A program made the translations under genes and the position numbers. From contig MKTW01000012.1 of assembly GCA_001898405.1 (NCBI GenBank), positions 124,001 to 188,000 of the forward strand: a stretch of 64,000 nucleotides of DNA. The letters are read 5' to 3'. Origin of the DNA: Sphingobacteriales bacterium 44-61. GTDB lineage: Bacteria > Bacteroidota > Bacteroidia > Chitinophagales > Chitinophagaceae. Shown in pieces: positions 1-64,000 of the stretch (within the stretch, counting starts at the first letter, position 1; every line of letters starts with the position of its first letter). The notes beneath the pieces are model-generated. The model was given only the letters and a program-made list of their open reading frames with translations, did not search any database and was not told where the DNA came from.

Positions 1-328
1 GCTTTTTATTGCCTGCATACTTATAGCCTTCGGTTGAATAGTAAGCTTCCCAAAAACCGCCAGTAAAATTAAAGTTGGCGCGGCTTTTCTGTTCAAGGAT
101 TTCTATTTGCCCCAGTGTTTGTTTAGCGATTGCTTTATCTGCTGCTGCACTCAGGTTGCTAAAATAAGCAGCTCTTACCGCTGGCCAGGGGTATTGGGCT
201 GCGGTCTGGTATTTTCCGGCAACATCCTGCAACTCCTGCTTTGAAGCACAGGGTGCGCCCAATTTGATTTGAGCAATTATTGTTTGTGAGAGAAGTATGC
301 AGAACAGATATACGGTAGTTTTTTTCAT
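1..328 (-). CDS. Secreted protein of unknown function, 3' part cut off by window edge
   Basis: An open frame runs from ATG at 328 to the window edge without a stop (109 codons visible). The N-terminus (MKKTTVYLFCILLSQTIIAQ) is a typical Sec signal peptide. The visible mature part is Ala- and Lys-rich and probably helical, followed by aromatic residues around FNFTGGFWEAYY. It starts 27 bp after the stop of the TPR protein on the same strand, so the two are probably one transcription unit. I do not recognise the family, and the missing C-terminus prevents a better call. Confidence 0.75.
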   Translation of the reverse strand, partial: MKKTTVYLFCILLSQTIIAQIKLGAPCASKQELQDVAGKYQTAAQYPWPAVRAAYFSNLSAAADKAIAKQTLGQIEILEQKSRANFNFTGGFWEAYYSTEGYKYAGNKK

Positions 329-355
329 TATAGATTGATTTAGGCTTCCCGATTA

Positions 356-2470
356 TTATTTGAGATCATTAAAAGAAACACCGGAGCTTGTTCCAAGACT
401 ACCGCTGCTATTGATACTGATGTTGCCTTTACCGTCATTGGTGAAATGAACGGTTTGTGTTAGCTTGCCTTTTGCACTTCCTTTAAATCCTTCAATATCA
501 TTTTTTTTATCTCCTCCTACCTCACAATCAAAACCACCGCTCACTTCAGCACCCACATATATATCCTGGATGCCCCCTCTTCCTATTTCCATTCCTAATG
601 TGACTTCAGCACCTACTTTAGATCCCAATGGCCCTTTATAAGTTTTGCCGGCGCTTACTTCTACCGTACAGCTTTTGAATGAATCGAAAAAATCTGCTTT
701 TCGCATATCCTGTTTCATACCCAGGTTAACAGGGCCTACGCCCAGGTTAGTAATTATTTCGGTACAGGTGATCTGTATGCTTCCTACAGGTGTTTTGAAT
801 TCACTGTTTAGCTGGCAGTTTACCTCATCAAAGTCTGATAGTTTCCAGGGGCTCTGCGATTGCACCTCCAGGCATTGTTTCTGCCCTAATCCTATACCCG
901 TATAGCTGACCTGACCTATTGCCGACAACCAGGTGATTTTAGCGCCGATCACTGCCCTGCTAAAATCTTTGGACGACCGGGTGAATTGTTCCCAGTACAG
1001 TTCTTCTTCAATATTCCTTCGTAATTGTTTCAGACTATTGTCATACAGCTCTTCCAGCCTGGTGTTGGGTAGTTTGGCAAAATATTCTTCGGATAAGGCG
1101 ATGAATTTATTGCAGAAACTTTTGTTGGCCAGCCCTTCGCCAATCTGCTTGTTCTCTTCCTGTTCAAGTTTATCGTATTTTTTTGTGTATTCTTTCAACA
1201 GTAGCTTGGCGCTATCCAGCAATGCTTCAATTCCTTTTTTTGCCGCATCTATTTTAAGCGTACGGCTTTTATCCGCAGATAATATATTGAGTACTGTTTC
1301 TGCTCTTGCCCTTAAAGGCAATTCTTCTGTTTTTATTTCTTCTGTTATTTTACCGGTAGCGGCAAATTCATAACCAATGTCAGCCTTCTTTTTTAGTTCT
1401 TCGGGTGAGGGCATAAGTTGATTCGATTGCTGCTGCAAACTAATAATCCTTTCAGTTATATCTTTTTTATAGGCTTCCCATACTTCCTTTAAATCAGCTT
1501 CTTCTGCTGCATTTTTGGGAAAGGGGGGATGTTCAAACTCGTGCAGCCCCAATGGGTCTGAATTAGGCTTGGTGGGGTAGCGGATATCTTTTGCAGTAAG
1601 CTTGTATTTGAGCTTACGCAGCCGGTTTACAATATCGCGCGACAGGCTGTTGCCCGCAGCTTTCTTTACCAGTTCAACTGCTTTCGTAACATCTCCCTTG
1701 CTTTCTGCGATGGTCGATTTGCTCATGTTCGCCTGAACATGAAGTGGCGACAAAACAAGCACTGTGTCAAAATATTTATCTGCCTTATTCAGTTCGCCAA
1801 GCTGGTACCAGGCCTGGCCGAGATTATTGAGAATGGAAGTGTTTTTCGGAAAGTTCTTATTTAACTTATTAAGAATGGGAATGGCCAGTTGACCCCCATC
1901 CATCAGGATGAGCATGGCTGCATAGTTGTTGAGGTTCTCTGTATTGCCCGGTTCCATGGCCAATGCCTTACCCATCAGGTGCAATGCAATCTGTAAACGG
2001 CCCGTAACCCAGATAAGGGATGCATTGTTCCCGATCATTAAAGCGGATTGCTTTTCTTTCTTTAACTGGTCATAAAATTTTTCCGCTGCAGATTTACTTT
2101 CAGGGCTTAACCGGGTTGATATTTTTTGAACTACTCCTTGAGTATAGGTAGCCAGTGCAGCATCTGAAAGCGGTGTAGCAGCAATGCCGCCAATCCTGGC
2201 GGCATCCTTTGCGGGAACCAGGCCAAATTCTTTCTGCATGGCTATATTTACTGTTCCGGCATTTTTGGTATTCAATACCGGGTTGCTTGCAGCATCAGGC
2301 AGTTTTATGCCCATTTGCTCCATCATCTTTTTTTGCTCTGGAGTCAGTTTGTCGTATCCAGACTGAGCCTCTTTGAGCCGTTCCTGCACTTCCTTTTGAT
2401 TCGTAGGATTACGTTTTTGGGATATTGCAAAAAGAGGCAGCAGGATGATGAAAAGTACAATATGCTTCAT
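356..2470 (-). CDS. Exported tetratricopeptide-repeat protein
   Basis: 704 aa. A signal peptide (MKHIVLFIILLPLFAISQ) is followed by a Lys/Gln-rich segment (residues about 20-60) and then TPR-like helices at roughly residues 145-275, for example ALAMEPGNTENLNNYAAML and FPKNTSILNNLGQAWYQLG. The region from about 300 to 500 is charged and helical. The last 180 residues are Gly- and Ser-rich with alternating hydrophobics, as in a beta-sheet domain. TPRs usually mediate protein contacts; no catalytic motif is visible. It is followed by a second secreted protein at 328, probably in the same operon. The export call is firm; the function is unknown. Confidence 0.8.
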   Translation of the reverse strand: MKHIVLFIILLPLFAISQKRNPTNQKEVQERLKEAQSGYDKLTPEQKKMMEQMGIKLPDAASNPVLNTKNAGTVNIAMQKEFGLVPAKDAARIGGIAATPLSDAALATYTQGVVQKISTRLSPESKSAAEKFYDQLKKEKQSALMIGNNASLIWVTGRLQIALHLMGKALAMEPGNTENLNNYAAMLILMDGGQLAIPILNKLNKNFPKNTSILNNLGQAWYQLGELNKADKYFDTVLVLSPLHVQANMSKSTIAESKGDVTKAVELVKKAAGNSLSRDIVNRLRKLKYKLTAKDIRYPTKPNSDPLGLHEFEHPPFPKNAAEEADLKEVWEAYKKDITERIISLQQQSNQLMPSPEELKKKADIGYEFAATGKITEEIKTEELPLRARAETVLNILSADKSRTLKIDAAKKGIEALLDSAKLLLKEYTKKYDKLEQEENKQIGEGLANKSFCNKFIALSEEYFAKLPNTRLEELYDNSLKQLRRNIEEELYWEQFTRSSKDFSRAVIGAKITWLSAIGQVSYTGIGLGQKQCLEVQSQSPWKLSDFDEVNCQLNSEFKTPVGSIQITCTEIITNLGVGPVNLGMKQDMRKADFFDSFKSCTVEVSAGKTYKGPLGSKVGAEVTLGMEIGRGGIQDIYVGAEVSGGFDCEVGGDKKNDIEGFKGSAKGKLTQTVHFTNDGKGNISINSSGSLGTSSGVSFNDLK

Positions 2471-2691
2471 TTATTAATTTTTGTGATGAGCATTGAGCCT
2501 TTTTAATGACTACAAAACTGTATTTTTCTATTAGGGCAGTCAATCCCCTAAAAGAATGATTTTGGGGCCCGAATAATCATTGTTTCAAGGGTGATCGTCC
2601 TGGTGCGACATTATTGGTTGACTTTTTTATTTTTTATGTAAATTGGTCTTGATAATCTATTTCTAATGGCTGGCTATATCTTTCAATATCG
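2471..2691. other. Divergent intergenic region
   Basis: 221 bp between the TPR protein (leftward) and the TlpA-like protein (rightward), so promoters for both are expected here. The stretch is AT-rich. A TTAGGG/CCCTAA pair at about 2530-2550 could form a short hairpin. No coding capacity or recognised RNA is visible. Confidence 0.4.
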
Positions 2692-3930
2692 ATGCTAAAA
2701 TCTTTTCTGGCGTTCCCTTTCACTATTTTATCGTTTCTGGCAGTATCTGCTCAGAATAATAGTAGCTCAAATGTTAAAACGATTGTTACAGGGGTCCTTA
2801 AAAACATCCCGGATTCTATCTCTTATATCTATTTTATTTCTACCGGTAATAGTAATACTGACAGTACGCCGGTTGTCGGGAATAAATACGTTTATGAAAT
2901 TAATAGTACGGACCGTCCTTGTTTCATTACATTCTTTATAAAATCGCCCAAATTGTTAGAGGCTTATGAGGAGAGGAATTTAGCTGTGCTGCTACTGGAT
3001 GGTAAAAATGTGACGGTGACATCTACTGACTCTTTCCCTAATATGCTTGTGTCAGGTTCAAGTGCATATAACGAGTTTATGAAGCTTGAGAGGATGCGTG
3101 AGCCGTATTCCCGTCAGCTAGTGAATTTATTTAAAGATCAGAATCAGAAAAGACAGATGAAGGATAAGGATGCTGTAAATATAGTGCAGGCTAAAGTTGA
3201 TTCTGTAAGAGATCGTTTGTCCGGCGAGTATATAGCTTATGTCAAAAAAAATCTATCATCCCCTGCAGCTATTTATGCTCTTTCTACAGCATTGGATCAG
3301 GCAAGTGATAAAGATAAAGCTGCAACGGAGGTTGGAAAGCTGTATATAAGCCGGCCTGAACGGGATAAGCAATCTTCGTTTGGCAAAAGGATAAAAAACA
3401 AGATTTATGATGAAACGCCAGGTGTTGGAAAAAAGGCTATAGATTTTACGCTGCCAGATACAGTTAATAATGCTATTTCACTTGCTTCGTACCGCGGACA
3501 ATATTTGCTTTTGGATTTTTGGGCAAGTTGGTGCGGACCCTGCCGCGCGGAAAATAAATACATTATTCAGGCATGGCACCAGTATAAATCCAAAAACTTT
3601 ACCGTACTGAGTGTGAGCCTTGATGGGAAAGAGGATCAGGATAAATGGATAGAAGCTATCCATAAGGATGGGCTGCTCTGGCAACAGGTCATTGATAAAG
3701 ATGCCAAGGTCAGGAAAATGTATAACATCACCAGTATTCCCAGGAATTTTCTGATCGACCCCACCGGGAAAATAATTGATAAAAACCTGCGTGGTGAAAG
3801 ATTGGAGAAAGTGTTGTCGAAGTTAGAAGATGGTGGTATGCTACTGCCCGTTGATCAGTCAAAAATCCCTATCTCCAAAGCGCACCGTTCATCAGTCAAA
3901 GAAAAGCTACAACGGTTCTCCAGTTTTTAA
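2692..3930 (+). CDS. TlpA-family thiol-disulfide oxidoreductase with DUF4369-type N-terminus
   Basis: 412 aa. A signal peptide ends near residue 20 (LAVSAQ). The N-terminal half looks like the DUF4369 beta domain common in Bacteroidota periplasmic thioredoxins. From about residue 245 there is an AhpC/TSA-thioredoxin fold: PGVGKKAIDFTLPD, then the redox motif WASWCGPCR, and the cis-Pro segment NITSIPRNFLID. Such proteins reduce or isomerise disulfides in the periplasm, often for cytochrome c or secreted enzymes. The C-terminal 30 residues extend past the fold and are Lys/Ser-rich. It converges on the CLC gene with only 19 bp between the stops. Confidence 0.9.
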   Translation: MLKSFLAFPFTILSFLAVSAQNNSSSNVKTIVTGVLKNIPDSISYIYFISTGNSNTDSTPVVGNKYVYEINSTDRPCFITFFIKSPKLLEAYEERNLAVLLLDGKNVTVTSTDSFPNMLVSGSSAYNEFMKLERMREPYSRQLVNLFKDQNQKRQMKDKDAVNIVQAKVDSVRDRLSGEYIAYVKKNLSSPAAIYALSTALDQASDKDKAATEVGKLYISRPERDKQSSFGKRIKNKIYDETPGVGKKAIDFTLPDTVNNAISLASYRGQYLLLDFWASWCGPCRAENKYIIQAWHQYKSKNFTVLSVSLDGKEDQDKWIEAIHKDGLLWQQVIDKDAKVRKMYNITSIPRNFLIDPTGKIIDKNLRGERLEKVLSKLEDGGMLLPVDQSKIPISKAHRSSVKEKLQRFSSF

Positions 3931-3949
3931 CAGAAAGATTTGTTTCCAT

Positions 3950-5302
3950 TCATGTTTTGTCTTTATTGATGCGTTTATCCCTGATCTGCTTAAGTGTTTT
4001 ATTGACGGTTGAATTATCCTGTTCGATCTTCGAAAAGCCCACTCTTTGAGAAAGATAGATGCCGGTGTGGCCACTGAAATAATAAGCAGTGAAGCAGGCA
4101 ACAGCATAATACAGGATATAGTCGCCACCGAAAAGTTCTACTCCCATGATCGTGCACGCAATTGGCGTGTTGGTAGCGCCGGCAAATACAGCAATAAAGC
4201 CCAGTCCGGCCATCAGGTCAACAGGTGCTCCAGTGATCATAGCTATAGTATTTCCCAATGCAGCACCTATAAAAAATAAGGGTGTTACTTCTCCGCCTTT
4301 AAAACCCATGCCCAGTGTGATTGCCGTGAATATAATTTTCCAGAACCAGCTTAAATATCCTGCCCCTCCTTCCGAAAAACATGAGATAATAGATACACTA
4401 CCAGGTTCAGGGTTTGTTACTCCAAGGCCCAGGTAATCCCTTGTTCCTGTTACAGTCGTTAAGGCAATAATGATCACACCTCCAAGTGCAGGGATCAGCC
4501 ATTTGATCTTAATAAAACGGTTGCTGTAATTTTTGATCGTGTGGGAGAGTTCGGAGAAGAAATAGCCAGCCAACCCGAAAAATACCCCTGCAATAATGGC
4601 TTTTCCCAGAAGCAGGTAATCAAAATGCAGAAATGAAATATTGCTGGAATCTGCCGCTTTGAATGTAATGTAGTAAGCCGTGTGATGAATGCCATAGGCC
4701 GAGCAAGTGAAATCAGCCAGCACACTGGCGATAAAGCAGGGCATCAAAGCATTGTAATTCATTCTGCCGATCGCCAGTACTTCAAGCGCAAAGATGGCGC
4801 CTGTAACGGGCGTGCCAAACACAGCCCCAAAGCCTGCGGCAATACCGCACATGAGAAGGATGCTGATATCCTGTTTGCTTAATTTAAACCAGCGGCCCAG
4901 TAGTGCCGCCATACTTCCGCCCATTTGCACAGCTGTACCTTCCCGGCCTGCGGAGCCACCGAATAAATGTGTAATGACCGTAGTACCTAAAACCAATGGC
5001 GTCATACGGGAAGGAACGCCTCCACCAGGTTCATGGATCTCTTCCATGATCAGGTTGTTCCCCGCTTCCGCATTTTTACCAAGGTATTTATAAATAAAAT
5101 AGATCAGGATGCCGGCCAGGGGAAGAAGGTACAATAACCAGCCTTGCTGCCAGCGTAATTCGGTGGCTTTATCCAGTAACCATAAGAACAAGGCAACCAG
5201 CGAACCGACAATAAAGGAAACAGGGATAGTGAGAAGTGTCCAGCGAAGGAGATGGTGGGTGATAGCAATATGCTCGAAACTGGTCTTTAATTTTCTTATC
5301 AT
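3950..5302 (-). CDS. CLC-family antiporter, probably the fluoride/proton type (CLC-F)
   Basis: 450 aa with about 10-12 hydrophobic segments. The canonical chloride-selectivity motif GSGIP is replaced by GNNLI (residues 81-85), and the gating-glutamate motif is GREGT (119-123, Glu121) instead of GREGP. To my knowledge both variants mark the fluoride-exporting CLC-F clade. [18 protein letters not shown] and [15 protein letters not shown] are the other CLC signatures. The likely role is export of F- in exchange for H+ across the inner membrane. A fluoride-riboswitch-like leader directly upstream (5341-5399) supports this strongly. Automatic annotation would probably say voltage-gated chloride channel. 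ATG at 5302 follows the expression platform immediately. Confidence 0.9.
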
Positions 5303-5349
5303 CCTACAAATAGTTTAGAAGGCCATAAGGCCAGTACTTAATTTGTAGG
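5303..5349 (-). promoter_or_regulatory. Riboswitch expression platform (predicted translational switch)
   Basis: The 3' edge of the aptamer, CCUACAAAU (5349-5341), is perfectly complementary over 9 nt to AUUUGUAGG (5311-5303), which abuts the AUG at 5302. The aptamer pseudoknot and this pairing cannot form together. Inferred logic: without fluoride the initiation region is sequestered, and ligand binding frees it. A small GGCC-UUAU-GGCC hairpin lies between the two segments. Confidence 0.65.
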
Positions 5350-5399
5350 CGCCATTAGTTCTTAAGAAAGAACGGTTCAGTAGGAAGACACCATTTCCT
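5341..5399 (-). ncRNA. Fluoride (crcB-motif) riboswitch aptamer
   Basis: Read on the minus strand from 5399. A 5-bp stem AGGAA/UUCCU (5399-5395 with 5386-5382) encloses the loop AUGGUGUC. A 6-bp hairpin GUUCUU/AAGAAC with loop UCUU follows (5373-5358), then UAAUGGCGCCUAC (5357-5345). Loop bases GGUGUC can pair with GGCGCC (two G-U wobbles) as the pseudoknot that defines this class. Element order and the AUGG, AAUGG and CCUAC sequences match the fluoride aptamer as I remember it. The gene downstream is a CLC with fluoride-type motifs, the expected partner. Confidence 0.85.
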
Positions 5400-5441
5400 T
5401 GCAGGCAAAGATACAGTATCGGTCGTGAAAAGTGATGGAAT

Positions 5442-5471
5442 AAAAAACGCCGGTCAATACCGGCGTTTTTT
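5442..5471 (-). terminator. Rho-independent terminator of the tricorn-like gene
   Basis: Arms AAAAAACGCCGGT (5442-5454) and ACCGGCGTTTTTT (5459-5471) are perfect complements around a CAAT loop. The hairpin starts 5 bp past the protease stop codon. It is symmetrical, but leftward transcription of the protease is the obvious client, separating it from the riboswitch-CLC unit. Confidence 0.9.
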
Positions 5472-5475
5472 ATTG

Positions 5476-8400
5476 TTATTTTGATTTATCTGGAAATGGC
5501 GGAATCTTCGGTACTCCAGTCGCTCCACCTTGCGCCAGTTTGTCAAGCAACTCTTTTATACCACGCGTCAGTTGCTGGTCGACCCCTTTATATTCATCAA
5601 ACGGATCATTGACTACTTCAATATCCGGGTGCACGCCTTCACCCTCTATGACAAATGCAGAACCATCTGCTGCGAAATGGGCGAATTCTGGTTTCCGCAT
5701 ATCACCACCATCAATGAAAGGTAAGGAGCCGCTGATGCCGACCACGCCGCCCCAGCTGCGCTGGCCGATCAATGGACCGATCTTGTAATACTGAAACTGC
5801 CAGGGAAAAAGATCACCGTCTGAAGCAGAATACTGATCGATCAGGCAAACTTTGGGGCCAACGTGCGCATCCGGTTTGATGGAAGCGACTTTGCCATTGC
5901 GGCGCATGGTACCAAGGCCGGGTTTACGCAGTAAGCGCTCAATGATCATAGGCGATACATTACCTCCTCCGTTACCACGATCGTCGATGATGAGCGCTTC
6001 TTTGTCAAGCTGAGGATAAAAATACCGGGCAAATTGATTAAGCCCTTCCGGGCCCATATCAGGGATATGTACATAACCGATGCGGCCTTTGCTTGCTGCT
6101 GTTACTTTCGCAATGTTTTGCTGCACCCATTCATGATAATAAAGTGATGATTCGTCGGCAATGGGTTTGACAAGCACTTTGCGTGCGCCATTACTGGCCG
6201 GCGAGCTGTTCAGCTCAATTTCAACAAGCTGCCCTGCTTTGGCAATGAGTGTCTGGTAAATATTGGCAACATCCTTCATGGACGTACCATTGATCGAAAT
6301 GATATATTCACCGGCTTTGGCATTTACGCCGGGTACACGCAGCGGAGATACCAGCGTCTTGTTCCAGCTTTCTCCGGAAAGAATGCTGTCGATCCGGTAA
6401 TAGCCGCTCTTGTCGCGACTGAAAGTAGCGCCCAACAGCCCCATGGGTATGCGATCAATGGAAGGACGATCCCCACTGTTTACATACGCATGTCCAACAT
6501 TCAGTTCACCGATCAGCTCTCCAATAAGGTAGGTGAGGTCATCCCGGTGATTGACATAAGGGAGCAATGGTGCATATTTATCATGCATGGCTTTCCAGTT
6601 CACGCCATGCATGTTAGGGTCGTAAAAATAATCGCGCATCTGGCGCCAGCTTTCATCATAGATCTGCTTCCATTCAGCTTTCAGGTCCACATTGATCTTA
6701 AGTGCACTGAGGTCAACTTTATTGGAAGGAGTGATCTTTGATTTGCCAAGTGTTTCAATAAAGAGATCATTGCCGCTGCGGAAGAGGATCTTCTTTGCAT
6801 CAGGTGATACACTGTAACCGCCGAACATGCCAATTTCCGTTTCCTTACCATCTGCAAAACTGAAGAATTTGAAGCCGCGGCCTGCCCGTCCACCAACGGA
6901 ATAATAAAGACCGTCTTCAACTGGTACCAATCCGCCATATCCTCCGGGTGTTACCGGTAAGCTTTCAATGCGGTCTGCAATGCCTGCTTCATCAACTGTT
7001 ATGCTGATGGTTTTTGATGCGCTTTTCGCGGGTGCCGGTGCTGCTGATGCTTTTTTGTTACTGGTATCGGGTTCATTTTTGATCGATACCTCGTCATTTT
7101 TATCAGCAAAAGGAGATGGCGTTGCCGCACTTAAGCGTACAAAGTAAGGCCGGCTCATATCCGTATAAACGTGATTCCATTCTGTATTACCGTAAGTAGG
7201 GTTGAAATCGCGCTGCGATACGAAGTACAGGAATTTGCCGTCCGGGCTGAATTGGGCACCGGAACTGTTATACCAGTTATCTGTAACAGTGACCGTTTTC
7301 TTCGAATCGAGATTGTACAGGTTGATGACAGAGAATTCCCGCGCTTTCCCCGGAAGTGTATAAGCGATCCATTTACTATCCGGTCCGAAAGTGTAGGAGC
7401 CGATTGTGCCTAGGTCTGAATGTGCGACGGTTGTTTTATTTCCTGAAGAAATATCGATTGTATATAAGTTCTGCTCCCTGTCTCCAAACAAGAGGTATTT
7501 GCTGTCTGGGCTCCAGATGGGATCGAACTTATAAGAACCACCACCTTTAGTAAGCTGTTTCGCCGGTGCAGTACCATCCTGTTGCTGGATATACAGTTCA
7601 TCCTCGCCGGTGCGGTCGGAAATATAGCTGACCCATTTTCCATCGGGACTCCAGGCGGCATTACGGTCATGTACCCCGCTCGACTGAGTGAGATTGCGGG
7701 TGACGCCGGTTTTGGCAGGCAGGGTAAACACATCACCACGGGCACCGATAACAATGCGTTTGCCATCGGGTGAAATATCCGTACTGTAAATGAAATCAGC
7801 AGCGTTTATCTGCTTGGTGCGGCCTGATGCAAAATCTTCAGCGATCACGATATTCAATTTTTTTGCCTCGCCTTTTACCAGGTCATACAGGTAAATGTAT
7901 CCGCCATTTTCAAACACGATCGCATCGCCGCCAAGCGAAGGGAATTTGATATCAAACTCCTTAAAGTCGGTGAGCTTTTGTGTTTGTTTGGTTTTGGTAT
8001 CATAAACAAAAAGATTGGTTGTTCTGTCGCGGTCGCTGACAAAATAGACCTTGTCGCCATAATACATGGGGAACATATCCTGAGCAGGGTTGTTCGTAAT
8101 ATTTTCTGCTTTACCGGTTTTGGGGTCTGTGAGCCAGATATCATCTGCCATGCCACCGCGGTAATGCTTCCAGGTACGGAATTCCCGGAACACGCGGTTC
8201 ATGGCCATTTTTGATCCATCTTTATTATAAGAGACCCATGAAGCAACAGAGAAGGGGAGCTCCTTGCTGAGATCTCCGTTAAGCGGTGCCAGGTAAATCT
8301 TCCCTTTGAAGGCATTGAAGGATGTGCCGCGGCCGCGATAGATCACCTGTTTGTCATCAGGCGTCCATCCCATCACGATATTGTTGGGGCCCATACGGTC

Positions 8401-8745
8401 AGCCACGTCATCACGGCCAAGTGTTGCTGTGTAGGTAATGCGTTTGGGTTCTCCGCCGGTTGAGGGGATCACAAATACTTCGGTGTTGCCATCATACTGC
8501 CCTGTGAAAGCGATGGACTTGCCGTCATGGCTGAAACGGGCAAACATTTCATAACCCGGATGGCTCGTGATACGGCGTGCAACGCCACCTGAAGATGAAA
8601 CGATATACAGATCGCCGGCATAAGTAAAAGCGACCTTGTCGCCATAGACAGCAGGAAAACGCAGTAAGCGTGCTTCCTGTTGGGCAGTGGCGATCAGAAA
8701 GCAGCCACATAGAAGGATAGAGGCTATAAGTTTTTTCATACGCAA
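5476..8745 (-). CDS. Tricorn-like protease (S41 family, beta-propeller plus PDZ)
   Basis: 1089 aa, close to the usual tricorn length. A signal peptide ends at ATAQ. Residues about 25-560 hold WD40/PD40-like propeller blades (for example SPDGKWVSYISDRTGEDEL, SPDGKFLYFVSQRD). A PDZ-like region lies near 770-850, and the C-terminal S41 core carries His752 (VGHAYV), the RGNGGGNVSP segment and the nucleophile Ser975 (SASDGD). Tricorn enzymes trim peptides to short products; the signal peptide places this one in the periplasm. A low-complexity Ala/Pro/Lys linker lies near residue 560-580. It lies 82 bp downstream of the ROK gene on the same strand and ends in a strong terminator. Confidence 0.93.
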   Translation of the reverse strand: MRMKKLIASILLCGCFLIATAQQEARLLRFPAVYGDKVAFTYAGDLYIVSSSGGVARRITSHPGYEMFARFSHDGKSIAFTGQYDGNTEVFVIPSTGGEPKRITYTATLGRDDVADRMGPNNIVMGWTPDDKQVIYRGRGTSFNAFKGKIYLAPLNGDLSKELPFSVASWVSYNKDGSKMAMNRVFREFRTWKHYRGGMADDIWLTDPKTGKAENITNNPAQDMFPMYYGDKVYFVSDRDRTTNLFVYDTKTKQTQKLTDFKEFDIKFPSLGGDAIVFENGGYIYLYDLVKGEAKKLNIVIAEDFASGRTKQINAADFIYSTDISPDGKRIVIGARGDVFTLPAKTGVTRNLTQSSGVHDRNAAWSPDGKWVSYISDRTGEDELYIQQQDGTAPAKQLTKGGGSYKFDPIWSPDSKYLLFGDREQNLYTIDISSGNKTTVAHSDLGTIGSYTFGPDSKWIAYTLPGKAREFSVINLYNLDSKKTVTVTDNWYNSSGAQFSPDGKFLYFVSQRDFNPTYGNTEWNHVYTDMSRPYFVRLSAATPSPFADKNDEVSIKNEPDTSNKKASAAPAPAKSASKTISITVDEAGIADRIESLPVTPGGYGGLVPVEDGLYYSVGGRAGRGFKFFSFADGKETEIGMFGGYSVSPDAKKILFRSGNDLFIETLGKSKITPSNKVDLSALKINVDLKAEWKQIYDESWRQMRDYFYDPNMHGVNWKAMHDKYAPLLPYVNHRDDLTYLIGELIGELNVGHAYVNSGDRPSIDRIPMGLLGATFSRDKSGYYRIDSILSGESWNKTLVSPLRVPGVNAKAGEYIISINGTSMKDVANIYQTLIAKAGQLVEIELNSSPASNGARKVLVKPIADESSLYYHEWVQQNIAKVTAASKGRIGYVHIPDMGPEGLNQFARYFYPQLDKEALIIDDRGNGGGNVSPMIIERLLRKPGLGTMRRNGKVASIKPDAHVGPKVCLIDQYSASDGDLFPWQFQYYKIGPLIGQRSWGGVVGISGSLPFIDGGDMRKPEFAHFAADGSAFVIEGEGVHPDIEVVNDPFDEYKGVDQQLTRGIKELLDKLAQGGATGVPKIPPFPDKSK

Positions 8746-8827
8746 TTTGGTTTTATATAAATAAGTCGGATCTTATTGCAGTGCGTTGCGATGTTAATTA
8801 TAACCCCAGGATATGGCTGTATATATA

Positions 8828-10045
8828 TTAACGGGCTTCTAAAACACGGTCTCTGGCCAAAAAACAAGCGCCCACCACGCCGGCGTTTTCATTTAGCAGG
8901 GAAAGTTTGATCTGTGTGTCTGTATTGACCAAATTTAATGAATACTTATTAATAGCACTTTTTATGGGGAATAAGATATACTCCGATGTTTCAGCCAGCG
9001 CTCCTCCCAATACGATGAGTTCAGGATTGTAAAGGTTGATGAGCATAGCGATCCCTCTTCCCAGTTTTTCTCCGATCTCAGCTACCAGGTCAATGGCGAG
9101 CACATCGTCATCTTTTGCGGCCTGGATGATATGGGATAGTTTAACATCCTCAATTGCCAGGTCTTTGGTAATGCTGCTGGCATAGCCATTTTTTATTTTT
9201 TCGCGGAATAAATGGGTTAAAGCCCTTCCGGATGCTTCGGTTTCAAGGCAGCCCTTCTTGCCGCACTGGCAAATGATTTCATTGTCAAAAAAGGGGATAT
9301 GGCCAAACTCTCCGGCAAACCCCGATTTGCCATAATAGATCTGCCCGTTGATAATGATCCCCATTCCAATACCATAATCGAGATTGAGGAACAGGACATT
9401 CTTTTCGTGTCTTACTGCGCCGGCAATATATTCACCATAAGCCATTGCCCTGGAATCGTTTTCGATAAATGTTTTGATGCCGGTAGCCTGCTCCAGGTAA
9501 ACACTTAGGGGGTCTTCACTGAAATGAAAAAAGCTATAGCTGTAACCGGTAGTGGAGTTGATGCGGCCCGACAGGTTCAGGCCCATAGCCAGGATCTTAT
9601 CATTGGAGATCGAGGTTTTGGATATAAAGTTTTTTATAATGGCGCATAGCTCGTCTAACGAATGCTTTTCGTTGGATAAGGTGTAGGGGATATTTTTGGA
9701 TGTCGAAGTCAGGTTCTTGCACAGATCGATCAGCCCGATATTGATATGGGTTTGTTTAATATCTACTCCCAGGAAAAAGCCTGAATTGGCGACAAGGCCA
9801 TATATGCTGGGTTTACGCCCGCTTGTAACGGTCGTTTTTCCATAATCGCAGGCAATGCCATCAGAGATGAGCTCGTTGATAAGGGTGGTTATTTTAGGAA
9901 CGCTGAGCAACAATTTCTTGCTCAGATCCGAAATCGTCATATTTCCGGAAACGGATAAAATGCTGATGATTTCCTTTTTTATTGAATTGTTTTTAAAGGC
10001 AATCCCCGGCTTGCTTTCGCTTTCCAGATCGTCCCAAAATGTCAT
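8828..10045 (-). CDS. ROK-family transcriptional repressor (NagC/Mlc/XylR type)
   Basis: 405 aa. The N-terminal winged helix (about 20-80) contains NMTISDLSKKLLLSVPKITT. The rest is a ROK domain with LDYGIGMGIIING and the zinc motif CQCGKKGCLE, followed by EASG. Such proteins bind operators until a sugar or sugar phosphate binds the ROK domain; NagC senses GlcNAc-6-P. It is divergent from the MFS permease that opens the amino-sugar locus, so it is the likely local repressor. A perfect inverted repeat starts 24 bp upstream of its start codon (10069-10093), a plausible autoregulatory operator. The effector is inferred from context only. Confidence 0.9.
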   Translation of the reverse strand: MTFWDDLESESKPGIAFKNNSIKKEIISILSVSGNMTISDLSKKLLLSVPKITTLINELISDGIACDYGKTTVTSGRKPSIYGLVANSGFFLGVDIKQTHINIGLIDLCKNLTSTSKNIPYTLSNEKHSLDELCAIIKNFISKTSISNDKILAMGLNLSGRINSTTGYSYSFFHFSEDPLSVYLEQATGIKTFIENDSRAMAYGEYIAGAVRHEKNVLFLNLDYGIGMGIIINGQIYYGKSGFAGEFGHIPFFDNEIICQCGKKGCLETEASGRALTHLFREKIKNGYASSITKDLAIEDVKLSHIIQAAKDDDVLAIDLVAEIGEKLGRGIAMLINLYNPELIVLGGALAETSEYILFPIKSAINKYSLNLVNTDTQIKLSLLNENAGVVGACFLARDRVLEAR

Positions 10046-10068
10046 AAATGCTATTTAGTATTAATGAG

Positions 10069-10093
10069 TAGTCTCTCAAATATATAGAGACTA
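10069..10093. promoter_or_regulatory. Inverted repeat, candidate ROK operator
   Basis: TAGTCTCT (10069-10076) and AGAGACTA (10086-10093) are perfect 8-bp arms around a 9-bp AT spacer, 24 bp upstream of the ROK start. Overall size suits a dimeric winged-helix repressor. It does not resemble the E. coli NagC consensus as I know it, so the assignment rests on position and symmetry. Confidence 0.5.
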
Positions 10094-10148
10094 TAATTTA
10101 AAGCCATTTTTGCAAAGTAAGCAAGATAAAGGCAGATAATATTATTTA

Positions 10149-10236
10149 TAAGGCCTTAATTATTAAAAAATGAATTTAATAGAATCTAATTAATAATATT
10201 TTTTATTAAATAAGCTCATTTATGAAATTATTTCAT
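10149..10236. promoter_or_regulatory. AT-rich divergent control region with two further palindromes
   Basis: Between the ROK gene and the MFS gene the DNA is very AT-rich. It holds the 10-bp palindrome TAAGGCCTTA (10149-10158) and ATGAAAT-T-ATTTCAT (10222-10236). These are further candidate operator sites for the PUL side of the divergent promoter. No coding frame is visible between 10046 and 10342. Confidence 0.35.
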
Positions 10237-10342
10237 TTATTTTGGACGAGGAGATTTGCTTGCTGCGTGTTTAGGATCATCCAAATAATTTGAGATTTTC
10301 TTTGCGTAAAGGCAATTCCTGAGGCAGAATAAACCAAGATTA

Positions 10343-11632
10343 ATGAGCTTAAGCACAAATAATAATAGAACTTTCAACCCCCTCTTCTGGATCTCCACCA
10401 CCTGGTTTGCGATGGGTTTGCCATTCGTGGCCTTATCAAGCGCCAGTGCTATCATGTATAAGAACATCGGCGTTTCAGACTCTTCCATTGCTTTCTGGAC
10501 CTCACTGATCATGCTGCCGTGGTCATTGAAACCCTTATGGGGCCCATTCCTTGAATTATACAAGACAAAAAAATTCTTTGTTTATACAACCCAGGTTTTG
10601 ACCGGGGTATTATTTGGCCTGGTCGGCTTATCTCTTCAGTTAGATCATTTCTTTAGTATTTCCATTACGTTGCTGACCATTATAGCTATTAGCGGAGCTA
10701 CGCATGATACAGCCGCCGATGGTGTGTACCTGAATGAACTGGATGCCAGGCATCAGGCAAAATATGTAGGCTGGCAGGGTGCATTTTATAATATAGCCAA
10801 AGTGTTTTCGGGAGGTGTTTTGGTATACCTGGCCGGCATACTGGAGCAGCGCACCGGGGTAAAAACTGCCTGGATGCTGGTGATGTTTGCGTATGGGGCC
10901 ATCATGTTGGGAATAGGTTTGTATACTATCCGCATGTTGCCTTCGAATGAAGAAAAGAAAAAATCTGCTTCATTTCAGGAAGGAATGGCAACGCTGAAAG
11001 ATGTGATCGTTACTTTTTTTCAAAAGAAAAATATTGTCTACAGCCTGCTGTTTATTGTTCTCTACCGCTTTGCGGAAGGGCAGGCCATTAAAATAACGCC
11101 TTTATTTTTTAAAGCAGGAAGAGATGCAGGAGGGTTGGGATTGTCTACCTCTGAGATCGGCCTTCTTTATGGGACCATCGGCGCTATTGCCTTTGTGCTG
11201 GGTTCTATTGTGGCCGGACATTTTGTTTCTAAAAAGGGACTCGACAGAAAAAGGCTTTTGATCTTATGTACCTTCTTTAATGTGCCTTTTGCCGCCTATG
11301 CTTTGCTGGCTGTTTATCAGCCGGTGAGTCTCCCCGTTATTGCTGGTGCTGTTGCTGTCGAATATTTCGGCTATGGCTTTGGGTTCATCGGTATCATCCT
11401 TTTTATTATGCAAAACATTGCACCGGGAAAATATAAGATGGCGCACTATGCTTTTGCCAGCGGTATCGTGAACCTTGGGTTTATGATCCCTTCCATGATC
11501 AGCGGCATTCTCAGTGATTATCTCGGATATAAATCGTTTTTCATCTGGGTTTTAATAGCTACCATCCCTGCTTTTATAGTTACCTGGCTGGTACCGCTTC
11601 ATAACCCGATAGAGGAGGGGAAGAGTAATTGA
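10343..11632 (+). CDS. MFS permease, AmpG-like
   Basis: 429 aa with about 12 hydrophobic segments. The N-terminus resembles AmpG/PAT-type MFS proteins: FNPLFWISTTWFAMGLPF, then SLIMLPWSLKPLWGPFLE and GATHDTAADGVYL. AmpG imports anhydro-muropeptides; in Bacteroidota PULs related permeases bring mono- or disaccharides across the inner membrane. As first gene of the rightward locus, it would import the sugar released in the periplasm. The substrate is inferred from neighbours (epimerase, NagB) to be an N-acetylhexosamine or short oligosaccharide. The C-terminus is cytoplasmic and short. Confidence 0.85.
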   Translation: MSLSTNNNRTFNPLFWISTTWFAMGLPFVALSSASAIMYKNIGVSDSSIAFWTSLIMLPWSLKPLWGPFLELYKTKKFFVYTTQVLTGVLFGLVGLSLQLDHFFSISITLLTIIAISGATHDTAADGVYLNELDARHQAKYVGWQGAFYNIAKVFSGGVLVYLAGILEQRTGVKTAWMLVMFAYGAIMLGIGLYTIRMLPSNEEKKKSASFQEGMATLKDVIVTFFQKKNIVYSLLFIVLYRFAEGQAIKITPLFFKAGRDAGGLGLSTSEIGLLYGTIGAIAFVLGSIVAGHFVSKKGLDRKRLLILCTFFNVPFAAYALLAVYQPVSLPVIAGAVAVEYFGYGFGFIGIILFIMQNIAPGKYKMAHYAFASGIVNLGFMIPSMISGILSDYLGYKSFFIWVLIATIPAFIVTWLVPLHNPIEEGKSN

Positions 11633-11679
11633 TAAGAGAGGCTTTGTTCTTTTCATTCAACTGTTAACTATTATAATTT

Positions 11680-12849
11680 ATGAGGACTTGTTTATTATCA
11701 TTTGTAACGCTGCTTCTCGCATTTGAAATGCAGGCCCAGGGCAATTTGGAGCAGGTCTCCAAAAAGCTTACTGCTGCAAAGCCGGGTGATATTGTGCTAC
11801 TCGAAGGATTCCTGAATGAAGGATTCCCTAAAATAGCTTATCAGAAAAAAATACAACCAGGGCCGCAGTTTATCATTTCTGATGATCCGGAATATATCCG
11901 CATTCCTGAAGCCATCGTGCTGCAGGAAGAAGTGAACCCCGGTGCTGTACGGTTATATGTATATAATGTAAACGGAGTAACTGCTCCCGAAAAGATGCCC
12001 CGTAAAATTTCTGCGGTGATCAAAAACATGGGGCGTGAAAATATGCGGATCCGCATGTTGAAATATTCTTCACAAAAACCGTCAACCAACTATTTTCAAA
12101 TTGGAAAACAGGGGCTGGAAGATTATTTCAATTCGAATGTGCTGAAAAATGTACGCACTGTTAAGCCCGGAGAAGTAATCGCTATAGATGAGAAACTGGA
12201 AAAGCAGATTGTCAATTATGATGAGCTGGTGCATGGCTTTTATGAATTTGTAGTGGACCAGCCCGCATTGGTGAGTATACTGCAAACGTCTCCGCAAAAG
12301 TCAGGCCCAAAGGCTTTTGCCAGTATTGATACGATCATCCCTTTCAGTCATGTGAATGCCGGAAGAGGGGTTTTTCCTGTGTCCAATTATAAAATAACCA
12401 ACGATGAAGTGATTGATACCAAAAATGGAGTATCTCAACTGATCGTTGCCGATGGGGAAGATGATCCCTGGGTCAATGGTACCATTGGACCTGACAAGGA
12501 AGATGCAAAGAATGTGGGGAATTATGGAGTGATGTACAATACTAAGTTGAAATGGAAAAGCAGCGATGGGAAAGGATTGGCATTGATAACCTGGAATGCG
12601 CGGTCAGACAATGGTCAATGGTGTGGCGGCATGGGGCTTACTATGTCGTTATCGGATAAGAATATGAAAAAAACAGTGAGGCAATATCCCTTGAATCAAC
12701 TGGTCACCAAGGGTAGGCCGGAAGCTATTCTCATTGAAATTTACAAACCTGATCCTGCTAAAGAAATACAGGAGATCGAGTTCACGTATTCTCCTCCGGG
12801 AGCATCATGCCTCCCTACTCCGTTGATACTTGTGCCGGTGGATTTATAA
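11680..12849 (+). CDS. Secreted protein of unknown function in the PUL
   Basis: 389 aa with a signal peptide ending MQAQG. The mature protein is rich in beta-forming residues with no active-site motif I recognise. Visible landmarks are ISDDPEYIRIPEAIVLQ near residue 65, VADGEDDPWVNGTIGPDKE near 262, and a C-terminal WNARSDNGQWCGGMGL that could be a carbohydrate-facing aromatic patch. It lies 47 bp after the permease and 93 bp before SusC, in the same direction. Its place suggests a periplasmic or outer-membrane role in handling the same glycan. I cannot name a family. Confidence 0.7.
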   Translation: MRTCLLSFVTLLLAFEMQAQGNLEQVSKKLTAAKPGDIVLLEGFLNEGFPKIAYQKKIQPGPQFIISDDPEYIRIPEAIVLQEEVNPGAVRLYVYNVNGVTAPEKMPRKISAVIKNMGRENMRIRMLKYSSQKPSTNYFQIGKQGLEDYFNSNVLKNVRTVKPGEVIAIDEKLEKQIVNYDELVHGFYEFVVDQPALVSILQTSPQKSGPKAFASIDTIIPFSHVNAGRGVFPVSNYKITNDEVIDTKNGVSQLIVADGEDDPWVNGTIGPDKEDAKNVGNYGVMYNTKLKWKSSDGKGLALITWNARSDNGQWCGGMGLTMSLSDKNMKKTVRQYPLNQLVTKGRPEAILIEIYKPDPAKEIQEIEFTYSPPGASCLPTPLILVPVDL

Positions 12850-12942
12850 ATACCAGGTGCCGGACAATGACCCTATGACTCAGCTACCTTTTCCCTGAAT
12901 GTTTAACCGAATTTCTATTTTTTAATCTCTCAACCAAGCACT

Positions 12943-15900
12943 ATGCTATGTTTTAAGTCAATTATTAATTATGCAGGCATTCGCCGTTGGTTACTGGTGT
13001 TTGCACTGGTTACCGGGTATTATGTTGCGGCATTTGCGCAGCAACCCGTTAAAGGGTTGGTCCGGGATGATGCAGGAAAGCCTTTGGCCGGAGTTACCAT
13101 TACTGTAAAAGGTGGCGATCTGAGCACTATCTCCAATAGTAGTGGCGAATATGAAATCAATGCGGCAGATGGGAGCGTTCTGGTCTTCACTTATGTTGGA
13201 ATGCTTTCACAGGAAGCGACTGTTAAAGGGAAATCCTTACCGGTTGTAGTGCTGAAGCAGGATGTAGCTTCATTGAATGAAGTGGTAGTAGTGGGTTATG
13301 GGTCACAGAAAAAAGCTACCCTGTCTGGCGCAGTATCCACCATAAAAGGTGCTGATCTGCTTAAAGCTCCTTCTACAAACATTTCCAGTTTGCTGGGAGG
13401 CCGGTTGCCCGGTATATCTTCCGTTCAGGAGTCGGGTGAGCCAGGTGGTGATCAGGCAGGCCTTATCATCCGCGGTTCCAGGGTTGGAGTAACTTATATT
13501 GTAGATGGTGTTCCCCGCTCTATTAATGATATAGACCCTAATGATGTAGAAAGCATTTCTGTGTTAAAGGATGGAGCCTCGGCTGCTGTTTATGGACTTC
13601 AGGCTGCAGGTGGTGTAATTATAGTAACTACAAAAAAAGGTTCCGGTTCAAAACCTACTATTAATTACACAGGTACAACAGGTGTTTCGTTAAATGCAAA
13701 CTTCCCTCAGTTCATGAACGGTCCTCAGTTTGCCCATTATTACAATATGGCTGATATGATGGACAAACTGGCAAATGGTACTATCACCAGCAGGGACCAG
13801 TATGTTCCAATATTCAAAAAGTCGGACGTTGATATGATGTTGAACGGCGATCCTACTGACGGATGGGATAATGTGGATTATATTGATAAGGTTTTCGGTA
13901 CAGGCCGCAATACCCGTCATAGTTTGTCTCTCCAGGGATCTAAGGATAATGTGAAATATTTTACTTCAATAGGAATGCAGGACCAGTCCGGGAATATTGA
14001 CAACTTTAACTTCAAGCGCTATAACCTGAGGGCAAATGTGTCTGCCCAGGTAGCTAAAAACATAACTTTTGACGTAGGAGTTGCCGGGGCGGTCACTGAT
14101 AAACAGACTCCCGGTTATGCAGCAGGTGGTACTGATGCCAATGGTTATTTAGGTGAGCAGGGCTGGTTTTCTATTGGAAAACAAACCATCGCCATGCACC
14201 CTTACCTTCCTGTAAAATATGACGGATTGTATACCGGGGTGCCTCCACGCAACAACTCCGCTATTCCCAATAGCCCGTTAGCGGCTATATATGAATCAGG
14301 ATATAAGAAAACAAATGGTATTGATATCCAGACCAACCTGGGATTGACTTACAGCATTCCCTGGGTACAGGGATTGAAGTTGAGAGCTTATGGTGCTTAT
14401 GATGCCTGGACCACACGCAATAAGAACCTGGACATATTCTTTTACATGAATGCAGTTCGCCTGCCTGATGGTACCAATACTCATCAGTTTGTAAAAATGC
14501 TGGATGCAAAAGGCGTAACGTATAATTCGCTTGGTGAAGGACAGACCAATGCGCAGCAATTGGTAAGCCAGACCAGCCTTTCCTTCGACAGGAAATTCGG
14601 ACAGCACTCAGTGGATGCATTAGTGCTTTCCGAAGTGCGCGATTATAAATCGAACAGCCTTTCGGCCTATGCAAGAAATGTGATGTTCCCCGAGTTGCCG
14701 GAACTGGGATTAAGTACGCCTGCAAATTCTCCTATCGGTGGTTGGAGCGACAGGTCCCGTTCTATCGGTTATGTGTTCCGGGCCAAGTATGATTTTGCCA
14801 ACAAATACATAGCAGAGGTTACCGGACGTTATGACGGTTCTTATAAATTTTCAGGAAACGTGGAAGGTAAGCGTTGGGGATTTTTCCCGTCAGCATCTCT
14901 GGCGTGGAGATTATCTGAAGAAAGTTTTATGGAGAAAACATCCTCCTTCCTGGATGACCTGAAAATAAGAGCGTCGGTAGGTCTTTTGGGTAATGATAAT
15001 GTAAGCGCGTTCTCTTACCTGAGCACTTACTCTTTTGGAAGCCAGTTGCCGCTCAATGGCGGGTTAAACAACTCCATGTACACCAGCGTTATTGCCAATC
15101 CCAATCTCTCCTGGGAGAAGACACTTTCCTACAACGCCGGTTTCGATGCAAGCTTATGGAAAGGAAGATTGATCGCCGAGTTCGACGTGTTCTATACCTA
15201 TACATATGATATCCTGATGTCAATGTCTTCCGGCTATCCTCCATCAATGGGTGGATATTATTTCACTTACGAAAACTTTGGCAAAACAGACTCCAAAGGG
15301 TTTGAATTGCTTTTAAAACATCAGAATACGGTTAAACTTGGCGGCAAAGTGCTTCGATATACTATTGCTCCTAACGTAAGCTATGCTACTGCCAAATGGT
15401 TGCGGTATAACGATAGCCCGAATGCTCCCGAAATGCAAAAAGTGTCTGGTAAGAAAACCGGTATTATTTCCGGTTGGGTTGCTGATGGCTTGTTCCGTTC
15501 TGAAAAAGAGATCGATGAATCAGCATGGTACGGCAGCCGTCCCAACTTAGGTGATATCAAATACAAAGACCTGAATGGTGATGGTAAAATTGATTACCAG
15601 GATAGGGGCCTGATCGGCCGTCCTAACCGTCCTGAGCTGATGTATGGTTTGAACCTGGGCGCTTCCTGGAATGGTTTTGATATTAACGCACAGTTTACCG
15701 GAGGTGCATTGTTTGATGTGTCGCTGACAGGTACATACTACAACGGGTATGATGATAACACTATCTGGACGCAAACATTTAAAGAAGGTGCTAACTCCCC
15801 TTTATTCCTGGTAGAGAATGCTTACAGTATTGATAATCCAAACGGAACATTCCCGCGGATCACGTTGAGCTCTACTACTCATGGCGGCGACAACGGCCTG

Positions 15901-16146
15901 GCTTCTACATTCTGGTTCAGGAACGGTACTTATGTTCGTCTGAAATCTGCACAACTCGGATACAGCATCCCCGAGTCCCTTACACGCAGAATGGGTATAA
16001 CCCGTCTCCGTGTGTTTATAGAAGGGTCCAACATCTTTACTATTTCCGGCTTGCCTGCAGGTGTAGATCCTGAATCGCCCCGTGTAAATAATGGTTACTA
16101 TCCGCAGCAGAAGATCTTTACAGGAGGAGTAACCCTGACATTCTAA
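12943..16146 (+). CDS. SusC/RagA-type TonB-dependent outer-membrane transporter
   Basis: 1067 aa, normal length. Order: signal peptide (to about 33), carboxypeptidase-regulatory-like domain (about 35-110, VKGLVRDDAGKPLAGVTITV), the SusC signature SLNEVVVVGYGSQKKATLSG, a plug domain (about 120-230) and a 22-strand barrel ending in VTLTF. It imports oligosaccharide captured by the SusD partner, powered by TonB. No FecR/sigma domain or STN domain is seen, so control is more likely through the ROK repressor than through an anti-sigma loop. SusD follows 79 bp downstream. Confidence 0.97.
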   Translation: MLCFKSIINYAGIRRWLLVFALVTGYYVAAFAQQPVKGLVRDDAGKPLAGVTITVKGGDLSTISNSSGEYEINAADGSVLVFTYVGMLSQEATVKGKSLPVVVLKQDVASLNEVVVVGYGSQKKATLSGAVSTIKGADLLKAPSTNISSLLGGRLPGISSVQESGEPGGDQAGLIIRGSRVGVTYIVDGVPRSINDIDPNDVESISVLKDGASAAVYGLQAAGGVIIVTTKKGSGSKPTINYTGTTGVSLNANFPQFMNGPQFAHYYNMADMMDKLANGTITSRDQYVPIFKKSDVDMMLNGDPTDGWDNVDYIDKVFGTGRNTRHSLSLQGSKDNVKYFTSIGMQDQSGNIDNFNFKRYNLRANVSAQVAKNITFDVGVAGAVTDKQTPGYAAGGTDANGYLGEQGWFSIGKQTIAMHPYLPVKYDGLYTGVPPRNNSAIPNSPLAAIYESGYKKTNGIDIQTNLGLTYSIPWVQGLKLRAYGAYDAWTTRNKNLDIFFYMNAVRLPDGTNTHQFVKMLDAKGVTYNSLGEGQTNAQQLVSQTSLSFDRKFGQHSVDALVLSEVRDYKSNSLSAYARNVMFPELPELGLSTPANSPIGGWSDRSRSIGYVFRAKYDFANKYIAEVTGRYDGSYKFSGNVEGKRWGFFPSASLAWRLSEESFMEKTSSFLDDLKIRASVGLLGNDNVSAFSYLSTYSFGSQLPLNGGLNNSMYTSVIANPNLSWEKTLSYNAGFDASLWKGRLIAEFDVFYTYTYDILMSMSSGYPPSMGGYYFTYENFGKTDSKGFELLLKHQNTVKLGGKVLRYTIAPNVSYATAKWLRYNDSPNAPEMQKVSGKKTGIISGWVADGLFRSEKEIDESAWYGSRPNLGDIKYKDLNGDGKIDYQDRGLIGRPNRPELMYGLNLGASWNGFDINAQFTGGALFDVSLTGTYYNGYDDNTIWTQTFKEGANSPLFLVENAYSIDNPNGTFPRITLSSTTHGGDNGLASTFWFRNGTYVRLKSAQLGYSIPESLTRRMGITRLRVFIEGSNIFTISGLPAGVDPESPRVNNGYYPQQKIFTGGVTLTF

Positions 16147-16225
16147 AATTGAGTAACCAATAATCCAGGTCATTTAAAAACGATCCGGAGGGAATTTCTC
16201 CTGATGGATGTAAAAACGAAAACGG

Positions 16226-17860
16226 ATGAAAAGACTTATTATAAATACAATGGTGTTAGGGCTTCTGCTGGGAGTATCTTCCTGCAAGAAGTATTTGGAC
16301 CTCGCACCTACAAGTGCTGCGTCAGACAAGCTTGTTTGGAGCAGGGTTGATTATGCTGAGTTAGCAGTAAACAATTTTTATCACGACCTCAACTACTTTG
16401 GAAGTTTCAGTTCCGGACAATCCGATGCCGGTATGACAGAGGGTTTTACTGACATGCTGAAGTATTCTTCCATGACGTACAATGCCCTCATGTATATTCC
16501 TAATGAACTGGCATATGGCGGACCTGTTTTGACAGCCAATTATGTATCGGTTTACCTGGGCACCTGGTCAACTGTGTATGATAAGATCCGCCGGGTGAAT
16601 GAGGCATTAAGCAATCTCAAAAAATATGGCACGGCATTATCGGCAGACGATGCTTCACGCCTTGAGGCGGAGATCCGTTTTTTCAGAGCGTTCCTCTATT
16701 TCGATCTGTTAAAACGCTACAAAGAAGTTATTATCTATGATGAGGACCTGACCAAGATATCTAAACAGGCTGCACTGAGTACGGAAGCGGCCGGATGGGA
16801 TTTTGTAGAAAAAGACCTGCTTTTTGCCGGTCAGCATCTGCCTGTTTCCACTAATGCCCAGGGACGTTTAACCTCTGGTGCAGCGTATGGATTTATGTCG
16901 CGTGCAATGCTGTATGCCAAACGCTGGCCATCTGCACAAACAGCAGCTGAAAAAGTACTGGCTATGAATTATACACTCACCACTAATTATGCTGATGCGT
17001 TTAAGAGTGGAAACAGCGAAGCCATTATCCAGTACACTTTTGATAAGCGTGTGTTTACACACAACTTTGATTTTTATTATGTGCCCGGTGGCGATAAAGA
17101 AGGCAGCGGAGCGTACGGTACACCACCACAGGAAATGGTGGAATCTTATGAATTGGCTAATACAGGCGGCTTTCCTGACTGGTCTGAATGGCATACGACC
17201 AGCGGTACCACCGAAACACCTCCTTATGCACAATTGGAGCCGCGTTTTCAGGCATCTGTATTATATAATGGCGCCAGTTGGAAAGGCAGGACCATTGAAG
17301 CTTTTGTAAATGGAAAAGACGGCTATGCCAACTGGAAAACGGATGCAGTTCCTGCCGGAAGAACCGTTACTGGCTACTTCCTGCGCAAGTTGCTGGATGA
17401 AAACCTGAACCTTAATACTGATAATTCCACACAGCCCTGGATCGCACTGCGCTTGGGAGAAGTGTTGCTGAACTATGCAGAAGCCTGCTATAAGAACGGA
17501 GCTCCTGGTTTGGCTAATGATGCTATCAGGAAAATAAGAGGCCGTGTCGGTTTGCCTTATGCGGATAAATCTGGTGAAGACCTGATGACGCAGATCAGGC
17601 AAGAGCGTAAAGTAGAGCTGGCTTATGAAGGGCAGTACTACTGGGATATGAGGAGATGGGGACTGGCACAGACCGCATTTACCGGTACAAGGGTACATGG
17701 CCTGAAGATTGAAAAAAATGGAAGCGGACAATTTGTGTACACTTATGTGGACTGTGATAAGCAGGACCGCAATTTCCCTGCAAAAATGTACAGGGTCCCT
17801 CTTCCTGTTTCAGAGATCACCAACAATACTTCCGTTAGCCAATTTCCCGAATGGAATTAA
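16226..17860 (+). CDS. SusD/RagB-type surface glycan-binding lipoprotein
   Basis: 544 aa. The lipobox LLGVSSCKK gives an acylated Cys and likely surface export. N-terminal SusD-like helices (for example RRVNEALSNLKKYG, RFFRAFLYFDLLKRY) are followed by the RagB/SusD C-terminal domain with LGEVLLNYAEACYKNG and IRQERKVELAYEGQYYWDMRRW, a very typical family segment. It caps the SusC barrel and delivers oligosaccharides. The next lipoprotein gene starts 23 bp later, so the three are co-transcribed. Confidence 0.97.
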   Translation: MKRLIINTMVLGLLLGVSSCKKYLDLAPTSAASDKLVWSRVDYAELAVNNFYHDLNYFGSFSSGQSDAGMTEGFTDMLKYSSMTYNALMYIPNELAYGGPVLTANYVSVYLGTWSTVYDKIRRVNEALSNLKKYGTALSADDASRLEAEIRFFRAFLYFDLLKRYKEVIIYDEDLTKISKQAALSTEAAGWDFVEKDLLFAGQHLPVSTNAQGRLTSGAAYGFMSRAMLYAKRWPSAQTAAEKVLAMNYTLTTNYADAFKSGNSEAIIQYTFDKRVFTHNFDFYYVPGGDKEGSGAYGTPPQEMVESYELANTGGFPDWSEWHTTSGTTETPPYAQLEPRFQASVLYNGASWKGRTIEAFVNGKDGYANWKTDAVPAGRTVTGYFLRKLLDENLNLNTDNSTQPWIALRLGEVLLNYAEACYKNGAPGLANDAIRKIRGRVGLPYADKSGEDLMTQIRQERKVELAYEGQYYWDMRRWGLAQTAFTGTRVHGLKIEKNGSGQFVYTYVDCDKQDRNFPAKMYRVPLPVSEITNNTSVSQFPEWN

Positions 17861-17882
17861 CTCATTTGAATATAAATAAATC

Positions 17883-19556
17883 ATGAAAAAGAATTTATAT
17901 CCACTACTCATTGCTGTTATTGCAGTGTTAGGGTCTTGCAAGAAGGCTGTTTTGGTACCCGATCCGGGAGCCAGTGCTGCTGTAAGCAGTATAACAGCCA
18001 AATTCACTTCCGGACCTAATAATGGCCAGGAAGTTATCCGCTATGCCATTCCTTCCGGTTCAGAGGACAAAATACTCATTCCTGTGCCCTGGTTCTTTCC
18101 TGAATCAAGTAACGACGAAACAGATGTCTATATGTCGGAAATGAAGCTGGAAGCAGCACTGGCAAATAATGCGTCTATTTCACCGGCCTTGGGTATCGTT
18201 GACCTCAACAAAGAAAATGCCTACACGCTTACTGAAGCAGATGGTACTATACGGCATATTACGATTGCAGGAGTGCGCACTAAATCAAATAAGTCAACAT
18301 TAACCTTTTTCTCTATTGAGGCATTAGGCGTAACAGGTCTGATTGACCAGAATACAAAAACGATATCGCTGATAACTGTCGAAGACCTGTCGAATGTTGA
18401 GGTGGACGTAACCGTATCTCCTCATGCCAGTGTGGTGGAATCATTAACAGGAATGAACCTGAATAACCCAACTTCTATTACAGTACTGGCGCATGATGGC
18501 GTTTCTAAAACAGTTTATCAGACTCAAAAAACAGCACCTCCAAAAATCCCTTACGGATTCAGGACCGGTTCCCAGAACCAAAGTTTCAACCTGAAACTCG
18601 ATGATCTGGGCTATAGCAACAGCTCCAAACCAAGCCTGGCAGCATCAGGTAATTTTGTTGCAGTTTCCCTGGGTGATGGCGCAGCTCCCAAATACTACAA
18701 CAGAAGCACCGGTAAATATGTTGGTATGATGACTTTGGGCAGTGCGAAAGGAGACGGCTCTATCACAAGCGATACGAAAGGCAATGTCTTGCTTATAGAT
18801 CAGACAGCTGTAGGAGGAACAGTGAATATATACAAGACTTCCTCTATGACCACGGCTCCTGTGCCTTATATCACCTGGACCAATACTTCCGGATTCCCGG
18901 TAGGAAGCAGGCTGTCTGTTAATGGAGACCTGAATGGCAAAGCGGTGATTATAGCTTCTTGCCAGGGTACCAGTTTGTCAGGTTCAAAATCATTTGTCCG
19001 CTGGACGGTTACCGGAGGTGTAGCAGGCAATGCAGAGGTGGTAGAAGCAACCGGTATTCCTTACTGGGGTGAAGGTATTAACGGTGGAAAAATGTCTCCC
19101 CGGTCTAATGATGTGAACGATGGCTCCTTCGTTAGTTTCTACGACGGCGGAAATGACAACCTGTATTACCTGGATAAGAGCGGTTCAAAATCCCTGACAC
19201 TGGCAGCACAGACATCAGGCAATGCCTGGGGCATCAATAATAATCTTACTGATGCCAAAGAATTCAATAATGCGCGGTATATGGTATTGTATTGTCCAAG
19301 CCATTTCCCATACTGGGGCCTGAATGCTGAATTGTATCTGTATGATGTATCCTCCATGGGTAATTTCTCCGGGAATGTAAATTCAACCAATTCGCTGGTG
19401 TTCTCTGCTAACTACGGAGAGGTTGGAACCAATATTGCTGCATCCGGCGATGTGTTGATCGCTCCAACTGCTGATGGCTACAAAATGCAGGTGTTTACCA
19501 TTGACTTCAGCGTAGGCAACTTTGCCTGTTACGAATTTGATTGTGTAGACAGGTAA
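17883..19556 (+). CDS. PUL surface lipoprotein, DUF5018-like
   Basis: 557 aa with lipobox VLGSCKKAV. The N-terminal region (about 25-220) consists of Ig-like beta repeats, as in DUF5018 proteins that take the SusE/SGBP position in Bacteroidota PULs. The C-terminal half has repeated segments with Asp/Asn-Gly turns that look like beta-propeller blades. The likely role is capture of the glycan at the cell surface. It is the third gene of the SusC-SusD-lipoprotein unit and is followed by a stem-loop (19571-19605). The DUF assignment is from memory of similar proteins, not a search. Confidence 0.75.
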   Translation: MKKNLYPLLIAVIAVLGSCKKAVLVPDPGASAAVSSITAKFTSGPNNGQEVIRYAIPSGSEDKILIPVPWFFPESSNDETDVYMSEMKLEAALANNASISPALGIVDLNKENAYTLTEADGTIRHITIAGVRTKSNKSTLTFFSIEALGVTGLIDQNTKTISLITVEDLSNVEVDVTVSPHASVVESLTGMNLNNPTSITVLAHDGVSKTVYQTQKTAPPKIPYGFRTGSQNQSFNLKLDDLGYSNSSKPSLAASGNFVAVSLGDGAAPKYYNRSTGKYVGMMTLGSAKGDGSITSDTKGNVLLIDQTAVGGTVNIYKTSSMTTAPVPYITWTNTSGFPVGSRLSVNGDLNGKAVIIASCQGTSLSGSKSFVRWTVTGGVAGNAEVVEATGIPYWGEGINGGKMSPRSNDVNDGSFVSFYDGGNDNLYYLDKSGSKSLTLAAQTSGNAWGINNNLTDAKEFNNARYMVLYCPSHFPYWGLNAELYLYDVSSMGNFSGNVNSTNSLVFSANYGEVGTNIAASGDVLIAPTADGYKMQVFTIDFSVGNFACYEFDCVDR

Positions 19557-19570
19557 TGTATACAAATAAT

Positions 19571-19605
19571 AAGGCGGAGAGCCGATATTGATCTGTCTCC
19601 GCCTT
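19571..19605 (+). terminator. Stem-loop after the SusCD-lipoprotein unit
   Basis: AAGGCGGAGA (19571-19580) pairs perfectly with TCTCCGCCTT (19596-19605), with a 15-nt loop and a short T run. It stands 14 bp after the lipoprotein stop and 41 bp before the GHL10 start. The weak T tract suggests partial termination or 3'-end protection, lowering enzyme expression relative to the binding proteins. Confidence 0.6.
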
Positions 19606-19645
19606 TTACCACCGTTCGATATTACTAAAAGCAAATATTTTTTAT

Positions 19646-21034
19646 ATGAAGCGTAAACACTTTGCATCTTGCCTGGCCGTACTGACACTGATGACAATAT
19701 TCATGGCAGGCTGTAAAAAGGAGACCAGGAATCCTGACTGGATCTGGGATGGCGGCTCGGGCACCGATAAAAGTAAAAATCCCCGGATCGTATGGATCGA
19801 TGCGTCTGCCAACTTCCCCGACTATGCCAATGATAAAGCCAGAATTCAGCAGGATGTTAAACGCATGAAAGAAGCAGGGCTGACAGGCTTTGTGGTAGAC
19901 GTCCGCCCTTCCATGGGCGATGTATTGTTTCAAAGCACACATGCAGAGCAGGTGCATAAACTGGATTACTGGAGCAGCACCGGCTACACTTTTTTTGAGC
20001 GTACTGCCACCTGGGATTATCTGCAGGCCTTTATTGATGCAGGCCATGCCGAGGGATTAAAAGTATATGCAGCTATCAACACATTTGTGGCTGGTAACAA
20101 CTATTCTTATGGCCTGGGGCAACAGGGGTTATTGTTCAGGGACGCTTCAAAAAAGGATTGGGCTACCACTTTAAACCTTAGTTCCGGTCTCACCAATGTT
20201 ATGGATGTTAATGCCACCACTGATCCGGATAATACTTACGGCACAAAATTTCTCAACCCTTATCACGATGGTGTGCAACAATACCTGTTGAATATTATAG
20301 GCGACCTGGCCGTATATAATGTTGACGGAATTATCCTGGACCGTTGCCGATTCAACGATTTCAATACTGATTTTTCACCTTTAGCCAAAACAAAGTTTGA
20401 AGCTTTCATTGGAGAAACAGTTGCCAATTTCCCGGATGACATCATTGTGCCGGGCACTCCCAGTTATCCATTATCCGCAACTATGCCGAAATATTTTAAG
20501 CAGTGGCTGGCATTCAGGGCAAAAACAACGCGTGATTTTATGGAGAAAGCCAGGGCGAAAGTGAAATCAGTGAACAGCAAAATAGAATTCGGAGTGTATG
20601 TGGGCGGATGGTATTCCACTTACTATGATGTAGGCGTGAATTGGGCAAGTACCGATTATAATACAGCACAGTTTTATCCATCGTGGGCAAATGCAGATTA
20701 TAAGAATTATGGTTATGCCGACCTGATGGATATTACCATGATCGGCGCTTATGCCGGAACGAACAGTATTTATGGCAGTAACGAGTGGACGGTTGAAGGC
20801 TTCTGCAAAAGAGCAAAATCCATGATCGGCAGCAAGAGTATTGTTATAGGCGGTCCGGATGTAGGGAACGGAGCCGGCTGGGGCGACGGAGGAAAGCAAA
20901 CAGAGGTTGGGCAAACCGTGGATGCTGCAATGAGTGCTTGCGACGGCTATTTTGTTTTCGATTTGATTCACATTAAAAAGTACGACTATTGGAACGCATT
21001 AAAGAAGGGCATAGATACCTGGCTGGCAAAATGA
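19646..21034 (+). CDS. GHL10-type glycoside-hydrolase-like lipoprotein
   Basis: 462 aa with lipobox FMAGCKKE. The TIM-barrel-like fold fits the glycosyl-hydrolase-like 10 family (PF02638): PRIVWIDASANFPDY, MKEAGLTGFVVDVRPSMGDV, YNVDGIILDRCRF and KSIVIGGPDVGNGAGWGDGG. Members include predicted lipoproteins of cell-envelope glycan metabolism, and few are characterised. Asp in GIILDRCR is a candidate catalytic acid. It overlaps the next gene by 4 bp (ATGA), so the two are translationally coupled. This is the only secreted candidate glycosidase in the locus. Confidence 0.85.
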   Translation: MKRKHFASCLAVLTLMTIFMAGCKKETRNPDWIWDGGSGTDKSKNPRIVWIDASANFPDYANDKARIQQDVKRMKEAGLTGFVVDVRPSMGDVLFQSTHAEQVHKLDYWSSTGYTFFERTATWDYLQAFIDAGHAEGLKVYAAINTFVAGNNYSYGLGQQGLLFRDASKKDWATTLNLSSGLTNVMDVNATTDPDNTYGTKFLNPYHDGVQQYLLNIIGDLAVYNVDGIILDRCRFNDFNTDFSPLAKTKFEAFIGETVANFPDDIIVPGTPSYPLSATMPKYFKQWLAFRAKTTRDFMEKARAKVKSVNSKIEFGVYVGGWYSTYYDVGVNWASTDYNTAQFYPSWANADYKNYGYADLMDITMIGAYAGTNSIYGSNEWTVEGFCKRAKSMIGSKSIVIGGPDVGNGAGWGDGGKQTEVGQTVDAAMSACDGYFVFDLIHIKKYDYWNALKKGIDTWLAK

Positions 21035-22482
21035 TTTGTGGATATAGATTTCCAGAAAGATGGTATCTTTTGCTGCTGCTGATGCTGGTGATGCCTGTAC
21101 TTGCGGTAGCGCAACAGCGTGTTGCAGGACGGGTAGTTTGTGAAGGAAAAGGTGTAAAGGATGTGGTAGTGAGCTGTGGTGCAGCTACTGTTCGCACCGA
21201 TGCCCGTGGAAGATATGTGCTTTATCCTGATGCCGCTGAGAAGTTTGTCCAGATTTCTGTCCCTTCGGGCTATAAGGTCCATTGTGATACAACCATCCCG
21301 CGGTTCTATAAAAAGATAACAACTGCTGGAAATGCGTATGACTTTACCTTGAGCCGTAATCCTGTTGACGACAACAAGCATGTTTTCTTTGCCCAGGCAG
21401 ACGTGCAGGTTACCAGTCAGGAAGACCTGGCTGCCTATCGTAAAGAAGTGGTAAGTGATATGCTGGCGCACCTGGACACTTACCGGGGGCAGGATGTGTT
21501 TGGAATAGATCTGGGTGATATGGTAGGGGATACGCCGAGCCTGTTTCCTGACTATATTCATTCAATGGCACCGTTAAATATACCTTTCTACAGGGCGATC
21601 GGTAATCATGATATGGCTTATTGGGGCCGTAGTTTTGAAACATCAGAAAGAACGTTTAATGACTATTTTGGCCCAACGCTTTTTTCTTTCAATAAAGGAA
21701 AAGCACATTATATAGTGCTGAATAATAATTTTTATGTAGGCCGCGATTATTTTTATATGGGCTATGTTGATGAAAGAACGTTCCGCTGGTTGCAGCGGGA
21801 CCTGTCTTATGTGCCCAAAGGTTCGGTCGTTTTTGTGATGATGCATATTCCCACACAATTGCAAAAGGCCCAGCAGCCTTTTGTTTATGACTATTCAACG
21901 ATCGCCGACCAAACCGTAAATGCAGCGGCTCTGCACAAAATGCTGGAAGGATATAATGCGCACATTATTTCCGGCCACATGCACTATAATTTAAACGTGG
22001 TCTACAATGATGCTTTGTATGAGCATAATACGGCAGCGGCATGTGCCACCTGGTGGCAGGCTCCGGTATGTTTAGACGGAACGCCCCGTGGTTACGCAGT
22101 ATATGAAGTAGAAGGAAATTCGGTAAAATGGCATTATAAAAGTGCCGGCTTTGATCAATCGCACCAGTTTCGCTCGTATTATCAGCAAAACAAGGACACT
22201 CTCCAGGTAATAGCCAATGTATGGAACTACGATGAGAAATGGAAGGTTGAATGGCTGGAGAATGGAGAACTGATGGGCACAATGAAACCATTCAGTGGTT
22301 TTGATCCTTTGGCGTATGCGTATTGTTCTGATAAAGAAAAGATCAAGTACGACTGGATCAGCCCTATAGAAACCACACACTTGTTTAAAGCTACGCTCAG
22401 GGAACCCGGATCGCGGGTGCAGGTTCGGGTCACCGACCGGTTTGGCCGCGTATATTTAGAAGAAGTGAAAAAAGATAAATAA
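21031..22482 (+). CDS. Secreted calcineurin-like metallophosphoesterase
   Basis: 483 aa from the ATG at 21031, which overlaps the upstream TGA; an upstream in-frame start at 20989 is less likely because the signal peptide begins at 21031 (LLLMLVMPVLAVAQQ). An N-terminal beta domain (about 20-105) precedes the phosphoesterase core with DLGDMVGD, AIGNHDM, MMHIP and SGHMHYN. The usual first Asp-x-His is Asp-Val-Gln here (FFAQADVQ), as in many MetallophosN/C-type proteins. A beta-rich C-terminal domain follows. It probably cleaves a phospho-monoester or -diester in the periplasm, suggesting the glycan or its linker carries phosphate. Confidence 0.88.
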   Translation: MICGYRFPERWYLLLLLMLVMPVLAVAQQRVAGRVVCEGKGVKDVVVSCGAATVRTDARGRYVLYPDAAEKFVQISVPSGYKVHCDTTIPRFYKKITTAGNAYDFTLSRNPVDDNKHVFFAQADVQVTSQEDLAAYRKEVVSDMLAHLDTYRGQDVFGIDLGDMVGDTPSLFPDYIHSMAPLNIPFYRAIGNHDMAYWGRSFETSERTFNDYFGPTLFSFNKGKAHYIVLNNNFYVGRDYFYMGYVDERTFRWLQRDLSYVPKGSVVFVMMHIPTQLQKAQQPFVYDYSTIADQTVNAAALHKMLEGYNAHIISGHMHYNLNVVYNDALYEHNTAAACATWWQAPVCLDGTPRGYAVYEVEGNSVKWHYKSAGFDQSHQFRSYYQQNKDTLQVIANVWNYDEKWKVEWLENGELMGTMKPFSGFDPLAYAYCSDKEKIKYDWISPIETTHLFKATLREPGSRVQVRVTDRFGRVYLEEVKKDK

Positions 22483-22483
22483 A

Positions 22484-23923
22484 ATGAACAGGACCATCGC
22501 AACCACATTTTTGTTTTTAACAGGGCTGTTGCTAAGTGCTCCCGCTTTTTCAAAAGTAAAGCTGCGTACTATTTGGGGCAATGATATGGTGCTGCAGCAA
22601 AACAGTGAAGTAGTGATCAGTGGTACTACGCGGAGTGCGTCAACGGTGTATGTTACTGCCTCCTGGAATCCGGGAAAGCGTGAAGTGGTGTATGGAGATT
22701 GGGAAGGGAAATTCCAGATAAAGCTGGCAACACCCAAAGGATCTGAAAAGTATTACAGTATATGTTTTGATGATGGAGAGCCTTTATGTCTTAATAATAT
22801 CCTTGTTGGCGATGTATGGTTCTGCTCCGGTCAATCCAATATGGAAATGCCGGTAAAAGGGTTCAGAGGGCAACCTGTTACAGGTTCCCTGGAAGCTATT
22901 GCAACAGCAAAAGCAGAACGCAGGATCCGTTTGTTTACTGTGAAGAATGCCTGGAGCACAAAACCAAAGGCTGATGGGATAGAGGGGCAATGGACAACTG
23001 CTGGCCCGGAAGCCGTTGCTGAATTCAGTGCGGCCGCCTATTTCTTTGCTGATAAACTGAACCAGGTAATTGATGTTCCTATCGGCATCATCAATTGTTC
23101 CTGGAGCATGTCAAAGATAGAAGCCTGGATGAGCAAAGAAATGCTGGCAGGCTTCCCGAAAATAGAAATGCCCAATCCCAATCAAAAAGAATTTGGATGG
23201 ACTGCAGGTACGCCTACTTTATTGTTTAATGCAATGGTGCAGCCCTGGAAGGGTTTCCCCATAAAGGGAATGTTGTGGTACCAGGGAGAGGCGAATACTC
23301 CCGACCCGCAGCTGTATAAAAAGTTATTTCCCGAAATGCTGAAGGGTTATCGCGGATTCTTTAACCAGGATAAAATGCCTTTTTACTTCGTGCAACTTGC
23401 TCCCTGGAAGTCGGAGCATAAAGATTCGTTGGACTGGGCTTTATTCCGGCAGGTGCAACTGGAGCTATCACAGGAACTGCAACATGTAGGCATGGTGCAT
23501 ACAGGTGATGTAGGAGACGAGATCTTCATTCATCCACCGGGGAAAAAAGTGGTGGGAGAGCGGTTGGCTCTATGGGCATTGGTTGATGCCTATGGGTTCA
23601 AAGGGTTTTCTCCGACCGGACCGGTATTTCAATCGGCAGTAGTAAAAGACAGCACTGTTGAAGTAACATTCAAATATGGTGAAGCAGGATTGAATCCTGA
23701 GAATGCCGGTATAGAAGGCTTTGAAATAGCAGGCAATGACGGGTATTTCCTGCCCGCCCAGGCAGCTATTATAAATGCAACATCCGTGGTGAAGGTGTGG
23801 AGCGACGCTGTTGCGGCACCAGTGCAGGTGCGCTATTGCTTCCGGAATTATAAAACAGGTAACCTGGTCAACAACTTCGGGTTGCCCGCTGCACCATTTA
23901 CTTATAATCTTAAGAGTAATTAA
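22484..23923 (+). CDS. Sialate O-acetylesterase-like (SASA) carbohydrate esterase
   Basis: 479 aa with a signal peptide (LLSAPAFSK). SASA signatures are visible: WFCSGQSNMEMPV with the nucleophile Ser, IKGMLWYQGEAN, and the catalytic Asp/His segment DEIFIHPPGKK. These enzymes remove O-acetyl groups from sialic acids or other sugars in the periplasm. ATG sits 2 bp after the phosphoesterase stop, so coupling is tight. No sialidase or sialate lyase is seen in the window, so the substrate may be an acetylated hexosamine glycan other than sialic acid. Confidence 0.92.
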   Translation: MNRTIATTFLFLTGLLLSAPAFSKVKLRTIWGNDMVLQQNSEVVISGTTRSASTVYVTASWNPGKREVVYGDWEGKFQIKLATPKGSEKYYSICFDDGEPLCLNNILVGDVWFCSGQSNMEMPVKGFRGQPVTGSLEAIATAKAERRIRLFTVKNAWSTKPKADGIEGQWTTAGPEAVAEFSAAAYFFADKLNQVIDVPIGIINCSWSMSKIEAWMSKEMLAGFPKIEMPNPNQKEFGWTAGTPTLLFNAMVQPWKGFPIKGMLWYQGEANTPDPQLYKKLFPEMLKGYRGFFNQDKMPFYFVQLAPWKSEHKDSLDWALFRQVQLELSQELQHVGMVHTGDVGDEIFIHPPGKKVVGERLALWALVDAYGFKGFSPTGPVFQSAVVKDSTVEVTFKYGEAGLNPENAGIEGFEIAGNDGYFLPAQAAIINATSVVKVWSDAVAAPVQVRYCFRNYKTGNLVNNFGLPAAPFTYNLKSN

Positions 23924-23954
23924 CCGGCTATAAAAAGATACAGTCAGCCTGAAA

Positions 23955-25349
23955 ATGAAAAGAAATTATAGCATAGATCTGTTCCGGGGTTTTGCCATTA
24001 TTGGAATGATATTATCAGCCGTAATACCCTGGAGTAAGGAATTCCCGGGATGGTTGTATCATGCGCAAGTGGGTCCGCCTGGTTTTACATTTAACCCGGA
24101 CCATCCCGGCATTACCTGGGTTGACCTTGTATTTCCTTTTTTCCTTTTTGCTATGGGTGCAGCTTTCCCTTTGGCATTGAAAAAGAAACTGGCCGCCGGG
24201 AATTATAGTGTTATTATTTCTGGTCTGTTCAGGAGAGGGGTCTTACTGGTATTCTTTGCCATTACCATAGCTTATTTCAATCCCGGTAATCTGAAGGGAG
24301 CAGTTTGGATAAATTACCTCACCAGTTTGTTTGTCTTCTTTGCCTGGTTCATGGTGTTTATGCGTTTTGAAGGTTCACCGGTTAAGCGGTATGGCATTCA
24401 GATCGCCGGCGTGCTGATCATTGCAGCACTTGGTTATTATCACAGTCAACTATTGAATAACCCTTTTGATAAGTCCAAAAGTGATATCATCATTTTGATC
24501 CTTGCAAACATGGCTGTCTTTGGTTCTTTGATATGGCTGTTTACTGCAAACAATATCCTGGCGAGAATTGCTGTCACAGGCGTCATTGCTGCACTATGGC
24601 TTACTAAAGATATTGAAGGGGGATGGCCTGCTGTGGTCGCAAATGCGGGAAAAGACTGGCACTGGGTGTATGATTTTTCTTTTCTGAAATATCTCTGTAT
24701 TGTATTGCCGGGTTCAATATTGGGTGACTTACTGGTCAGGAACAGTGAAACAATTAATAAGGATTACACAAGTGATGAGAAAAAGCAGGTCCGGCAGATG
24801 GTGTGGATCAGTTTTTTGCTGGTGGTCTTCCATTTGGTCACTCTTTATTCACGTGCGCTGGGTGTAAATATCCTGGGGCATTTGCTGATCGGGGTCGTGT
24901 TTTATATGCTTTTCAGGAAATGCAACACTGGTCAGACAGCATTTTATAAAAACCTGTTTGGCTGGGGTTTTGCGTTAGCCACGATAGCCCTGTGCTTTGA
25001 GCCCTGGGAAGGAGGGATCAAAAAGGACCCCTCATCATTCAGCTATTGGTTTTTGACCAGCGGGCTAGCCTTTGTGTTTTATATCGTATGCGATTATCTC
25101 ACAAAGCAGTTTTCAGGATCCCGGCTGATCTCTTCCATTATTAAAACAGGGCAGAACCCCATGCTGGCCTACTGTGTTGTATCATTTTTTATTGTGCCGG
25201 TACTTGGTTTGTTGCAACTGCGGCCATTATTGGACACATTGTCGGATAAAAGCCCTTACCTGGGACTGATACGCACGGCTGTTTATTTATTATTGATGAT
25301 CGGAATAACCGGTTTTGCTACTAACCGAAAATGGTTTTGGCGTTCATAA
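23955..25349 (+). CDS. DUF5009 / HGSNAT-NagX-like membrane acetyltransferase
   Basis: 464 aa, about 11-12 membrane segments. The N-terminus YSIDLFRGFAIIGMILS and ITWVDLVFPFFLFAMGAAFP match the heparan-alpha-glucosaminide N-acetyltransferase/NagX group. Lysosomal HGSNAT passes acetyl from cytosolic acetyl-CoA to terminal glucosamine on the far side of the membrane. By analogy this protein could N-acetylate glucosamine ends in the periplasm before further cleavage or uptake. It sits between the acetylesterase and DUF4434 genes, 31 bp after the former. The reaction is inferred from the family, and related membrane acyltransferases act on other substrates. Confidence 0.8.
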   Translation: MKRNYSIDLFRGFAIIGMILSAVIPWSKEFPGWLYHAQVGPPGFTFNPDHPGITWVDLVFPFFLFAMGAAFPLALKKKLAAGNYSVIISGLFRRGVLLVFFAITIAYFNPGNLKGAVWINYLTSLFVFFAWFMVFMRFEGSPVKRYGIQIAGVLIIAALGYYHSQLLNNPFDKSKSDIIILILANMAVFGSLIWLFTANNILARIAVTGVIAALWLTKDIEGGWPAVVANAGKDWHWVYDFSFLKYLCIVLPGSILGDLLVRNSETINKDYTSDEKKQVRQMVWISFLLVVFHLVTLYSRALGVNILGHLLIGVVFYMLFRKCNTGQTAFYKNLFGWGFALATIALCFEPWEGGIKKDPSSFSYWFLTSGLAFVFYIVCDYLTKQFSGSRLISSIIKTGQNPMLAYCVVSFFIVPVLGLLQLRPLLDTLSDKSPYLGLIRTAVYLLLMIGITGFATNRKWFWRS

Positions 25350-25375
25350 AACAAACTGAATTATAAAGTTGATAT

Positions 25376-26311
25376 ATGAAAATAACGGGAACTTTTATAG
25401 ATGAGATATCACATGATATTCCTCATCAGAACTGGGGGCGCAAAGAATGGGACCGGGACTTTGAACATATGAAGGCCATCGGTATTAATACCGTTATCAT
25501 GATCCGGAGCGGCTACCGCCGATTTATTACTTACCCCTCAGAATGGTTGCAACACAACCTGGGATGTTATGCACCACCGGTAGACCTGGTAGAAATGTTT
25601 TTACAGCTGGCCGAAAAGCATGGACTGAAATTTTATTTCGGATTATACGACAGCGGCAAATATTGGGATACCGGTAATATGCAGCATGAAATTGACGCCA
25701 ACCGTTATGTGATTGATGAAGTATGGCAGCGCTACGGTCATTATACAAGTTTTGGGGGTTGGTATCTCAGCATGGAGATCAGCCGTAAGACCAAAGGAGC
25801 CGCGCAGGCCTTCCGGGTACTGGGAGAGCAATGCAAAGGAGTGAGCAATAATCTTCCCACATTCATTTCACCCTGGATAGATGGTAAAAAAGCGGTGATG
25901 GCCGCATCTTCCACCTTAACGAAGGAAGACGCCGTTTCATTAAGCGAACATGAAAAAGAATGGGATGAGATATTTCAGGAGATCCATACAGCTGTTGATG
26001 CAGTCGCATTCCAGGATGGACATATCGACTACAGCGAACTGGAAGACTTCTTCTCCATCAATAAAAAGCTGGCAGATAAATATTCCATGCAATGCTGGAC
26101 CAATGCAGAGACTCTCGACCGTGATATGCCTATAAAATTTTTCCCTATAAAATTTGAAAAGCTGAAACTAAAGCTGGATGCTGCCCGCAAAGCAGGTTAT
26201 GATAAAGCTATTACGTTTGAGTTCTCGCATTTCATGAGCCCTCAGTCGGCTTATTTGCAGGCCGGCCATTTGTATAACCGGTATAAAGAATACCTGGAAA
26301 CGCTGAGATAA
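25376..26311 (+). CDS. DUF4434 protein, TIM-barrel glycosidase-like, cytoplasmic
   Basis: 311 aa without a signal peptide. MKITGTFIDEISHDIPHQNW, EHMKAIGINTVIMIRSGYRR and FGGWYLSMEISRK are features I associate with DUF4434, a glycosidase-like barrel family. Glu in YLSMEI and Asp in QDGHIDYSELED are possible acidic active-site residues. Lack of a signal suggests it acts on an imported oligosaccharide or sugar phosphate. It is followed 115 bp later by the epimerase. Activity is unknown. Confidence 0.75.
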   Translation: MKITGTFIDEISHDIPHQNWGRKEWDRDFEHMKAIGINTVIMIRSGYRRFITYPSEWLQHNLGCYAPPVDLVEMFLQLAEKHGLKFYFGLYDSGKYWDTGNMQHEIDANRYVIDEVWQRYGHYTSFGGWYLSMEISRKTKGAAQAFRVLGEQCKGVSNNLPTFISPWIDGKKAVMAASSTLTKEDAVSLSEHEKEWDEIFQEIHTAVDAVAFQDGHIDYSELEDFFSINKKLADKYSMQCWTNAETLDRDMPIKFFPIKFEKLKLKLDAARKAGYDKAITFEFSHFMSPQSAYLQAGHLYNRYKEYLETLR

Positions 26312-26426
26312 ACAGAATGCAAAACAGGGGAGATGTCCACGGTGGAATTTTAATCACTCTAACAGGGGTATGAAATTTTGCTCTGGTAAGTCCCTTCCAA
26401 CCTTAAAAAGAGAAAAAAATATACGG

Positions 26427-27593
26427 ATGAAAAATTACGCAGAGAAGTACAAGAATGAGTTGTTGCAGAACATTATGCCTTTTTGGGAAAAGAACTCTCC
26501 TGATCAGCAATATGGAGGTTTTTTTTCCTGCCTCGACCGGGAGGGGAAAGTATTCGACACAGACAAGTTTATGTGGTTGCAGGGCCGGCAGGTTTGGACA
26601 CTATCCATGTTGTACAACGAACTGGAGGCAAATGAAACCTGGAAAGAAATGGCTGTTAATGGCGCTGAGTTTATATTAAAGCATGGGCGTGATGAAAATA
26701 GCGACTGGTATTTTTCTTTGGACCAGAGCGGACAGCCACTGGTACAACCCTACAATATTTTTTCGGATTGCTTTGCCAGCATGGGATTGGGCGCTTTGTA
26801 TAAAATAACAGGGAACGACGAATATGGGAATGTAGCTTACAGCACTTTTAAAAGGATATTAAAACGACAGGAAAATCCCAAGGGTAAATACAATAAATCT
26901 TTTCCCGGCACCCGGCCACTGAAGAGCTTCGCACTGCCAATGATATTGAGTAATCTTTCACTGGAACTGGAACATATTGTGGGCACTCCTACAGTAGATG
27001 AGCTTATTGATAAAGTGGTGCATGAAGTAATGGACGTATTTTATCAGCCAGACACAGGTTTGATCATGGAAAGTGTATCCCTTGACGGATCTTTTTCAGA
27101 TAGCTTTGAAGGCAGATTGGTAAATCCCGGTCATACTATTGAGGCCATGTGGTTCATGATGGATATCGCGCATCGCAGGGATGACGGCTCACTAATGGAA
27201 AAATGTATAGATATTGCATTGCGCGCCCTGGAATTTGGCTGGGACAAGCAGCAAAATGGCATACTCTATTTCAAAGATATTCTGAATAAGCCACCACAGC
27301 AATTGGAGTGGGACCAGAAATTATGGTGGGTGCATGTTGAAGCGCTGGTGTGTATGGCTAAAGGGTTTGCCTATACCGGGGATGAACGTTGCAGGCATTG
27401 GTTCGAAAAACTGGATGCTTACACGTTTTCCTGCTTTTCTGACCCGCAATATGGTGAGTGGTTCGGCTATCTTAACCGCCAGGGGGAGCCGCTGCTTACT
27501 TTAAAGGGTGGGAAGTGGAAAGGATGTTTTCATGTGCCCAGGGGATTGTACAAAGTGTATGAATCGTTGAAGACTGTTGCCATTGAAGCCTAG
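26427..27593 (+). CDS. N-acylglucosamine 2-epimerase (AGE / renin-binding-protein family)
   Basis: 388 aa from ATG 26427; a longer frame from 26370 adds 19 basic residues that do not fit the family. The (alpha/alpha)6 barrel signatures are present: QGRQVWTLSMLYNE, RLVNPGHTIEAMWFMMD with the conserved His, and WWVHVEALVCMA. The family interconverts ManNAc and GlcNAc, though some members epimerise cellobiose or free hexoses. No signal peptide, so cytoplasmic. With NagB downstream this gives a route ManNAc to GlcNAc to fructose-6-P, except that no dedicated kinase or NagA is in view (see the NagB fusion). Confidence 0.93.
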   Translation: MKNYAEKYKNELLQNIMPFWEKNSPDQQYGGFFSCLDREGKVFDTDKFMWLQGRQVWTLSMLYNELEANETWKEMAVNGAEFILKHGRDENSDWYFSLDQSGQPLVQPYNIFSDCFASMGLGALYKITGNDEYGNVAYSTFKRILKRQENPKGKYNKSFPGTRPLKSFALPMILSNLSLELEHIVGTPTVDELIDKVVHEVMDVFYQPDTGLIMESVSLDGSFSDSFEGRLVNPGHTIEAMWFMMDIAHRRDDGSLMEKCIDIALRALEFGWDKQQNGILYFKDILNKPPQQLEWDQKLWWVHVEALVCMAKGFAYTGDERCRHWFEKLDAYTFSCFSDPQYGEWFGYLNRQGEPLLTLKGGKWKGCFHVPRGLYKVYESLKTVAIEA

Positions 27594-27614
27594 AACAGCT
27601 TTGAAATTTTGTGT

Positions 27615-28688
27615 ATGAAGAAATATGGTATTACCCTTTTATTCCTGTTATTGATCCTGTCGGGTCATGCACAGATCCGCTATTATGATGGTGGGCAGTT
27701 CCCTCTTATCGGAAAGATCAGCGATACCACGGAAACACGCTATGAACGGCTGCCTTCATGGCTGAAGGGAATATGCCGTGAACCTGTATGGGACCTGGGT
27801 AAAAATACATCCGGGTTGGCCCTTCGTTTCCGGACCAACAGCACAACCATTGCGGCCAAATGGGAGGTGCTCGCCAATAGCTACATGAACCACATGGCTG
27901 CTACAGGAATAAAAGGCCTGGACCTATACGCCTGGACCAATGGGAAATGGCAGTTCGTGAACGTTGGCCGGCCTTCAGGTAAAAACAATCAGCAAACGAT
28001 CATCTCAAATATGTTGCCGGAGGAGCGGGAATACCTGCTTTACCTACCATTGTATGATGGGGTGGTGAGTTTGCAAATAGGTATCGATTCAACAGCCATT
28101 ATCGGAAAGCCGTTGTTGCAATTTCCATCCACAACAAATCCGATCGTGTGTTATGGCACCAGCATCACTCAGGGTGGTTGCGCTACAAGGCCCGGCATGT
28201 CTTATACCAATATTCTCGAACGGAAGCTGAACCGTGAAGTGATCAACCTTGGCTTCAGCGGAAACGGGCAATTGGATTATGAAATTGCAGAACTGATGGG
28301 GCGCCGCACTGATGCAGGACTTTACGTTCTTGATTTTATTCCTAATGTAACCCTTGAGCAGGTTTTGGATAAAACAGTCACATTTGTGAACAGGTTACGG
28401 CAGAACAACCCGAAAACACCAATACTTCTTGTAGAATCTATTCTTTTCCCACATTCGGTATTTGATGTGCAGATGTACAAGACCGTAACAGGCAAAAACA
28501 ATGCGTTGCGGAAAGAATATGAAAAGCTGTTGCAGATGGGTTATAAAAACATTTATTATCTCCCGGCAGGAAAACTGATCGGGACCGATGGTGAAACTAC
28601 TGTTGATGGCATTCATCTTACTGATCTGGGCTTTACCCGCTTTGCCGATGAGTTGCAAAAGACTGCCCAGAAGATCTTAGGTAAGTAG
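27615..28688 (+). CDS. Secreted SGNH/GDSL-type esterase
   Basis: 357 aa from the ATG at 27615; a TTG at 27609 is upstream in frame but the signal peptide begins at MKKYGITLL. An N-terminal beta domain (about 20-170) is followed by the SGNH fold: CYGTSITQGG (Ser block), INLGFSGNGQL (Gly/Asn block) and TTVDGIHLTDLGF (Asp-x-x-His). Such two-domain proteins deacetylate sugars in other Bacteroidota loci. Together with the SASA enzyme it gives two esterases, so the glycan is probably multiply esterified. It is followed by 68 bp and the NagB fusion. Confidence 0.9.
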   Translation: MKKYGITLLFLLLILSGHAQIRYYDGGQFPLIGKISDTTETRYERLPSWLKGICREPVWDLGKNTSGLALRFRTNSTTIAAKWEVLANSYMNHMAATGIKGLDLYAWTNGKWQFVNVGRPSGKNNQQTIISNMLPEEREYLLYLPLYDGVVSLQIGIDSTAIIGKPLLQFPSTTNPIVCYGTSITQGGCATRPGMSYTNILERKLNREVINLGFSGNGQLDYEIAELMGRRTDAGLYVLDFIPNVTLEQVLDKTVTFVNRLRQNNPKTPILLVESILFPHSVFDVQMYKTVTGKNNALRKEYEKLLQMGYKNIYYLPAGKLIGTDGETTVDGIHLTDLGFTRFADELQKTAQKILGK

Positions 28689-28726
28689 TAACCAACGCCC
28701 CACAAACATCTTTAGTTAACATTAAG

Positions 28727-28739
28727 GTTCTTTTAGAAC
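28727..28739. promoter_or_regulatory. Short palindrome upstream of the NagB fusion
   Basis: GTTCT-TTT-AGAAC lies 17 bp upstream of the ATG at 28757. It could be an operator or simply chance symmetry; no second copy was seen in the locus. Confidence 0.25.
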
Positions 28740-28756
28740 AATAATTTCATTTTAGA

Positions 28757-30676
28757 ATGGCAAGATTAAATTTATTAGAGGAGACCCGTTTTGAGAAAGT
28801 TCCCGTTAAAGTATATCCCAATCAGACTGATGCTTCAGCAAATGTGGCGAAGCGTATAGCTGCCATCATCCGGCAAAAACAGGCTGCAGGCAAAACCGCT
28901 GTGTTGGGCCTGGCAACAGGAGCTACACCTGTAAAAGTGTATAAAGAGTTAGTGCGTCTTCATAAAGAAGAGGGTCTTAACTTCAGGAATGTGGTGACCT
29001 TTAACCTGGATGAGTATTATCCGATGAACCCGGGTGCTGATCAGAGCTATGTTAAGTTCATGAACAAACATCTCTTTGATCATATCGATATACCCAAAGA
29101 AAATATCAATATCCCGGATGGCACATTGCGGGAGGAGGATATACCTGTTTTTTGTGAAGCTTATGAACAAAAGATCTCCGATCTGGGTGGGCTGGATCTA
29201 CAGATACTGGGAATCGGGCGTACCGGGCATATCGGGTTTAACGAACCCGGATCGGCTCCCAATTCAGGAACCAGGCTGGTGATCCTGAATGATCTTACCC
29301 GCCGCGATGCTTCCCATGAGTTTGGAGGAAAGGAAAATGTACCAGCTAAAGCCATTACCATGGGAGTTGGTACCATCTTCAAGGCAAAGGAAATAATCCT
29401 GATGGCGTGGAATGAAAAAAAGGCAGAGATCGTGAAGAAAGCTGTGGAAGGAAATATGTCTGCCGATATTCCAGCAACCTATCTTCAAATGTCCGATAAT
29501 GCAGAATTTGTTTTGGACAAAGAGGCGGCATCACTATTGACCCGGTTTGATCTGCCCTGGTTGGTACGCGATGTTACCTGGACAGATGAATTAATAAAAA
29601 AAGCAGTGGTATGGTTATCCCTGACCGCCGACAAAGCCATTTTGAGATTGACGGATGAAGACTACAACAATAATGGCATGGCCCAGCTGATTGCAGAAAA
29701 AGGTACAGCCTACAGCATTAACATAAAGATCTTTAATGAGCTGCAACGTACCATCACCGGCTGGCCGGGTGGTAAGCCAAATGTGGATGATTCCAGCAGG
29801 CCGGAGAGGGCGGCACCAGCGCGCAAGAACGTAATGCTGTTTTCTCCACATCCGGATGATGATGTGATCTCGATGGGAGGCACTTTTATCCGCCTGGCCG
29901 ATCAGGGGCATAATGTCCATGTCGCTTATCAAACATCCGGGAATACCGCGGTATGGGACGAAGATGTATTGCGGTATCTTGAATTTGCATTGGATTATGC
30001 AGGCGCGGTCGGAGAGGATAAAGGCAAGACCAATAAGATTTATAATGAGGTCAGAACTTTTTTCAAAACCAAACGACCCAACCAGACAGACCCTGAAGTG
30101 ATACGCACTGTAAAGGCACTCATACGTAAGGGGGAAGCTATTGCAGGCGCCCGTTTTGTGGGGCTGCCAGACGATAACATACACTTCCAGGACCTGCCTT
30201 TCTATGACAGGTCCAAATTATCGAAGGAAGTTTCCTTTGAAGATGACATACAACAAACCATGACGCTGCTTCGCAGTGTAAAACCACACCAGGTATTTGC
30301 TGCAGGCGATTTCGCTGATCCCCACGGAACGCATAAAGTTTGTTTCGATATCTTATTCGAAGCGCTTCAACGTCTTTCCAAAACAGATGAATGGGTAAAA
30401 GATTGTTGGCTCTGGTTGTACCGGGGCGCATGGCATGAATATCCTATTCATGAAGTGGAAATGGCAGTACCGCTTTCCCCGCAGGAAGTGAAACGCAAGC
30501 GCCTGGCTATATTCAAGCATCAGTCACAAAAAGATCTTCCTGTTTTCCCAGGAGATGATCCGAGGGAATTTTGGGTGCGTGCTGAAGACAGGACAAGCGA
30601 AACGGCTGAACTGTACCATAAGCTGGGATTGGCGGAGTACGAAGCAATTGAAGCTTTTGTAAGGATGCGTTTTTAA
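28757..30676 (+). CDS. nagB: Glucosamine-6-phosphate deaminase fused to a PIG-L/LmbE deacetylase-like domain
   Basis: 639 aa, more than twice a plain NagB. Residues about 15-270 are NagB: LGLATGATPVKVYKEL, FNLDEYYP and GIGRTGHIGFNEP. The active-site Asp (Asp141 in E. coli) is Thr156 here, while His158 and Glu163 are kept. From about 355 on there is a PIG-L domain with PHPDDD (364-369) and DPHGTHKVC, the metal-site motifs of N-acetylglucosaminyl deacetylases. The fusion could deacetylate GlcNAc-6-P (or a related compound) and then deaminate it, replacing a separate NagA. Such long NagB proteins occur in other Bacteroidota. Cytoplasmic; probable last gene of the locus. Confidence 0.93.
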   Translation: MARLNLLEETRFEKVPVKVYPNQTDASANVAKRIAAIIRQKQAAGKTAVLGLATGATPVKVYKELVRLHKEEGLNFRNVVTFNLDEYYPMNPGADQSYVKFMNKHLFDHIDIPKENINIPDGTLREEDIPVFCEAYEQKISDLGGLDLQILGIGRTGHIGFNEPGSAPNSGTRLVILNDLTRRDASHEFGGKENVPAKAITMGVGTIFKAKEIILMAWNEKKAEIVKKAVEGNMSADIPATYLQMSDNAEFVLDKEAASLLTRFDLPWLVRDVTWTDELIKKAVVWLSLTADKAILRLTDEDYNNNGMAQLIAEKGTAYSINIKIFNELQRTITGWPGGKPNVDDSSRPERAAPARKNVMLFSPHPDDDVISMGGTFIRLADQGHNVHVAYQTSGNTAVWDEDVLRYLEFALDYAGAVGEDKGKTNKIYNEVRTFFKTKRPNQTDPEVIRTVKALIRKGEAIAGARFVGLPDDNIHFQDLPFYDRSKLSKEVSFEDDIQQTMTLLRSVKPHQVFAAGDFADPHGTHKVCFDILFEALQRLSKTDEWVKDCWLWLYRGAWHEYPIHEVEMAVPLSPQEVKRKRLAIFKHQSQKDLPVFPGDDPREFWVRAEDRTSETAELYHKLGLAEYEAIEAFVRMRF

Positions 30677-30882
30677 TTCCGGAATTCTTCTTTCCATACG
30701 TTGTACTTGCCTTCAGCACCTTTTTAGCCAATCCTTCTCGTATTTTAACAAGGATGCTAAAATCTGCGGTTTCAAAGGCCAGACAAAATATCTTCGGTTA
30801 CATGGATCAATCTATTTATAGTGTTTTGCTGACCATGAACAGATTGCCTGTTTTCCTATTGTAACCGCTCAATTGATTCGGC

Positions 30883-33189
30883 ATGATTAGAAGAATTACA
30901 TTATTTCTACTGGCAATACCCGCTGGTACCTGGTTTGTTTCTGCTCAACAAACTGCCCGTTTTCAACCAACACACGAACAAATGCTGCAGCGGTATCTCC
31001 GTGCTGCCGTTATTGACAGCATCACTAAGAACGCTGTATTTAAAACGACTGTTGCTGCTAACTGGCAACCAGACGGTAGATCTTTCTGGTACCGCAACCT
31101 GCTAAAGGATAGTGTGCAGGAATATCTGTATGTTGATGTAAAAGAATTAAAGAAGCAGCCATTGTTCGATCGTGGACGGCTGGCTGCAGGATTGCAGGCA
31201 GCCGGGATATCGATCGATTCCCTGCGGCCCTCACTGAGAGATATTGAAGTGCTGGAAAATAAAAAACGTCTTCGCTTTATGGTGAAAGGGCAGGGGATTG
31301 AATGTGATCTTTCCACTTATGCCTGCACCAAAACAGCCACCTCTGCTAAAGCTGCCGACTCTGTAAGGAGAGGATTCCGGCGCAACAATAGTTTTCCTGA
31401 TGGCGCTGTTTCTCCCGACAAAAAATGGGAAGCCTATCTCGAAGGTGGTAACCTGTTTGTAAAAGCTGTTGCCGGTGGCGAGCCGATCCAATTCACTACC
31501 GATGGAACAGCTGATAAACCTTATGGCGGCTTGCGCTGGAGCCCTGACAGTAAATACCTCGCCGGGTATCACATGGCCATTGTTAAAGATGATCCTGTTT
31601 ATTACATATTGAGTTCTGAAGCAAATACCAACCGCGGGCAGTTGCGTTCGCAGGCGTATAAACAACCCGGTGATCCATGGTCAGTATTTACCCCATTCAT
31701 GTTTGATCTCGAAACAAAAAAAGCCACGAAGATCAATACCGAACCACTGGATTTTCTTTCCCCACCCCAGCAACGCTGGCGTAATGGTGAAGGAAGGTAT
31801 TTTACCTATGAAAAAGCAGATCGCGGACATCAGCGTTTTCGTATAATTGAAGTAGACGTGTTGACCAATACCACACGGAATGTGGTAGATGAAAGGGCAA
31901 GCACTTTCATTTATCAGAACCGTAACTATGTAAAATTCCTCCCGGGGAATAATCAACTTGTGAGGACCTCTGAAAAAGACGGATGGCGTCATTTATACCT
32001 GGTAGATGTGGCATCAGGCAAAGAGCAGCAGATCACTAAAGGAGAATGGGTGGTGCGCGGCGTCGATAGCGTGGATGCGGTGAAGAAAGAAATCTGGTTC
32101 TCAGCGAGTGGCATGAATGCAGGCGAGGACCCATATAATATCCATTTCTACCGGATCAGCTTTGATGGCAAGCGCCTGGTGTCGCTTACGCCGGCAAAAG
32201 GAAATCATACCCTTCTTTTCTCCGAAGGCGAAGCGTTTTATGTCGATACGTATTCCGAAGTAAATGTTCCTCCTAAAACCATACTCGGCCGTACAGCAGA
32301 TGGTAAGCAATTAATGATGTTGGAAGAAGCTGATCTCTCACAGTACAAACGTTCTGGTGTAAACCCTCCTGAAGTATTTGTGGCCAAGGGGCGTGATGGC
32401 AAGACCGATATCTGGGGCATTGTCAGCAAGCCATCCGATATGGACCCCACCAAAAAATATCCAGTACTGGAGAATATCTATGCAGGCCCGCATGATTCCT
32501 TTGTCCCTAAAAACTTTACGCCATATAGTGAAATGCAAAGCCTGGCCGAACTTGGTTTTATTGTAGTAATGATTGATGGAATGGGAACGGCCAACCGGTC
32601 AAAAGCCTTTCATGATGTATGCTGGCAAAATATTGCTGATGCCGGATTTCCTGACCGGATATTATGGATCAAAGCGCTGGCGCAGAAATACAGTTTCGTG
32701 GATGCAGAAAGAGTAGGACTGTATGGTACTTCTGCAGGAGGGCAGAGTACACTTGGCGCATTGTTGTTCCATCCTGAATTTTATAAAGCGGGCGTATCTG
32801 CCTGTGGTTGTCATGATAACCGTGTCGACAAACAATGGTGGAATGAACAATGGATGGGATACCCTGTAGGAAAGCATTATGATGAGCAATCCAATGTAAC
32901 CAATGCTGCGAAGCTGCAGGGCGATCTGTTGCTGATAGTGGGAGAGGCTGATACGAATGTTCCTCCTGAATCAACCTACCGGGTGGTGAATGCATTGATC
33001 AAGGCACAAAAAAGCTTTGAATTCCTATCGGTCCCAGGAATGGGGCATAGTGATGGCGGTGTGTATGGACGCATGAGGAAAAGGGATTTCTTTGTCAAGC
33101 ATCTTATCGGCGTGGAACCGCCGGCGCGCAATACAAATGAGCTTGCTCAGTTTAAGGAAACAGGGCGGGAGAGATGGTCTTTTGAGTAA
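30883..33189 (+). CDS. S9 family prolyl-oligopeptidase/DPP-IV-type peptidase
   Basis: 768 aa with a signal peptide (FVSAQQ). Residues about 60-500 form a DPP-IV-type propeller (SPDKKWEAYLEGGNLFV, WSPDSKYLAGYH). The alpha/beta-hydrolase C-terminal part carries the triad Ser617 (GTSAGG), Asp690 (GEADTNVP) and His722 (GMGHSDGG). It would cut Xaa-Pro-type dipeptides from peptides in the periplasm. It has its own 206-bp upstream region and ends in a long hairpin, so it seems independent of the sugar locus. Confidence 0.92.
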   Translation: MIRRITLFLLAIPAGTWFVSAQQTARFQPTHEQMLQRYLRAAVIDSITKNAVFKTTVAANWQPDGRSFWYRNLLKDSVQEYLYVDVKELKKQPLFDRGRLAAGLQAAGISIDSLRPSLRDIEVLENKKRLRFMVKGQGIECDLSTYACTKTATSAKAADSVRRGFRRNNSFPDGAVSPDKKWEAYLEGGNLFVKAVAGGEPIQFTTDGTADKPYGGLRWSPDSKYLAGYHMAIVKDDPVYYILSSEANTNRGQLRSQAYKQPGDPWSVFTPFMFDLETKKATKINTEPLDFLSPPQQRWRNGEGRYFTYEKADRGHQRFRIIEVDVLTNTTRNVVDERASTFIYQNRNYVKFLPGNNQLVRTSEKDGWRHLYLVDVASGKEQQITKGEWVVRGVDSVDAVKKEIWFSASGMNAGEDPYNIHFYRISFDGKRLVSLTPAKGNHTLLFSEGEAFYVDTYSEVNVPPKTILGRTADGKQLMMLEEADLSQYKRSGVNPPEVFVAKGRDGKTDIWGIVSKPSDMDPTKKYPVLENIYAGPHDSFVPKNFTPYSEMQSLAELGFIVVMIDGMGTANRSKAFHDVCWQNIADAGFPDRILWIKALAQKYSFVDAERVGLYGTSAGGQSTLGALLFHPEFYKAGVSACGCHDNRVDKQWWNEQWMGYPVGKHYDEQSNVTNAAKLQGDLLLIVGEADTNVPPESTYRVVNALIKAQKSFEFLSVPGMGHSDGGVYGRMRKRDFFVKHLIGVEPPARNTNELAQFKETGRERWSFE

Positions 33190-33232
33190 GATCAGTGTAG
33201 TATCGCTTTTGCGAGCCGTGAACGATCAATTC

Positions 33233-33274
33233 ATCAGGGATAAACTGGTAAGGGGTTACCGGTTTATCCCTGAT
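33233..33274. terminator. 19-bp hairpin between convergent genes
   Basis: Positions 33233-33251 and 33256-33274 are complementary over 19 bp with one G-U type mismatch, around a GGGG loop. It lies between convergent stops at 33189 and 33325. No T run follows on either strand, so it may act as a transcription barrier or mRNA 3' stabiliser rather than a classic terminator. Confidence 0.6.
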
Positions 33275-33324
33275 AAGCTTTAAGCTGGTTCGTCAGCAAT
33301 TCAACTGTGTAAAGAAGTTGATCA

Positions 33325-36300
33325 TTATTTGCTTTCATCAAGGATCAGCAACCATCCCTTTCCCTTACTTACAGGAATCGCATCTTCGGCCCCAAATACT
33401 TTTTCTTCCTGGAATCTTTCCATTCCCGGTGCTTGTAAACGCGCTTTCGAGGCATCCAATCCCAACGCTTTCCAGTCAATCTTTAACCGGACCGTTGTAT
33501 CTGTATCAGCCCAACTTGCGATCGCGATCATTACTTTACCTGGCTGACGATATACTGTTGCAAGAACTGCCGGATTATCCGTATGCACAGGATTATCATC
33601 CAACCAGTATCCCAACATCTGAGATCCTTTCATGCCAAAGTTGTCCCACACTTTCCAGATCGGCCGCGGATCAGCATTAGCGCTCCAGGGCATCCTGTTG
33701 GTCATGCCATATAATAAGCCACGCCATGCATTACCACCATCCTGCAGCATTTCACCCATCAGGCCAAACGGGATGCCGGAGACTTCCGTGAGATAAAAAT
33801 CAGGCCCGTTCTTTTCGTAATCGAAATACTCACCAAACCATAAACGGTTCAGGTAAGGGAAATGTTCCATATAGAGATTGGCGCTGTTATTAAAGCCATC
33901 GCTCTTATTATACTGGTTTGCCGAATGAAGATCAATAATGCCGGGGTGATCGCCTTGCGTAAGCACACGTTTGATCCGCTTCATGGTAATACGGTCAAAC
34001 GCAACATCATCCAGGTAAATGCCATCGATGCCCACGTTTTTGACCAGCCAGTTCATTCCTTCCACATAGTAATTATGCCAGCGGCTCATGCCACTGTTTA
34101 CGATCGCGGCATCCTTTAACTCTGGTACAAACCATGCGGCAATATAATCGCTCACCAGGTGCTCCTGCAGCCAGGAATAACCACCTCCTTTGCCTGCCGA
34201 ATAGATTTCATGACCAAGGCTACGCATCGGGAAGGTTTCATAGGCGCGGTTGGATAGCTCCCGCACCGTGTTATAGATCTTTACTTTCAATCCCAGCCGG
34301 TGTGCTGAATCGATATACCGTTTCATTGCTGCATATTCAATGAACGGATAATTGATATAAGGATTGATCTTGTTTGCATGATGGATATTCACTACCGTTG
34401 CGCCGGTCGCTTTGATGCTACCAGGACTTTTATATTGATGATAAAAACGTGTGGCCCATTGGAAATCGGTATCCAGTGTGTGGAAGGGGGTGATCAGCAA
34501 ATTGAAATTATAATACAGTGTATCACCTTTTTTCATAGTGCGTGCGCCACTGAAGGCTTCCATCAGCATCGACTTGCCTTTGATGCCGGTCCATATCCCG
34601 CCTTTGCCGTCATTACCCCATGAGGTAGGCAATACCAATGGCTTTTGCAAATAGAAATTGGTGTTGAGCGGGCGCACATAATGTTCATCCCGTAATGAAA
34701 ACTGTAAGCCTGCATTCACTGCACCGATCCAGGCGCCATCCTGGTTTTTGGTGGCTACCTCCCATTTCCAACTGACGGTATCAGGTCTTATCCCTCCTTT
34801 ATTCCCCAGGCCCATTAAATATTTTGCAGACAAACTATCAAAAGGAATATGGAAACGGATATTGTCGAGCGCAACATCTTCCAGGGCGATCAGTTTAACC
34901 GTATAGGAAAGGTAGCCGTCAAACTCCAGGCTGCCGGCCACATCCATGCGCAGGGGAGTGGAAAGATTGGTTGATTCCCATTTCACCGTTCCCGGCTCTC
35001 GCAGGGTGAAATGGAAATTCTGTGGTTCGAATGCAATGTCTTTATGCGTAGCCGTATGGGTGATATGAAAATGGATATTTTCAGCCAGGATATTTTTGGG
35101 TTGATTGCTTAAAGACGTCATTGCAGGTGTAAAGAATGTTTGCAATTGTTCAGGGAACCCGGTTTCATTCAATATCACTTTGCGGCCTAATAAACTGATC
35201 GATTGATCAGTTACCTGTAAAGGCGTATAAGGCTTGATTACCTCATTTTTTTGTGCAAGTGTGGAGTTCAGCCAGGTCAGTCTTGTCTGCAATTCAGGGC
35301 GGCTGATGTTATGTTCAACAGCCATTTTGTTCTCGACCTGCAGTGTTATGGGAATTGTTGTGGGAGCAGATTGGTCAGCCGTTACTTTTACAGTTCCTTT
35401 ATATACACCAGGCGTGATATTCTCCGGGATGGTTATCAAGCACCACATTGCCTGTACATTTCCTTTTTTCACGTTTACGATTTGTGAAAACGGACTGCCG
35501 TCATAACGTGTACCGGTTGTATTTAAACAACTCATATCAGCAGCAGGAATATGATGACCTGCTGCATCTTTCAGGTCGCTGAATTGTATGGTTAGATTTG
35601 ACAGGTCTTGTGTTACAGGGTAAATGCCGAGCTGGAAACTGTAGTTTTCTCCCTTCAATGCTTTCCCCGCAAAACTGTTTTTTAAACCCTGTTCAACCCA
35701 CCGTTGCGGTAAATGTGTTTGCATCCTGATAACATGTTCACGGTCTTCCGGGAAAACCAGGTAAGCTTTCTTGCTATTTGATTTTATCAATTGGTTTGTT
35801 TCTGCTTTTGTGGCGGTGATTTCCATCGGGTAAAAGCTATTCAGCGCATCAATCGATTCGAGGTAAAGCAATTTTGTGTCAGCATGTTTTTTCCTGGCAA
35901 AGAAGGTTGGGGTATAACTGGTGTTTTTATAAATGGCAGTAGGGTAGTTGGATTTCCGGTTGATCTTATAGGGCATATAATAGATATAGTACCTGCCGGG
36001 GCCTGATACGGCTTCAAAGAGTATGGTGCCTTTCTCGGGGCTTATAGAAAGAGTATCTGTATTGACTACGCGTTTATTGGTGGCAGCATCTACCACGATG
36101 ATCTGTTTGTCTGTGGGATCATCCTGTCGGCGCCAGGGAATGGTGATGCCGGCGGTTTTACCGGTTCCGGTTACTTGCACAACGGCGCGGTGGTTGCCAA
36201 GGGAGTTGGGGTCCCAATTGTTATTGCCGATTTTGTATTTGACGGTTTGAGAAAAAATAGAAGGGCTGATAAAGAGCACTAACGCGAATATGACTGTCTT

Positions 36301-36333
36301 CGGCAAAGAGGAGTTGATTTGAGGGATTTGCAT
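33325..36333 (-). CDS. Large secreted glycoside-hydrolase-like protein (possibly DUF6067/GH123-related)
   Basis: 1002 aa with a signal peptide (FISPSIFSQ). The N-terminal 350 residues are beta-rich, including LQTRLTWLNSTLAQ. A middle beta-sandwich precedes a TIM-barrel-like region from about 620 with YNTVRELSNRAYE, VGIDGIYLDDVAFDR (around residue 770; Asp residues are candidate catalysts) and PGIIDLHSANQ. The final 100 residues form a small beta domain. The pattern fits glycosidase-domain proteins near GH123/DUF6067, but I cannot fix the family. It is transcribed leftward, towards the S9 peptidase. Confidence 0.7.
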   Translation of the reverse strand: MQIPQINSSLPKTVIFALVLFISPSIFSQTVKYKIGNNNWDPNSLGNHRAVVQVTGTGKTAGITIPWRRQDDPTDKQIIVVDAATNKRVVNTDTLSISPEKGTILFEAVSGPGRYYIYYMPYKINRKSNYPTAIYKNTSYTPTFFARKKHADTKLLYLESIDALNSFYPMEITATKAETNQLIKSNSKKAYLVFPEDREHVIRMQTHLPQRWVEQGLKNSFAGKALKGENYSFQLGIYPVTQDLSNLTIQFSDLKDAAGHHIPAADMSCLNTTGTRYDGSPFSQIVNVKKGNVQAMWCLITIPENITPGVYKGTVKVTADQSAPTTIPITLQVENKMAVEHNISRPELQTRLTWLNSTLAQKNEVIKPYTPLQVTDQSISLLGRKVILNETGFPEQLQTFFTPAMTSLSNQPKNILAENIHFHITHTATHKDIAFEPQNFHFTLREPGTVKWESTNLSTPLRMDVAGSLEFDGYLSYTVKLIALEDVALDNIRFHIPFDSLSAKYLMGLGNKGGIRPDTVSWKWEVATKNQDGAWIGAVNAGLQFSLRDEHYVRPLNTNFYLQKPLVLPTSWGNDGKGGIWTGIKGKSMLMEAFSGARTMKKGDTLYYNFNLLITPFHTLDTDFQWATRFYHQYKSPGSIKATGATVVNIHHANKINPYINYPFIEYAAMKRYIDSAHRLGLKVKIYNTVRELSNRAYETFPMRSLGHEIYSAGKGGGYSWLQEHLVSDYIAAWFVPELKDAAIVNSGMSRWHNYYVEGMNWLVKNVGIDGIYLDDVAFDRITMKRIKRVLTQGDHPGIIDLHSANQYNKSDGFNNSANLYMEHFPYLNRLWFGEYFDYEKNGPDFYLTEVSGIPFGLMGEMLQDGGNAWRGLLYGMTNRMPWSANADPRPIWKVWDNFGMKGSQMLGYWLDDNPVHTDNPAVLATVYRQPGKVMIAIASWADTDTTVRLKIDWKALGLDASKARLQAPGMERFQEEKVFGAEDAIPVSKGKGWLLILDESK

Positions 36334-36593
36334 TTGTAAATGTACGGATCGGTTTGAATAGTTCTGAGCAAAACGTAGTGACTACATGCCGGATATATCA
36401 GCAGGGAATTCTTATTTTACGGACTGCTTGGCTGATAAATTCTCCATATCTATTTTTTGTCTATAATTGTTGGACGATTGGCCTCTTTGTTTAAAAGATC
36501 CTTGAGCAACGGCATATTTTAAAGCTAGCTAAACAAGTCGATACATTTTGCTAAGAAGACTCCCTTTTGCTATTATTTCACATAAATTTGAGG
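36334..36593. other. Intergenic region upstream of the large glycosidase-like gene
   Basis: 260 bp between the leftward glycosidase-like gene and the decayed gene, presumably containing the promoters of both. No clear repeat, RNA or additional gene is seen. Confidence 0.3.
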
Positions 36594-37391
36594 ATGGAGT
36601 ATTTGAGAAACGGTTTATGGTTATTGCTGTTTTTTGTCGCATTAGTTGTTCAAGGACAGACAAAAAGTTTTATAGCAGCCGGGATTCAAATAGTCTCCGG
36701 AAGAGGTTACATATTCCGATCATTGAAGAAAATATGGTCATTAGTGATTCGATAGATTTTTTTCGCAGCTATTGAAGCACTGCTCACAAATATCCATTAG
36801 ATTCATTGCCTTTACATGTTTGGAAGGTGATAATTCCAGGAAGATCAGTGCTTTCATTTGAAAGTGATGCTTTCCGTAAAAGAATTGATGATACTTTACT
36901 TTTTCAGCTCAATATTGACAGCAAGCTATATAGGGATTCAAGTGTGACAATAACTGGATCAGTTTTTATACTCAAACCAGTGAACAAAAATCAATTAGCC
37001 TTGAATTTGATAAAAAATATGTGCGTTTGGATAGTATGGGCGTAGATAGTGTAAAAAAGAGTTGGCAAATTGCTTTCTAAAAAAGGCAAATGTACAATGT
37101 GTGTCATTTATCGGGATCATAACGATTGACGGATGGTGAATAAACTTTCTTTTAAAATATTGCCAAGCCCAAGTACCAACGATCACGAGCTTAGAATCCT
37201 AATTGATGATCAGGATTTTTTAGGCATTGACCCGCCATCGTTTTTTAGCCAGGATTTACAAGTTTAACTAAGCTTCTACGAGAATCAATATTAAGCAAAT
37301 TACTTTGAATTATAGTAAAAATGGTGGTCAGAAACTGTTTTATATACCTTGGGATGGTCAGACAAAAGATAATGCTCTTAGAAGTAGCTAA
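36594..37391 (+). pseudogene. Decayed gene for a small secreted protein
   Basis: An ATG at 36594 starts a clear signal peptide (LLLFFVALVVQGQTKSF), but protein-like sequence then jumps between frames. Pieces such as SLRKRLHIPIIEENMVISDS, VIIPGRSVLSFESDAFRKRI, SISLEFDKKYVRLDSMG, ELRILIDDQDFLGIDPPSFF and GGQKLFYIPWDGQTKDN lie in order in different forward frames, with stops between. At least four frame changes are needed. It therefore reads as one eroded gene of about 260 codons. The family is not recognised. Poor local sequence quality is a possible alternative. Confidence 0.6.
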
Positions 37392-37507
37392 ATAATTATT
37401 TTCTTATGTTGGCTAAAGAGGATTGTGCAGGATTGATAGGGTCAATTCAATTCGAAAATAGAGGAAAAGTGTGTATATAACAAAATCCCCGGTTAACCGA
37501 GGATTCC

Positions 37508-37666
37508 TTATAATTTCGCACCTTTCAATTTTCGCAGAAACTGTTTACACTCTTCTGTTTTTTCAGGGAAAATATCCTTACCCCTGAATTGTACAGCAAT
37601 CTGTGCTAATAAATCTTTTGCCGGCACTTTAGTTATTCTGGCCGACTTTTTTTCCTCTTTTTTCAT
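37508..37666 (-). CDS. 52-aa basic protein downstream of DUF6934
   Basis: ATG at 37666 to TAA at 37508. The product is Lys-rich (about 25% Lys) with a predicted amphipathic helix (KDLLAQIAVQFRG) and EECKQFLRKLKGAKL at the C-terminus. It begins 9 bp after the stop of the DUF6934 gene on the same strand. It has no signal peptide and no known domain that I recognise. Codon use looks normal, and the tight linkage argues that it is real. Confidence 0.65.
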   Translation of the reverse strand: MKKEEKKSARITKVPAKDLLAQIAVQFRGKDIFPEKTEECKQFLRKLKGAKL

Positions 37667-37675
37667 AACATAAAA

Positions 37676-38230
37676 TTACGCTTTTCTTTTAAAAACCAAA
37701 ACTGCGTCATAAGCGCGACCGGGAAGGTAATCTTCCATCAACACTTGACCGTCTCTACTTAATAACCCGCCTTCGAAACCATACTCATTATTTAACAATT
37801 GCCAGTTCTTTTCAACATATCCTTGATAAGTTCTTATCCTGCGGCGGAAGTTTTTACAGATAGTCGGCGGACACCTTTTTGAACAATCGATTCTGCAGGT
37901 ATCAGGAAATCCCGGTTTATTATCACTTCCCATCACTATTAAATATGAATGAGGAGAATAGTTAAAAAAATGAGGAATGGTGCTCAGAATCGTATTAAAG
38001 ATCCGATAATGATCACCATTGTTACTGTTATGGTCATCGGTTATTTCTTTTGTTTTTGCATTATAATTTCCAAATCCAAGGTTGAAGATTGAATCCCCGT
38101 TATATTCCCCAAGTCTCTGGTACTGGATCGCTTTGACTATATCAGATTTACCCTGGCTGATAAAGAAATGTTGGATAATGCCTCCCGCTATTTGTGTATT
38201 CAGATCGTATGTCAGATTGTAGTCGATCAT
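37676..38230 (-). CDS. DUF6934-like protein
   Basis: 184 aa from ATG 38230 with AAAGG upstream; a TTG at 38251 would add 7 residues. Characteristic segments are GKSDIVKAIQYQRL, SIFNLGFGNYNAKT, DDHNSNNGDHYRIFNTILST, PHSYLIVMGSDN and YDAVLVFKRK. These match the layout of the small DUF6934 family scattered in Bacteroidota genomes, often strain-specific. A Cys cluster (TCRIDCSKRCPPTIC) is unusual. With its 52-aa partner it might be a two-gene defence or toxin-antitoxin-like unit, but no function is established. Confidence 0.75.
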   Translation of the reverse strand: MIDYNLTYDLNTQIAGGIIQHFFISQGKSDIVKAIQYQRLGEYNGDSIFNLGFGNYNAKTKEITDDHNSNNGDHYRIFNTILSTIPHFFNYSPHSYLIVMGSDNKPGFPDTCRIDCSKRCPPTICKNFRRRIRTYQGYVEKNWQLLNNEYGFEGGLLSRDGQVLMEDYLPGRAYDAVLVFKRKA

Positions 38231-38463
38231 CTGATAGCCTTTAGTAATCAATTAAGTGATGTTAGTTTCAATGCTATCAAATGTAAAATCAGGGAGATCA
38301 CGTACAAACGGAAAAACACCGAAGACGAGTGTTATTTATTCATCATTCTGTGGTGTTTTGTGGCAGAATATAAGAACTAAGTCGAAGTATTTTTCCTGAT
38401 TGCTCATAGGAAAGAAGTTTTCAATCATTGGTATCCCTGGCTTTGCAACAATGATCCAGGCCT

Positions 38464-38775
38464 CTACGCCGATTCCCGGATCACCAATTCTCCTTTCAAC
38501 ATCTTAATAATGATCTTTTGCTGACCTTCACGATTGATCTGGTCGATCAGCAATTGCGAAGCCGTTTTGCCCATTTCTGTCAACGGAAGGGAAACTGTCG
38601 TTAACGGCGGATCCACATCATCAACGATCACTTTGGGGGTGTCCATCTCATCGCAAACGCGGTTAAAAAAACGACCGGTATGCTTTTCCGCTGGAAGATC
38701 GTAAGATGGTTGAAGTTCAATGTCTGCTTTGTAATGGATATCAGCAACCCGTCCACCTCGTTGGCCAGCGCTTTG
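38464..38775 (-). pseudogene. Remnant of a LacI/GalR-family regulator
   Basis: Reading leftward, the sequence gives ALANEVDGLLISITKQ and then KSIPVVF in one frame, then FFNRVCDEMDTPKVIVDDV in the next, as in the LacI sensor domain. The frame changes at a run of seven T (38665-38671) where eight are needed. After VIVDDV the sequence jumps to PPLTTVSLPLTEMG and ends GELVIRES, the LacI C-terminus. So the HTH and N-terminal part are gone, roughly 120-150 internal residues are missing, and one frameshift exists. It abuts the SSS remnant head-to-head. Confidence 0.85.
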
Positions 38776-39386
38776 GGGCGTTAATGATCGTGATCGCACT
38801 GATCGTTCCATATATCGGCGGCATGGTTGAAGTGGTGTTGAGCATTGCGGCTATTACAGCAGGACCTTTGCTGGCGCCGCCCATATGGGCGCTGTTTTCA
38901 AAATATCTCACTGGCAGAGCATCGCTCTGGATAACATTGATTACCCTGCTGATAAACCTGTTGTTCAAGCTGGTCTTTCCTTATACGCTTTCTTTTAAAC
39001 TGAACAGGGCAGAAGAGATGATGACAGGTGTAGGACTTCCATTATTGTTGCTGCTTGGGTATGAATTGTACCGGCGTGTTGCAGGAAAGGTGGCGGATGA
39101 TTATCTGCAGTACACGCAAAACCTTTTAAAGCTGAAGCAGCAAAAGGCAGCACTTAATTCAGCAGAATTGTATGCTATCAGGAGACAGAATTATTTTGGC
39201 TTGCGGGTGATCACTTTTTCGTTGTTTTTTACTTCAGCCATGCTGGCAGGGTTGAGTTTTATTACGGCCAATGGCAGAGGTTTGACAGCTACCGTTGCCG
39301 GGGCTATCTTTATTTCAGCATTGATACCCTGGCTGGCTGCCAGGCGAATGAAGCGTTCAATAGGTACACAAACCCCGGGGAATTAA
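38768..39386 (+). pseudogene. C-terminal remnant of a sodium:solute symporter (SSS family)
   Basis: From about 38768 the frame reads RFGALMIVIALIVPYIGGM, then about five membrane segments (LSIAAITAGPLLAPPIWALF, SLWITLITLLINLLFKLVFP) and a basic C-terminus. This matches the last third of SSS transporters that move sugars or sialic acids with Na+. The first eight or so helices and the promoter are missing. An upstream ATG at 38706 lies in LacI-derived DNA and is not the native start. The remnant cannot encode a working transporter. Confidence 0.85.
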
Positions 39387-39435
39387 TGCCAGGGCAAAGC
39401 TGTTTTAAGAGATGCCGGAATATGATCAAAACAAC

Positions 39436-42400
39436 CTATTTCAGCTTAACATCCAGATAAACAGAATGCCTTCCATATGTTTCATAAAATGGTTTAAAGA
39501 TCACATCATCGATCCTGAATTCCAACTGCTGGGGATCACCTTTAATTGACTTGCTTATATCTTCCGCATCCAGGGTCACTTTGCGCCATTCCTTTCTTGC
39601 TTCAGGTTCCTGGGCCGCCAGCAATACCGGCCCATAAAACAGGCTGGCTATATTCTGCTGGTCCATAACCGGGTCAAGGTGAAATTGGAAGGGCATTTTC
39701 AATTCAATAATATCTCCATCTTTCCAACTGCGGCTTATTTTCAGGTAACTGCCTGGCTTAGCAGGAAGCTTTTGCTCTTTACCATTGATCTTTACAAAAA
39801 AACCTTTGGTAGCCCAACCCGGTACACGCACATTAATATCAAATTTTCCGCTACCCTTAATCGTCAACCGGGTATTGTCTTCATTGGGAAAATCTGTTGT
39901 CTGGTCGATCGTTACTTTTCGTTCTGTCCATTCCAGTGTCGAGGGTATGTATAGATTAACATAAAGCGCCTGATCATCTTTACTTTTAAAGTAAATGGAG
40001 TTTTGCAACTTGGTGCTGCTCTCAATTGCAGTACCGTTGCAACAGGTAAAGCCTGTCATATCCGGGTTGCCGAATTGTTTGACAGATCCTGGCCTGAGTG
40101 GTATATGATAAGTGTTGGCAGGGGTATTCTCAGCCACAGAAGCCAGGATATCATTATACAACGCCCGCTCATAATAGTCCATATATTCTCCCCGCTGATC
40201 GAAGAGAAACAGGTCACTGGTCAGTTTCAGCATATTGTATGTGGCACAGGTTTCATTCTGTCCTCCGGCAGCGAACCCGTTTTCATATAATGTTCCCGGC
40301 TGACTGATAAAACATTCTGCATTGTTGGGGTTGCGTGCACCTGCAACTCCTCCGATGCTGTACATATAATCATTGACCATCTTATACCAGAAGTTATCAG
40401 CTATTTTATAATACTCGGGATTATGGGAAACACGGTACATTTCGATGCTCCCTACAATTTGAGGTATATGTTGGTTGGCATGCAATCCACGGAAAAGATC
40501 TACATTTTTAGCCAGTCCATGCGAATGTGCTGTGTCGCCAAAAAACACCCTGATATTATCAAACAATTGTGCTGTTTTCAGGTGGTCCTGTTTGCCGGTG
40601 ATGCGATACATCCGGGCCATTACCTCGTTCATGCCTCCAAACTCGCCGGCGATGTACGTATTCCACATCTTTATAAGCGTATCCGTTGGCACTTTGCTCA
40701 AGCGGGCATATACCCAATCACCCATGCCGGAAGCTATTGCGAGGGCTTTTTTATTACCGCTCACTTCATATACATCCAGTAAGCCGGCTAAAATTTTATG
40801 CAGCGTATAATACGGCGCCCAGATCTGGTTTTTCTGACCTCCATACCTGGCACCTTTTTCCAACATGATAAACTGATCAGGAGGATAAGCACTGATAAAC
40901 CCTGTTCCCCAGTTCCAGTAATCATTACGGATACCTTCATCACTAAGATCTGAATCATAAGTTGATTTGCCGGGACCCGGGGGCACTGCTGAAGGATCGG
41001 ATACCTGTGTGCCTGCTTCTTTTGCTTTTCCGGATAATTGCGATAACCCGTAGAGCGTATTTATCATATACTCCATCTTACCGGCGAAATTGGCCTGAAG
41101 CGTCTTGTCATATCCTGTGCCGGCATAGGCCTGTGCAATTGCTGAAAGGTAGTGGCCTGTAGCATGGCCCCTTAATTTGGTGTCCTTGCTATCCCAAACG
41201 CCCAATGGCTTTGCTCCTTCAGGTTGTTGCTGGCCAAAAGCGTGGCGGAACATATAGAGAAAGGAGTTGGGATCGGTTTTGGCTAATGTGTTGATAAACT
41301 TATCGCGATTCTTCACAAATTGGGTTGCATGGCCATGTGCATCGGTTTTCAGGGAAACCCTGTCCAGATCAAATGCAGCCAGCTTTAAACCTGGCATTGT
41401 TGATTTCGCGGATGCTTTTACTGTGACAAATGCCTTTGGTTGAAAATTCGTTCCTGCAACATGCCCTGTCACGGTATAACGTCCGGGGTTAAGGATCGCA
41501 CTATTATCGGTAGCGGAAGGCCAGATCACACGTACTTTTGGGCCTTTGCCTTTCATTTCGTCTCTGTAAGTTCCCTGCACATAACTTGGCAGTCGCGGCA
41601 AATTTCCCGCTTCTGTTTCCACTTGCACATCAGATACCTGCACTAAATAAGTATTATATAGTTGTGCTTCGGTTGGAGAAAAGCGGGGGAGATCATCTTC
41701 CACGCGCCTGCCCGTATTTACCGAACCTTCATTGATACGACCTCGCAAGGCATTGTAATAAATTCCGGCGACCTGTCTGCTACTCAGGGGAACACGGTAA
41801 ATACGAAAATCATGTATCATGGCATTGAGAGAAGGATCACCCGGTAATAGCGATCTTCCGATATAAAGCAGTTTTTCTCCCGGTTGCTGACCGAATACTT
41901 CTGATAATTCAAGCGGAATATCCTTTGCTTCACCTACAGCCTTACTATCGACATAGGTAATGATAGATTTTGAAGGAATGTCTATCACGATGGCAAGGTG
42001 AACCCACTTATTCGCTTCAATGGCTGGAGAGATTGCTCCGGTCTTATTATTTTTTTCCGCTGTGATCAATGCCTGGTAGCCGGACTGGGCATTTGTTCCA
42101 ACAGGAGCTGCAAAAAAATGTTTGTTGGCATCCTTCCCGAAATCAAAAAAGCGCTGACCGGGTTGAGTTGAACGAAGGTATATCCATCCTGATATGCTGA
42201 GCGATTCCAGATCTGTTAATGCTTCTCCCGGGACCGTAACATAAGAATTGGCCTCGCCGGAGAGTGACAGCACTTTTCCAAACCGGCTGTCATTGACGAA
42301 TTTGGCTTCGCTGCCTTGAGATTTGGCATGCAGATTATTGCGTGACCAGTCTTTGAGATCCCCGTTAAACACATAGCGGGCAATCATTCCCGTTTCCCCG

Positions 42401-42507
42401 ATCCCATCCAGTATCTGGTCTCCATTTTGTGCCTGAACGGTGTTAATACCCTGAGCTAATGCAACAATAAACAGGACGACACGCAAGAATACCTTGTACA
42501 TTTTCAT
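39436..42507 (-). CDS. LamG-containing GH127 (DUF1680) beta-L-arabinofuranosidase-like enzyme
   Basis: 1023 aa with a signal peptide (GINTVQAQ). Residues about 35-255 are a LamG/concanavalin-like domain (IARYVFNGDLKDWSRNN, SISGWIYLRS). A small Ig-like region follows, and the (alpha/alpha)6 GH127 domain starts near 370 (FDLDRVSLKTDAHG). The zinc and catalytic set of GH127 is kept: Glu752 and Cys754 (NETCATYN), Cys822-Cys823 (TCCNG), one Cys being the nucleophile in characterised enzymes. It releases beta-L-arabinofuranose or a similar sugar in the periplasm. The adjacent SSS/LacI remnants may be the lost uptake and control genes of the same pathway. Confidence 0.92.
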   Translation of the reverse strand: MKMYKVFLRVVLFIVALAQGINTVQAQNGDQILDGIGETGMIARYVFNGDLKDWSRNNLHAKSQGSEAKFVNDSRFGKVLSLSGEANSYVTVPGEALTDLESLSISGWIYLRSTQPGQRFFDFGKDANKHFFAAPVGTNAQSGYQALITAEKNNKTGAISPAIEANKWVHLAIVIDIPSKSIITYVDSKAVGEAKDIPLELSEVFGQQPGEKLLYIGRSLLPGDPSLNAMIHDFRIYRVPLSSRQVAGIYYNALRGRINEGSVNTGRRVEDDLPRFSPTEAQLYNTYLVQVSDVQVETEAGNLPRLPSYVQGTYRDEMKGKGPKVRVIWPSATDNSAILNPGRYTVTGHVAGTNFQPKAFVTVKASAKSTMPGLKLAAFDLDRVSLKTDAHGHATQFVKNRDKFINTLAKTDPNSFLYMFRHAFGQQQPEGAKPLGVWDSKDTKLRGHATGHYLSAIAQAYAGTGYDKTLQANFAGKMEYMINTLYGLSQLSGKAKEAGTQVSDPSAVPPGPGKSTYDSDLSDEGIRNDYWNWGTGFISAYPPDQFIMLEKGARYGGQKNQIWAPYYTLHKILAGLLDVYEVSGNKKALAIASGMGDWVYARLSKVPTDTLIKMWNTYIAGEFGGMNEVMARMYRITGKQDHLKTAQLFDNIRVFFGDTAHSHGLAKNVDLFRGLHANQHIPQIVGSIEMYRVSHNPEYYKIADNFWYKMVNDYMYSIGGVAGARNPNNAECFISQPGTLYENGFAAGGQNETCATYNMLKLTSDLFLFDQRGEYMDYYERALYNDILASVAENTPANTYHIPLRPGSVKQFGNPDMTGFTCCNGTAIESSTKLQNSIYFKSKDDQALYVNLYIPSTLEWTERKVTIDQTTDFPNEDNTRLTIKGSGKFDINVRVPGWATKGFFVKINGKEQKLPAKPGSYLKISRSWKDGDIIELKMPFQFHLDPVMDQQNIASLFYGPVLLAAQEPEARKEWRKVTLDAEDISKSIKGDPQQLEFRIDDVIFKPFYETYGRHSVYLDVKLK

Positions 42508-42737
42508 ATTAAATCATTTTCATCAATAACCATCAATTGGCGCTTTGGCCAAAACCGTACAAACGATGGGAGACGATTTTAAAAATGAAAATATAAAGAT
42601 TCCTTATGTCTGTATAAATCTATTTTCGCTAATAATCACTTGATATTAACAAGTATCCGGTATTGAACTGCTTTGACAACAAAGCACAAACAGTAAAATC
42701 GTTGCCTGGCCATTGCAGACCGGTCAGAAAGCCTGTT
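42508..42737. other. Intergenic region upstream of the GH127 gene
   Basis: 230 bp between the end of the lipoprotein array and the GH127 start, AT-rich. It should contain the GH127 promoter. No recognised motif or gene is visible. Confidence 0.3.
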
Positions 42738-43571
42738 CTAGTATACTTTTTGAAAATAATATTCCCGGATATAACACCTGCGTGTGTTAACGCTATTTTC
42801 CCGCCATGTCTGGCAACGGGGATCTTCATCCCTGAAATGCGGATACAGGTTACTTGCATCACATGCATTGTCATCAACACAGGCAAGGCAAAAATTCCAT
42901 CGGGCAACAGGGTCACTGCCAGTAGTTGCACTTAGTCCTCCCGTCTTTATAAAGAAAGCACCCTGCTTTTCTTCCGACGCATATAGCTGAAAAAGAAACC
43001 TGGTTTTTATTTCCGGAAGAGTGTCGTTATTGGTAGCAAGAGAAGTGGGCACAGGCGGATCTGCCGGGTACTTATCAAGGTAATGTGCGCCGGCCTTTAC
43101 ACTTTTTGCACGGTCATCTGTATAAGTAAACCCGATTTCATCATTAGTCCACTGAAGCGTACTGGCAGTTGCAGTAAGGGAAAGAAAGCGATAACCGCCA
43201 TCGGGCATACGCTGGTAGATCCGGTATCCGAATGCCAATGCGTAATCAGGGTCGGGAGACACGTACCGTACTTTCTTCACATACCAGACATCCGATGAAT
43301 CAATATCATTTATGGTGATGTGGTCGATAGCGGGCAGGCTGCCGTTGTAACCAATAACTCCATCTGCAGTATAGTCGCAACGTAAAGTGGACGCCTGCGT
43401 TGTGCATCCATTCATGGTACGGATAACATAGCGTCCATCCGGCAAACTGGTGTCGGAGCCTAGCAACAGGAGCCCAAAGGGATTTTCGAGTTTAGGTTGT
43501 TTTCCTTTTTTACACTGAGTGAATGATCCTGTTATTAAAACTACCACCAGGAAATAAATGATCTTTTTCAT
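42738..43571 (-). CDS. Cysteine-containing lipoprotein at the end of the lipoprotein array
   Basis: 277 aa with lipobox SFTQCKKG. The mature part is beta-rich (DGRYVIRTMNGC, YQRMPDGGYRFLSLTATAS), and the C-terminus is Cys-rich (FCLACVDDNACDASN, PRCQTWREN, RRCYIREYYF), suggesting disulfides. It is not a member of the YD-type family upstream but follows it by 27 bp on the same strand, so it is the last gene of the same unit. No enzyme motif is visible. Confidence 0.75.
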   Translation of the reverse strand: MKKIIYFLVVVLITGSFTQCKKGKQPKLENPFGLLLLGSDTSLPDGRYVIRTMNGCTTQASTLRCDYTADGVIGYNGSLPAIDHITINDIDSSDVWYVKKVRYVSPDPDYALAFGYRIYQRMPDGGYRFLSLTATASTLQWTNDEIGFTYTDDRAKSVKAGAHYLDKYPADPPVPTSLATNNDTLPEIKTRFLFQLYASEEKQGAFFIKTGGLSATTGSDPVARWNFCLACVDDNACDASNLYPHFRDEDPRCQTWRENSVNTRRCYIREYYFQKVY

Positions 43572-43598
43572 ACATATTTCTTGTTTATATCTGTAGCG

Positions 43599-44465
43599 TT
43601 ATTCATAGGCTTCCCATTCCAGGGTAATATTTTTAAACTTAACCGGAAGTCCTTCATTGTTGTATACATAATCGCCTGAAGGCCATGTTTGGTTAGCTGT
43701 GGATACCTGGTTCCATAATTGAGTGGTCGTATTCCATTGATATTTTTTTGAATCAAGGGTCTGAAGTGCTTTTTCGGAAGGGATAATATTTTCCTGGAAT
43801 AAAAAGGAAAAAGGAATGATCTCCAGGCCCGTCAACCGGATACCGCCAGAAGCTTTTCCAAAAAAATCAAACCCGGTCTGCTTCCATTTAATAAAATTCC
43901 TGTCGTTATAATAACTGATAATCGACGAAATAGAGTCGGCTTTCTGTATGCCAGTACCCGTCTGATTTCCTCTGGTGTATCCAACCTGCTGCAGATTATT
44001 CTGTGCATCATACGAAAAATCATAGCGGTGTGCCTCCGATACATCTCCTGTAAAGTCGTACACGCGCATTATACTAAGTTGCAGGCGCCCATCGATATCA
44101 TATTCGTAGCGATAATCCCGGCCAATTCCGCCATTTGGAAGATATTTGAAACCTCCGTTGATATGACCATTGTGTATAGTGAACAGGTATTTCCAACTGG
44201 GGTCGGGATTGCCATTGGCAAAATAGACCTGTGCTTTAATTTCTACATTGGAATATACTATCCTGAAAGAGCCTCCGGCAAAATCGATACGGGTAAGCCT
44301 GTTTTCGTTGTCATAAGAGAACGTTTTTTTATCCGAGCCATCCGTTGTGGATTTTATCCGGTAAGATTGATTGGGTGGAGGAGTATTGTCTTTTTTCTTT
44401 TTGCACCCCAGGTGGATGCCAGAAAAACACACAAAAGTCAGTAGTATCAAAAATAAATGCTTCAT
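43599..44465 (-). CDS. YD-type lipoprotein, subfamily A (array copy 6)
   Basis: 288 aa from ATG 44465 (a longer frame from 44498 lacks a signal at its start). Signal and lipobox GIHLGCKKK. Repeated motifs of the YD/DUF4595 kind: FSYDNENRLTRIDFAGG, YRYEYDIDGRLQLS, FSYDAQNNLQQVGY. It shares with other A copies the block WKQTGFDFFGKASGG...SFLFQ near the C-terminus and ends in YVYNNEGLPVKF...ITLEW. The repeats predict beta-hairpins on the cell surface. Function unknown. Confidence 0.85.
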   Translation of the reverse strand: MKHLFLILLTFVCFSGIHLGCKKKKDNTPPPNQSYRIKSTTDGSDKKTFSYDNENRLTRIDFAGGSFRIVYSNVEIKAQVYFANGNPDPSWKYLFTIHNGHINGGFKYLPNGGIGRDYRYEYDIDGRLQLSIMRVYDFTGDVSEAHRYDFSYDAQNNLQQVGYTRGNQTGTGIQKADSISSIISYYNDRNFIKWKQTGFDFFGKASGGIRLTGLEIIPFSFLFQENIIPSEKALQTLDSKKYQWNTTTQLWNQVSTANQTWPSGDYVYNNEGLPVKFKNITLEWEAYE

Positions 44466-44494
44466 TATTTCCTGTGCTGATTGGTTAGCTAATA

Positions 44495-45265
44495 TCAATA
44501 ATAAGTATAGTGATAGGTAAGGCGTTGACCGGCATTTTCGTAGGATTTGCTTTTAATTCTCCCTTTTTCGTCATAGGTGTATAAATAGTCAGTGACCTGC
44601 TTTTTTATCAACCCGTTATCATCGTATTTGTACTCGTACCGGAGAAAGGGCCGTGGAAAAACACGGCCGAAATAGGGCATCCCGGTATTTCGTTCTTCCA
44701 GTGAGTTTTCACGATTCATGTCATATGCATAGATCTGTGAATTATTCCAGGTGCTACCTATAGTTGAGCGGGTGCTATCTAATAAGCCCGTAGTTGTATT
44801 GTAATAATAATTTCTTTCGTAGCGTGGTATTTGGTTATTGGACACTTTTGTAATAAATCCCTTGTTATTGTATTCGTAGGTATAAATAGTACCGTCTGAG
44901 GCTGTATCGGCACTTATATACCCCTGCGGGTTTAATTCATAATATTGATACCGGGTAGTATTGTTCTCTGTTATCTTTATCGCCAGCTTATTGCCGGAGT
45001 AGCTGTAATCAGAGACTTTAAACGTCTCGGATTCTTTTATTATTCTTTTTTCCGCATCATAGGCATAGCTGGCTTCCCAGCCTGTTGCAGCGTCGGCACC
45101 CGTAATGGTTTTTACACGTACTTTTTCAAACAGGATGGTTGGCCCGGAAGGCCCATCATTTTTTTTACAGGAAACGAACAATACAGAACACGCAAGCGCC
45201 GGCAGGAAAATTTTATTTTCAAATAATGAATAGAAATAAAACCCCAGAGTACAGATTCTTCTCAT
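44495..45265 (-). CDS. YD-type lipoprotein, subfamily B (array copy 5)
   Basis: 256 aa from ATG 45265; the frame extends to 45385 but that part includes the regulatory repeats and precedes the signal peptide. Lipobox VLFVSCKKN. It shows ASYAYDAEKRIIKES, YTYEYNNKGFITKV, YYYNTTTGLLDSTRSTIG, EYKYDDNGLIKKQ and YTYDEKGRIKSKS. It is closest to array copy 2 (47097-47816), with which it shares TGLLDS and the YTYDxKxRI end. It has its own 129-bp upstream region with two copies of the 13-bp repeat, so an internal promoter is likely. Confidence 0.85.
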   Translation of the reverse strand: MRRICTLGFYFYSLFENKIFLPALACSVLFVSCKKNDGPSGPTILFEKVRVKTITGADAATGWEASYAYDAEKRIIKESETFKVSDYSYSGNKLAIKITENNTTRYQYYELNPQGYISADTASDGTIYTYEYNNKGFITKVSNNQIPRYERNYYYNTTTGLLDSTRSTIGSTWNNSQIYAYDMNRENSLEERNTGMPYFGRVFPRPFLRYEYKYDDNGLIKKQVTDYLYTYDEKGRIKSKSYENAGQRLTYHYTYY

Positions 45266-45321
45266 AGCCGGTTTAATGTTTGAATAAAGGTAAACAGGGG
45301 TTAAGCCAGCTAAAAGCATGA

Positions 45322-45355
45322 ATGAGGGAACGGTAATTCGAGTGAGGGTACGGTT
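45322..45355. promoter_or_regulatory. Two direct 13-bp repeats, predicted LytTR regulator site
   Basis: TGAGGGAACGGTA (45323-45335) and TGAGGGTACGGTT (45343-45355), 20 bp apart, lie 58-90 bp upstream of array copy 5. They are the same motif as the three copies at 49004-49079 in front of the kinase gene. LytTR-domain regulators bind direct repeats at about two-turn spacing. Confidence 0.75.
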
Positions 45356-45394
45356 AACTGATGCCAGTTTTAACGATTGCGGCATGCCTGACTT

Positions 45395-46231
45395 TTATTT
45401 CCACTCAATTTTTTCTGCACCATCAAAAGCAATAAGATAGCCGGCCTCATCATACTGGTAACCTGTTTCGGGTAAGGTGTAAGTGAAAGAGTTTTTATAC
45501 ACCCATTTATTTTGAACAGTATTCCACTCATACAGGTCGCTTGTATTTTCTTTCAGCGCATTGACAGACGGGTAGTATGTCCTGAAAGGCAACATAAGGA
45601 CAGGCGATGAAATGCCGAGGCCCTGGTGTGGCAGGCCAGAGGTGGCTGTTCCGAAAAAGTCAAACCCGACAGCCTGCCAGGTAAATGACTTTTTGTTTGT
45701 ATAATAGGACTGAGTAACGACTGTTGAATCGCGCTTCACTCCGTGGTCCAAACTCAGGTAAGTTACCTTGCTCATATTGTTGCCGGTATAACTATAGGAG
45801 AATGTTACCCTGTGTCCTTCCTCGTTGGTGGGCTCATACACTTCACGTGCCATATGTTCGGTTAGCCGTCCTTCATTGTCGTAGCTATAGCTATGATTGA
45901 TGACAAAACTGTTGGGCTTCTTCTCTTTGCCTGAACCAATCCGGCCATTCAGTATGTTAAACTCGTAGCGCCTCGTGAGTATAGGATTACCTGCAGCGTC
46001 GTACCACTGCAGCACAATGCCGGCGGCTTTATACTCTACCAGTAAGTAATTGCTGACTCCATAATCAATACGCTGCAGCCTCCCTTGTGCATCGTAGCTG
46101 AACACATTACTGATATTGTTTACCACTGCGGAGGCTATCTTTTTCTGATTCCCATTGGGATTATCTTTTCCTTTTTTGCAGGAAACTGTTAACAGCAGGA
46201 TAAGGACGAGGTAGAAAATTGATTGTTTCAT
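45395..46231 (-). CDS. YD-type lipoprotein, subfamily A (array copy 4)
   Basis: 278 aa with lipobox LLTVSCKKG. FSYDAQGRLQRIDYG, GIVLQWYDAAGNPI, HSYSYDNEGRLTEH, FTWQAVGFDFFGTAT and the terminal YQYDEAGYLIAFDG...KIEWK define the A pattern. The closest copy is the upstream neighbour 46244-47104 (shared GIVLQWYD). It begins 12 bp after that gene and precedes the internal promoter region at 45266-45394. Surface lipoprotein of unknown role. Confidence 0.85.
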   Translation of the reverse strand: MKQSIFYLVLILLLTVSCKKGKDNPNGNQKKIASAVVNNISNVFSYDAQGRLQRIDYGVSNYLLVEYKAAGIVLQWYDAAGNPILTRRYEFNILNGRIGSGKEKKPNSFVINHSYSYDNEGRLTEHMAREVYEPTNEEGHRVTFSYSYTGNNMSKVTYLSLDHGVKRDSTVVTQSYYTNKKSFTWQAVGFDFFGTATSGLPHQGLGISSPVLMLPFRTYYPSVNALKENTSDLYEWNTVQNKWVYKNSFTYTLPETGYQYDEAGYLIAFDGAEKIEWK

Positions 46232-46243
46232 TATGGTCTGAAT

Positions 46244-47104
46244 TTATTTCCATGTTATTTCAATAGCAGTTAACCAGCGGGTCAGCCTGCCTTGCGCATC
46301 GTACTGGTAATAGTTTTCGGGATACACAGAAGTATTGCTGCTGAGCTGCCATTGCCCGGCATGATAGGAATACGTCTTCTGAATAACATCTTTTACTGCG
46401 GCAACAGATGGCACTATACCTTCCGACAAAAAAGTAACCGGAAGCCGGTAGCCAAAGCCAGTGACCATGCCGGCCAGGGGAGTTTTGCCAAAATAGGAGA
46501 AACCCACATCTTCCCAGGTAATGAATTTTTTTCCGTCATAGTAGTTCATCTCCCAAATGACGGAATCCGTTTTTATCCCATCACGGTCCTGCACGGTATG
46601 AACTACTTTGGTAAGCCGGTCATCATTCCAGGTAAAAAGAACTTCTCCTTTGTTTTGCAACTGGTTATTATCTATGCGTGTTCTTGTGGCCTGCGCACGG
46701 TTCATCCTGCCTTCATTGTCGTAATTGTAGGAATGCTCGTTCTTATAATTACTTACCGTTTCCACTACATATTGCACCCTGCCGTTCACAAGGTTCATTT
46801 CCATGCGGTGATCTGTTGGGTTGTAGTTTCCATCATACCACTGTAAAACGATGCCGGAGGCGCTGTACACTGCTTTCATATGGGATGATATGCTGTAGTC
46901 GATAGCTGCCAGCCGGTTTTGTTCATCGTAACTGTAGATATGATTAAACGAAGCACTGTTGATGCTGCTGATCCGGTTTCCGTTTGGCGCGTTATTATTA
47001 TTCCCTTTTTTGCAAGCGGCCGCCGATAGCAGCAGGCATGCTATAACCGGTATAAAGATCTTCTTTGCTCTTTTACTGCTCATACTCTTTTTTTTATCAC
47101 TCAT
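46244..47104 (-). CDS. YD-type lipoprotein, subfamily A (array copy 3)
   Basis: 286 aa from ATG 47104, which overlaps the stop of copy 2 by 8 bp; an internal ATG at 47083 would give 279 aa with the same signal peptide. Lipobox LLSAAACKKG. YSYDEQNRLAAIDYS, GIVLQWYDGNYNPT, YNYDNEGRMNRAQ, ITWEDVGFSYFGKT and terminal YQYDAQGRLTRWLTAIEITW follow the A pattern. The overlap shows that this stretch is one polycistronic unit. Confidence 0.85.
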   Translation of the reverse strand: MSDKKKSMSSKRAKKIFIPVIACLLLSAAACKKGNNNNAPNGNRISSINSASFNHIYSYDEQNRLAAIDYSISSHMKAVYSASGIVLQWYDGNYNPTDHRMEMNLVNGRVQYVVETVSNYKNEHSYNYDNEGRMNRAQATRTRIDNNQLQNKGEVLFTWNDDRLTKVVHTVQDRDGIKTDSVIWEMNYYDGKKFITWEDVGFSYFGKTPLAGMVTGFGYRLPVTFLSEGIVPSVAAVKDVIQKTYSYHAGQWQLSSNTSVYPENYYQYDAQGRLTRWLTAIEITWK

Positions 47105-47816
47105 AATAGGTATAAGTTGTGCTGCCGCTTTGCCCGGAGGATGTGGTAAAGCTTAGGCTGCTGATTCTTTCCTTGTTATCGTAAGTGTAGGTGAAATTGG
47201 TTACACTTACTTTTACCTGGTTGCCATCGGGGCGGCGTGAGGCAACAGATTTAATGGGATGGACCGATGACTTACCGAAAAATGATCTGCCAAAATTCTC
47301 ATCAAGGAGGCTGCTGTTCTTATCTGTGTAATATAAAAAAACGCTGGTGTTGCTCCATGTATTACCGGTTGTAGTCCGGATACTGTCGAGCAAGCCGGTG
47401 CTGGCATTGTAATGGTATATTGCTTCCCACCTGGGAGTTTGATCATTATACGTACGCGTCAGGAAGTTCCGATCATTGTATTCATAATACCTCATTTCAG
47501 TATCGCCTTCATATTGCTGAGAACTAATGTACCCTTTGCTGTTGAGCGAATAATGGATTATGTATGTATTGGAAGCCTCGATTATTGTGTTCGTTATTTT
47601 CCCGGGCTCGTACAGGTACTCCAGCTTTTTAAATCCATTGTCAAACTCTGCCTTTACAATTTGATGTTCCGCATTGTAGGAATATATCATGCTTCCGCTG
47701 GCATCTGTTTCGGCTTTTACCCGCAGTGGTCCGCTGGTCTTATCGTTCCCATTCTTTTTACAGGATAGGATACTTAAAAGCACTAGTGTTGATAATAGAA
47801 TATATTTCTGTGTCAT
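47097..47816 (-). CDS. YD-type lipoprotein, subfamily B (array copy 2)
   Basis: 239 aa with lipobox LSILSCKKN. B-pattern segments are MIYSYNAEHQIVKAEFDNG, YYEYNDRNFLTRTYND, YHYNASTGLLDSIRTTTG, FGRSFFGKSSVHP and FTYTYDNKERISSL. It ends in TTYTYYE, like copy 5 (YHYTYY). B copies lack the C-terminal W-x-x-x-GF-x-YFG...IPSV block of A copies. It lies 97 bp downstream of copy 1; no 13-bp repeat is seen in that gap. Confidence 0.85.
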   Translation of the reverse strand: MTQKYILLSTLVLLSILSCKKNGNDKTSGPLRVKAETDASGSMIYSYNAEHQIVKAEFDNGFKKLEYLYEPGKITNTIIEASNTYIIHYSLNSKGYISSQQYEGDTEMRYYEYNDRNFLTRTYNDQTPRWEAIYHYNASTGLLDSIRTTTGNTWSNTSVFLYYTDKNSSLLDENFGRSFFGKSSVHPIKSVASRRPDGNQVKVSVTNFTYTYDNKERISSLSFTTSSGQSGSTTYTYYE

Positions 47817-47913
47817 CTGGCTGTTTTTATAGTCGAAAATTTCTCCCGCTTTCTGAAATGGTTTCCATTGCTTCTGTATACAGTTATATTTTGTGCAGTG
47901 TTTTTAGTAAATA

Positions 47914-48843
47914 TTATTGCCAGCTGAAATTGTAATTGTAGTATGAGGTAAGCCTTCCCAGTTCATCATATTTGTAGGGGCTTGAGCTTCCTCCTGGGTC
48001 TGTCCAATCCCATCCGCTAAATTTCCATTGCGGATTAAAATCGCTTGCATCGGTGTATTTTTTTTCTCCTTTTAATGCTTTCAATGCTGTAGGCGAAGGC
48101 ATGAGGTAAGGCACGGCGTCGAAGGAATATATGATCCTGGTACTTCTGATAAAAGGGAACGGTTCTATCACAGGCAGAAGCCCCCATACAGTGTAAGCAA
48201 AACCGGCAGGATGAGTACCAAAATAATTAAAACCGATATTGCTGAAGCTGAAGAAAGGCTGATTGGCATGCCATGTCCTGGTCTGTGTTACTGTATCGGT
48301 GGCATGAAGGCCATAATATCCATATGCTTTCAGATCTTGTATATTGCCTTGTGCAGGGTAAGTATAATAACAATCGAGTTTTGCAAAAACACTTCCATTA
48401 GCCGATAAGCCGCGAAAACCGATTTCCGTCATCCTGTTTTGTGTATCATAGTCAAAGTATGTATCGTGATAACTGCCATTCGGATTGGTCATGCGGCTGT
48501 TTACAATACGGCCATTGAGCATTGTGAACACATATTTCTCCCGTTGTGGGTCGGGCGCAGCTCCTTTATAGTATTGAGCTGTGATGGTTTGACCGCTATA
48601 GGCAAAGCGCAGGGAAGGGTTATCGTCATAATTATAATCTATACGACTCAAGCGTTTTTGTTCATCATAACTGAACACAGCCGTTCGGGTTTCGTCTTTA
48701 ATGGTAATGGAAGCAATGCGCTGATCATCGTAGTTGAAGGTTGGCTCTTTGGGGCCATTCCGCTTGGAGCAGGCTGTGAACAGTATAATAATAGCCAGCC
48801 AATAACTATTTGCAAATTGTAAAAGAGACAAATTCGTTTTCAT
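47914..48843 (-). CDS. YD-type lipoprotein, subfamily A (array copy 1)
   Basis: 309 aa, the first gene of the array. The signal (SYWLAIIILFTACSKR) has its lipobox at FTACS. FSYDEQKRLSRIDYNYDDN, TYFDYDTQNRMTEIGF, FFSFSNIGFNYFGTHPAG and YKYDELGRLTSYYNYNFSW place it in subfamily A. It is divergent from the sensor kinase, sharing a 282-bp control region with three 13-bp repeats. It probably faces the outside of the cell, as a binding protein or adhesin; this is inference. Confidence 0.85.
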   Translation of the reverse strand: MKTNLSLLQFANSYWLAIIILFTACSKRNGPKEPTFNYDDQRIASITIKDETRTAVFSYDEQKRLSRIDYNYDDNPSLRFAYSGQTITAQYYKGAAPDPQREKYVFTMLNGRIVNSRMTNPNGSYHDTYFDYDTQNRMTEIGFRGLSANGSVFAKLDCYYTYPAQGNIQDLKAYGYYGLHATDTVTQTRTWHANQPFFSFSNIGFNYFGTHPAGFAYTVWGLLPVIEPFPFIRSTRIIYSFDAVPYLMPSPTALKALKGEKKYTDASDFNPQWKFSGWDWTDPGGSSSPYKYDELGRLTSYYNYNFSWQ

Positions 48844-49002
48844 TTGGTGTATTTTATGATTGGTCTACCCATCCGGATGGGGCGAAACAACCTACCTGAA
48901 CATTCTTCGGGTTGATAAGGATCTTATAATCATTTCACCAGTTGTCATTCATATAGCTTAGGTTATAAAAGTAGCCGTAGCAAGGGTGTCTCAGAAGAAC
49001 AA

Positions 49003-49079
49003 ATGAGGGTATGGCAGTCCTGAATGATGCTTTAAATGCTTAAATTGAGGAAACGGTAGCTGGGAGTGAGGGAACGGCA
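49003..49079. promoter_or_regulatory. Three phased 13-bp direct repeats, predicted LytTR regulator site
   Basis: TGAGGGTATGGCA (49004-49016), TGAGGAAACGGTA (49046-49058) and TGAGGGAACGGCA (49067-49079) lie in one orientation. Their starts are 42 and 21 bp apart, in register with about two helical turns. They end 47 bp before the kinase ATG and stand 160-236 bp upstream of the lipoprotein array. With the copies at 45323-45355 the consensus is TGAGGGWACGGYA. Confidence 0.8.
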
Positions 49080-49125
49080 ATATGCCTGAAAGGTGGAAGT
49101 GTATTTTTACGGTATAATTTGCTTT

Positions 49126-51276
49126 ATGAAAATTGCGGGCTATACGGAAAATATTATCAGGATAGTACCGGGATTATTATGCCTGTGTATCTTTTGCGGA
49201 TGCAATCAATCCAAAGGAACTAAAAGAAATGATGACCGGGCCGCAAAACAACTGGATAGCTTATACTTCGACGCCAACCAACTGATCACCAGCAGCAATT
49301 TTGAAAAGGGGATTGTACTGGTAAAAAAGGGGATCGCTGAAGCTGCCACAGAAAAGAATGACTCTATGTTGTCCAAGTTTTACTGGATGGCTACCCTGTA
49401 CTTCCGGTACAAACCTGCTCCGCAAAGAGACAGCCAGTCGTACTATACACTACTGGCCGGAAAGCATGCTGATCTTTCCGGCAATAAAAGGGTTCAATTA
49501 AGTACATTTTACAACCGGCTGACCATTTTTTTTGAAACCCAACAGCTTGATTCTGCTATATCCGCCAGCAACCGTGTTTTTGCACTGGCCCGGGAACTGA
49601 AAGACAGTATCACATTGCTGGATGCAAACCTGGTACTGAGCTATTGTTACCGGAACAAAGGATTGCCGGAACAGCAATTCCAGTATCTGACCAGGACGAT
49701 GAATATTTACCAGGCCGTTAAATACAAGTATAATACGGGAGATGCAGATAAAGAGTCGAAAAGAGTGCATTACATCTATACCAATGTATTGTATAGCCTG
49801 GCTGATTATTTTTACGATAAAAATAATATCATTAAAAGCCTCGAATACTACAATGAGCTCGATGCAATTATTCCTGAAAAAAGAAAATCCCATAACCCTA
49901 TCATCTATATTGGTAAAGGATCCTGTTATGAAAAGATGGGTGCAACTGATTCAGCCAATAAATATTTTAAAATGGCTGTGGAAAAAACAGATACAATCTG
50001 GTACTTTAGGGAGCATCGTTCCAGTGCAGCCAGGCATTATGCCAGGCTATTGCTTGCAAATGGCCATTCAAAAGAAGGGGCGCGGTATTTACACGAAAGC
50101 CTGCGCCTCGCCAGTGAAACACGCAAACCTCATGTAATAGCGGAAAGCCGCCTGGCTCTTGCAGATCTTCTTATCGGCGAAAAGCAATGGCATGCTGCCA
50201 GGGATACATTACAACGAACAATCAGCGAAATGGATACGGCCATGGACAAAAAGCAAAAAGTCCGGGCTTACGAAATGTTGTGCCAGGTGTTTAAGGGAAC
50301 GGGAGATTACAGGCAGGCATTGCAGTATTATACACTCTCGAAAGTCTACCAGGATTCAATAAATACGGAACAGGTCATGCGCACCACGACCGAGATGGAT
50401 GTAAAATACCAGGCAGATAAAAAGAGCCAGCAGATTACCCTGTTGCAAAAAAGCAACCGGATACAGGAGTTGCAATTACTTGCTGCAAGACGCCTTCGTT
50501 TATTTTATGCATTGAGCATAGCTATACTGCTCATTCTTTTTGGCCTAATCTATTATTACCGGCGAAAGCTGCAGCGACGCAACCTGGAACGGGTTAAGAA
50601 TGACCTTGAAACAAAGGCATTGCGTGCTCAAATGAAACCGCATTTTATTTTCAATTCCCTTAACGCTATCCAGGAACTGATCGTAACGAAAGATTACTCC
50701 CGGTCTTCGCAGTACCTGGCCAGGTTTTCGCGATTGCTGCGTATGGTGCTCAATATGGCAGATAAAAATTTTATCACACTGCAGCAGGAAATTGAGTTGT
50801 GCCACCTGTATGTGTCCCTGGAATCACTCCGGCTAAAAAACAGCTTTCATTACAGTATTACTGTTGATGAAAAAATGGACACAGAGATGATTTTCTTTCC
50901 TACGCTGCTGATACAGCCATTTGTTGAAAATGCCATTTGGCATGGGTTGTCAAATAAAAATGGTGATAAATACCTGTCTGTGCATTTTGAAGAGATCGGC
51001 GATTGTGTACGCTGTACGATATGTGACAATGGTATCGGGCGGGCAAAATCTGCTGAAATAAAAGCCGCGAAAATAGGCGTCGAACATCTCGATTCAAAAG
51101 GTATCAAAATAGCGGAGCAGCGGATTTCTGTGCTGCGCGAGGGCCTGGTAAAAGAGGCTTCCATTAACATTGTGGACCTTTACGATGGAGAGGGAAGAGG
51201 GGCGGGCACGAAAGTAGTGATCGATATTGTTTCTTTTTTAACAGCATTCAACAATGAAAATACTGATAGTAGATGA
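49126..51276 (+). CDS. LytS-like sensor histidine kinase with TPR sensor region
   Basis: 716 aa from ATG 49126; the frame extends to 49093 but the signal segment starts at MKIAGYTENIIR. A lipobox-like CLCIFCGCNQ suggests export of the N-terminal region. TPR helices fill about 40-430 (for example YYNELDAIIPEKR, GSCYEKMGATDSANKYFKMA). A coiled segment and one membrane span (LRLFYALSIAILLILFGLIYY) near 460-480 lead to a His_kinase domain with His506 in MKPHFIFNSLNAIQE and an ATPase part (PFVENAIWHGLSNK). It phosphorylates the LytTR regulator, whose gene overlaps its 3' end by 23 bp. The ligand is unknown. Confidence 0.93.
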   Translation: MKIAGYTENIIRIVPGLLCLCIFCGCNQSKGTKRNDDRAAKQLDSLYFDANQLITSSNFEKGIVLVKKGIAEAATEKNDSMLSKFYWMATLYFRYKPAPQRDSQSYYTLLAGKHADLSGNKRVQLSTFYNRLTIFFETQQLDSAISASNRVFALARELKDSITLLDANLVLSYCYRNKGLPEQQFQYLTRTMNIYQAVKYKYNTGDADKESKRVHYIYTNVLYSLADYFYDKNNIIKSLEYYNELDAIIPEKRKSHNPIIYIGKGSCYEKMGATDSANKYFKMAVEKTDTIWYFREHRSSAARHYARLLLANGHSKEGARYLHESLRLASETRKPHVIAESRLALADLLIGEKQWHAARDTLQRTISEMDTAMDKKQKVRAYEMLCQVFKGTGDYRQALQYYTLSKVYQDSINTEQVMRTTTEMDVKYQADKKSQQITLLQKSNRIQELQLLAARRLRLFYALSIAILLILFGLIYYYRRKLQRRNLERVKNDLETKALRAQMKPHFIFNSLNAIQELIVTKDYSRSSQYLARFSRLLRMVLNMADKNFITLQQEIELCHLYVSLESLRLKNSFHYSITVDEKMDTEMIFFPTLLIQPFVENAIWHGLSNKNGDKYLSVHFEEIGDCVRCTICDNGIGRAKSAEIKAAKIGVEHLDSKGIKIAEQRISVLREGLVKEASINIVDLYDGEGRGAGTKVVIDIVSFLTAFNNENTDSR

Positions 51277-52006
51277 CGAGCCGGCGGCTGCCAGTATGTT
51301 GCAAATATTGATCAACCGGCATATAGTGGTTGATAAAGAAGTGCTGACCTGTAACTCCGCAGAAGAGGCGCTGGAGCTAATGGCCGTGTTCCAGCCTACG
51401 CTGTTACTGCTGGATGTGGAAATGCCATCCATGAATGGATTTGACCTGCTGAATCGTGCCGATACGGGAAATTTTGATGTCATCTTTACTACGGCTTATG
51501 ATAAATACGCCATTAAGGCTATCCGTTTCAGCGCCCTGGATTACCTGCTGAAACCTATTGACATCAATGAATTGCAAAATGCTATCAACAGGCATATCGT
51601 TCAGAAAAAGCAGTATGCCGGTATACCGAAAAAATTGGTCCATAACCTCGTCAGCAACCTGAAAGAAAAATCCGTCTCCTCTTTTAAGCTGGCACTTAGC
51701 ACCCAGGAAGGTTTTTATTTTTGCAGCCCTTCCGAGATAGTACGGTGTGAAGGCGTTAATAATTACACCCATTTTTATTTTAAGGAAAAAAAGCCGTTAC
51801 TGATCTCTAAAACGCTCAAAGAATTTGAAGATATCCTTGCTGATCACGGGTTTGTACGGGCGCATAAAAGCCATCTTGTAAATATCAGCGAGATCGAGCG
51901 GCTGGATAAAGAGGGGGTGCTATGGTTGAATAATGGCACCAGTATTATTGTATCCCGGCGTAGAAAAGATTATGTTATTGGTGTACTTGCGCAATACGGA
52001 AAGTAG
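51254..52006 (+). CDS. LytTR-family response regulator
   Basis: 250 aa. Receiver domain (1-120) with Asp7/Asp8, phospho-acceptor Asp54 (LLLLDVEMPSMNGFD), Thr in FTTAYDKYAIKA and Lys in YLLKPID. The LytTR DNA-binding domain (about 150-248) shows EIVRCEGVNNYTHFYF and FVRAHKSHLVNISEIERL. It is translated in overlap with the kinase gene. The 13-bp repeats in front of the kinase and within the lipoprotein array are its predicted targets. Confidence 0.95.
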   Translation: MKILIVDDEPAAASMLQILINRHIVVDKEVLTCNSAEEALELMAVFQPTLLLLDVEMPSMNGFDLLNRADTGNFDVIFTTAYDKYAIKAIRFSALDYLLKPIDINELQNAINRHIVQKKQYAGIPKKLVHNLVSNLKEKSVSSFKLALSTQEGFYFCSPSEIVRCEGVNNYTHFYFKEKKPLLISKTLKEFEDILADHGFVRAHKSHLVNISEIERLDKEGVLWLNNGTSIIVSRRRKDYVIGVLAQYGK

Positions 52007-52144
52007 TTAAAAGGGGTAAACAGTGTATACATCCATGCCTTCCCCGTGTATTAACGGTAAATATTAGGGTGTAAGAACTGGTGCCGCGGTGAGTTTCTGA
52101 TATTATTTTAGCAGCTCACTTATCCACTTTATAAAGGCATCTCT

Positions 52145-52564
52145 ATGTTGATCCGTACTTTATGGCTATGCAAGAACAATATGTTCGCAACTTCCGTGAG
52201 CCCGCTCATGCGGAGCTATGGCATTTCTACTGTAGCTATCACTGATCCAGAGAAAGTCTACCCCTATTTTCAGGCCATTGAAGCTGATCTGATCATTATA
52301 GACGCCAATTGGGATAAAGATGATCATTTGGGAATTACCTTTCTGGCCGATCTCCATCAACGTATTCCGGGTATCAAGGCAATTTTTGTAACTACAACTC
52401 TCCAGAATAAGTTATGCAAAAAGCTGGAGGAAGCCGGTGCAAAGGGCTATTTCTACAGAAACAGCCGCAACATTGAAAACATAGTGCATTGTATACGGCA
52501 GGTGTACAACGGTGAGGTCTGCTTTGGCGAAACCGACCCGGCTTTGACCGAAGCGGCCATCTGA
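52145..52564 (+). CDS. Orphan single-domain response regulator
   Basis: 139 aa, only a receiver-like fold: RTLWLCKNNMFATSVSP, LIIIDANWDKDD with the likely phospho-Asp, FVTTTLQNK and a GAKGYFYRNSRN switch region. It looks like a NarL/LuxR-type receiver that lacks the HTH output; no HTH remnant is visible downstream. The usual acidic pair at the N-terminus is not obvious, so phosphorylation may be weak or absent. It lies 138 bp after the LytTR gene and may modulate that system. Confidence 0.75.
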   Translation: MLIRTLWLCKNNMFATSVSPLMRSYGISTVAITDPEKVYPYFQAIEADLIIIDANWDKDDHLGITFLADLHQRIPGIKAIFVTTTLQNKLCKKLEEAGAKGYFYRNSRNIENIVHCIRQVYNGEVCFGETDPALTEAAI

Positions 52565-52764
52565 CGATCAGTTTTTCCCCAATTGAATATTACTGGCTGC
52601 AACAGGGTGATCATCCGCAGTTTAATTGATCCGACAACTTTTATTAACCGGGTTTGTTATAAGAAACATCTTTGATCCGGCCTCACAGAGGACCTGGACA
52701 ATGTTACAGGAAAAGGGTATTTACTAAATTCGTGAATACTAAAGCAAATCCCGTTAATAAGAGT

Positions 52765-53787
52765 ATGAAAAAGATAGGATTTTTATCATTCGGCCATTGG
52801 GCCAACCATCCGGCGTATAGTACGAAAACAGCGGGTGATACCTTGCTTCAGTCCATTGATCTGGCTGTGGCTGCAGAGGAGATTGGCATAGATGGCGCCT
52901 ATTTCCGTGTCCATCATTTTGCAAAACAACTGGCTTCTCCGTTTCCATTATTGTCTGCTATCGGTGCAAAAACAAGCAAGATTGAAATCGGTACCGGGGT
53001 AATTGATATGCGGTATGAAAATCCGTTGTATATGGTGGAAGAAGCCGGTGCTGCGGACCTGATCTCGGAAGGAAGGTTACAGTTGGGAATCAGCAGAGGC
53101 TCGCCCGAACAGGTAATTGATGGATGGCGGCACTTCGGTTATAAACCAGCAGAAGGGGAGACCGATGCTGATATGGGCCGGATAAAAGGGCTGGAGTTTT
53201 TGGAGAACCTGAAAGGTGTGGGATTTGCACAGCCTAACCCCAATCCGATGTTTCCGAATCCACCGGGTTTGCTAAGATTAGAACCCTTTTCAGAAGGACT
53301 GCGCGACCGGATCTGGTGGGGAGCAGCTTCCAATGCTACAGCAGTATGGGCTGCAGAGAATGGTATGAACCTTCAAAGCTCAACGTTGAAATTTGATGAG
53401 AGTGGGAAGCCATTTCATATACAGCAGGCTGAACAGATCAGGTTATTTAAAGAGGCCTGGAAAAAGGCAGGGCATCAACGCGAACCGCGGGTTTCTGTAA
53501 GCCGGTCAATTTTTGCGTTGATCAATGACCAGGACAGGTATTATTTTGGACGCGATGGCAAGAGCACTGACCAGATAGGTATACTGGAGATGGACAGACG
53601 GGCGATTTTCGGCAGAAGTTATGCCGCAGAACCAGATCAACTGATCAAAGAACTGGCACAGGATGAAGCGATCCAGGAAGCTGATACCATTCTTTTGACG
53701 ATCCCCAATACACTTGGCGTCGATTACAATGTGCATGTTCTTTCTTCGATACTAAACCATGTGGCACCAGGATTGGGATGGCGTTAA
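52765..53787 (+). CDS. LLM-class (luciferase-like) flavin-dependent oxidoreductase
   Basis: 340 aa from ATG 52765; an upstream frame to 52672 adds 31 residues that lack family similarity. The start MKKIGFLSFGHW, then LAVAAEEIGIDGAYFRVHHF, TSKIEIGTGVIDMRYENPL and EGRLQLGISRGSPEQVIDGW are typical of the bacterial luciferase-like group. Such enzymes use FMNH2 or F420 to oxidise organic substrates. It lies 13 bp before an FAD/NAD(P) oxidoreductase gene, probably as one operon. Confidence 0.9.
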   Translation: MKKIGFLSFGHWANHPAYSTKTAGDTLLQSIDLAVAAEEIGIDGAYFRVHHFAKQLASPFPLLSAIGAKTSKIEIGTGVIDMRYENPLYMVEEAGAADLISEGRLQLGISRGSPEQVIDGWRHFGYKPAEGETDADMGRIKGLEFLENLKGVGFAQPNPNPMFPNPPGLLRLEPFSEGLRDRIWWGAASNATAVWAAENGMNLQSSTLKFDESGKPFHIQQAEQIRLFKEAWKKAGHQREPRVSVSRSIFALINDQDRYYFGRDGKSTDQIGILEMDRRAIFGRSYAAEPDQLIKELAQDEAIQEADTILLTIPNTLGVDYNVHVLSSILNHVAPGLGWR

Positions 53788-53800
53788 AGGGAGGTCTTAC

Positions 53801-54889
53801 ATGGCAAATAAGGTCCGATATAAAACAAAGATTGCGGTAATAGGAGCAGGTCAGGCAGGGCTTTCGGCTGCTTATCACCTGAAAAAACTTGATTTGGAAA
53901 TCGGCAGGGACTTCATCATCCTGGATGAAGCTCCTCATCCGGGCGGCGCCTGGCAATTCCGTTGGCCTTCACTTACATTGAGTACGGTCAACAAGATCCA
54001 TGATCTGCCGGGTATGTCTTTTGAAGAAACATTGACAGATCATGAAACATCCGTCCGGGCCAGCGCTGCGGTACCTCACTATTATGATCTTTACGAAAAG
54101 AAATTTGGTATCCGGGTATATCGCCCTTTAAAGGTCGAAAATGTGTATCTGCATGAGGAGCGATTTTATATTGATTCATCAAAAACTTTGTTCTCCGCAG
54201 CAGGCATCATTAATGCGACTGGCACCTGGGAGAATCCTTATATCCCGGATTACCCGGGCGCAGAACTTTTTCAAGGTGAGCAACTACATACCAGGGATTA
54301 TAAGACAGCTGATCATTTCAAAGGGAAACATGTAATTGTTGTGGGTGGTGGTATTTCAGCCATCCAGTTGCTGGACCAGATCTCAAAAGTCACTACCACT
54401 ACATGGGTTACCCGGCGGCCACCCGAATTCAGGGAAGGGCCGTTTGATGATGTTGCCGGTCATAATGCAGTAGCTATGGTGGAGGAACGTGTAAGAAAGG
54501 GGTTGTTGCCTTTGTCGGTTGTATCAGTTACTGGATTACCCGTTTCACCGGCAGTGGAAGACATGGAAAAGCGTGGCGTACTCAAGCGTATTCCTATGTT
54601 CAGTGAAATAACTAAAGATGGTGTGAAATGGGATGATGGAAGAGAAGAAAAAGCTGATGTCATTCTTTGGAACACCGGATTTAAAAGTGCATTAGCGCAT
54701 TTAGATCCGGTATTGCCAAGAGAGGAGGGTGGTGGAATTCTTATGGCCGGGAGGCTGGCAACGAAGGTAGCCAAAGAGCCCAGGATTCATTTGGTCGGAT
54801 ATGGACCTTCGGCTTCTACAATTGGAGCAAACCGTGCCGGCGGTGCGGCGGCCCGTGAGTTAATGAAAACACTGGGAATGCAAAGTTGA
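53801..54889 (+). CDS. FAD/NAD(P)-dependent oxidoreductase (flavin monooxygenase-like)
   Basis: 362 aa from the ATG at 53801, preceded by GGGAGG; another ATG at 53759 overlaps the LLM gene and gives an N-terminus unlike a Rossmann start. The FAD motif is VIGAGQAGLSAAYH (near 12-25) and the NAD(P) motif VVGGGISAIQLLDQ (near 180). WNTGFKSALAHLDP and the GYGPSASTIGANRAGG segment at the C-terminus are typical of the group including CzcO-like and YpdA-like proteins. It might supply reduced flavin to the LLM enzyme or act on a shared substrate; this is inference from adjacency. Confidence 0.88.
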   Translation: MANKVRYKTKIAVIGAGQAGLSAAYHLKKLDLEIGRDFIILDEAPHPGGAWQFRWPSLTLSTVNKIHDLPGMSFEETLTDHETSVRASAAVPHYYDLYEKKFGIRVYRPLKVENVYLHEERFYIDSSKTLFSAAGIINATGTWENPYIPDYPGAELFQGEQLHTRDYKTADHFKGKHVIVVGGGISAIQLLDQISKVTTTTWVTRRPPEFREGPFDDVAGHNAVAMVEERVRKGLLPLSVVSVTGLPVSPAVEDMEKRGVLKRIPMFSEITKDGVKWDDGREEKADVILWNTGFKSALAHLDPVLPREEGGGILMAGRLATKVAKEPRIHLVGYGPSASTIGANRAGGAAARELMKTLGMQS

Positions 54890-54910
54890 AATCTATGCTT
54901 GGCCTGAAGG

Positions 54911-56026
54911 TTAATATCGCTTAACGACAATTGCCCTTGCTCTTCCCCTGCCAAGTACTGTAGCTACATTATTCTTCCAGACAATGGCCAGATCAATACT
55001 GCGGTTACCAACTACGTACACATCACCTTCAAATACCGAGATCCCATTTGCTTCGGAAATTATCGGATCCAGCACCTTTAGTACACCATTCTTCCAGTAG
55101 GCAGCGTGAAATATTTTGTCTGGTCCGGCAACTGCGCCTGCAATGTATACATCAGTTCCTTCGATCGCCAGATCATTTGCGTAGGAAAATGAATCAGTTC
55201 CCGTAAGCGGAATTGGAGTACCGTTCTTCCAGTGGTAAGCTGTGCCAACCTGCACTCCCATACCGGGACGGTAGGCATCACCAACAACATGTACATCGCT
55301 TCCAACCATTTTGAGCGACTTTGCCAGCCCGTTCTCATTAGATGCGGAGAGCGACTGAAGAAAAATGGGTATACCATTTTTCCAATAGCAGGCAGTTGTG
55401 TAGCCAGATTGTGGTTGCGGATTTACAGTGGACCCGGTGATATAGATGTCATTGCCATATACAGCAATTGACCGTGCATCCGATGCACTGAAAGAGTACG
55501 TGGACAATTTGACCACAGTATCCCGATTTTTCCAATAGACAGGAACGATTTTCTCAAAATTGTTTATATACGCTATGCCAAGAGTATACAGGTTTCCGCC
55601 GGCAATCACAATGTCGCGCATTGCTGGGTAAATGATGCTTGCATCCGCAAGGTTGACAGCGGTTGTGTTTTTCCAATATGTGACATTGTTACCTGCAAAT
55701 TCACCGGAACAGGAAACAAACACGTCATTGTCAGACAAGGCTATTCCGCTGCCGCCCGCATGGCCGGGATGAGGTAAATGAACCTGCTTTCCGTTCTTCC
55801 AGTAAATAGGATAAGGAAGGTATGCAGTGGTTGTGTTAAAGCTATCGCCGGAGATATATACGACCACCCCCTTATCAGGAGGTTCTGTAGGCGGATTTCC
55901 CGGGTTCTGGCTGGTCGTATCCACCGGCAGTACCGGAGGATCTGGGTCGGGTTCTGTATCCGGCGGCTTGGTGCAGGACATAGTCAGAGTAATTGCGCAG
56001 ATCATTAAAAAAAATACTACTCTCAT
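54911..56026 (-). CDS. Lipoprotein with seven WKN repeats, predicted seven-bladed propeller
   Basis: 371 aa from ATG 56026 (frame open to 56062). Lipobox TLTMSCTKPP is followed by a Pro/Asp/Thr-rich linker (about 20-55). The rest is seven repeats of about 45 residues, each with a D-[VI]-[YF]-[VI]-x-G-type strand and a YWKNG-type strand: YWKNGKQVHL, YWKNTTAVNL, YWKNRDTVVKL, YWKNGIPIFL, HWKNGTPIPL, YWKNGVLKVL, VWKNNVATVL. Seven such units fit a beta-propeller. No catalytic motif; probably a surface binding protein. Confidence 0.85.
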   Translation of the reverse strand: MRVVFFLMICAITLTMSCTKPPDTEPDPDPPVLPVDTTSQNPGNPPTEPPDKGVVVYISGDSFNTTTAYLPYPIYWKNGKQVHLPHPGHAGGSGIALSDNDVFVSCSGEFAGNNVTYWKNTTAVNLADASIIYPAMRDIVIAGGNLYTLGIAYINNFEKIVPVYWKNRDTVVKLSTYSFSASDARSIAVYGNDIYITGSTVNPQPQSGYTTACYWKNGIPIFLQSLSASNENGLAKSLKMVGSDVHVVGDAYRPGMGVQVGTAYHWKNGTPIPLTGTDSFSYANDLAIEGTDVYIAGAVAGPDKIFHAAYWKNGVLKVLDPIISEANGISVFEGDVYVVGNRSIDLAIVWKNNVATVLGRGRARAIVVKRY

Positions 56027-56086
56027 GATCGAATAAGATAAGTAATAATTTTCATAGATCAAATAGAACGTGTGCGATTAAGTGAG

Positions 56087-56806
56087 TTATAACAGGGAAG
56101 GTGGCATCCTGTCATTCATTCTAAGGCTCTGTAATTTCCTGCGTCTTAAAACAAATAGCCCACTATTTTTTTTCAAAACAACATGCATTGCTTTCTCTCC
56201 ATTTATCTTCTCTACCTCATTAAATCCCAAAGCCAACAGGTCCAATCCTGCAAATAAATTCTCCCCTGAGCCAAGCAACACCGGCGAGATCGTCAATTGC
56301 ATTTCATCAATCAACCCTGCCTGTAGATATTGCCTGACCGTTGACACACCGCCACCAATCCTGATGTCTTTGTCTTTGGCGGCTTTCTTTGCTTTTTCCA
56401 AAGCGGATTCAATACCATCTGTAATGAAATAGAATATTGTTCCGCCTTTCATTTCAAGCGGCTCTCTTGCATGATGGGTTAAAACGAATACCGGACAATG
56501 GTATGGCGGTTCCGGCCCCCACCAGCCTTTCCAGTCATTGTCGGGCCATGGACCGCGGATGGGTCCGAACATATTACGGCCCATGATCCAGGCACCGAGG
56601 TTGCTCATCGAGTTGGTGGCGATGTCATTATCCGGTCCTTCAGTTCCGCCGTCCTTACCGGTCATCTGATGAAACATTTTGGTGGTCCTCATCCACGTAT
56701 GAAGATCTTCACTTCCGACACCCATTGGTTCCTTGAGCGTTTGGTGTGGCCCTGCTCCGTATCCGTCAAGCGAAAGGGAGAATGCTTTTACTATGACTTT
56801 GCCCAT
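56087..56806 (-). CDS. Dihydrofolate-reductase-like (RibD C-terminal domain) protein
   Basis: 239 aa from ATG 56806; a TTG at 56815 is in frame but weak. KVIVKAFSLSLDGYGAGP, NLGAWIMGRNMFGPIRGPW, IRIGGGVSTVRQYLQAGLID and ELQLT-like ending DEMQLTISPVLLGSGENLF are classic for stand-alone RibD-C/DHFR-type reductases common in bacteria. NADPH binding through the IGGG segment is likely; the substrate is unknown. It is divergent from the YbhN-like gene over a 365-bp gap. Confidence 0.9.
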   Translation of the reverse strand: MGKVIVKAFSLSLDGYGAGPHQTLKEPMGVGSEDLHTWMRTTKMFHQMTGKDGGTEGPDNDIATNSMSNLGAWIMGRNMFGPIRGPWPDNDWKGWWGPEPPYHCPVFVLTHHAREPLEMKGGTIFYFITDGIESALEKAKKAAKDKDIRIGGGVSTVRQYLQAGLIDEMQLTISPVLLGSGENLFAGLDLLALGFNEVEKINGEKAMHVVLKKNSGLFVLRRRKLQSLRMNDRMPPSLL

Positions 56807-57171
56807 GATGTGCAATTTTAAAAGTTATCATTTTGTTTGTCCTTTTCTGAAGTTCTTCCAATATAATCAATTCGATGATCATTTTCCCGTATGGAAGATC
56901 AGATAAAATTCTGATGAATGGACATGAAACCAGGGGTGTGTAAACGACAGTTTATATGTCATTTGCGACACTTTACAAATTACCTGTTATGGCATGTCGC
57001 AAACAGCCCGTTGAATATGCGATCTTGCTCTTGATAACAAATTGAACCCTCACTGACGATGATCATTTCCTTCTTTTAATCTCCTGATTACCTTACAGAG
57101 GCATGCGACTTTTTCACTATTTGGTCGTTATAAGGGTTTTTCCTGGTAATATATTTTATGATAGCTGAACA
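56807..57171. other. 365-bp divergent control region
   Basis: No coding frame is visible. It holds a perfect 9-bp inverted repeat (TTTGCGACA 56962-56970 and TGTCGCAAA 56995-57003), and a CRP/FNR-type site CTGACGATGATCAT (57053-57066) with a TTGAT half-site 22 bp upstream (57031-57035). Promoters for the DHFR-like gene (left) and the YbhN-like gene (right) are expected here. Confidence 0.5.
57031..57066. promoter_or_regulatory. CRP/FNR-type site plus half-site, 22 bp apart
   Basis: The full TGA-N6-TCA core is at 57054-57065. A TTGAT half-site begins at 57031 with its TGA at 57032, exactly 22 bp from the first. Distance from the full site to the YbhN-like ATG is about 106 bp. One of five such arrangements in the island. 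Confidence 0.5.
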
Positions 57172-58242
57172 ATGGAAGTTCCTGAAAATAACAAAGAGCA
57201 ACAAACTTCCGGAAAAGGAAACAGGTCGCTCATTTGGTTTTTTGCAGTATTTGTTATTGTCTTCATACTTATTCTTTATTATTTCTCTTCGATCAGGAAA
57301 GATTTACGGCTTTTGCAGGAAGTAAATCCAATCTGGCTCATTGTTGCAATTATCTGTCAATTGCTGACCTACTTTATTTCTTCCATAATATACCGGACGC
57401 TGCTGCGGCCTTTTAGCTCTGGAGACCTTCCTCCGGTCCAGGAGGTAGTGAAGGCGTCTGTCGTCGCTTTATTGTTCAATCAAACAATACCCAGTGCAGG
57501 CATTAGCGGGAATGCGTTCTTTTTCCGTTTTCTTGACCGCTACCATTATACACGAAACCAGATACTTTCGGTTATTCTAATAGAATTGCTGATATTTTAT
57601 GCTGCCATCGAACTATTGATCGTCCTGCTTTTCATCACCTGTCTGATAGTGTTCCATTCCTTTTACTGGATCAAATCTGTGCTGATAACCGGCATGATCG
57701 TTTACCTGTTGCTGGCTGCCGGCATCCTGGTTGCCAGTGAGAAAAAAACTTTCAGTCATTTGTATGCAAGCCTGTTGCGCATAAAGCTTACTAAAAAGAT
57801 CATCTCCCGGCTATCGAAAAACACAGCGATTTTAAAAGATACATCACAATCGGTCAGTTTTTTTTCTTTTTTCAAACAGCACAAGTATGTTGTCTGGAAA
57901 GTATTAATGCTTCAGCTGTTGTTGTTTGTTACAGATGCATTGACCTTATATGTCCTCTACCTTGGGATGGGACACCCTGTTTCAGCCTGGATCGCATTGC
58001 TTGCATTGATCAGTGCGCAGATCGTTTCGATCATTCCGTTTCTTCCCGGAGGATTGATCGTGTATGAAGGTAGTATGAGTTTCTTTTTTGCGCAAGCGGG
58101 CAGCCCTGTAGGACTGGCAATTGTAGTAACCATGATCTACCGGCTACTCTCTTTCTGGTTTCCGATCCCTGCCGGAACTTACTTATACAGGCGTTGGCTG
58201 AAGAAGAGCCGCTCAAAAGAAGGAGGAGTTTCGCCGGCTTAA
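57172..58242 (+). CDS. YbhN/UPF0104-type membrane protein (LPG-synthase TM region family)
   Basis: 356 aa with about 8 membrane segments after a polar N-terminus. Family features are LQEVNPIWLIVAIICQLLTYF, LFNQTIPSAGISGNAFFFRF and IIPFLPGGLIVYEGSMSFFF. The fold equals the flippase half of MprF-type lysylphosphatidylglycerol synthases; stand-alone members probably move lipids. It opens the stress-type island, downstream of a CRP/FNR-type site, so membrane-lipid adjustment under stress is possible. Confidence 0.85.
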   Translation: MEVPENNKEQQTSGKGNRSLIWFFAVFVIVFILILYYFSSIRKDLRLLQEVNPIWLIVAIICQLLTYFISSIIYRTLLRPFSSGDLPPVQEVVKASVVALLFNQTIPSAGISGNAFFFRFLDRYHYTRNQILSVILIELLIFYAAIELLIVLLFITCLIVFHSFYWIKSVLITGMIVYLLLAAGILVASEKKTFSHLYASLLRIKLTKKIISRLSKNTAILKDTSQSVSFFSFFKQHKYVVWKVLMLQLLLFVTDALTLYVLYLGMGHPVSAWIALLALISAQIVSIIPFLPGGLIVYEGSMSFFFAQAGSPVGLAIVVTMIYRLLSFWFPIPAGTYLYRRWLKKSRSKEGGVSPA

Positions 58243-58272
58243 ACCTTACACCTTCATATACAAAACCGGAAT

Positions 58273-58307
58273 ATGATCACAATCATGTATTAAGCTGATC
58301 AGGATGT
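58273..58307. promoter_or_regulatory. FNR-like palindrome plus half-site, 22 bp apart
   Basis: ATGATCACAATCAT (58273-58286) is a perfect palindrome in its arms, ATGAT-N4-ATCAT, close to the FNR consensus TTGAT-N4-ATCAA. A second TGA half-site (CTGATC) begins its TGA at 58296, 22 bp from the TGA at 58274. It lies about 108 bp before the coiled-coil gene start. Confidence 0.6.
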
Positions 58308-58387
58308 ATGTTATTCGCCACCTATGAGATGTTACATTTACGAGAGGTGATTTGCATCTATCAGGAATATTAAACGGGATAAACGGG

Positions 58388-58768
58388 ATGATGTCGAGAT
58401 TTAAGATAAAGCAGCTTGAGTTTGAAAGTGATACATGGAAGCGGCAGCTTGCATTCATGGCCGACGAGAACATACACATGAAAGCAAGGTTGGTGGAGGT
58501 GTTAAAAGACAAGCAGTATGCTCCTTCACTGGAAGTAGCCGAAGCTTTTCAAAATCAGTTTATCGAACAGGACAGTATGATCGGTATATTGAGGAATAAC
58601 GTCGCTGAATTTGACCGCCTGTTAAAAAGGGAGGTGTTTGAAGACGGAATGCTGGTCGATACGGTATTTGCAAAACACAAGATACTTGAAGCAGATCTTA
58701 TTGTAGCCAAAAAGAGATTTGATGAAATGAAAGGCCATTTCAACCAGCACATTCTTGAACAGCATTGA
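58388..58768 (+). CDS. Small coiled-coil protein of unknown function
   Basis: 126 aa from ATG 58388 (a second ATG at 58391; an upstream TTG at 58352 is in frame). Nearly all helical and charged: KQLEFESDTWKRQLAFMADE, MKARLVEVLKDKQ, FQNQFIEQDSMIGILRNNVA, KHKILEADLIVAKKRFDEM. Heptad-like spacing suggests a long coiled coil. No membrane segment or signal. It sits beside the sensor/regulator pair and has its own FNR-like site, so it is likely a member of the stress regulon. Confidence 0.75.
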   Translation: MMSRFKIKQLEFESDTWKRQLAFMADENIHMKARLVEVLKDKQYAPSLEVAEAFQNQFIEQDSMIGILRNNVAEFDRLLKREVFEDGMLVDTVFAKHKILEADLIVAKKRFDEMKGHFNQHILEQH

Positions 58769-58779
58769 TCGGTATTAAT

Positions 58780-59835
58780 TCAGTTGCAAAGGTTTTCCAG
58801 CTTCTTCTGGTTAAGTATTGTGATCCTTCCATCGGCAATGTCGATAAGCTTTTCATTTTTGAAATCGCTTAACGTACGGATCAATGATTCCGTGGCTGTT
58901 CCTGCTATATTTGCAAGATTTTCCCGGCTCATATCGATGGTGAACGCTTCAGAGCCACCCTGGTATTTGGCCTGGATCAGCAGCAACGCATCGGCAACTT
59001 TTTTCCGCAGGGAATTGTAAGCAAGTTTCAATAATTGTTTTTCTTTTTCTGCAACATTTTTCGCAAGCAGTTGGATGAATTTCCTTGCAACCTCCGGATT
59101 GCGATCGATCAGTTCATTAAAGTCCTCTCGCGGGATCAGCGCAAGCTCTGTATCCTCCAGTGCTTCTGCAGTATCTTTATATACTGATTTTTCCAGCAGT
59201 GCGGTATGGCCGATAAAATCTCCTTCAAGAAATAGGTTTGTGATCAGTTCTTTGCCATTTTCGTTGCTTTTGAAAGTCTTCACTTTTCCTTTGATGATAA
59301 AATAAAGGCGATTAGGATGATTCCCTTCTGAATAGATGATCTGCTTCCTGGAATAATGATTGATGTTCCGGTCTGCGGTGAGATCCTGGAGTTCTGTCTT
59401 TCCAGAACTTACCTCAAGCAATTGCCTGACACCCCGCATGTCAGATTGAAATGCTGCATTAAGCATATCCACCTTTTTTAGTCTTCCGCTTACGGCGTTC
59501 AGTAATTCGGTACCGTCAAATGGTTTGGGAAGATAATCATCTGCCCCGAGTTCCATCCCTTTGCGGAAATCGTTCCGTTCTGTACGGGCCGTCAGGAAGA
59601 TGAACGGTGTGTTTTTGATCATATCATTATGCTGTATCGCATGCAGGACACCATAACCGTCCAGTTCCGGCATCATGATATCGCAGATGATCAGGTCGGG
59701 TTTGCTTTCAATCGCTTTCATGACCCCATCCTTGCCATTTTCTGCTTCAATCACCAGATAGTTAGATAGCTCCAGTATCTCGGCTGTATTACTTCGTATA
59801 TCCGCATTGTCTTCAATTAACAGGATCTTCTTCAT
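58780..59835 (-). CDS. Response regulator with receiver, cNMP-binding-like and Crp-type HTH domains
   Basis: 351 aa from ATG 59835, which overlaps the kinase 3' end by 23 bp. Receiver 1-120 with Glu8/Asp9, phospho-acceptor Asp52 (LIICDIMMPELDGYG) and Lys in YLPKPFD. A Crp-like beta-roll (about 155-255: QIIYSEGNHPNRLYFIIKG, EGDFIGHTALL) and a Crp HTH (about 275-345) follow. The recognition helix TATESLIRTLSDFK keeps the Glu316-x3-Arg320 pattern that reads TGA/TCA half-sites in CRP and FNR. No Fe-S-ligand Cys cluster is visible. It probably activates the neighbouring stress genes when phosphorylated. Confidence 0.93.
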   Translation of the reverse strand: MKKILLIEDNADIRSNTAEILELSNYLVIEAENGKDGVMKAIESKPDLIICDIMMPELDGYGVLHAIQHNDMIKNTPFIFLTARTERNDFRKGMELGADDYLPKPFDGTELLNAVSGRLKKVDMLNAAFQSDMRGVRQLLEVSSGKTELQDLTADRNINHYSRKQIIYSEGNHPNRLYFIIKGKVKTFKSNENGKELITNLFLEGDFIGHTALLEKSVYKDTAEALEDTELALIPREDFNELIDRNPEVARKFIQLLAKNVAEKEKQLLKLAYNSLRKKVADALLLIQAKYQGGSEAFTIDMSRENLANIAGTATESLIRTLSDFKNEKLIDIADGRITILNQKKLENLCN

Positions 59836-61432
59836 AAGTTGTATTTTGTTGATTGAACGAAAGTGTGAAAATGGTCCCCTGATGCGGTACGCTATCACAT
59901 TTTATTGACCCATTCATCAGTTCGGCATATTTTGATACAATATGCAACCCAAGCCCTGTGCCCTGAATATTGACCGCATTCCTGCCCCGGAAAAACCGCT
60001 CGGTCAAATGTTGCTGGTCCTCTGGGGAGATACCTGTGCCATGATCCTCTACAGACAATTTGAGTAAGCCGTCTTCGTGAGAAGTGAGGACGTTGATGGC
60101 GCCGGTCGGCGGAGAGAATTTACTGGCGTTGGAGATCAGGTTCATGATAATATGCCTAAAGAGGGAGACGTCCAGTATTACTTCAGGATCACCGGTATGC
60201 TCATACTGGATATACTGCTCCTTTTTTAAGCTGACCCTGATCTCATCTATAGCAGACAGCATTAGTTTATAGATATCAAATTTCTGATACTTTACATGGA
60301 TCTTTCCTTCTTCAATCTTTCCTACGCTCAGGAAATCGTTAAGTATGTCCGTTAGCATGTTTACCGACGAAACGATCCGCTGAATGTGTTTTTGTTGTTT
60401 TGTGGTGTCTGCTCCAGTATTATACTGCTCCAGTAAATAGGCGGACGACAGTACTGTGCTTAAAGGTGTGCGGAATTCATGCGAGGCCATGGATACGAAG
60501 CGCGATTTAAGCTCTCCCAGTTCTTTTTCTTTTTCCAATGATCTATAGAGATCTTCCCTGGAAATTTCCAGTTGCCGGATGGCATATTTCAACTCCCTGG
60601 TCCTGAGCTCCACTATCTCCTCAAGTTCATCATTGAGTTTTTTAATTTCTTCTTCGCTTTTCTTCCTGATAGTTATATCGCTGATAAATGCCACCACATA
60701 GGACTCGTCATTAAGCATATAATTAGTGAGACTGACTTCTACCGGAAATTCTTCTCCACTTTTTTTTGCAGCGAATAGATCCATGCCAAGCCCCATCGGC
60801 CTGTTGTTCGGATGATGCAGATACTGGTTTCTATGCTCTTCATGCTTGCCGTGAAAGCGTGCAGGGATCAGCATTTCGATCTTCTTATTCAATACTTCTG
60901 TCTTTTCATAGCCAAAGAGCTTCAATGCGGAAAGGTTGATGTCGATGATCTCCCCACGTTGATTGATTTCAAGGATTCCCATGCTGGCATGTTCCAGCAG
61001 GGCCGTAAAGCGCTGTTTGTCCTGTGCGATCTTAAGCTCGCTTTGTTTCAGCTGATCGATCTTATCGACCACGACCATGAAATAATTTATATTGTTTTTT
61101 GAGAATGAACGGATGGAAGATTCTGCCCAGAAAGTATGGCCATGCTTTGAGATATATTCAACCCTTTCCCTGAATATGCCACGGTCTTTGGCCGCCTTGA
61201 GCCGGGTTTGCCAGGCACTCTCTGTTAAACTGTCTTTTCGAAGAATACCAATATCCTGCAGGTCCATATCCACATGGTTGATCAATCCAAAAAGGGAAAG
61301 CCATGCCTGGTTGCAAAATACAATCCGGCCATCCAGTTCACTGATAACAGCAGTGCCTTCCTGCAGACTATTGCACACAGCTTCCAGGAAGTCATACTTA
61401 GTGTCATGCACAGATGAGTGGTGCGGCTTCAT
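59813..61432 (-). CDS. PAS-PAS sensor histidine kinase
   Basis: 539 aa, no membrane segments. PAS1 (about 10-125) starts DFLEAVCNSLQEGTAVI; PAS2 (about 140-255) reads MGILEINQRGEIIDINLSAL and LIPARFHGKHEEHRNQY, a layout close to the FixL sensor PAS. A coiled linker (residues about 255-305) leads to HisKA with His318 (ASHEFRTPLST) and an HATPase (IIMNLISNASKFSP, GTGLGLHIVSKYAEL). It is soluble, so it senses a cytoplasmic signal, perhaps oxygen, redox or a small molecule. The His aligned with the FixL haem ligand is present, but the FixL Arg residues are not, so haem binding is only a possibility. Confidence 0.92.
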   Translation of the reverse strand: MKPHHSSVHDTKYDFLEAVCNSLQEGTAVISELDGRIVFCNQAWLSLFGLINHVDMDLQDIGILRKDSLTESAWQTRLKAAKDRGIFRERVEYISKHGHTFWAESSIRSFSKNNINYFMVVVDKIDQLKQSELKIAQDKQRFTALLEHASMGILEINQRGEIIDINLSALKLFGYEKTEVLNKKIEMLIPARFHGKHEEHRNQYLHHPNNRPMGLGMDLFAAKKSGEEFPVEVSLTNYMLNDESYVVAFISDITIRKKSEEEIKKLNDELEEIVELRTRELKYAIRQLEISREDLYRSLEKEKELGELKSRFVSMASHEFRTPLSTVLSSAYLLEQYNTGADTTKQQKHIQRIVSSVNMLTDILNDFLSVGKIEEGKIHVKYQKFDIYKLMLSAIDEIRVSLKKEQYIQYEHTGDPEVILDVSLFRHIIMNLISNASKFSPPTGAINVLTSHEDGLLKLSVEDHGTGISPEDQQHLTERFFRGRNAVNIQGTGLGLHIVSKYAELMNGSIKCDSVPHQGTIFTLSFNQQNTTYEEDPVN

Positions 61433-61616
61433 GCTAACATGATGTTTAATAGTTGTCCGTCTACCGATGTGCTTTAAACAATGATCTTATTATTACTATA
61501 GGTCCGAAAAGGAAAAGCGGAGCCAAGCTGAACGCATCCATGGGGTGGAAACAAAAGCTTTTGAAGGGGCGGATCAAATTCGTTGCTGCAAAATCTTAAG
61601 CGGTACACGTATTTCA

Positions 61617-61653
61617 AATGATGTAGCTCATTAAGCGCGTTGATTACAGTCAG
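61617..61653. promoter_or_regulatory. Pair of CRP/FNR-type sites, 22 bp apart
   Basis: AATGATGTAGCTCATT (61617-61632) has perfect 5-bp arms with a TGA-N6-TCA core at 61619-61630. TTGATTACAGTCAG (61640-61653) has its core at 61641-61652. The cores start exactly 22 bp apart. They lie about 190-220 bp upstream of the kinase ATG, and could also serve the BON gene. Confidence 0.7.
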
Positions 61654-61810
61654 CCAGGAACTTAACTCGTAACAGCAAAAAGGTCTGGAGATATCTTAGT
61701 GATGTTGCATCATAAAGTTAATAGTTTCGGCCAAAAAAAGGAACAGGTAGACAGGATTTGTGATCCCGGCAACCTGGAAAGGTCACGGCGATGCGGTTTT
61801 TCTATCGCTA

Positions 61811-61846
61811 CTGATCACCCTCATGATCAGCGCTGACCTGTTTCAT
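61811..61846. promoter_or_regulatory. Second pair of CRP/FNR-type sites, 22 bp apart
   Basis: CTGATCACCCTCAT (61811-61824; core 61812-61823) and CTGACCTGTTTCAT (61833-61846; core 61834-61845). Both cores are exact TGA-N6-TCA and begin 22 bp apart. They lie about 70-100 bp upstream of the BON ATG, in activator position. An overlapping 7-bp inverted repeat CTGATCA/TGATCAG spans 61811-61830. Confidence 0.7.
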
Positions 61847-61914
61847 TGCCCTGGAGGCAACAAGTAAGTTTCTTTGATATGTAATTTTTTTATTTCATTT
61901 TAAATACATGTTAT

Positions 61915-62589
61915 ATGAAAAGTGATGCAACGATTCAAAAAGAAGTACAGGATGAGCTGAAATGGCAACCTCTGCTGAATGCAACAGAGATTGGTGTGGC
62001 TGTAAAGAACGGGATCGTGACACTATCGGGTCAAGTGGATAGCTATACCAAGAAACTGGCGGCTGAAAAAGCGGCCAAGCGGATCGGTGGCGTAAAAGCC
62101 GTCGCAGAGGATATCAAAGTAGCTTATTACGGGAACCGGGTTAAAACAGATGCGGAAATTGCTGAAGCAGTGGTCAACGCATTAAAATGGCACTCAGCTG
62201 TTCAGGAGGAAAAGATCAAGATCAAAGTGGATGATGGCGTGGTGACGCTCGATGGGGAAGTTGATTGGGATTATCAGCGTACAAACGCAAAGACCGCCAT
62301 TGAAAACCTGACCGGTGTAAAACTGGTGGTGAACCTGATCGGCGTAAAACCCAAAGTTAAGTCGTCGGATGTAACCCAGGGCATCAAAGATGCATTGTTA
62401 AGAAGCGCCAATTCCGATGCAGGCAGGATCAGGGTGGACGTAATAGGTTCAAAAGTTATACTAAGCGGCTTTGTCCGTTCTTTCGCAGAAAAAGAAGACG
62501 CCGAAACCGCTGCATGGGCAGCTCCCGGCGTTATAACCCTGGAAAGCAATCTGGTAGTAGCAGAACCGGAATTTTCGATGATCGACTAA
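61915..62589 (+). CDS. Protein with three BON domains
   Basis: 224 aa without a signal peptide. Three BON repeats: about 1-70 (VKNGIVTLSGQVDSYTKKLA), 75-147 (VDDGVVTLDGEVDWDYQR) and 150-222 (VIGSKVILSGFVRSFAEKED). The signature GxVxLxGxVxS recurs in each. BON domains are thought to bind membranes or phospholipids; OsmY is a stress-induced relative but periplasmic, whereas this protein seems cytoplasmic. Such proteins are often co-induced with Hsp20 and alcohol dehydrogenase genes under low oxygen, as here. Confidence 0.93.
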   Translation: MKSDATIQKEVQDELKWQPLLNATEIGVAVKNGIVTLSGQVDSYTKKLAAEKAAKRIGGVKAVAEDIKVAYYGNRVKTDAEIAEAVVNALKWHSAVQEEKIKIKVDDGVVTLDGEVDWDYQRTNAKTAIENLTGVKLVVNLIGVKPKVKSSDVTQGIKDALLRSANSDAGRIRVDVIGSKVILSGFVRSFAEKEDAETAAWAAPGVITLESNLVVAEPEFSMID

Positions 62590-62613
62590 GGATGCTGTCA
62601 AATGTATGGCCGG

Positions 62614-62648
62614 CTGACCGGGATCAGTGATCAGGGTTATGCCGGTCA
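62614..62648. promoter_or_regulatory. CRP/FNR-type site pair or terminator after the BON gene
   Basis: CTGACCGGGATCAG (62614-62627; core 62615-62626) and TTATGCCGGTCA (62637-62648, one mismatch to the core) begin 22 bp apart. The same DNA forms an inverted repeat TGACCGG/CCGGTCA with a 20-nt loop and a following TTTTT, so it may also terminate BON transcription. Both readings fit; the 22-bp spacing matches the other pairs in the island. Confidence 0.5.
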
Positions 62649-62695
62649 TTTTTCTTAGGTAAACGCAGCTTTAATTTTAAGCAAATTCATTTTTT

Positions 62696-63130
62696 ATGAC
62701 CCTATCAACATCATTCAGTGGTTGCACTTCTTATCCTGGCTGGTATACGCCATCTTCTGAAGTAAAGAATATGTTGAATAAACTAGATCATGCCCACAGG
62801 GATAAACACAACAGGTTACCTGTAAAGCTCAATGAATTCGAACATCATTACAAGATCGAGGCGCCCGTTTTATGGGCCTCCAAAAACGATATTGTTGTGT
62901 ACACCCATGACGGACAATTAATGATCGCGGTGAGGAAACGGATAGCTTCAAAAAACAGCAAACGACACACGGAGCTAAACTCCGGTTATTTTTTAGGAGT
63001 TGTTTCACTGCCGCGGGACGCTGATGTGGAATTCTCATCGGCTGAGTGTAAACAGGGGAGCCTGGAGATTTGCTTGTCAAAGACGGCCAGCAAGCAAGGC
63101 GGCATAGATCATCAGATTATCGTTTATTGA
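62696..63130 (+). CDS. Divergent Hsp20/alpha-crystallin-like protein
   Basis: 144 aa. The fold is suggested by LPVKLNEFEHHYKIEAPV, a beta-rich middle, and YFLGVVSLPRDADVEFSSAE followed by GSLEICLSKTA, matching the small-heat-shock pattern (LPxxVDxxxxxAxxxxGxLxI). Similarity is weak in the N-terminus. A holdase chaperone role under stress is inferred. It lies between the BON and alcohol dehydrogenase genes, with the latter starting 11 bp after its stop. Confidence 0.75.
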   Translation: MTLSTSFSGCTSYPGWYTPSSEVKNMLNKLDHAHRDKHNRLPVKLNEFEHHYKIEAPVLWASKNDIVVYTHDGQLMIAVRKRIASKNSKRHTELNSGYFLGVVSLPRDADVEFSSAECKQGSLEICLSKTASKQGGIDHQIIVY

Positions 63131-63141
63131 ATCGGAAAGCT

Positions 63142-64000
63142 ATGTATGCAATGGTGTTGAATAAAGCCAATGTTGAATTAACATTATCGACCTTGCCGAT
63201 TCCAGTACCATTATCTGGTCAGGTATTGATCAGAGTAATGGCCTGCGGGATCTGCAGAACAGATTTGCATATCATTGACGGTGAACTTGCTTCGCCGAAA
63301 CTGCCACTTATACCAGGACACGAGGTCATCGGTACGGTTGTATCCACAGGTGATAAAACGTCCGGTCTTCATGAAGGCGATGTAGTAGGTGTGCCATGGT
63401 TAGGGTATGCCTGTGGCAAATGCCGGTATTGTTCAAGGGGACAGGAGAATCTTTGCGATCGTGCGATCTTTACCGGATATACAATGAACGGTGGGTTTGC
63501 GGAATTTATGGTCGCGTACAGCGATTTTTGTATAAAACTTCCCGCGCAATTTGCGTTTGCGCAATATGCGCCTTTCCTGTGTGCAGGATTAATTGGCTAC
63601 CGGTCTTACCGGTTTATTCCAGTGGAATTTTCAAAAATAGGTTTATATGGATTTGGCGCTGCAGCCCATATCATTGCGCAACTGGCCGTGATGCAGGGCA
63701 AGAAGATCTATGCTTTCAGCCGCAAGGGGGATGATGCTGCCGGAAAGTTTGCTTTGTCGCTGGGTGCCGCATGGGCAGGCGGATCGGATGAATCTCCCCC
63801 GGAAAAACTGGATGCAGCCATCATCTTTGCGCCGGCTGGGGAGCTTATACCAAAAGCGTTGAGTGACTGTGATAGAGGAGGGATTGTTGTATGTGGAGGC
63901 ATTCACATGTCTGATATCCCTTCATTTCCCTATTCTTTGTTGTGGGAGGAAAGGCAGGTCCGATCTGTTGCCAACCTGACACGAAAAGATGCTGAAGAAT
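63142..64000 (+). CDS. Zinc-dependent alcohol dehydrogenase, 3' end beyond the window
   Basis: Open from ATG 63142 to the window end (286 codons). MDR-type features: Cys35 in MACGICRTDLH and His60-Glu61 in PGHEVIG for the catalytic zinc; Cys91, Cys94, Cys97 and Cys105 for the structural zinc; a Rossmann start GLYGFGAAAHIIAQL. It oxidises alcohols or reduces aldehydes with NAD(P). Its tight linkage to the Hsp20-like gene suggests a fermentative role under low oxygen. Confidence 0.93.
   Translation, partial: MYAMVLNKANVELTLSTLPIPVPLSGQVLIRVMACGICRTDLHIIDGELASPKLPLIPGHEVIGTVVSTGDKTSGLHEGDVVGVPWLGYACGKCRYCSRGQENLCDRAIFTGYTMNGGFAEFMVAYSDFCIKLPAQFAFAQYAPFLCAGLIGYRSYRFIPVEFSKIGLYGFGAAAHIIAQLAVMQGKKIYAFSRKGDDAAGKFALSLGAAWAGGSDESPPEKLDAAIIFAPAGELIPKALSDCDRGGIVVCGGIHMSDIPSFPYSLLWEERQVRSVANLTRKDAEE

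Follow-up and report, generated by a model that had tools for sequence, protein, structure and literature searches.

A fluoride riboswitch in the window (the whole stretch of 64,000 nucleotides that was analysed) appears to control the gene of a CLC-F type fluoride/proton antiporter, and most probably does so at translation, as an ON switch. The evidence consists of an aptamer match, an exact complementarity between the aptamer tail and the bases at the start codon, the covariation of these two segments in relatives, and the family of the encoded protein. In the proposed mechanism, when fluoride is lacking, AUUUGUAGG beside the AUG would pair with CCUACAAAU. This pairing would take up the two last bases of the pseudoknot 3' strand together with the U that the conserved UAC contributes to the 'linchpin' A-U pair, and would thereby open the aptamer and bury start-site positions -9 to -1. 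With Mg2+-fluoride bound, the pseudoknot and the linchpin would hold the CCUAC strand, leaving at most an AAAU/AUUU pairing, and the start site would become accessible to the 30S subunit; the transporter would then be made and fluoride expelled in exchange for protons. We infer the ON direction of switching, and control at translation instead of termination, from the lack of a U-tract after the helix and from ribosomes that ignore Shine-Dalgarno sequences. The features of the locus are collected in Table 1.

Table 1. Features of the riboswitch locus in the window
Feature	Position	Strand	Basis or remark
Terminator-like hairpin	5439-5474	both (reported on +)	between the 1089-aa ORF (5476-8745, minus) and the riboswitch
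Bacteroidota-type -7 promoter element TATCTTTG (TAnnTTTG)	5413-5406	minus	perfect; read from the sequence
Fluoride riboswitch aptamer	about 5399-5345	minus	RF01734 match and letter-by-letter check
P1, AGGAA / UUCCU	5399-5395 / 5386-5382	minus	letters checked
AUGG	5394-5391	minus	letters checked
Pseudoknot, GGUGUC / GGCGCC	5392-5387 / 5353-5348	minus	letters checked
P3 hairpin, GUUCUU / AAGAAC	5373-5368 / 5363-5358	minus	letters checked
AAUGG	5356-5352	minus	letters checked
CCUAC	5349-5345	minus	letters checked
Switching helix, 5' arm CCUACAAAU	5349-5341	minus	last two pseudoknot bases, conserved UAC and next four bases
Switching helix, 3' arm AUUUGUAGG	5311-5303	minus	start-codon positions -9 to -1; abuts the AUG
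CLC-F type fluoride/proton antiporter gene, 450 aa	5302-3950	minus	ORF, Pfam, PDB relatives, tree, conserved columns

Aptamer, transcript and CLC-F gene

When the whole 64-kb window was searched with cmscan and Rfam 15, the minus strand matched the full RF01734 model (positions 1-64) between 5407 and 5339, with 45.3 bits against a gathering cut-off of 34 bits and an E value of 2.4e-9. No other Rfam family exceeded its gathering score in the window, and in the 5.58 Mb genome the locus is the single RF01734 match at E <=0.001, again with 45.3 bits. The covariance-model search bears out the fluoride riboswitch claimed in an earlier note on this DNA, whose 5-bp stem, 6-bp hairpin, 6-bp pseudoknot and AUGG, AAUGG and CCUAC stretches were all recovered letter by letter on the minus strand, a strand that it had not named. 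The pseudoknot, which joins the P1 loop to the 3' strand preceding UAC, has six pairs, two of them G-U, and is absent from the cmscan structure line. The range assigned to the riboswitch, 5303-5399, does extend from P1 through the base preceding the ATG; however, the aptamer proper accounts for only part of it (Table 1) and 5344-5303 is expression platform, which had not been taken up; the mode of gene control had been left unstated. Fluoride binding by this aptamer is predicted from its family.

The TAnnTTTG element ahead of the aptamer (Table 1) is a recurrent feature, being found upstream of 36 of 60 Chitinophagales aptamers (all 61 except that of L060, which has too little upstream sequence) versus 3.6% of dinucleotide shuffles. 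In Flavobacterium johnsoniae, many transcription starts lie 4-5 nt past the -7 element (excerpt of PMC6847099). Because of this spacing, the start is expected at about 5401-5400, just before P1. Transcription would thus probably begin 1-2 nt ahead of P1, and the whole leader, about 99 nt, would be the switch. The hairpin at 5439-5474, which on the minus strand too reads as stem, loop, stem and six T, would separate the riboswitch transcript from the upstream 1089-aa ORF.

The ATG of the 450-residue ORF, at 5302, directly follows the leader. The protein matches Pfam PF00654 Voltage_CLC (E 3.1e-72), and the name of this family, 'Voltage gated chloride channel', is what favours a chloride channel or transporter preceded by a chance or unrelated RNA structure, a reading that we regard as extremely improbable. 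Against it stands, besides the upstream RF01734 match at E 2.4e-9, the protein itself. The GNNLI (residues 81-85) and GREGT (119-123) motifs reported earlier were confirmed and GEVTP (337-341) was found in addition, so that all three places carry the CLC-F signatures, given as GNNLI/GMGLI, GREGT/V and GEVTP in a 2024 review (excerpt of PMC11139923). The best solved relative is the CLC-F 6d0j (E 4.4e-57), the entries 6d0j, 6d0k and 6d0n spanning E 4e-57 to 5e-56, and the one other CLC among the PDB matches listed has E 1.6e-6. The four NCBIfam chloride models among the matches listed all fall far short of their cut-offs (102 vs 482, 57 vs 350, 51 vs 425 and 23 vs 312 bits). A quick maximum-likelihood tree was built from 66 CLCs, with long branches flagged for E. 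coli ClcA and 6d0j. One of its branches, with an SH-aLRT of 100, sets apart the 44 GREGT/V rows, the window gene and 6d0j included, and the protein is thereby placed with CLC-F, away from chloride-type CLCs. The rows of this tree were the two paralogues from the same genome, relatives, named CLC-F homologues, E. coli ClcA and 6d0j; it was built without L197 and L208, in which the script found no ORF, and without L222, which was never entered. Finally, RF01734 was present at three of four relatives' CLC-F loci scanned (L216 and L219 were omitted, their riboswitches being known already from the order-wide search) versus none of three GREGP-type loci.

Judged by its sequence, the gene is thus of the CLC-F type F-/H+ antiporter family, and F-/H+ exchange by its product is predicted; the published preference of CLC-F for F- is over 80-fold (excerpt of PMC11139923). 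The warning that a chloride-channel label would be wrong in function is supported to the same extent, since the Pfam name and the sub-threshold NCBIfam chloride models would mislead. The Enterococcus casseliflavus CLC-F (6d0j) aligns with residues 22-421 of the 450 and has its signatures at the same three places, with GEVTP in both proteins; however, it has GREGV and GMNLV where the window protein has GREGT and GNNLI, and it is a distant sequence from another phylum. Transport by the window protein is likewise a prediction.

The pairing of a riboswitch with CLC-F is already well known, and the window locus belongs to two known families: about 30% of CLC-Fs are riboswitch-regulated (excerpt of PMC11139923), and among named CLC-F loci RF01734 was present at 24 and absent at 16 of the 40 scanned, out of 80 found. 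What the pairing mainly provides here is the correction of a likely misannotation, from 'chloride channel' to fluoride exporter. The genome also holds one crcB (Fluc) gene (L072, G000:C1:172417-172758) and two further CLCs (L073 and L074), one of them of GAEGP type, and no RF01734 match over the cut-off was found at these three loci. Since crcB is also present, the CLC may not be the sole fluoride exporter; the co-occurrence of both exporter types is described as rare, at only about 3% of the strains surveyed in PMC11139923 (excerpt).

A helix at the start codon of the window gene

The segments CCUACAAAU (5349-5341) and AUUUGUAGG (5311-5303) are exact reverse complements of each other, and the resulting 9-bp helix is present in both the MFE and the centroid fold of the leader. 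The whole-leader fold has a z-score of -2.35, and the tail-partner helix reaches p 0.004 against 500 dinucleotide shuffles. For the bases of the 3' arm, the computed pairing probabilities are 0.91-1.0 in the free leader and 0.12-0.71 if only the downstream part is folded. For the AUG, the corresponding values are 0.01, 0.46 and 0.48 in the free leader and 0.30, 0.69 and 0.17 in the downstream part, A and U being higher in the latter. The AUG lies outside the helix and is paired to about one half at most in the masked state; masking therefore concerns positions -9 to -1 only.

The helix cannot coexist with the folded aptamer, because the two last bases of the pseudoknot 3' strand and the adjacent U are used by both. 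The ligand-free helix is thus exclusive with the aptamer and lies over the initiation site, as expected of a translational platform. The U of the conserved UAC, which we take to be U48 of the linchpin pair, is paired in this helix with the A at -3. Once the A40-U48 linchpin pair is broken, the pseudoknot can be disrupted by the expression platform (excerpt of PMC11077080).

Comparison across Chitinophagales

An RF01734 search of 396 Chitinophagales genomes gave 61 aptamers above the cut-off, in 57 genomes. According to inspected translations, these precede 45 CLC genes (one cut short), 13 crcB genes, two MFS transporter genes and one Na+/H+ exchanger gene; Pfam was run on one MFS gene and on a piece of the exchanger only, and the start codons of about ten leaders (e.g. 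L006, L027, L030 and L038) were set by hand from the translation. Matches below the cut-off (22-31 bits), of which 10 of 12 places were inspected, looked mostly chance-like by eye and enter no count.

When each leader was scored for its best helix joining the tail to sequence as far as +20, 51 of the 61 leaders beat 95% of 500 dinucleotide shuffles, and the other 10, both MFS leaders among them, fell short. At a fixed score threshold of 15, which leaves out four of these 61 leaders and 20 of 39 from other orders, a start-site helix was detected in 57. In 50 of these leaders, its partner strand ends between -1 and -7, most commonly at -1 (20 leaders); in the remaining seven, it covers the start or the first codons. 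The linchpin U is part of the helix in all but one (56/57). As in the window, it pairs with an A at -3 in 11 others, and position -3 pairs with another tail base in a further 22.

Covariation was assessed with the partner anchored by the GG nearest the start alone, so that the later pairs were free of selection; 56 of the 61 leaders qualify, five having no GG in the search range. The mean number of contiguous pairs beyond CC/GG was 6.68, against a permuted mean of 4.18 and maximum of 5.11, and none of 2000 permutations reached the observed value. With one row for each of the 24 distinct tails, 5.38 of 7 positions pair, against 4.17 on permutation (maximum 5.04; 0/2000), relatedness being handled in these counts solely by the collapsing of identical tails. 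Covarying tail and partner sequences include CCUGAUUAUA/UAUAAUCAGG, CCUGUUC/GAACAGG and CCUGUACAU/AUGUACAGG, and they point to mutations able to test the platform.

Over the 61 leaders, the pairing of positions -9 to +3 decreased from a median of 0.72 in the free leader to 0.52 when the downstream part was folded without the aptamer, a crude stand-in for an aptamer holding its tail, since ViennaRNA cannot score the pseudoknot. Pairing was lower in 52 leaders, by more than 0.2 in 29, and did not fall in nine. A first model of the fluoride-bound state, with the 3' strand held unpaired, had given medians of 0.71 (free) and 0.58 (held) and a drop of more than 0.2 in 21 of 61; it performed poorly because the freed 5' pseudoknot strand mispaired, and it was replaced.

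These results form a comparative case for a Chitinophagales platform in which a helix abutting the start codon covaries with the aptamer tail, which is what the comparison adds and is a modest refinement. No description of such a platform was found in the searched literature, whose coverage of subscription papers is thin. The wider reading is that, in Chitinophagales and part of the wider Bacteroidia, the platform is adapted to ribosomes that ignore Shine-Dalgarno sequences: the aptamer 3' end (pseudoknot bases, linchpin U and tail) would pair with the bases adjoining the AUG or, in several crcB genes, with the first codons, and in the window and those 11 leaders the linchpin U would pair with the A at -3, a Kozak-like determinant of the phylum. 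We give this generalization roughly even chances. One nucleotide would then be common to the ligand-sensing pair and to the start-site signal. In F. johnsoniae, an A at -3 and the structure around the start codon tune initiation (excerpt of PMC6847099).

Several leaders depart from the common arrangement. In six crcB leaders (L002, L003, L004, L005, L009 and L013), the tail partner overlaps the start codon or codons 1-5; where it covers these codons, the coding sequence itself carries the switching arm. Two of the 13 crcB aptamers sit ahead of a short ORF preceding crcB (L030 in G315; L038, G180:C1:843933-843996). There the helix lies ahead of the AUG of the short ORF, and crcB comes next in a different frame, at a distance from the stop of about 10 nt in L030 and about 110 nt in L038; our guess is that the short ORF is translationally coupled to crcB. 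L032 (G207:C1:630376-630441) and L033 (G295:C62:14954-15023) are second fluoride riboswitches, some 2.7 kb away from that of CLC-F in the same genome. Each lies ahead of an MFS transporter gene (Pfam MFS_1, run on L032 only), and these two MFS leaders have no start-abutting helix.

Mode of control and relatives in other orders

Control could instead be exerted mainly on transcription, which would end early when fluoride is lacking, through the switching helix or through the action of Rho on an untranslated leader. Fluoride riboswitches described in PMC11077080 and PMC13273304 (excerpts) do act on intrinsic terminators, and in the Verrucomicrobiales relative L168 the same tail pairs with GGTAGGAG, followed by eight T in a terminator-like arrangement, so that the same aptamer end is used differently elsewhere. 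Among the 57 Chitinophagales helices, a U-rich stretch follows the partner in seven; however, the window is among the 50 in which it is absent, and six of the seven cases lie past the AUG. In the window, AUGAUAAGAAAA comes after the helix, with no U-tract, and a scan of 5200-5560 for an intrinsic terminator at the aptamer 3' end gave the hairpin at 5439-5474 and no other. On these two grounds, control of the window gene by a terminator was rejected, and mainly transcriptional control in the wider sense is unlikely, although Rho-dependent termination or decay of untranslated mRNA may take place.

Another reading accepts the aptamer and takes the GUAGG before the AUG as a site kept for Shine-Dalgarno-like recruitment of the ribosome, its pairing with the tail being incidental. 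Purine stretches with GG near the starts do resemble the Shine-Dalgarno core. However, GUAGG stands immediately before the AUG and not at the distance of about 7-9 nt expected of a Shine-Dalgarno element (excerpt of PMC6847099), the start-site sequence covaries with the tail, and Bacteroidia ribosomes fail to recognize Shine-Dalgarno sequences (excerpt of PMC9976891). Moreover, a Shine-Dalgarno-like motif is found at one of the 35 ORFs of the window, and GTAGG within -12 to -1 also at one of the 35, namely the CLC. Spacing, covariation and the biology of the phylum led us to reject this reading as very improbable. Masking of the start site, the mode that we favour, offers a compact comparative example of the way in which translation could be gated by a riboswitch in a phylum that dispenses with Shine-Dalgarno sequences.

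Pseudomonas syringae and Burkholderia pseudomallei use Shine-Dalgarno sequences. Their fluoride riboswitches are translational controls in PMC13273304 (excerpt) and resemble the window riboswitch in the aptamer class, the lack of intrinsic termination and the presumed translational control. In contrast to them, the window riboswitch would mask the bases next to the AUG, and the ribosomes of its phylum make no use of Shine-Dalgarno sequences. With the crcB motif as first described (RF01734; Weinberg 2010, PMC2864571), the window shares a full-length match, P1, P3, the pseudoknot, the conserved stretches and a place in the 5' UTR of a fluoride exporter gene. However, terminators overlap the motif 'in many cases' in that description (excerpt), whereas the window partner abuts the start codon and is followed by no U-tract. 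For TPP riboswitches in Bacteroides, a preprint title in the reference list of PMC7366714 (excerpt) states regulation of transcription or translation.

A class-wide search of 395 genomes gave 40 above the RF01734 cut-off, six of which had already been counted within Chitinophagales; the sample from other orders comprises 39 aptamers over the cut-off. At the same threshold, a helix was present in 19 of the 39, and it ends at -1 to -8 in eight of these 19. In the anchored test, which covers the 23 of 39 leaders with a GG near the start (16 without GG being left out), the mean was 3.39 versus 1.99 on permutation (0/2000), a much weaker signal than in Chitinophagales. Per distinct tail, 4.29 of 7 positions pair versus 3.45, a value that eight of 2000 permutations reach. 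By eye, short-leader crcB genes of these orders mostly lack the pattern, and one idea for the CLC leaders of Sphingobacteriales is that two short helices flank an internal loop.

Two further arrangements were observed. Niastella vici (L118:1880-5347) has a fluoride gene cluster, in which a riboswitch, a CLC-F gene, a small protein gene and two ORFs that by eye are crcB-like and UspA-like are followed by a second riboswitch and a divergent CLC, in which GREDA replaces GREGT and GNNLI is missing; the gene runs off the locus. In L091, L103 and L104, the riboswitch lies ahead of an ORF of 184 aa whose GTG start is located at the helix. The L104 copy of this ORF gave no Pfam match over the cut-off, and by eye the ORF may be a frameshifted phosphatase-like gene; in L104, it is followed by a transporter-like ORF and enolase.
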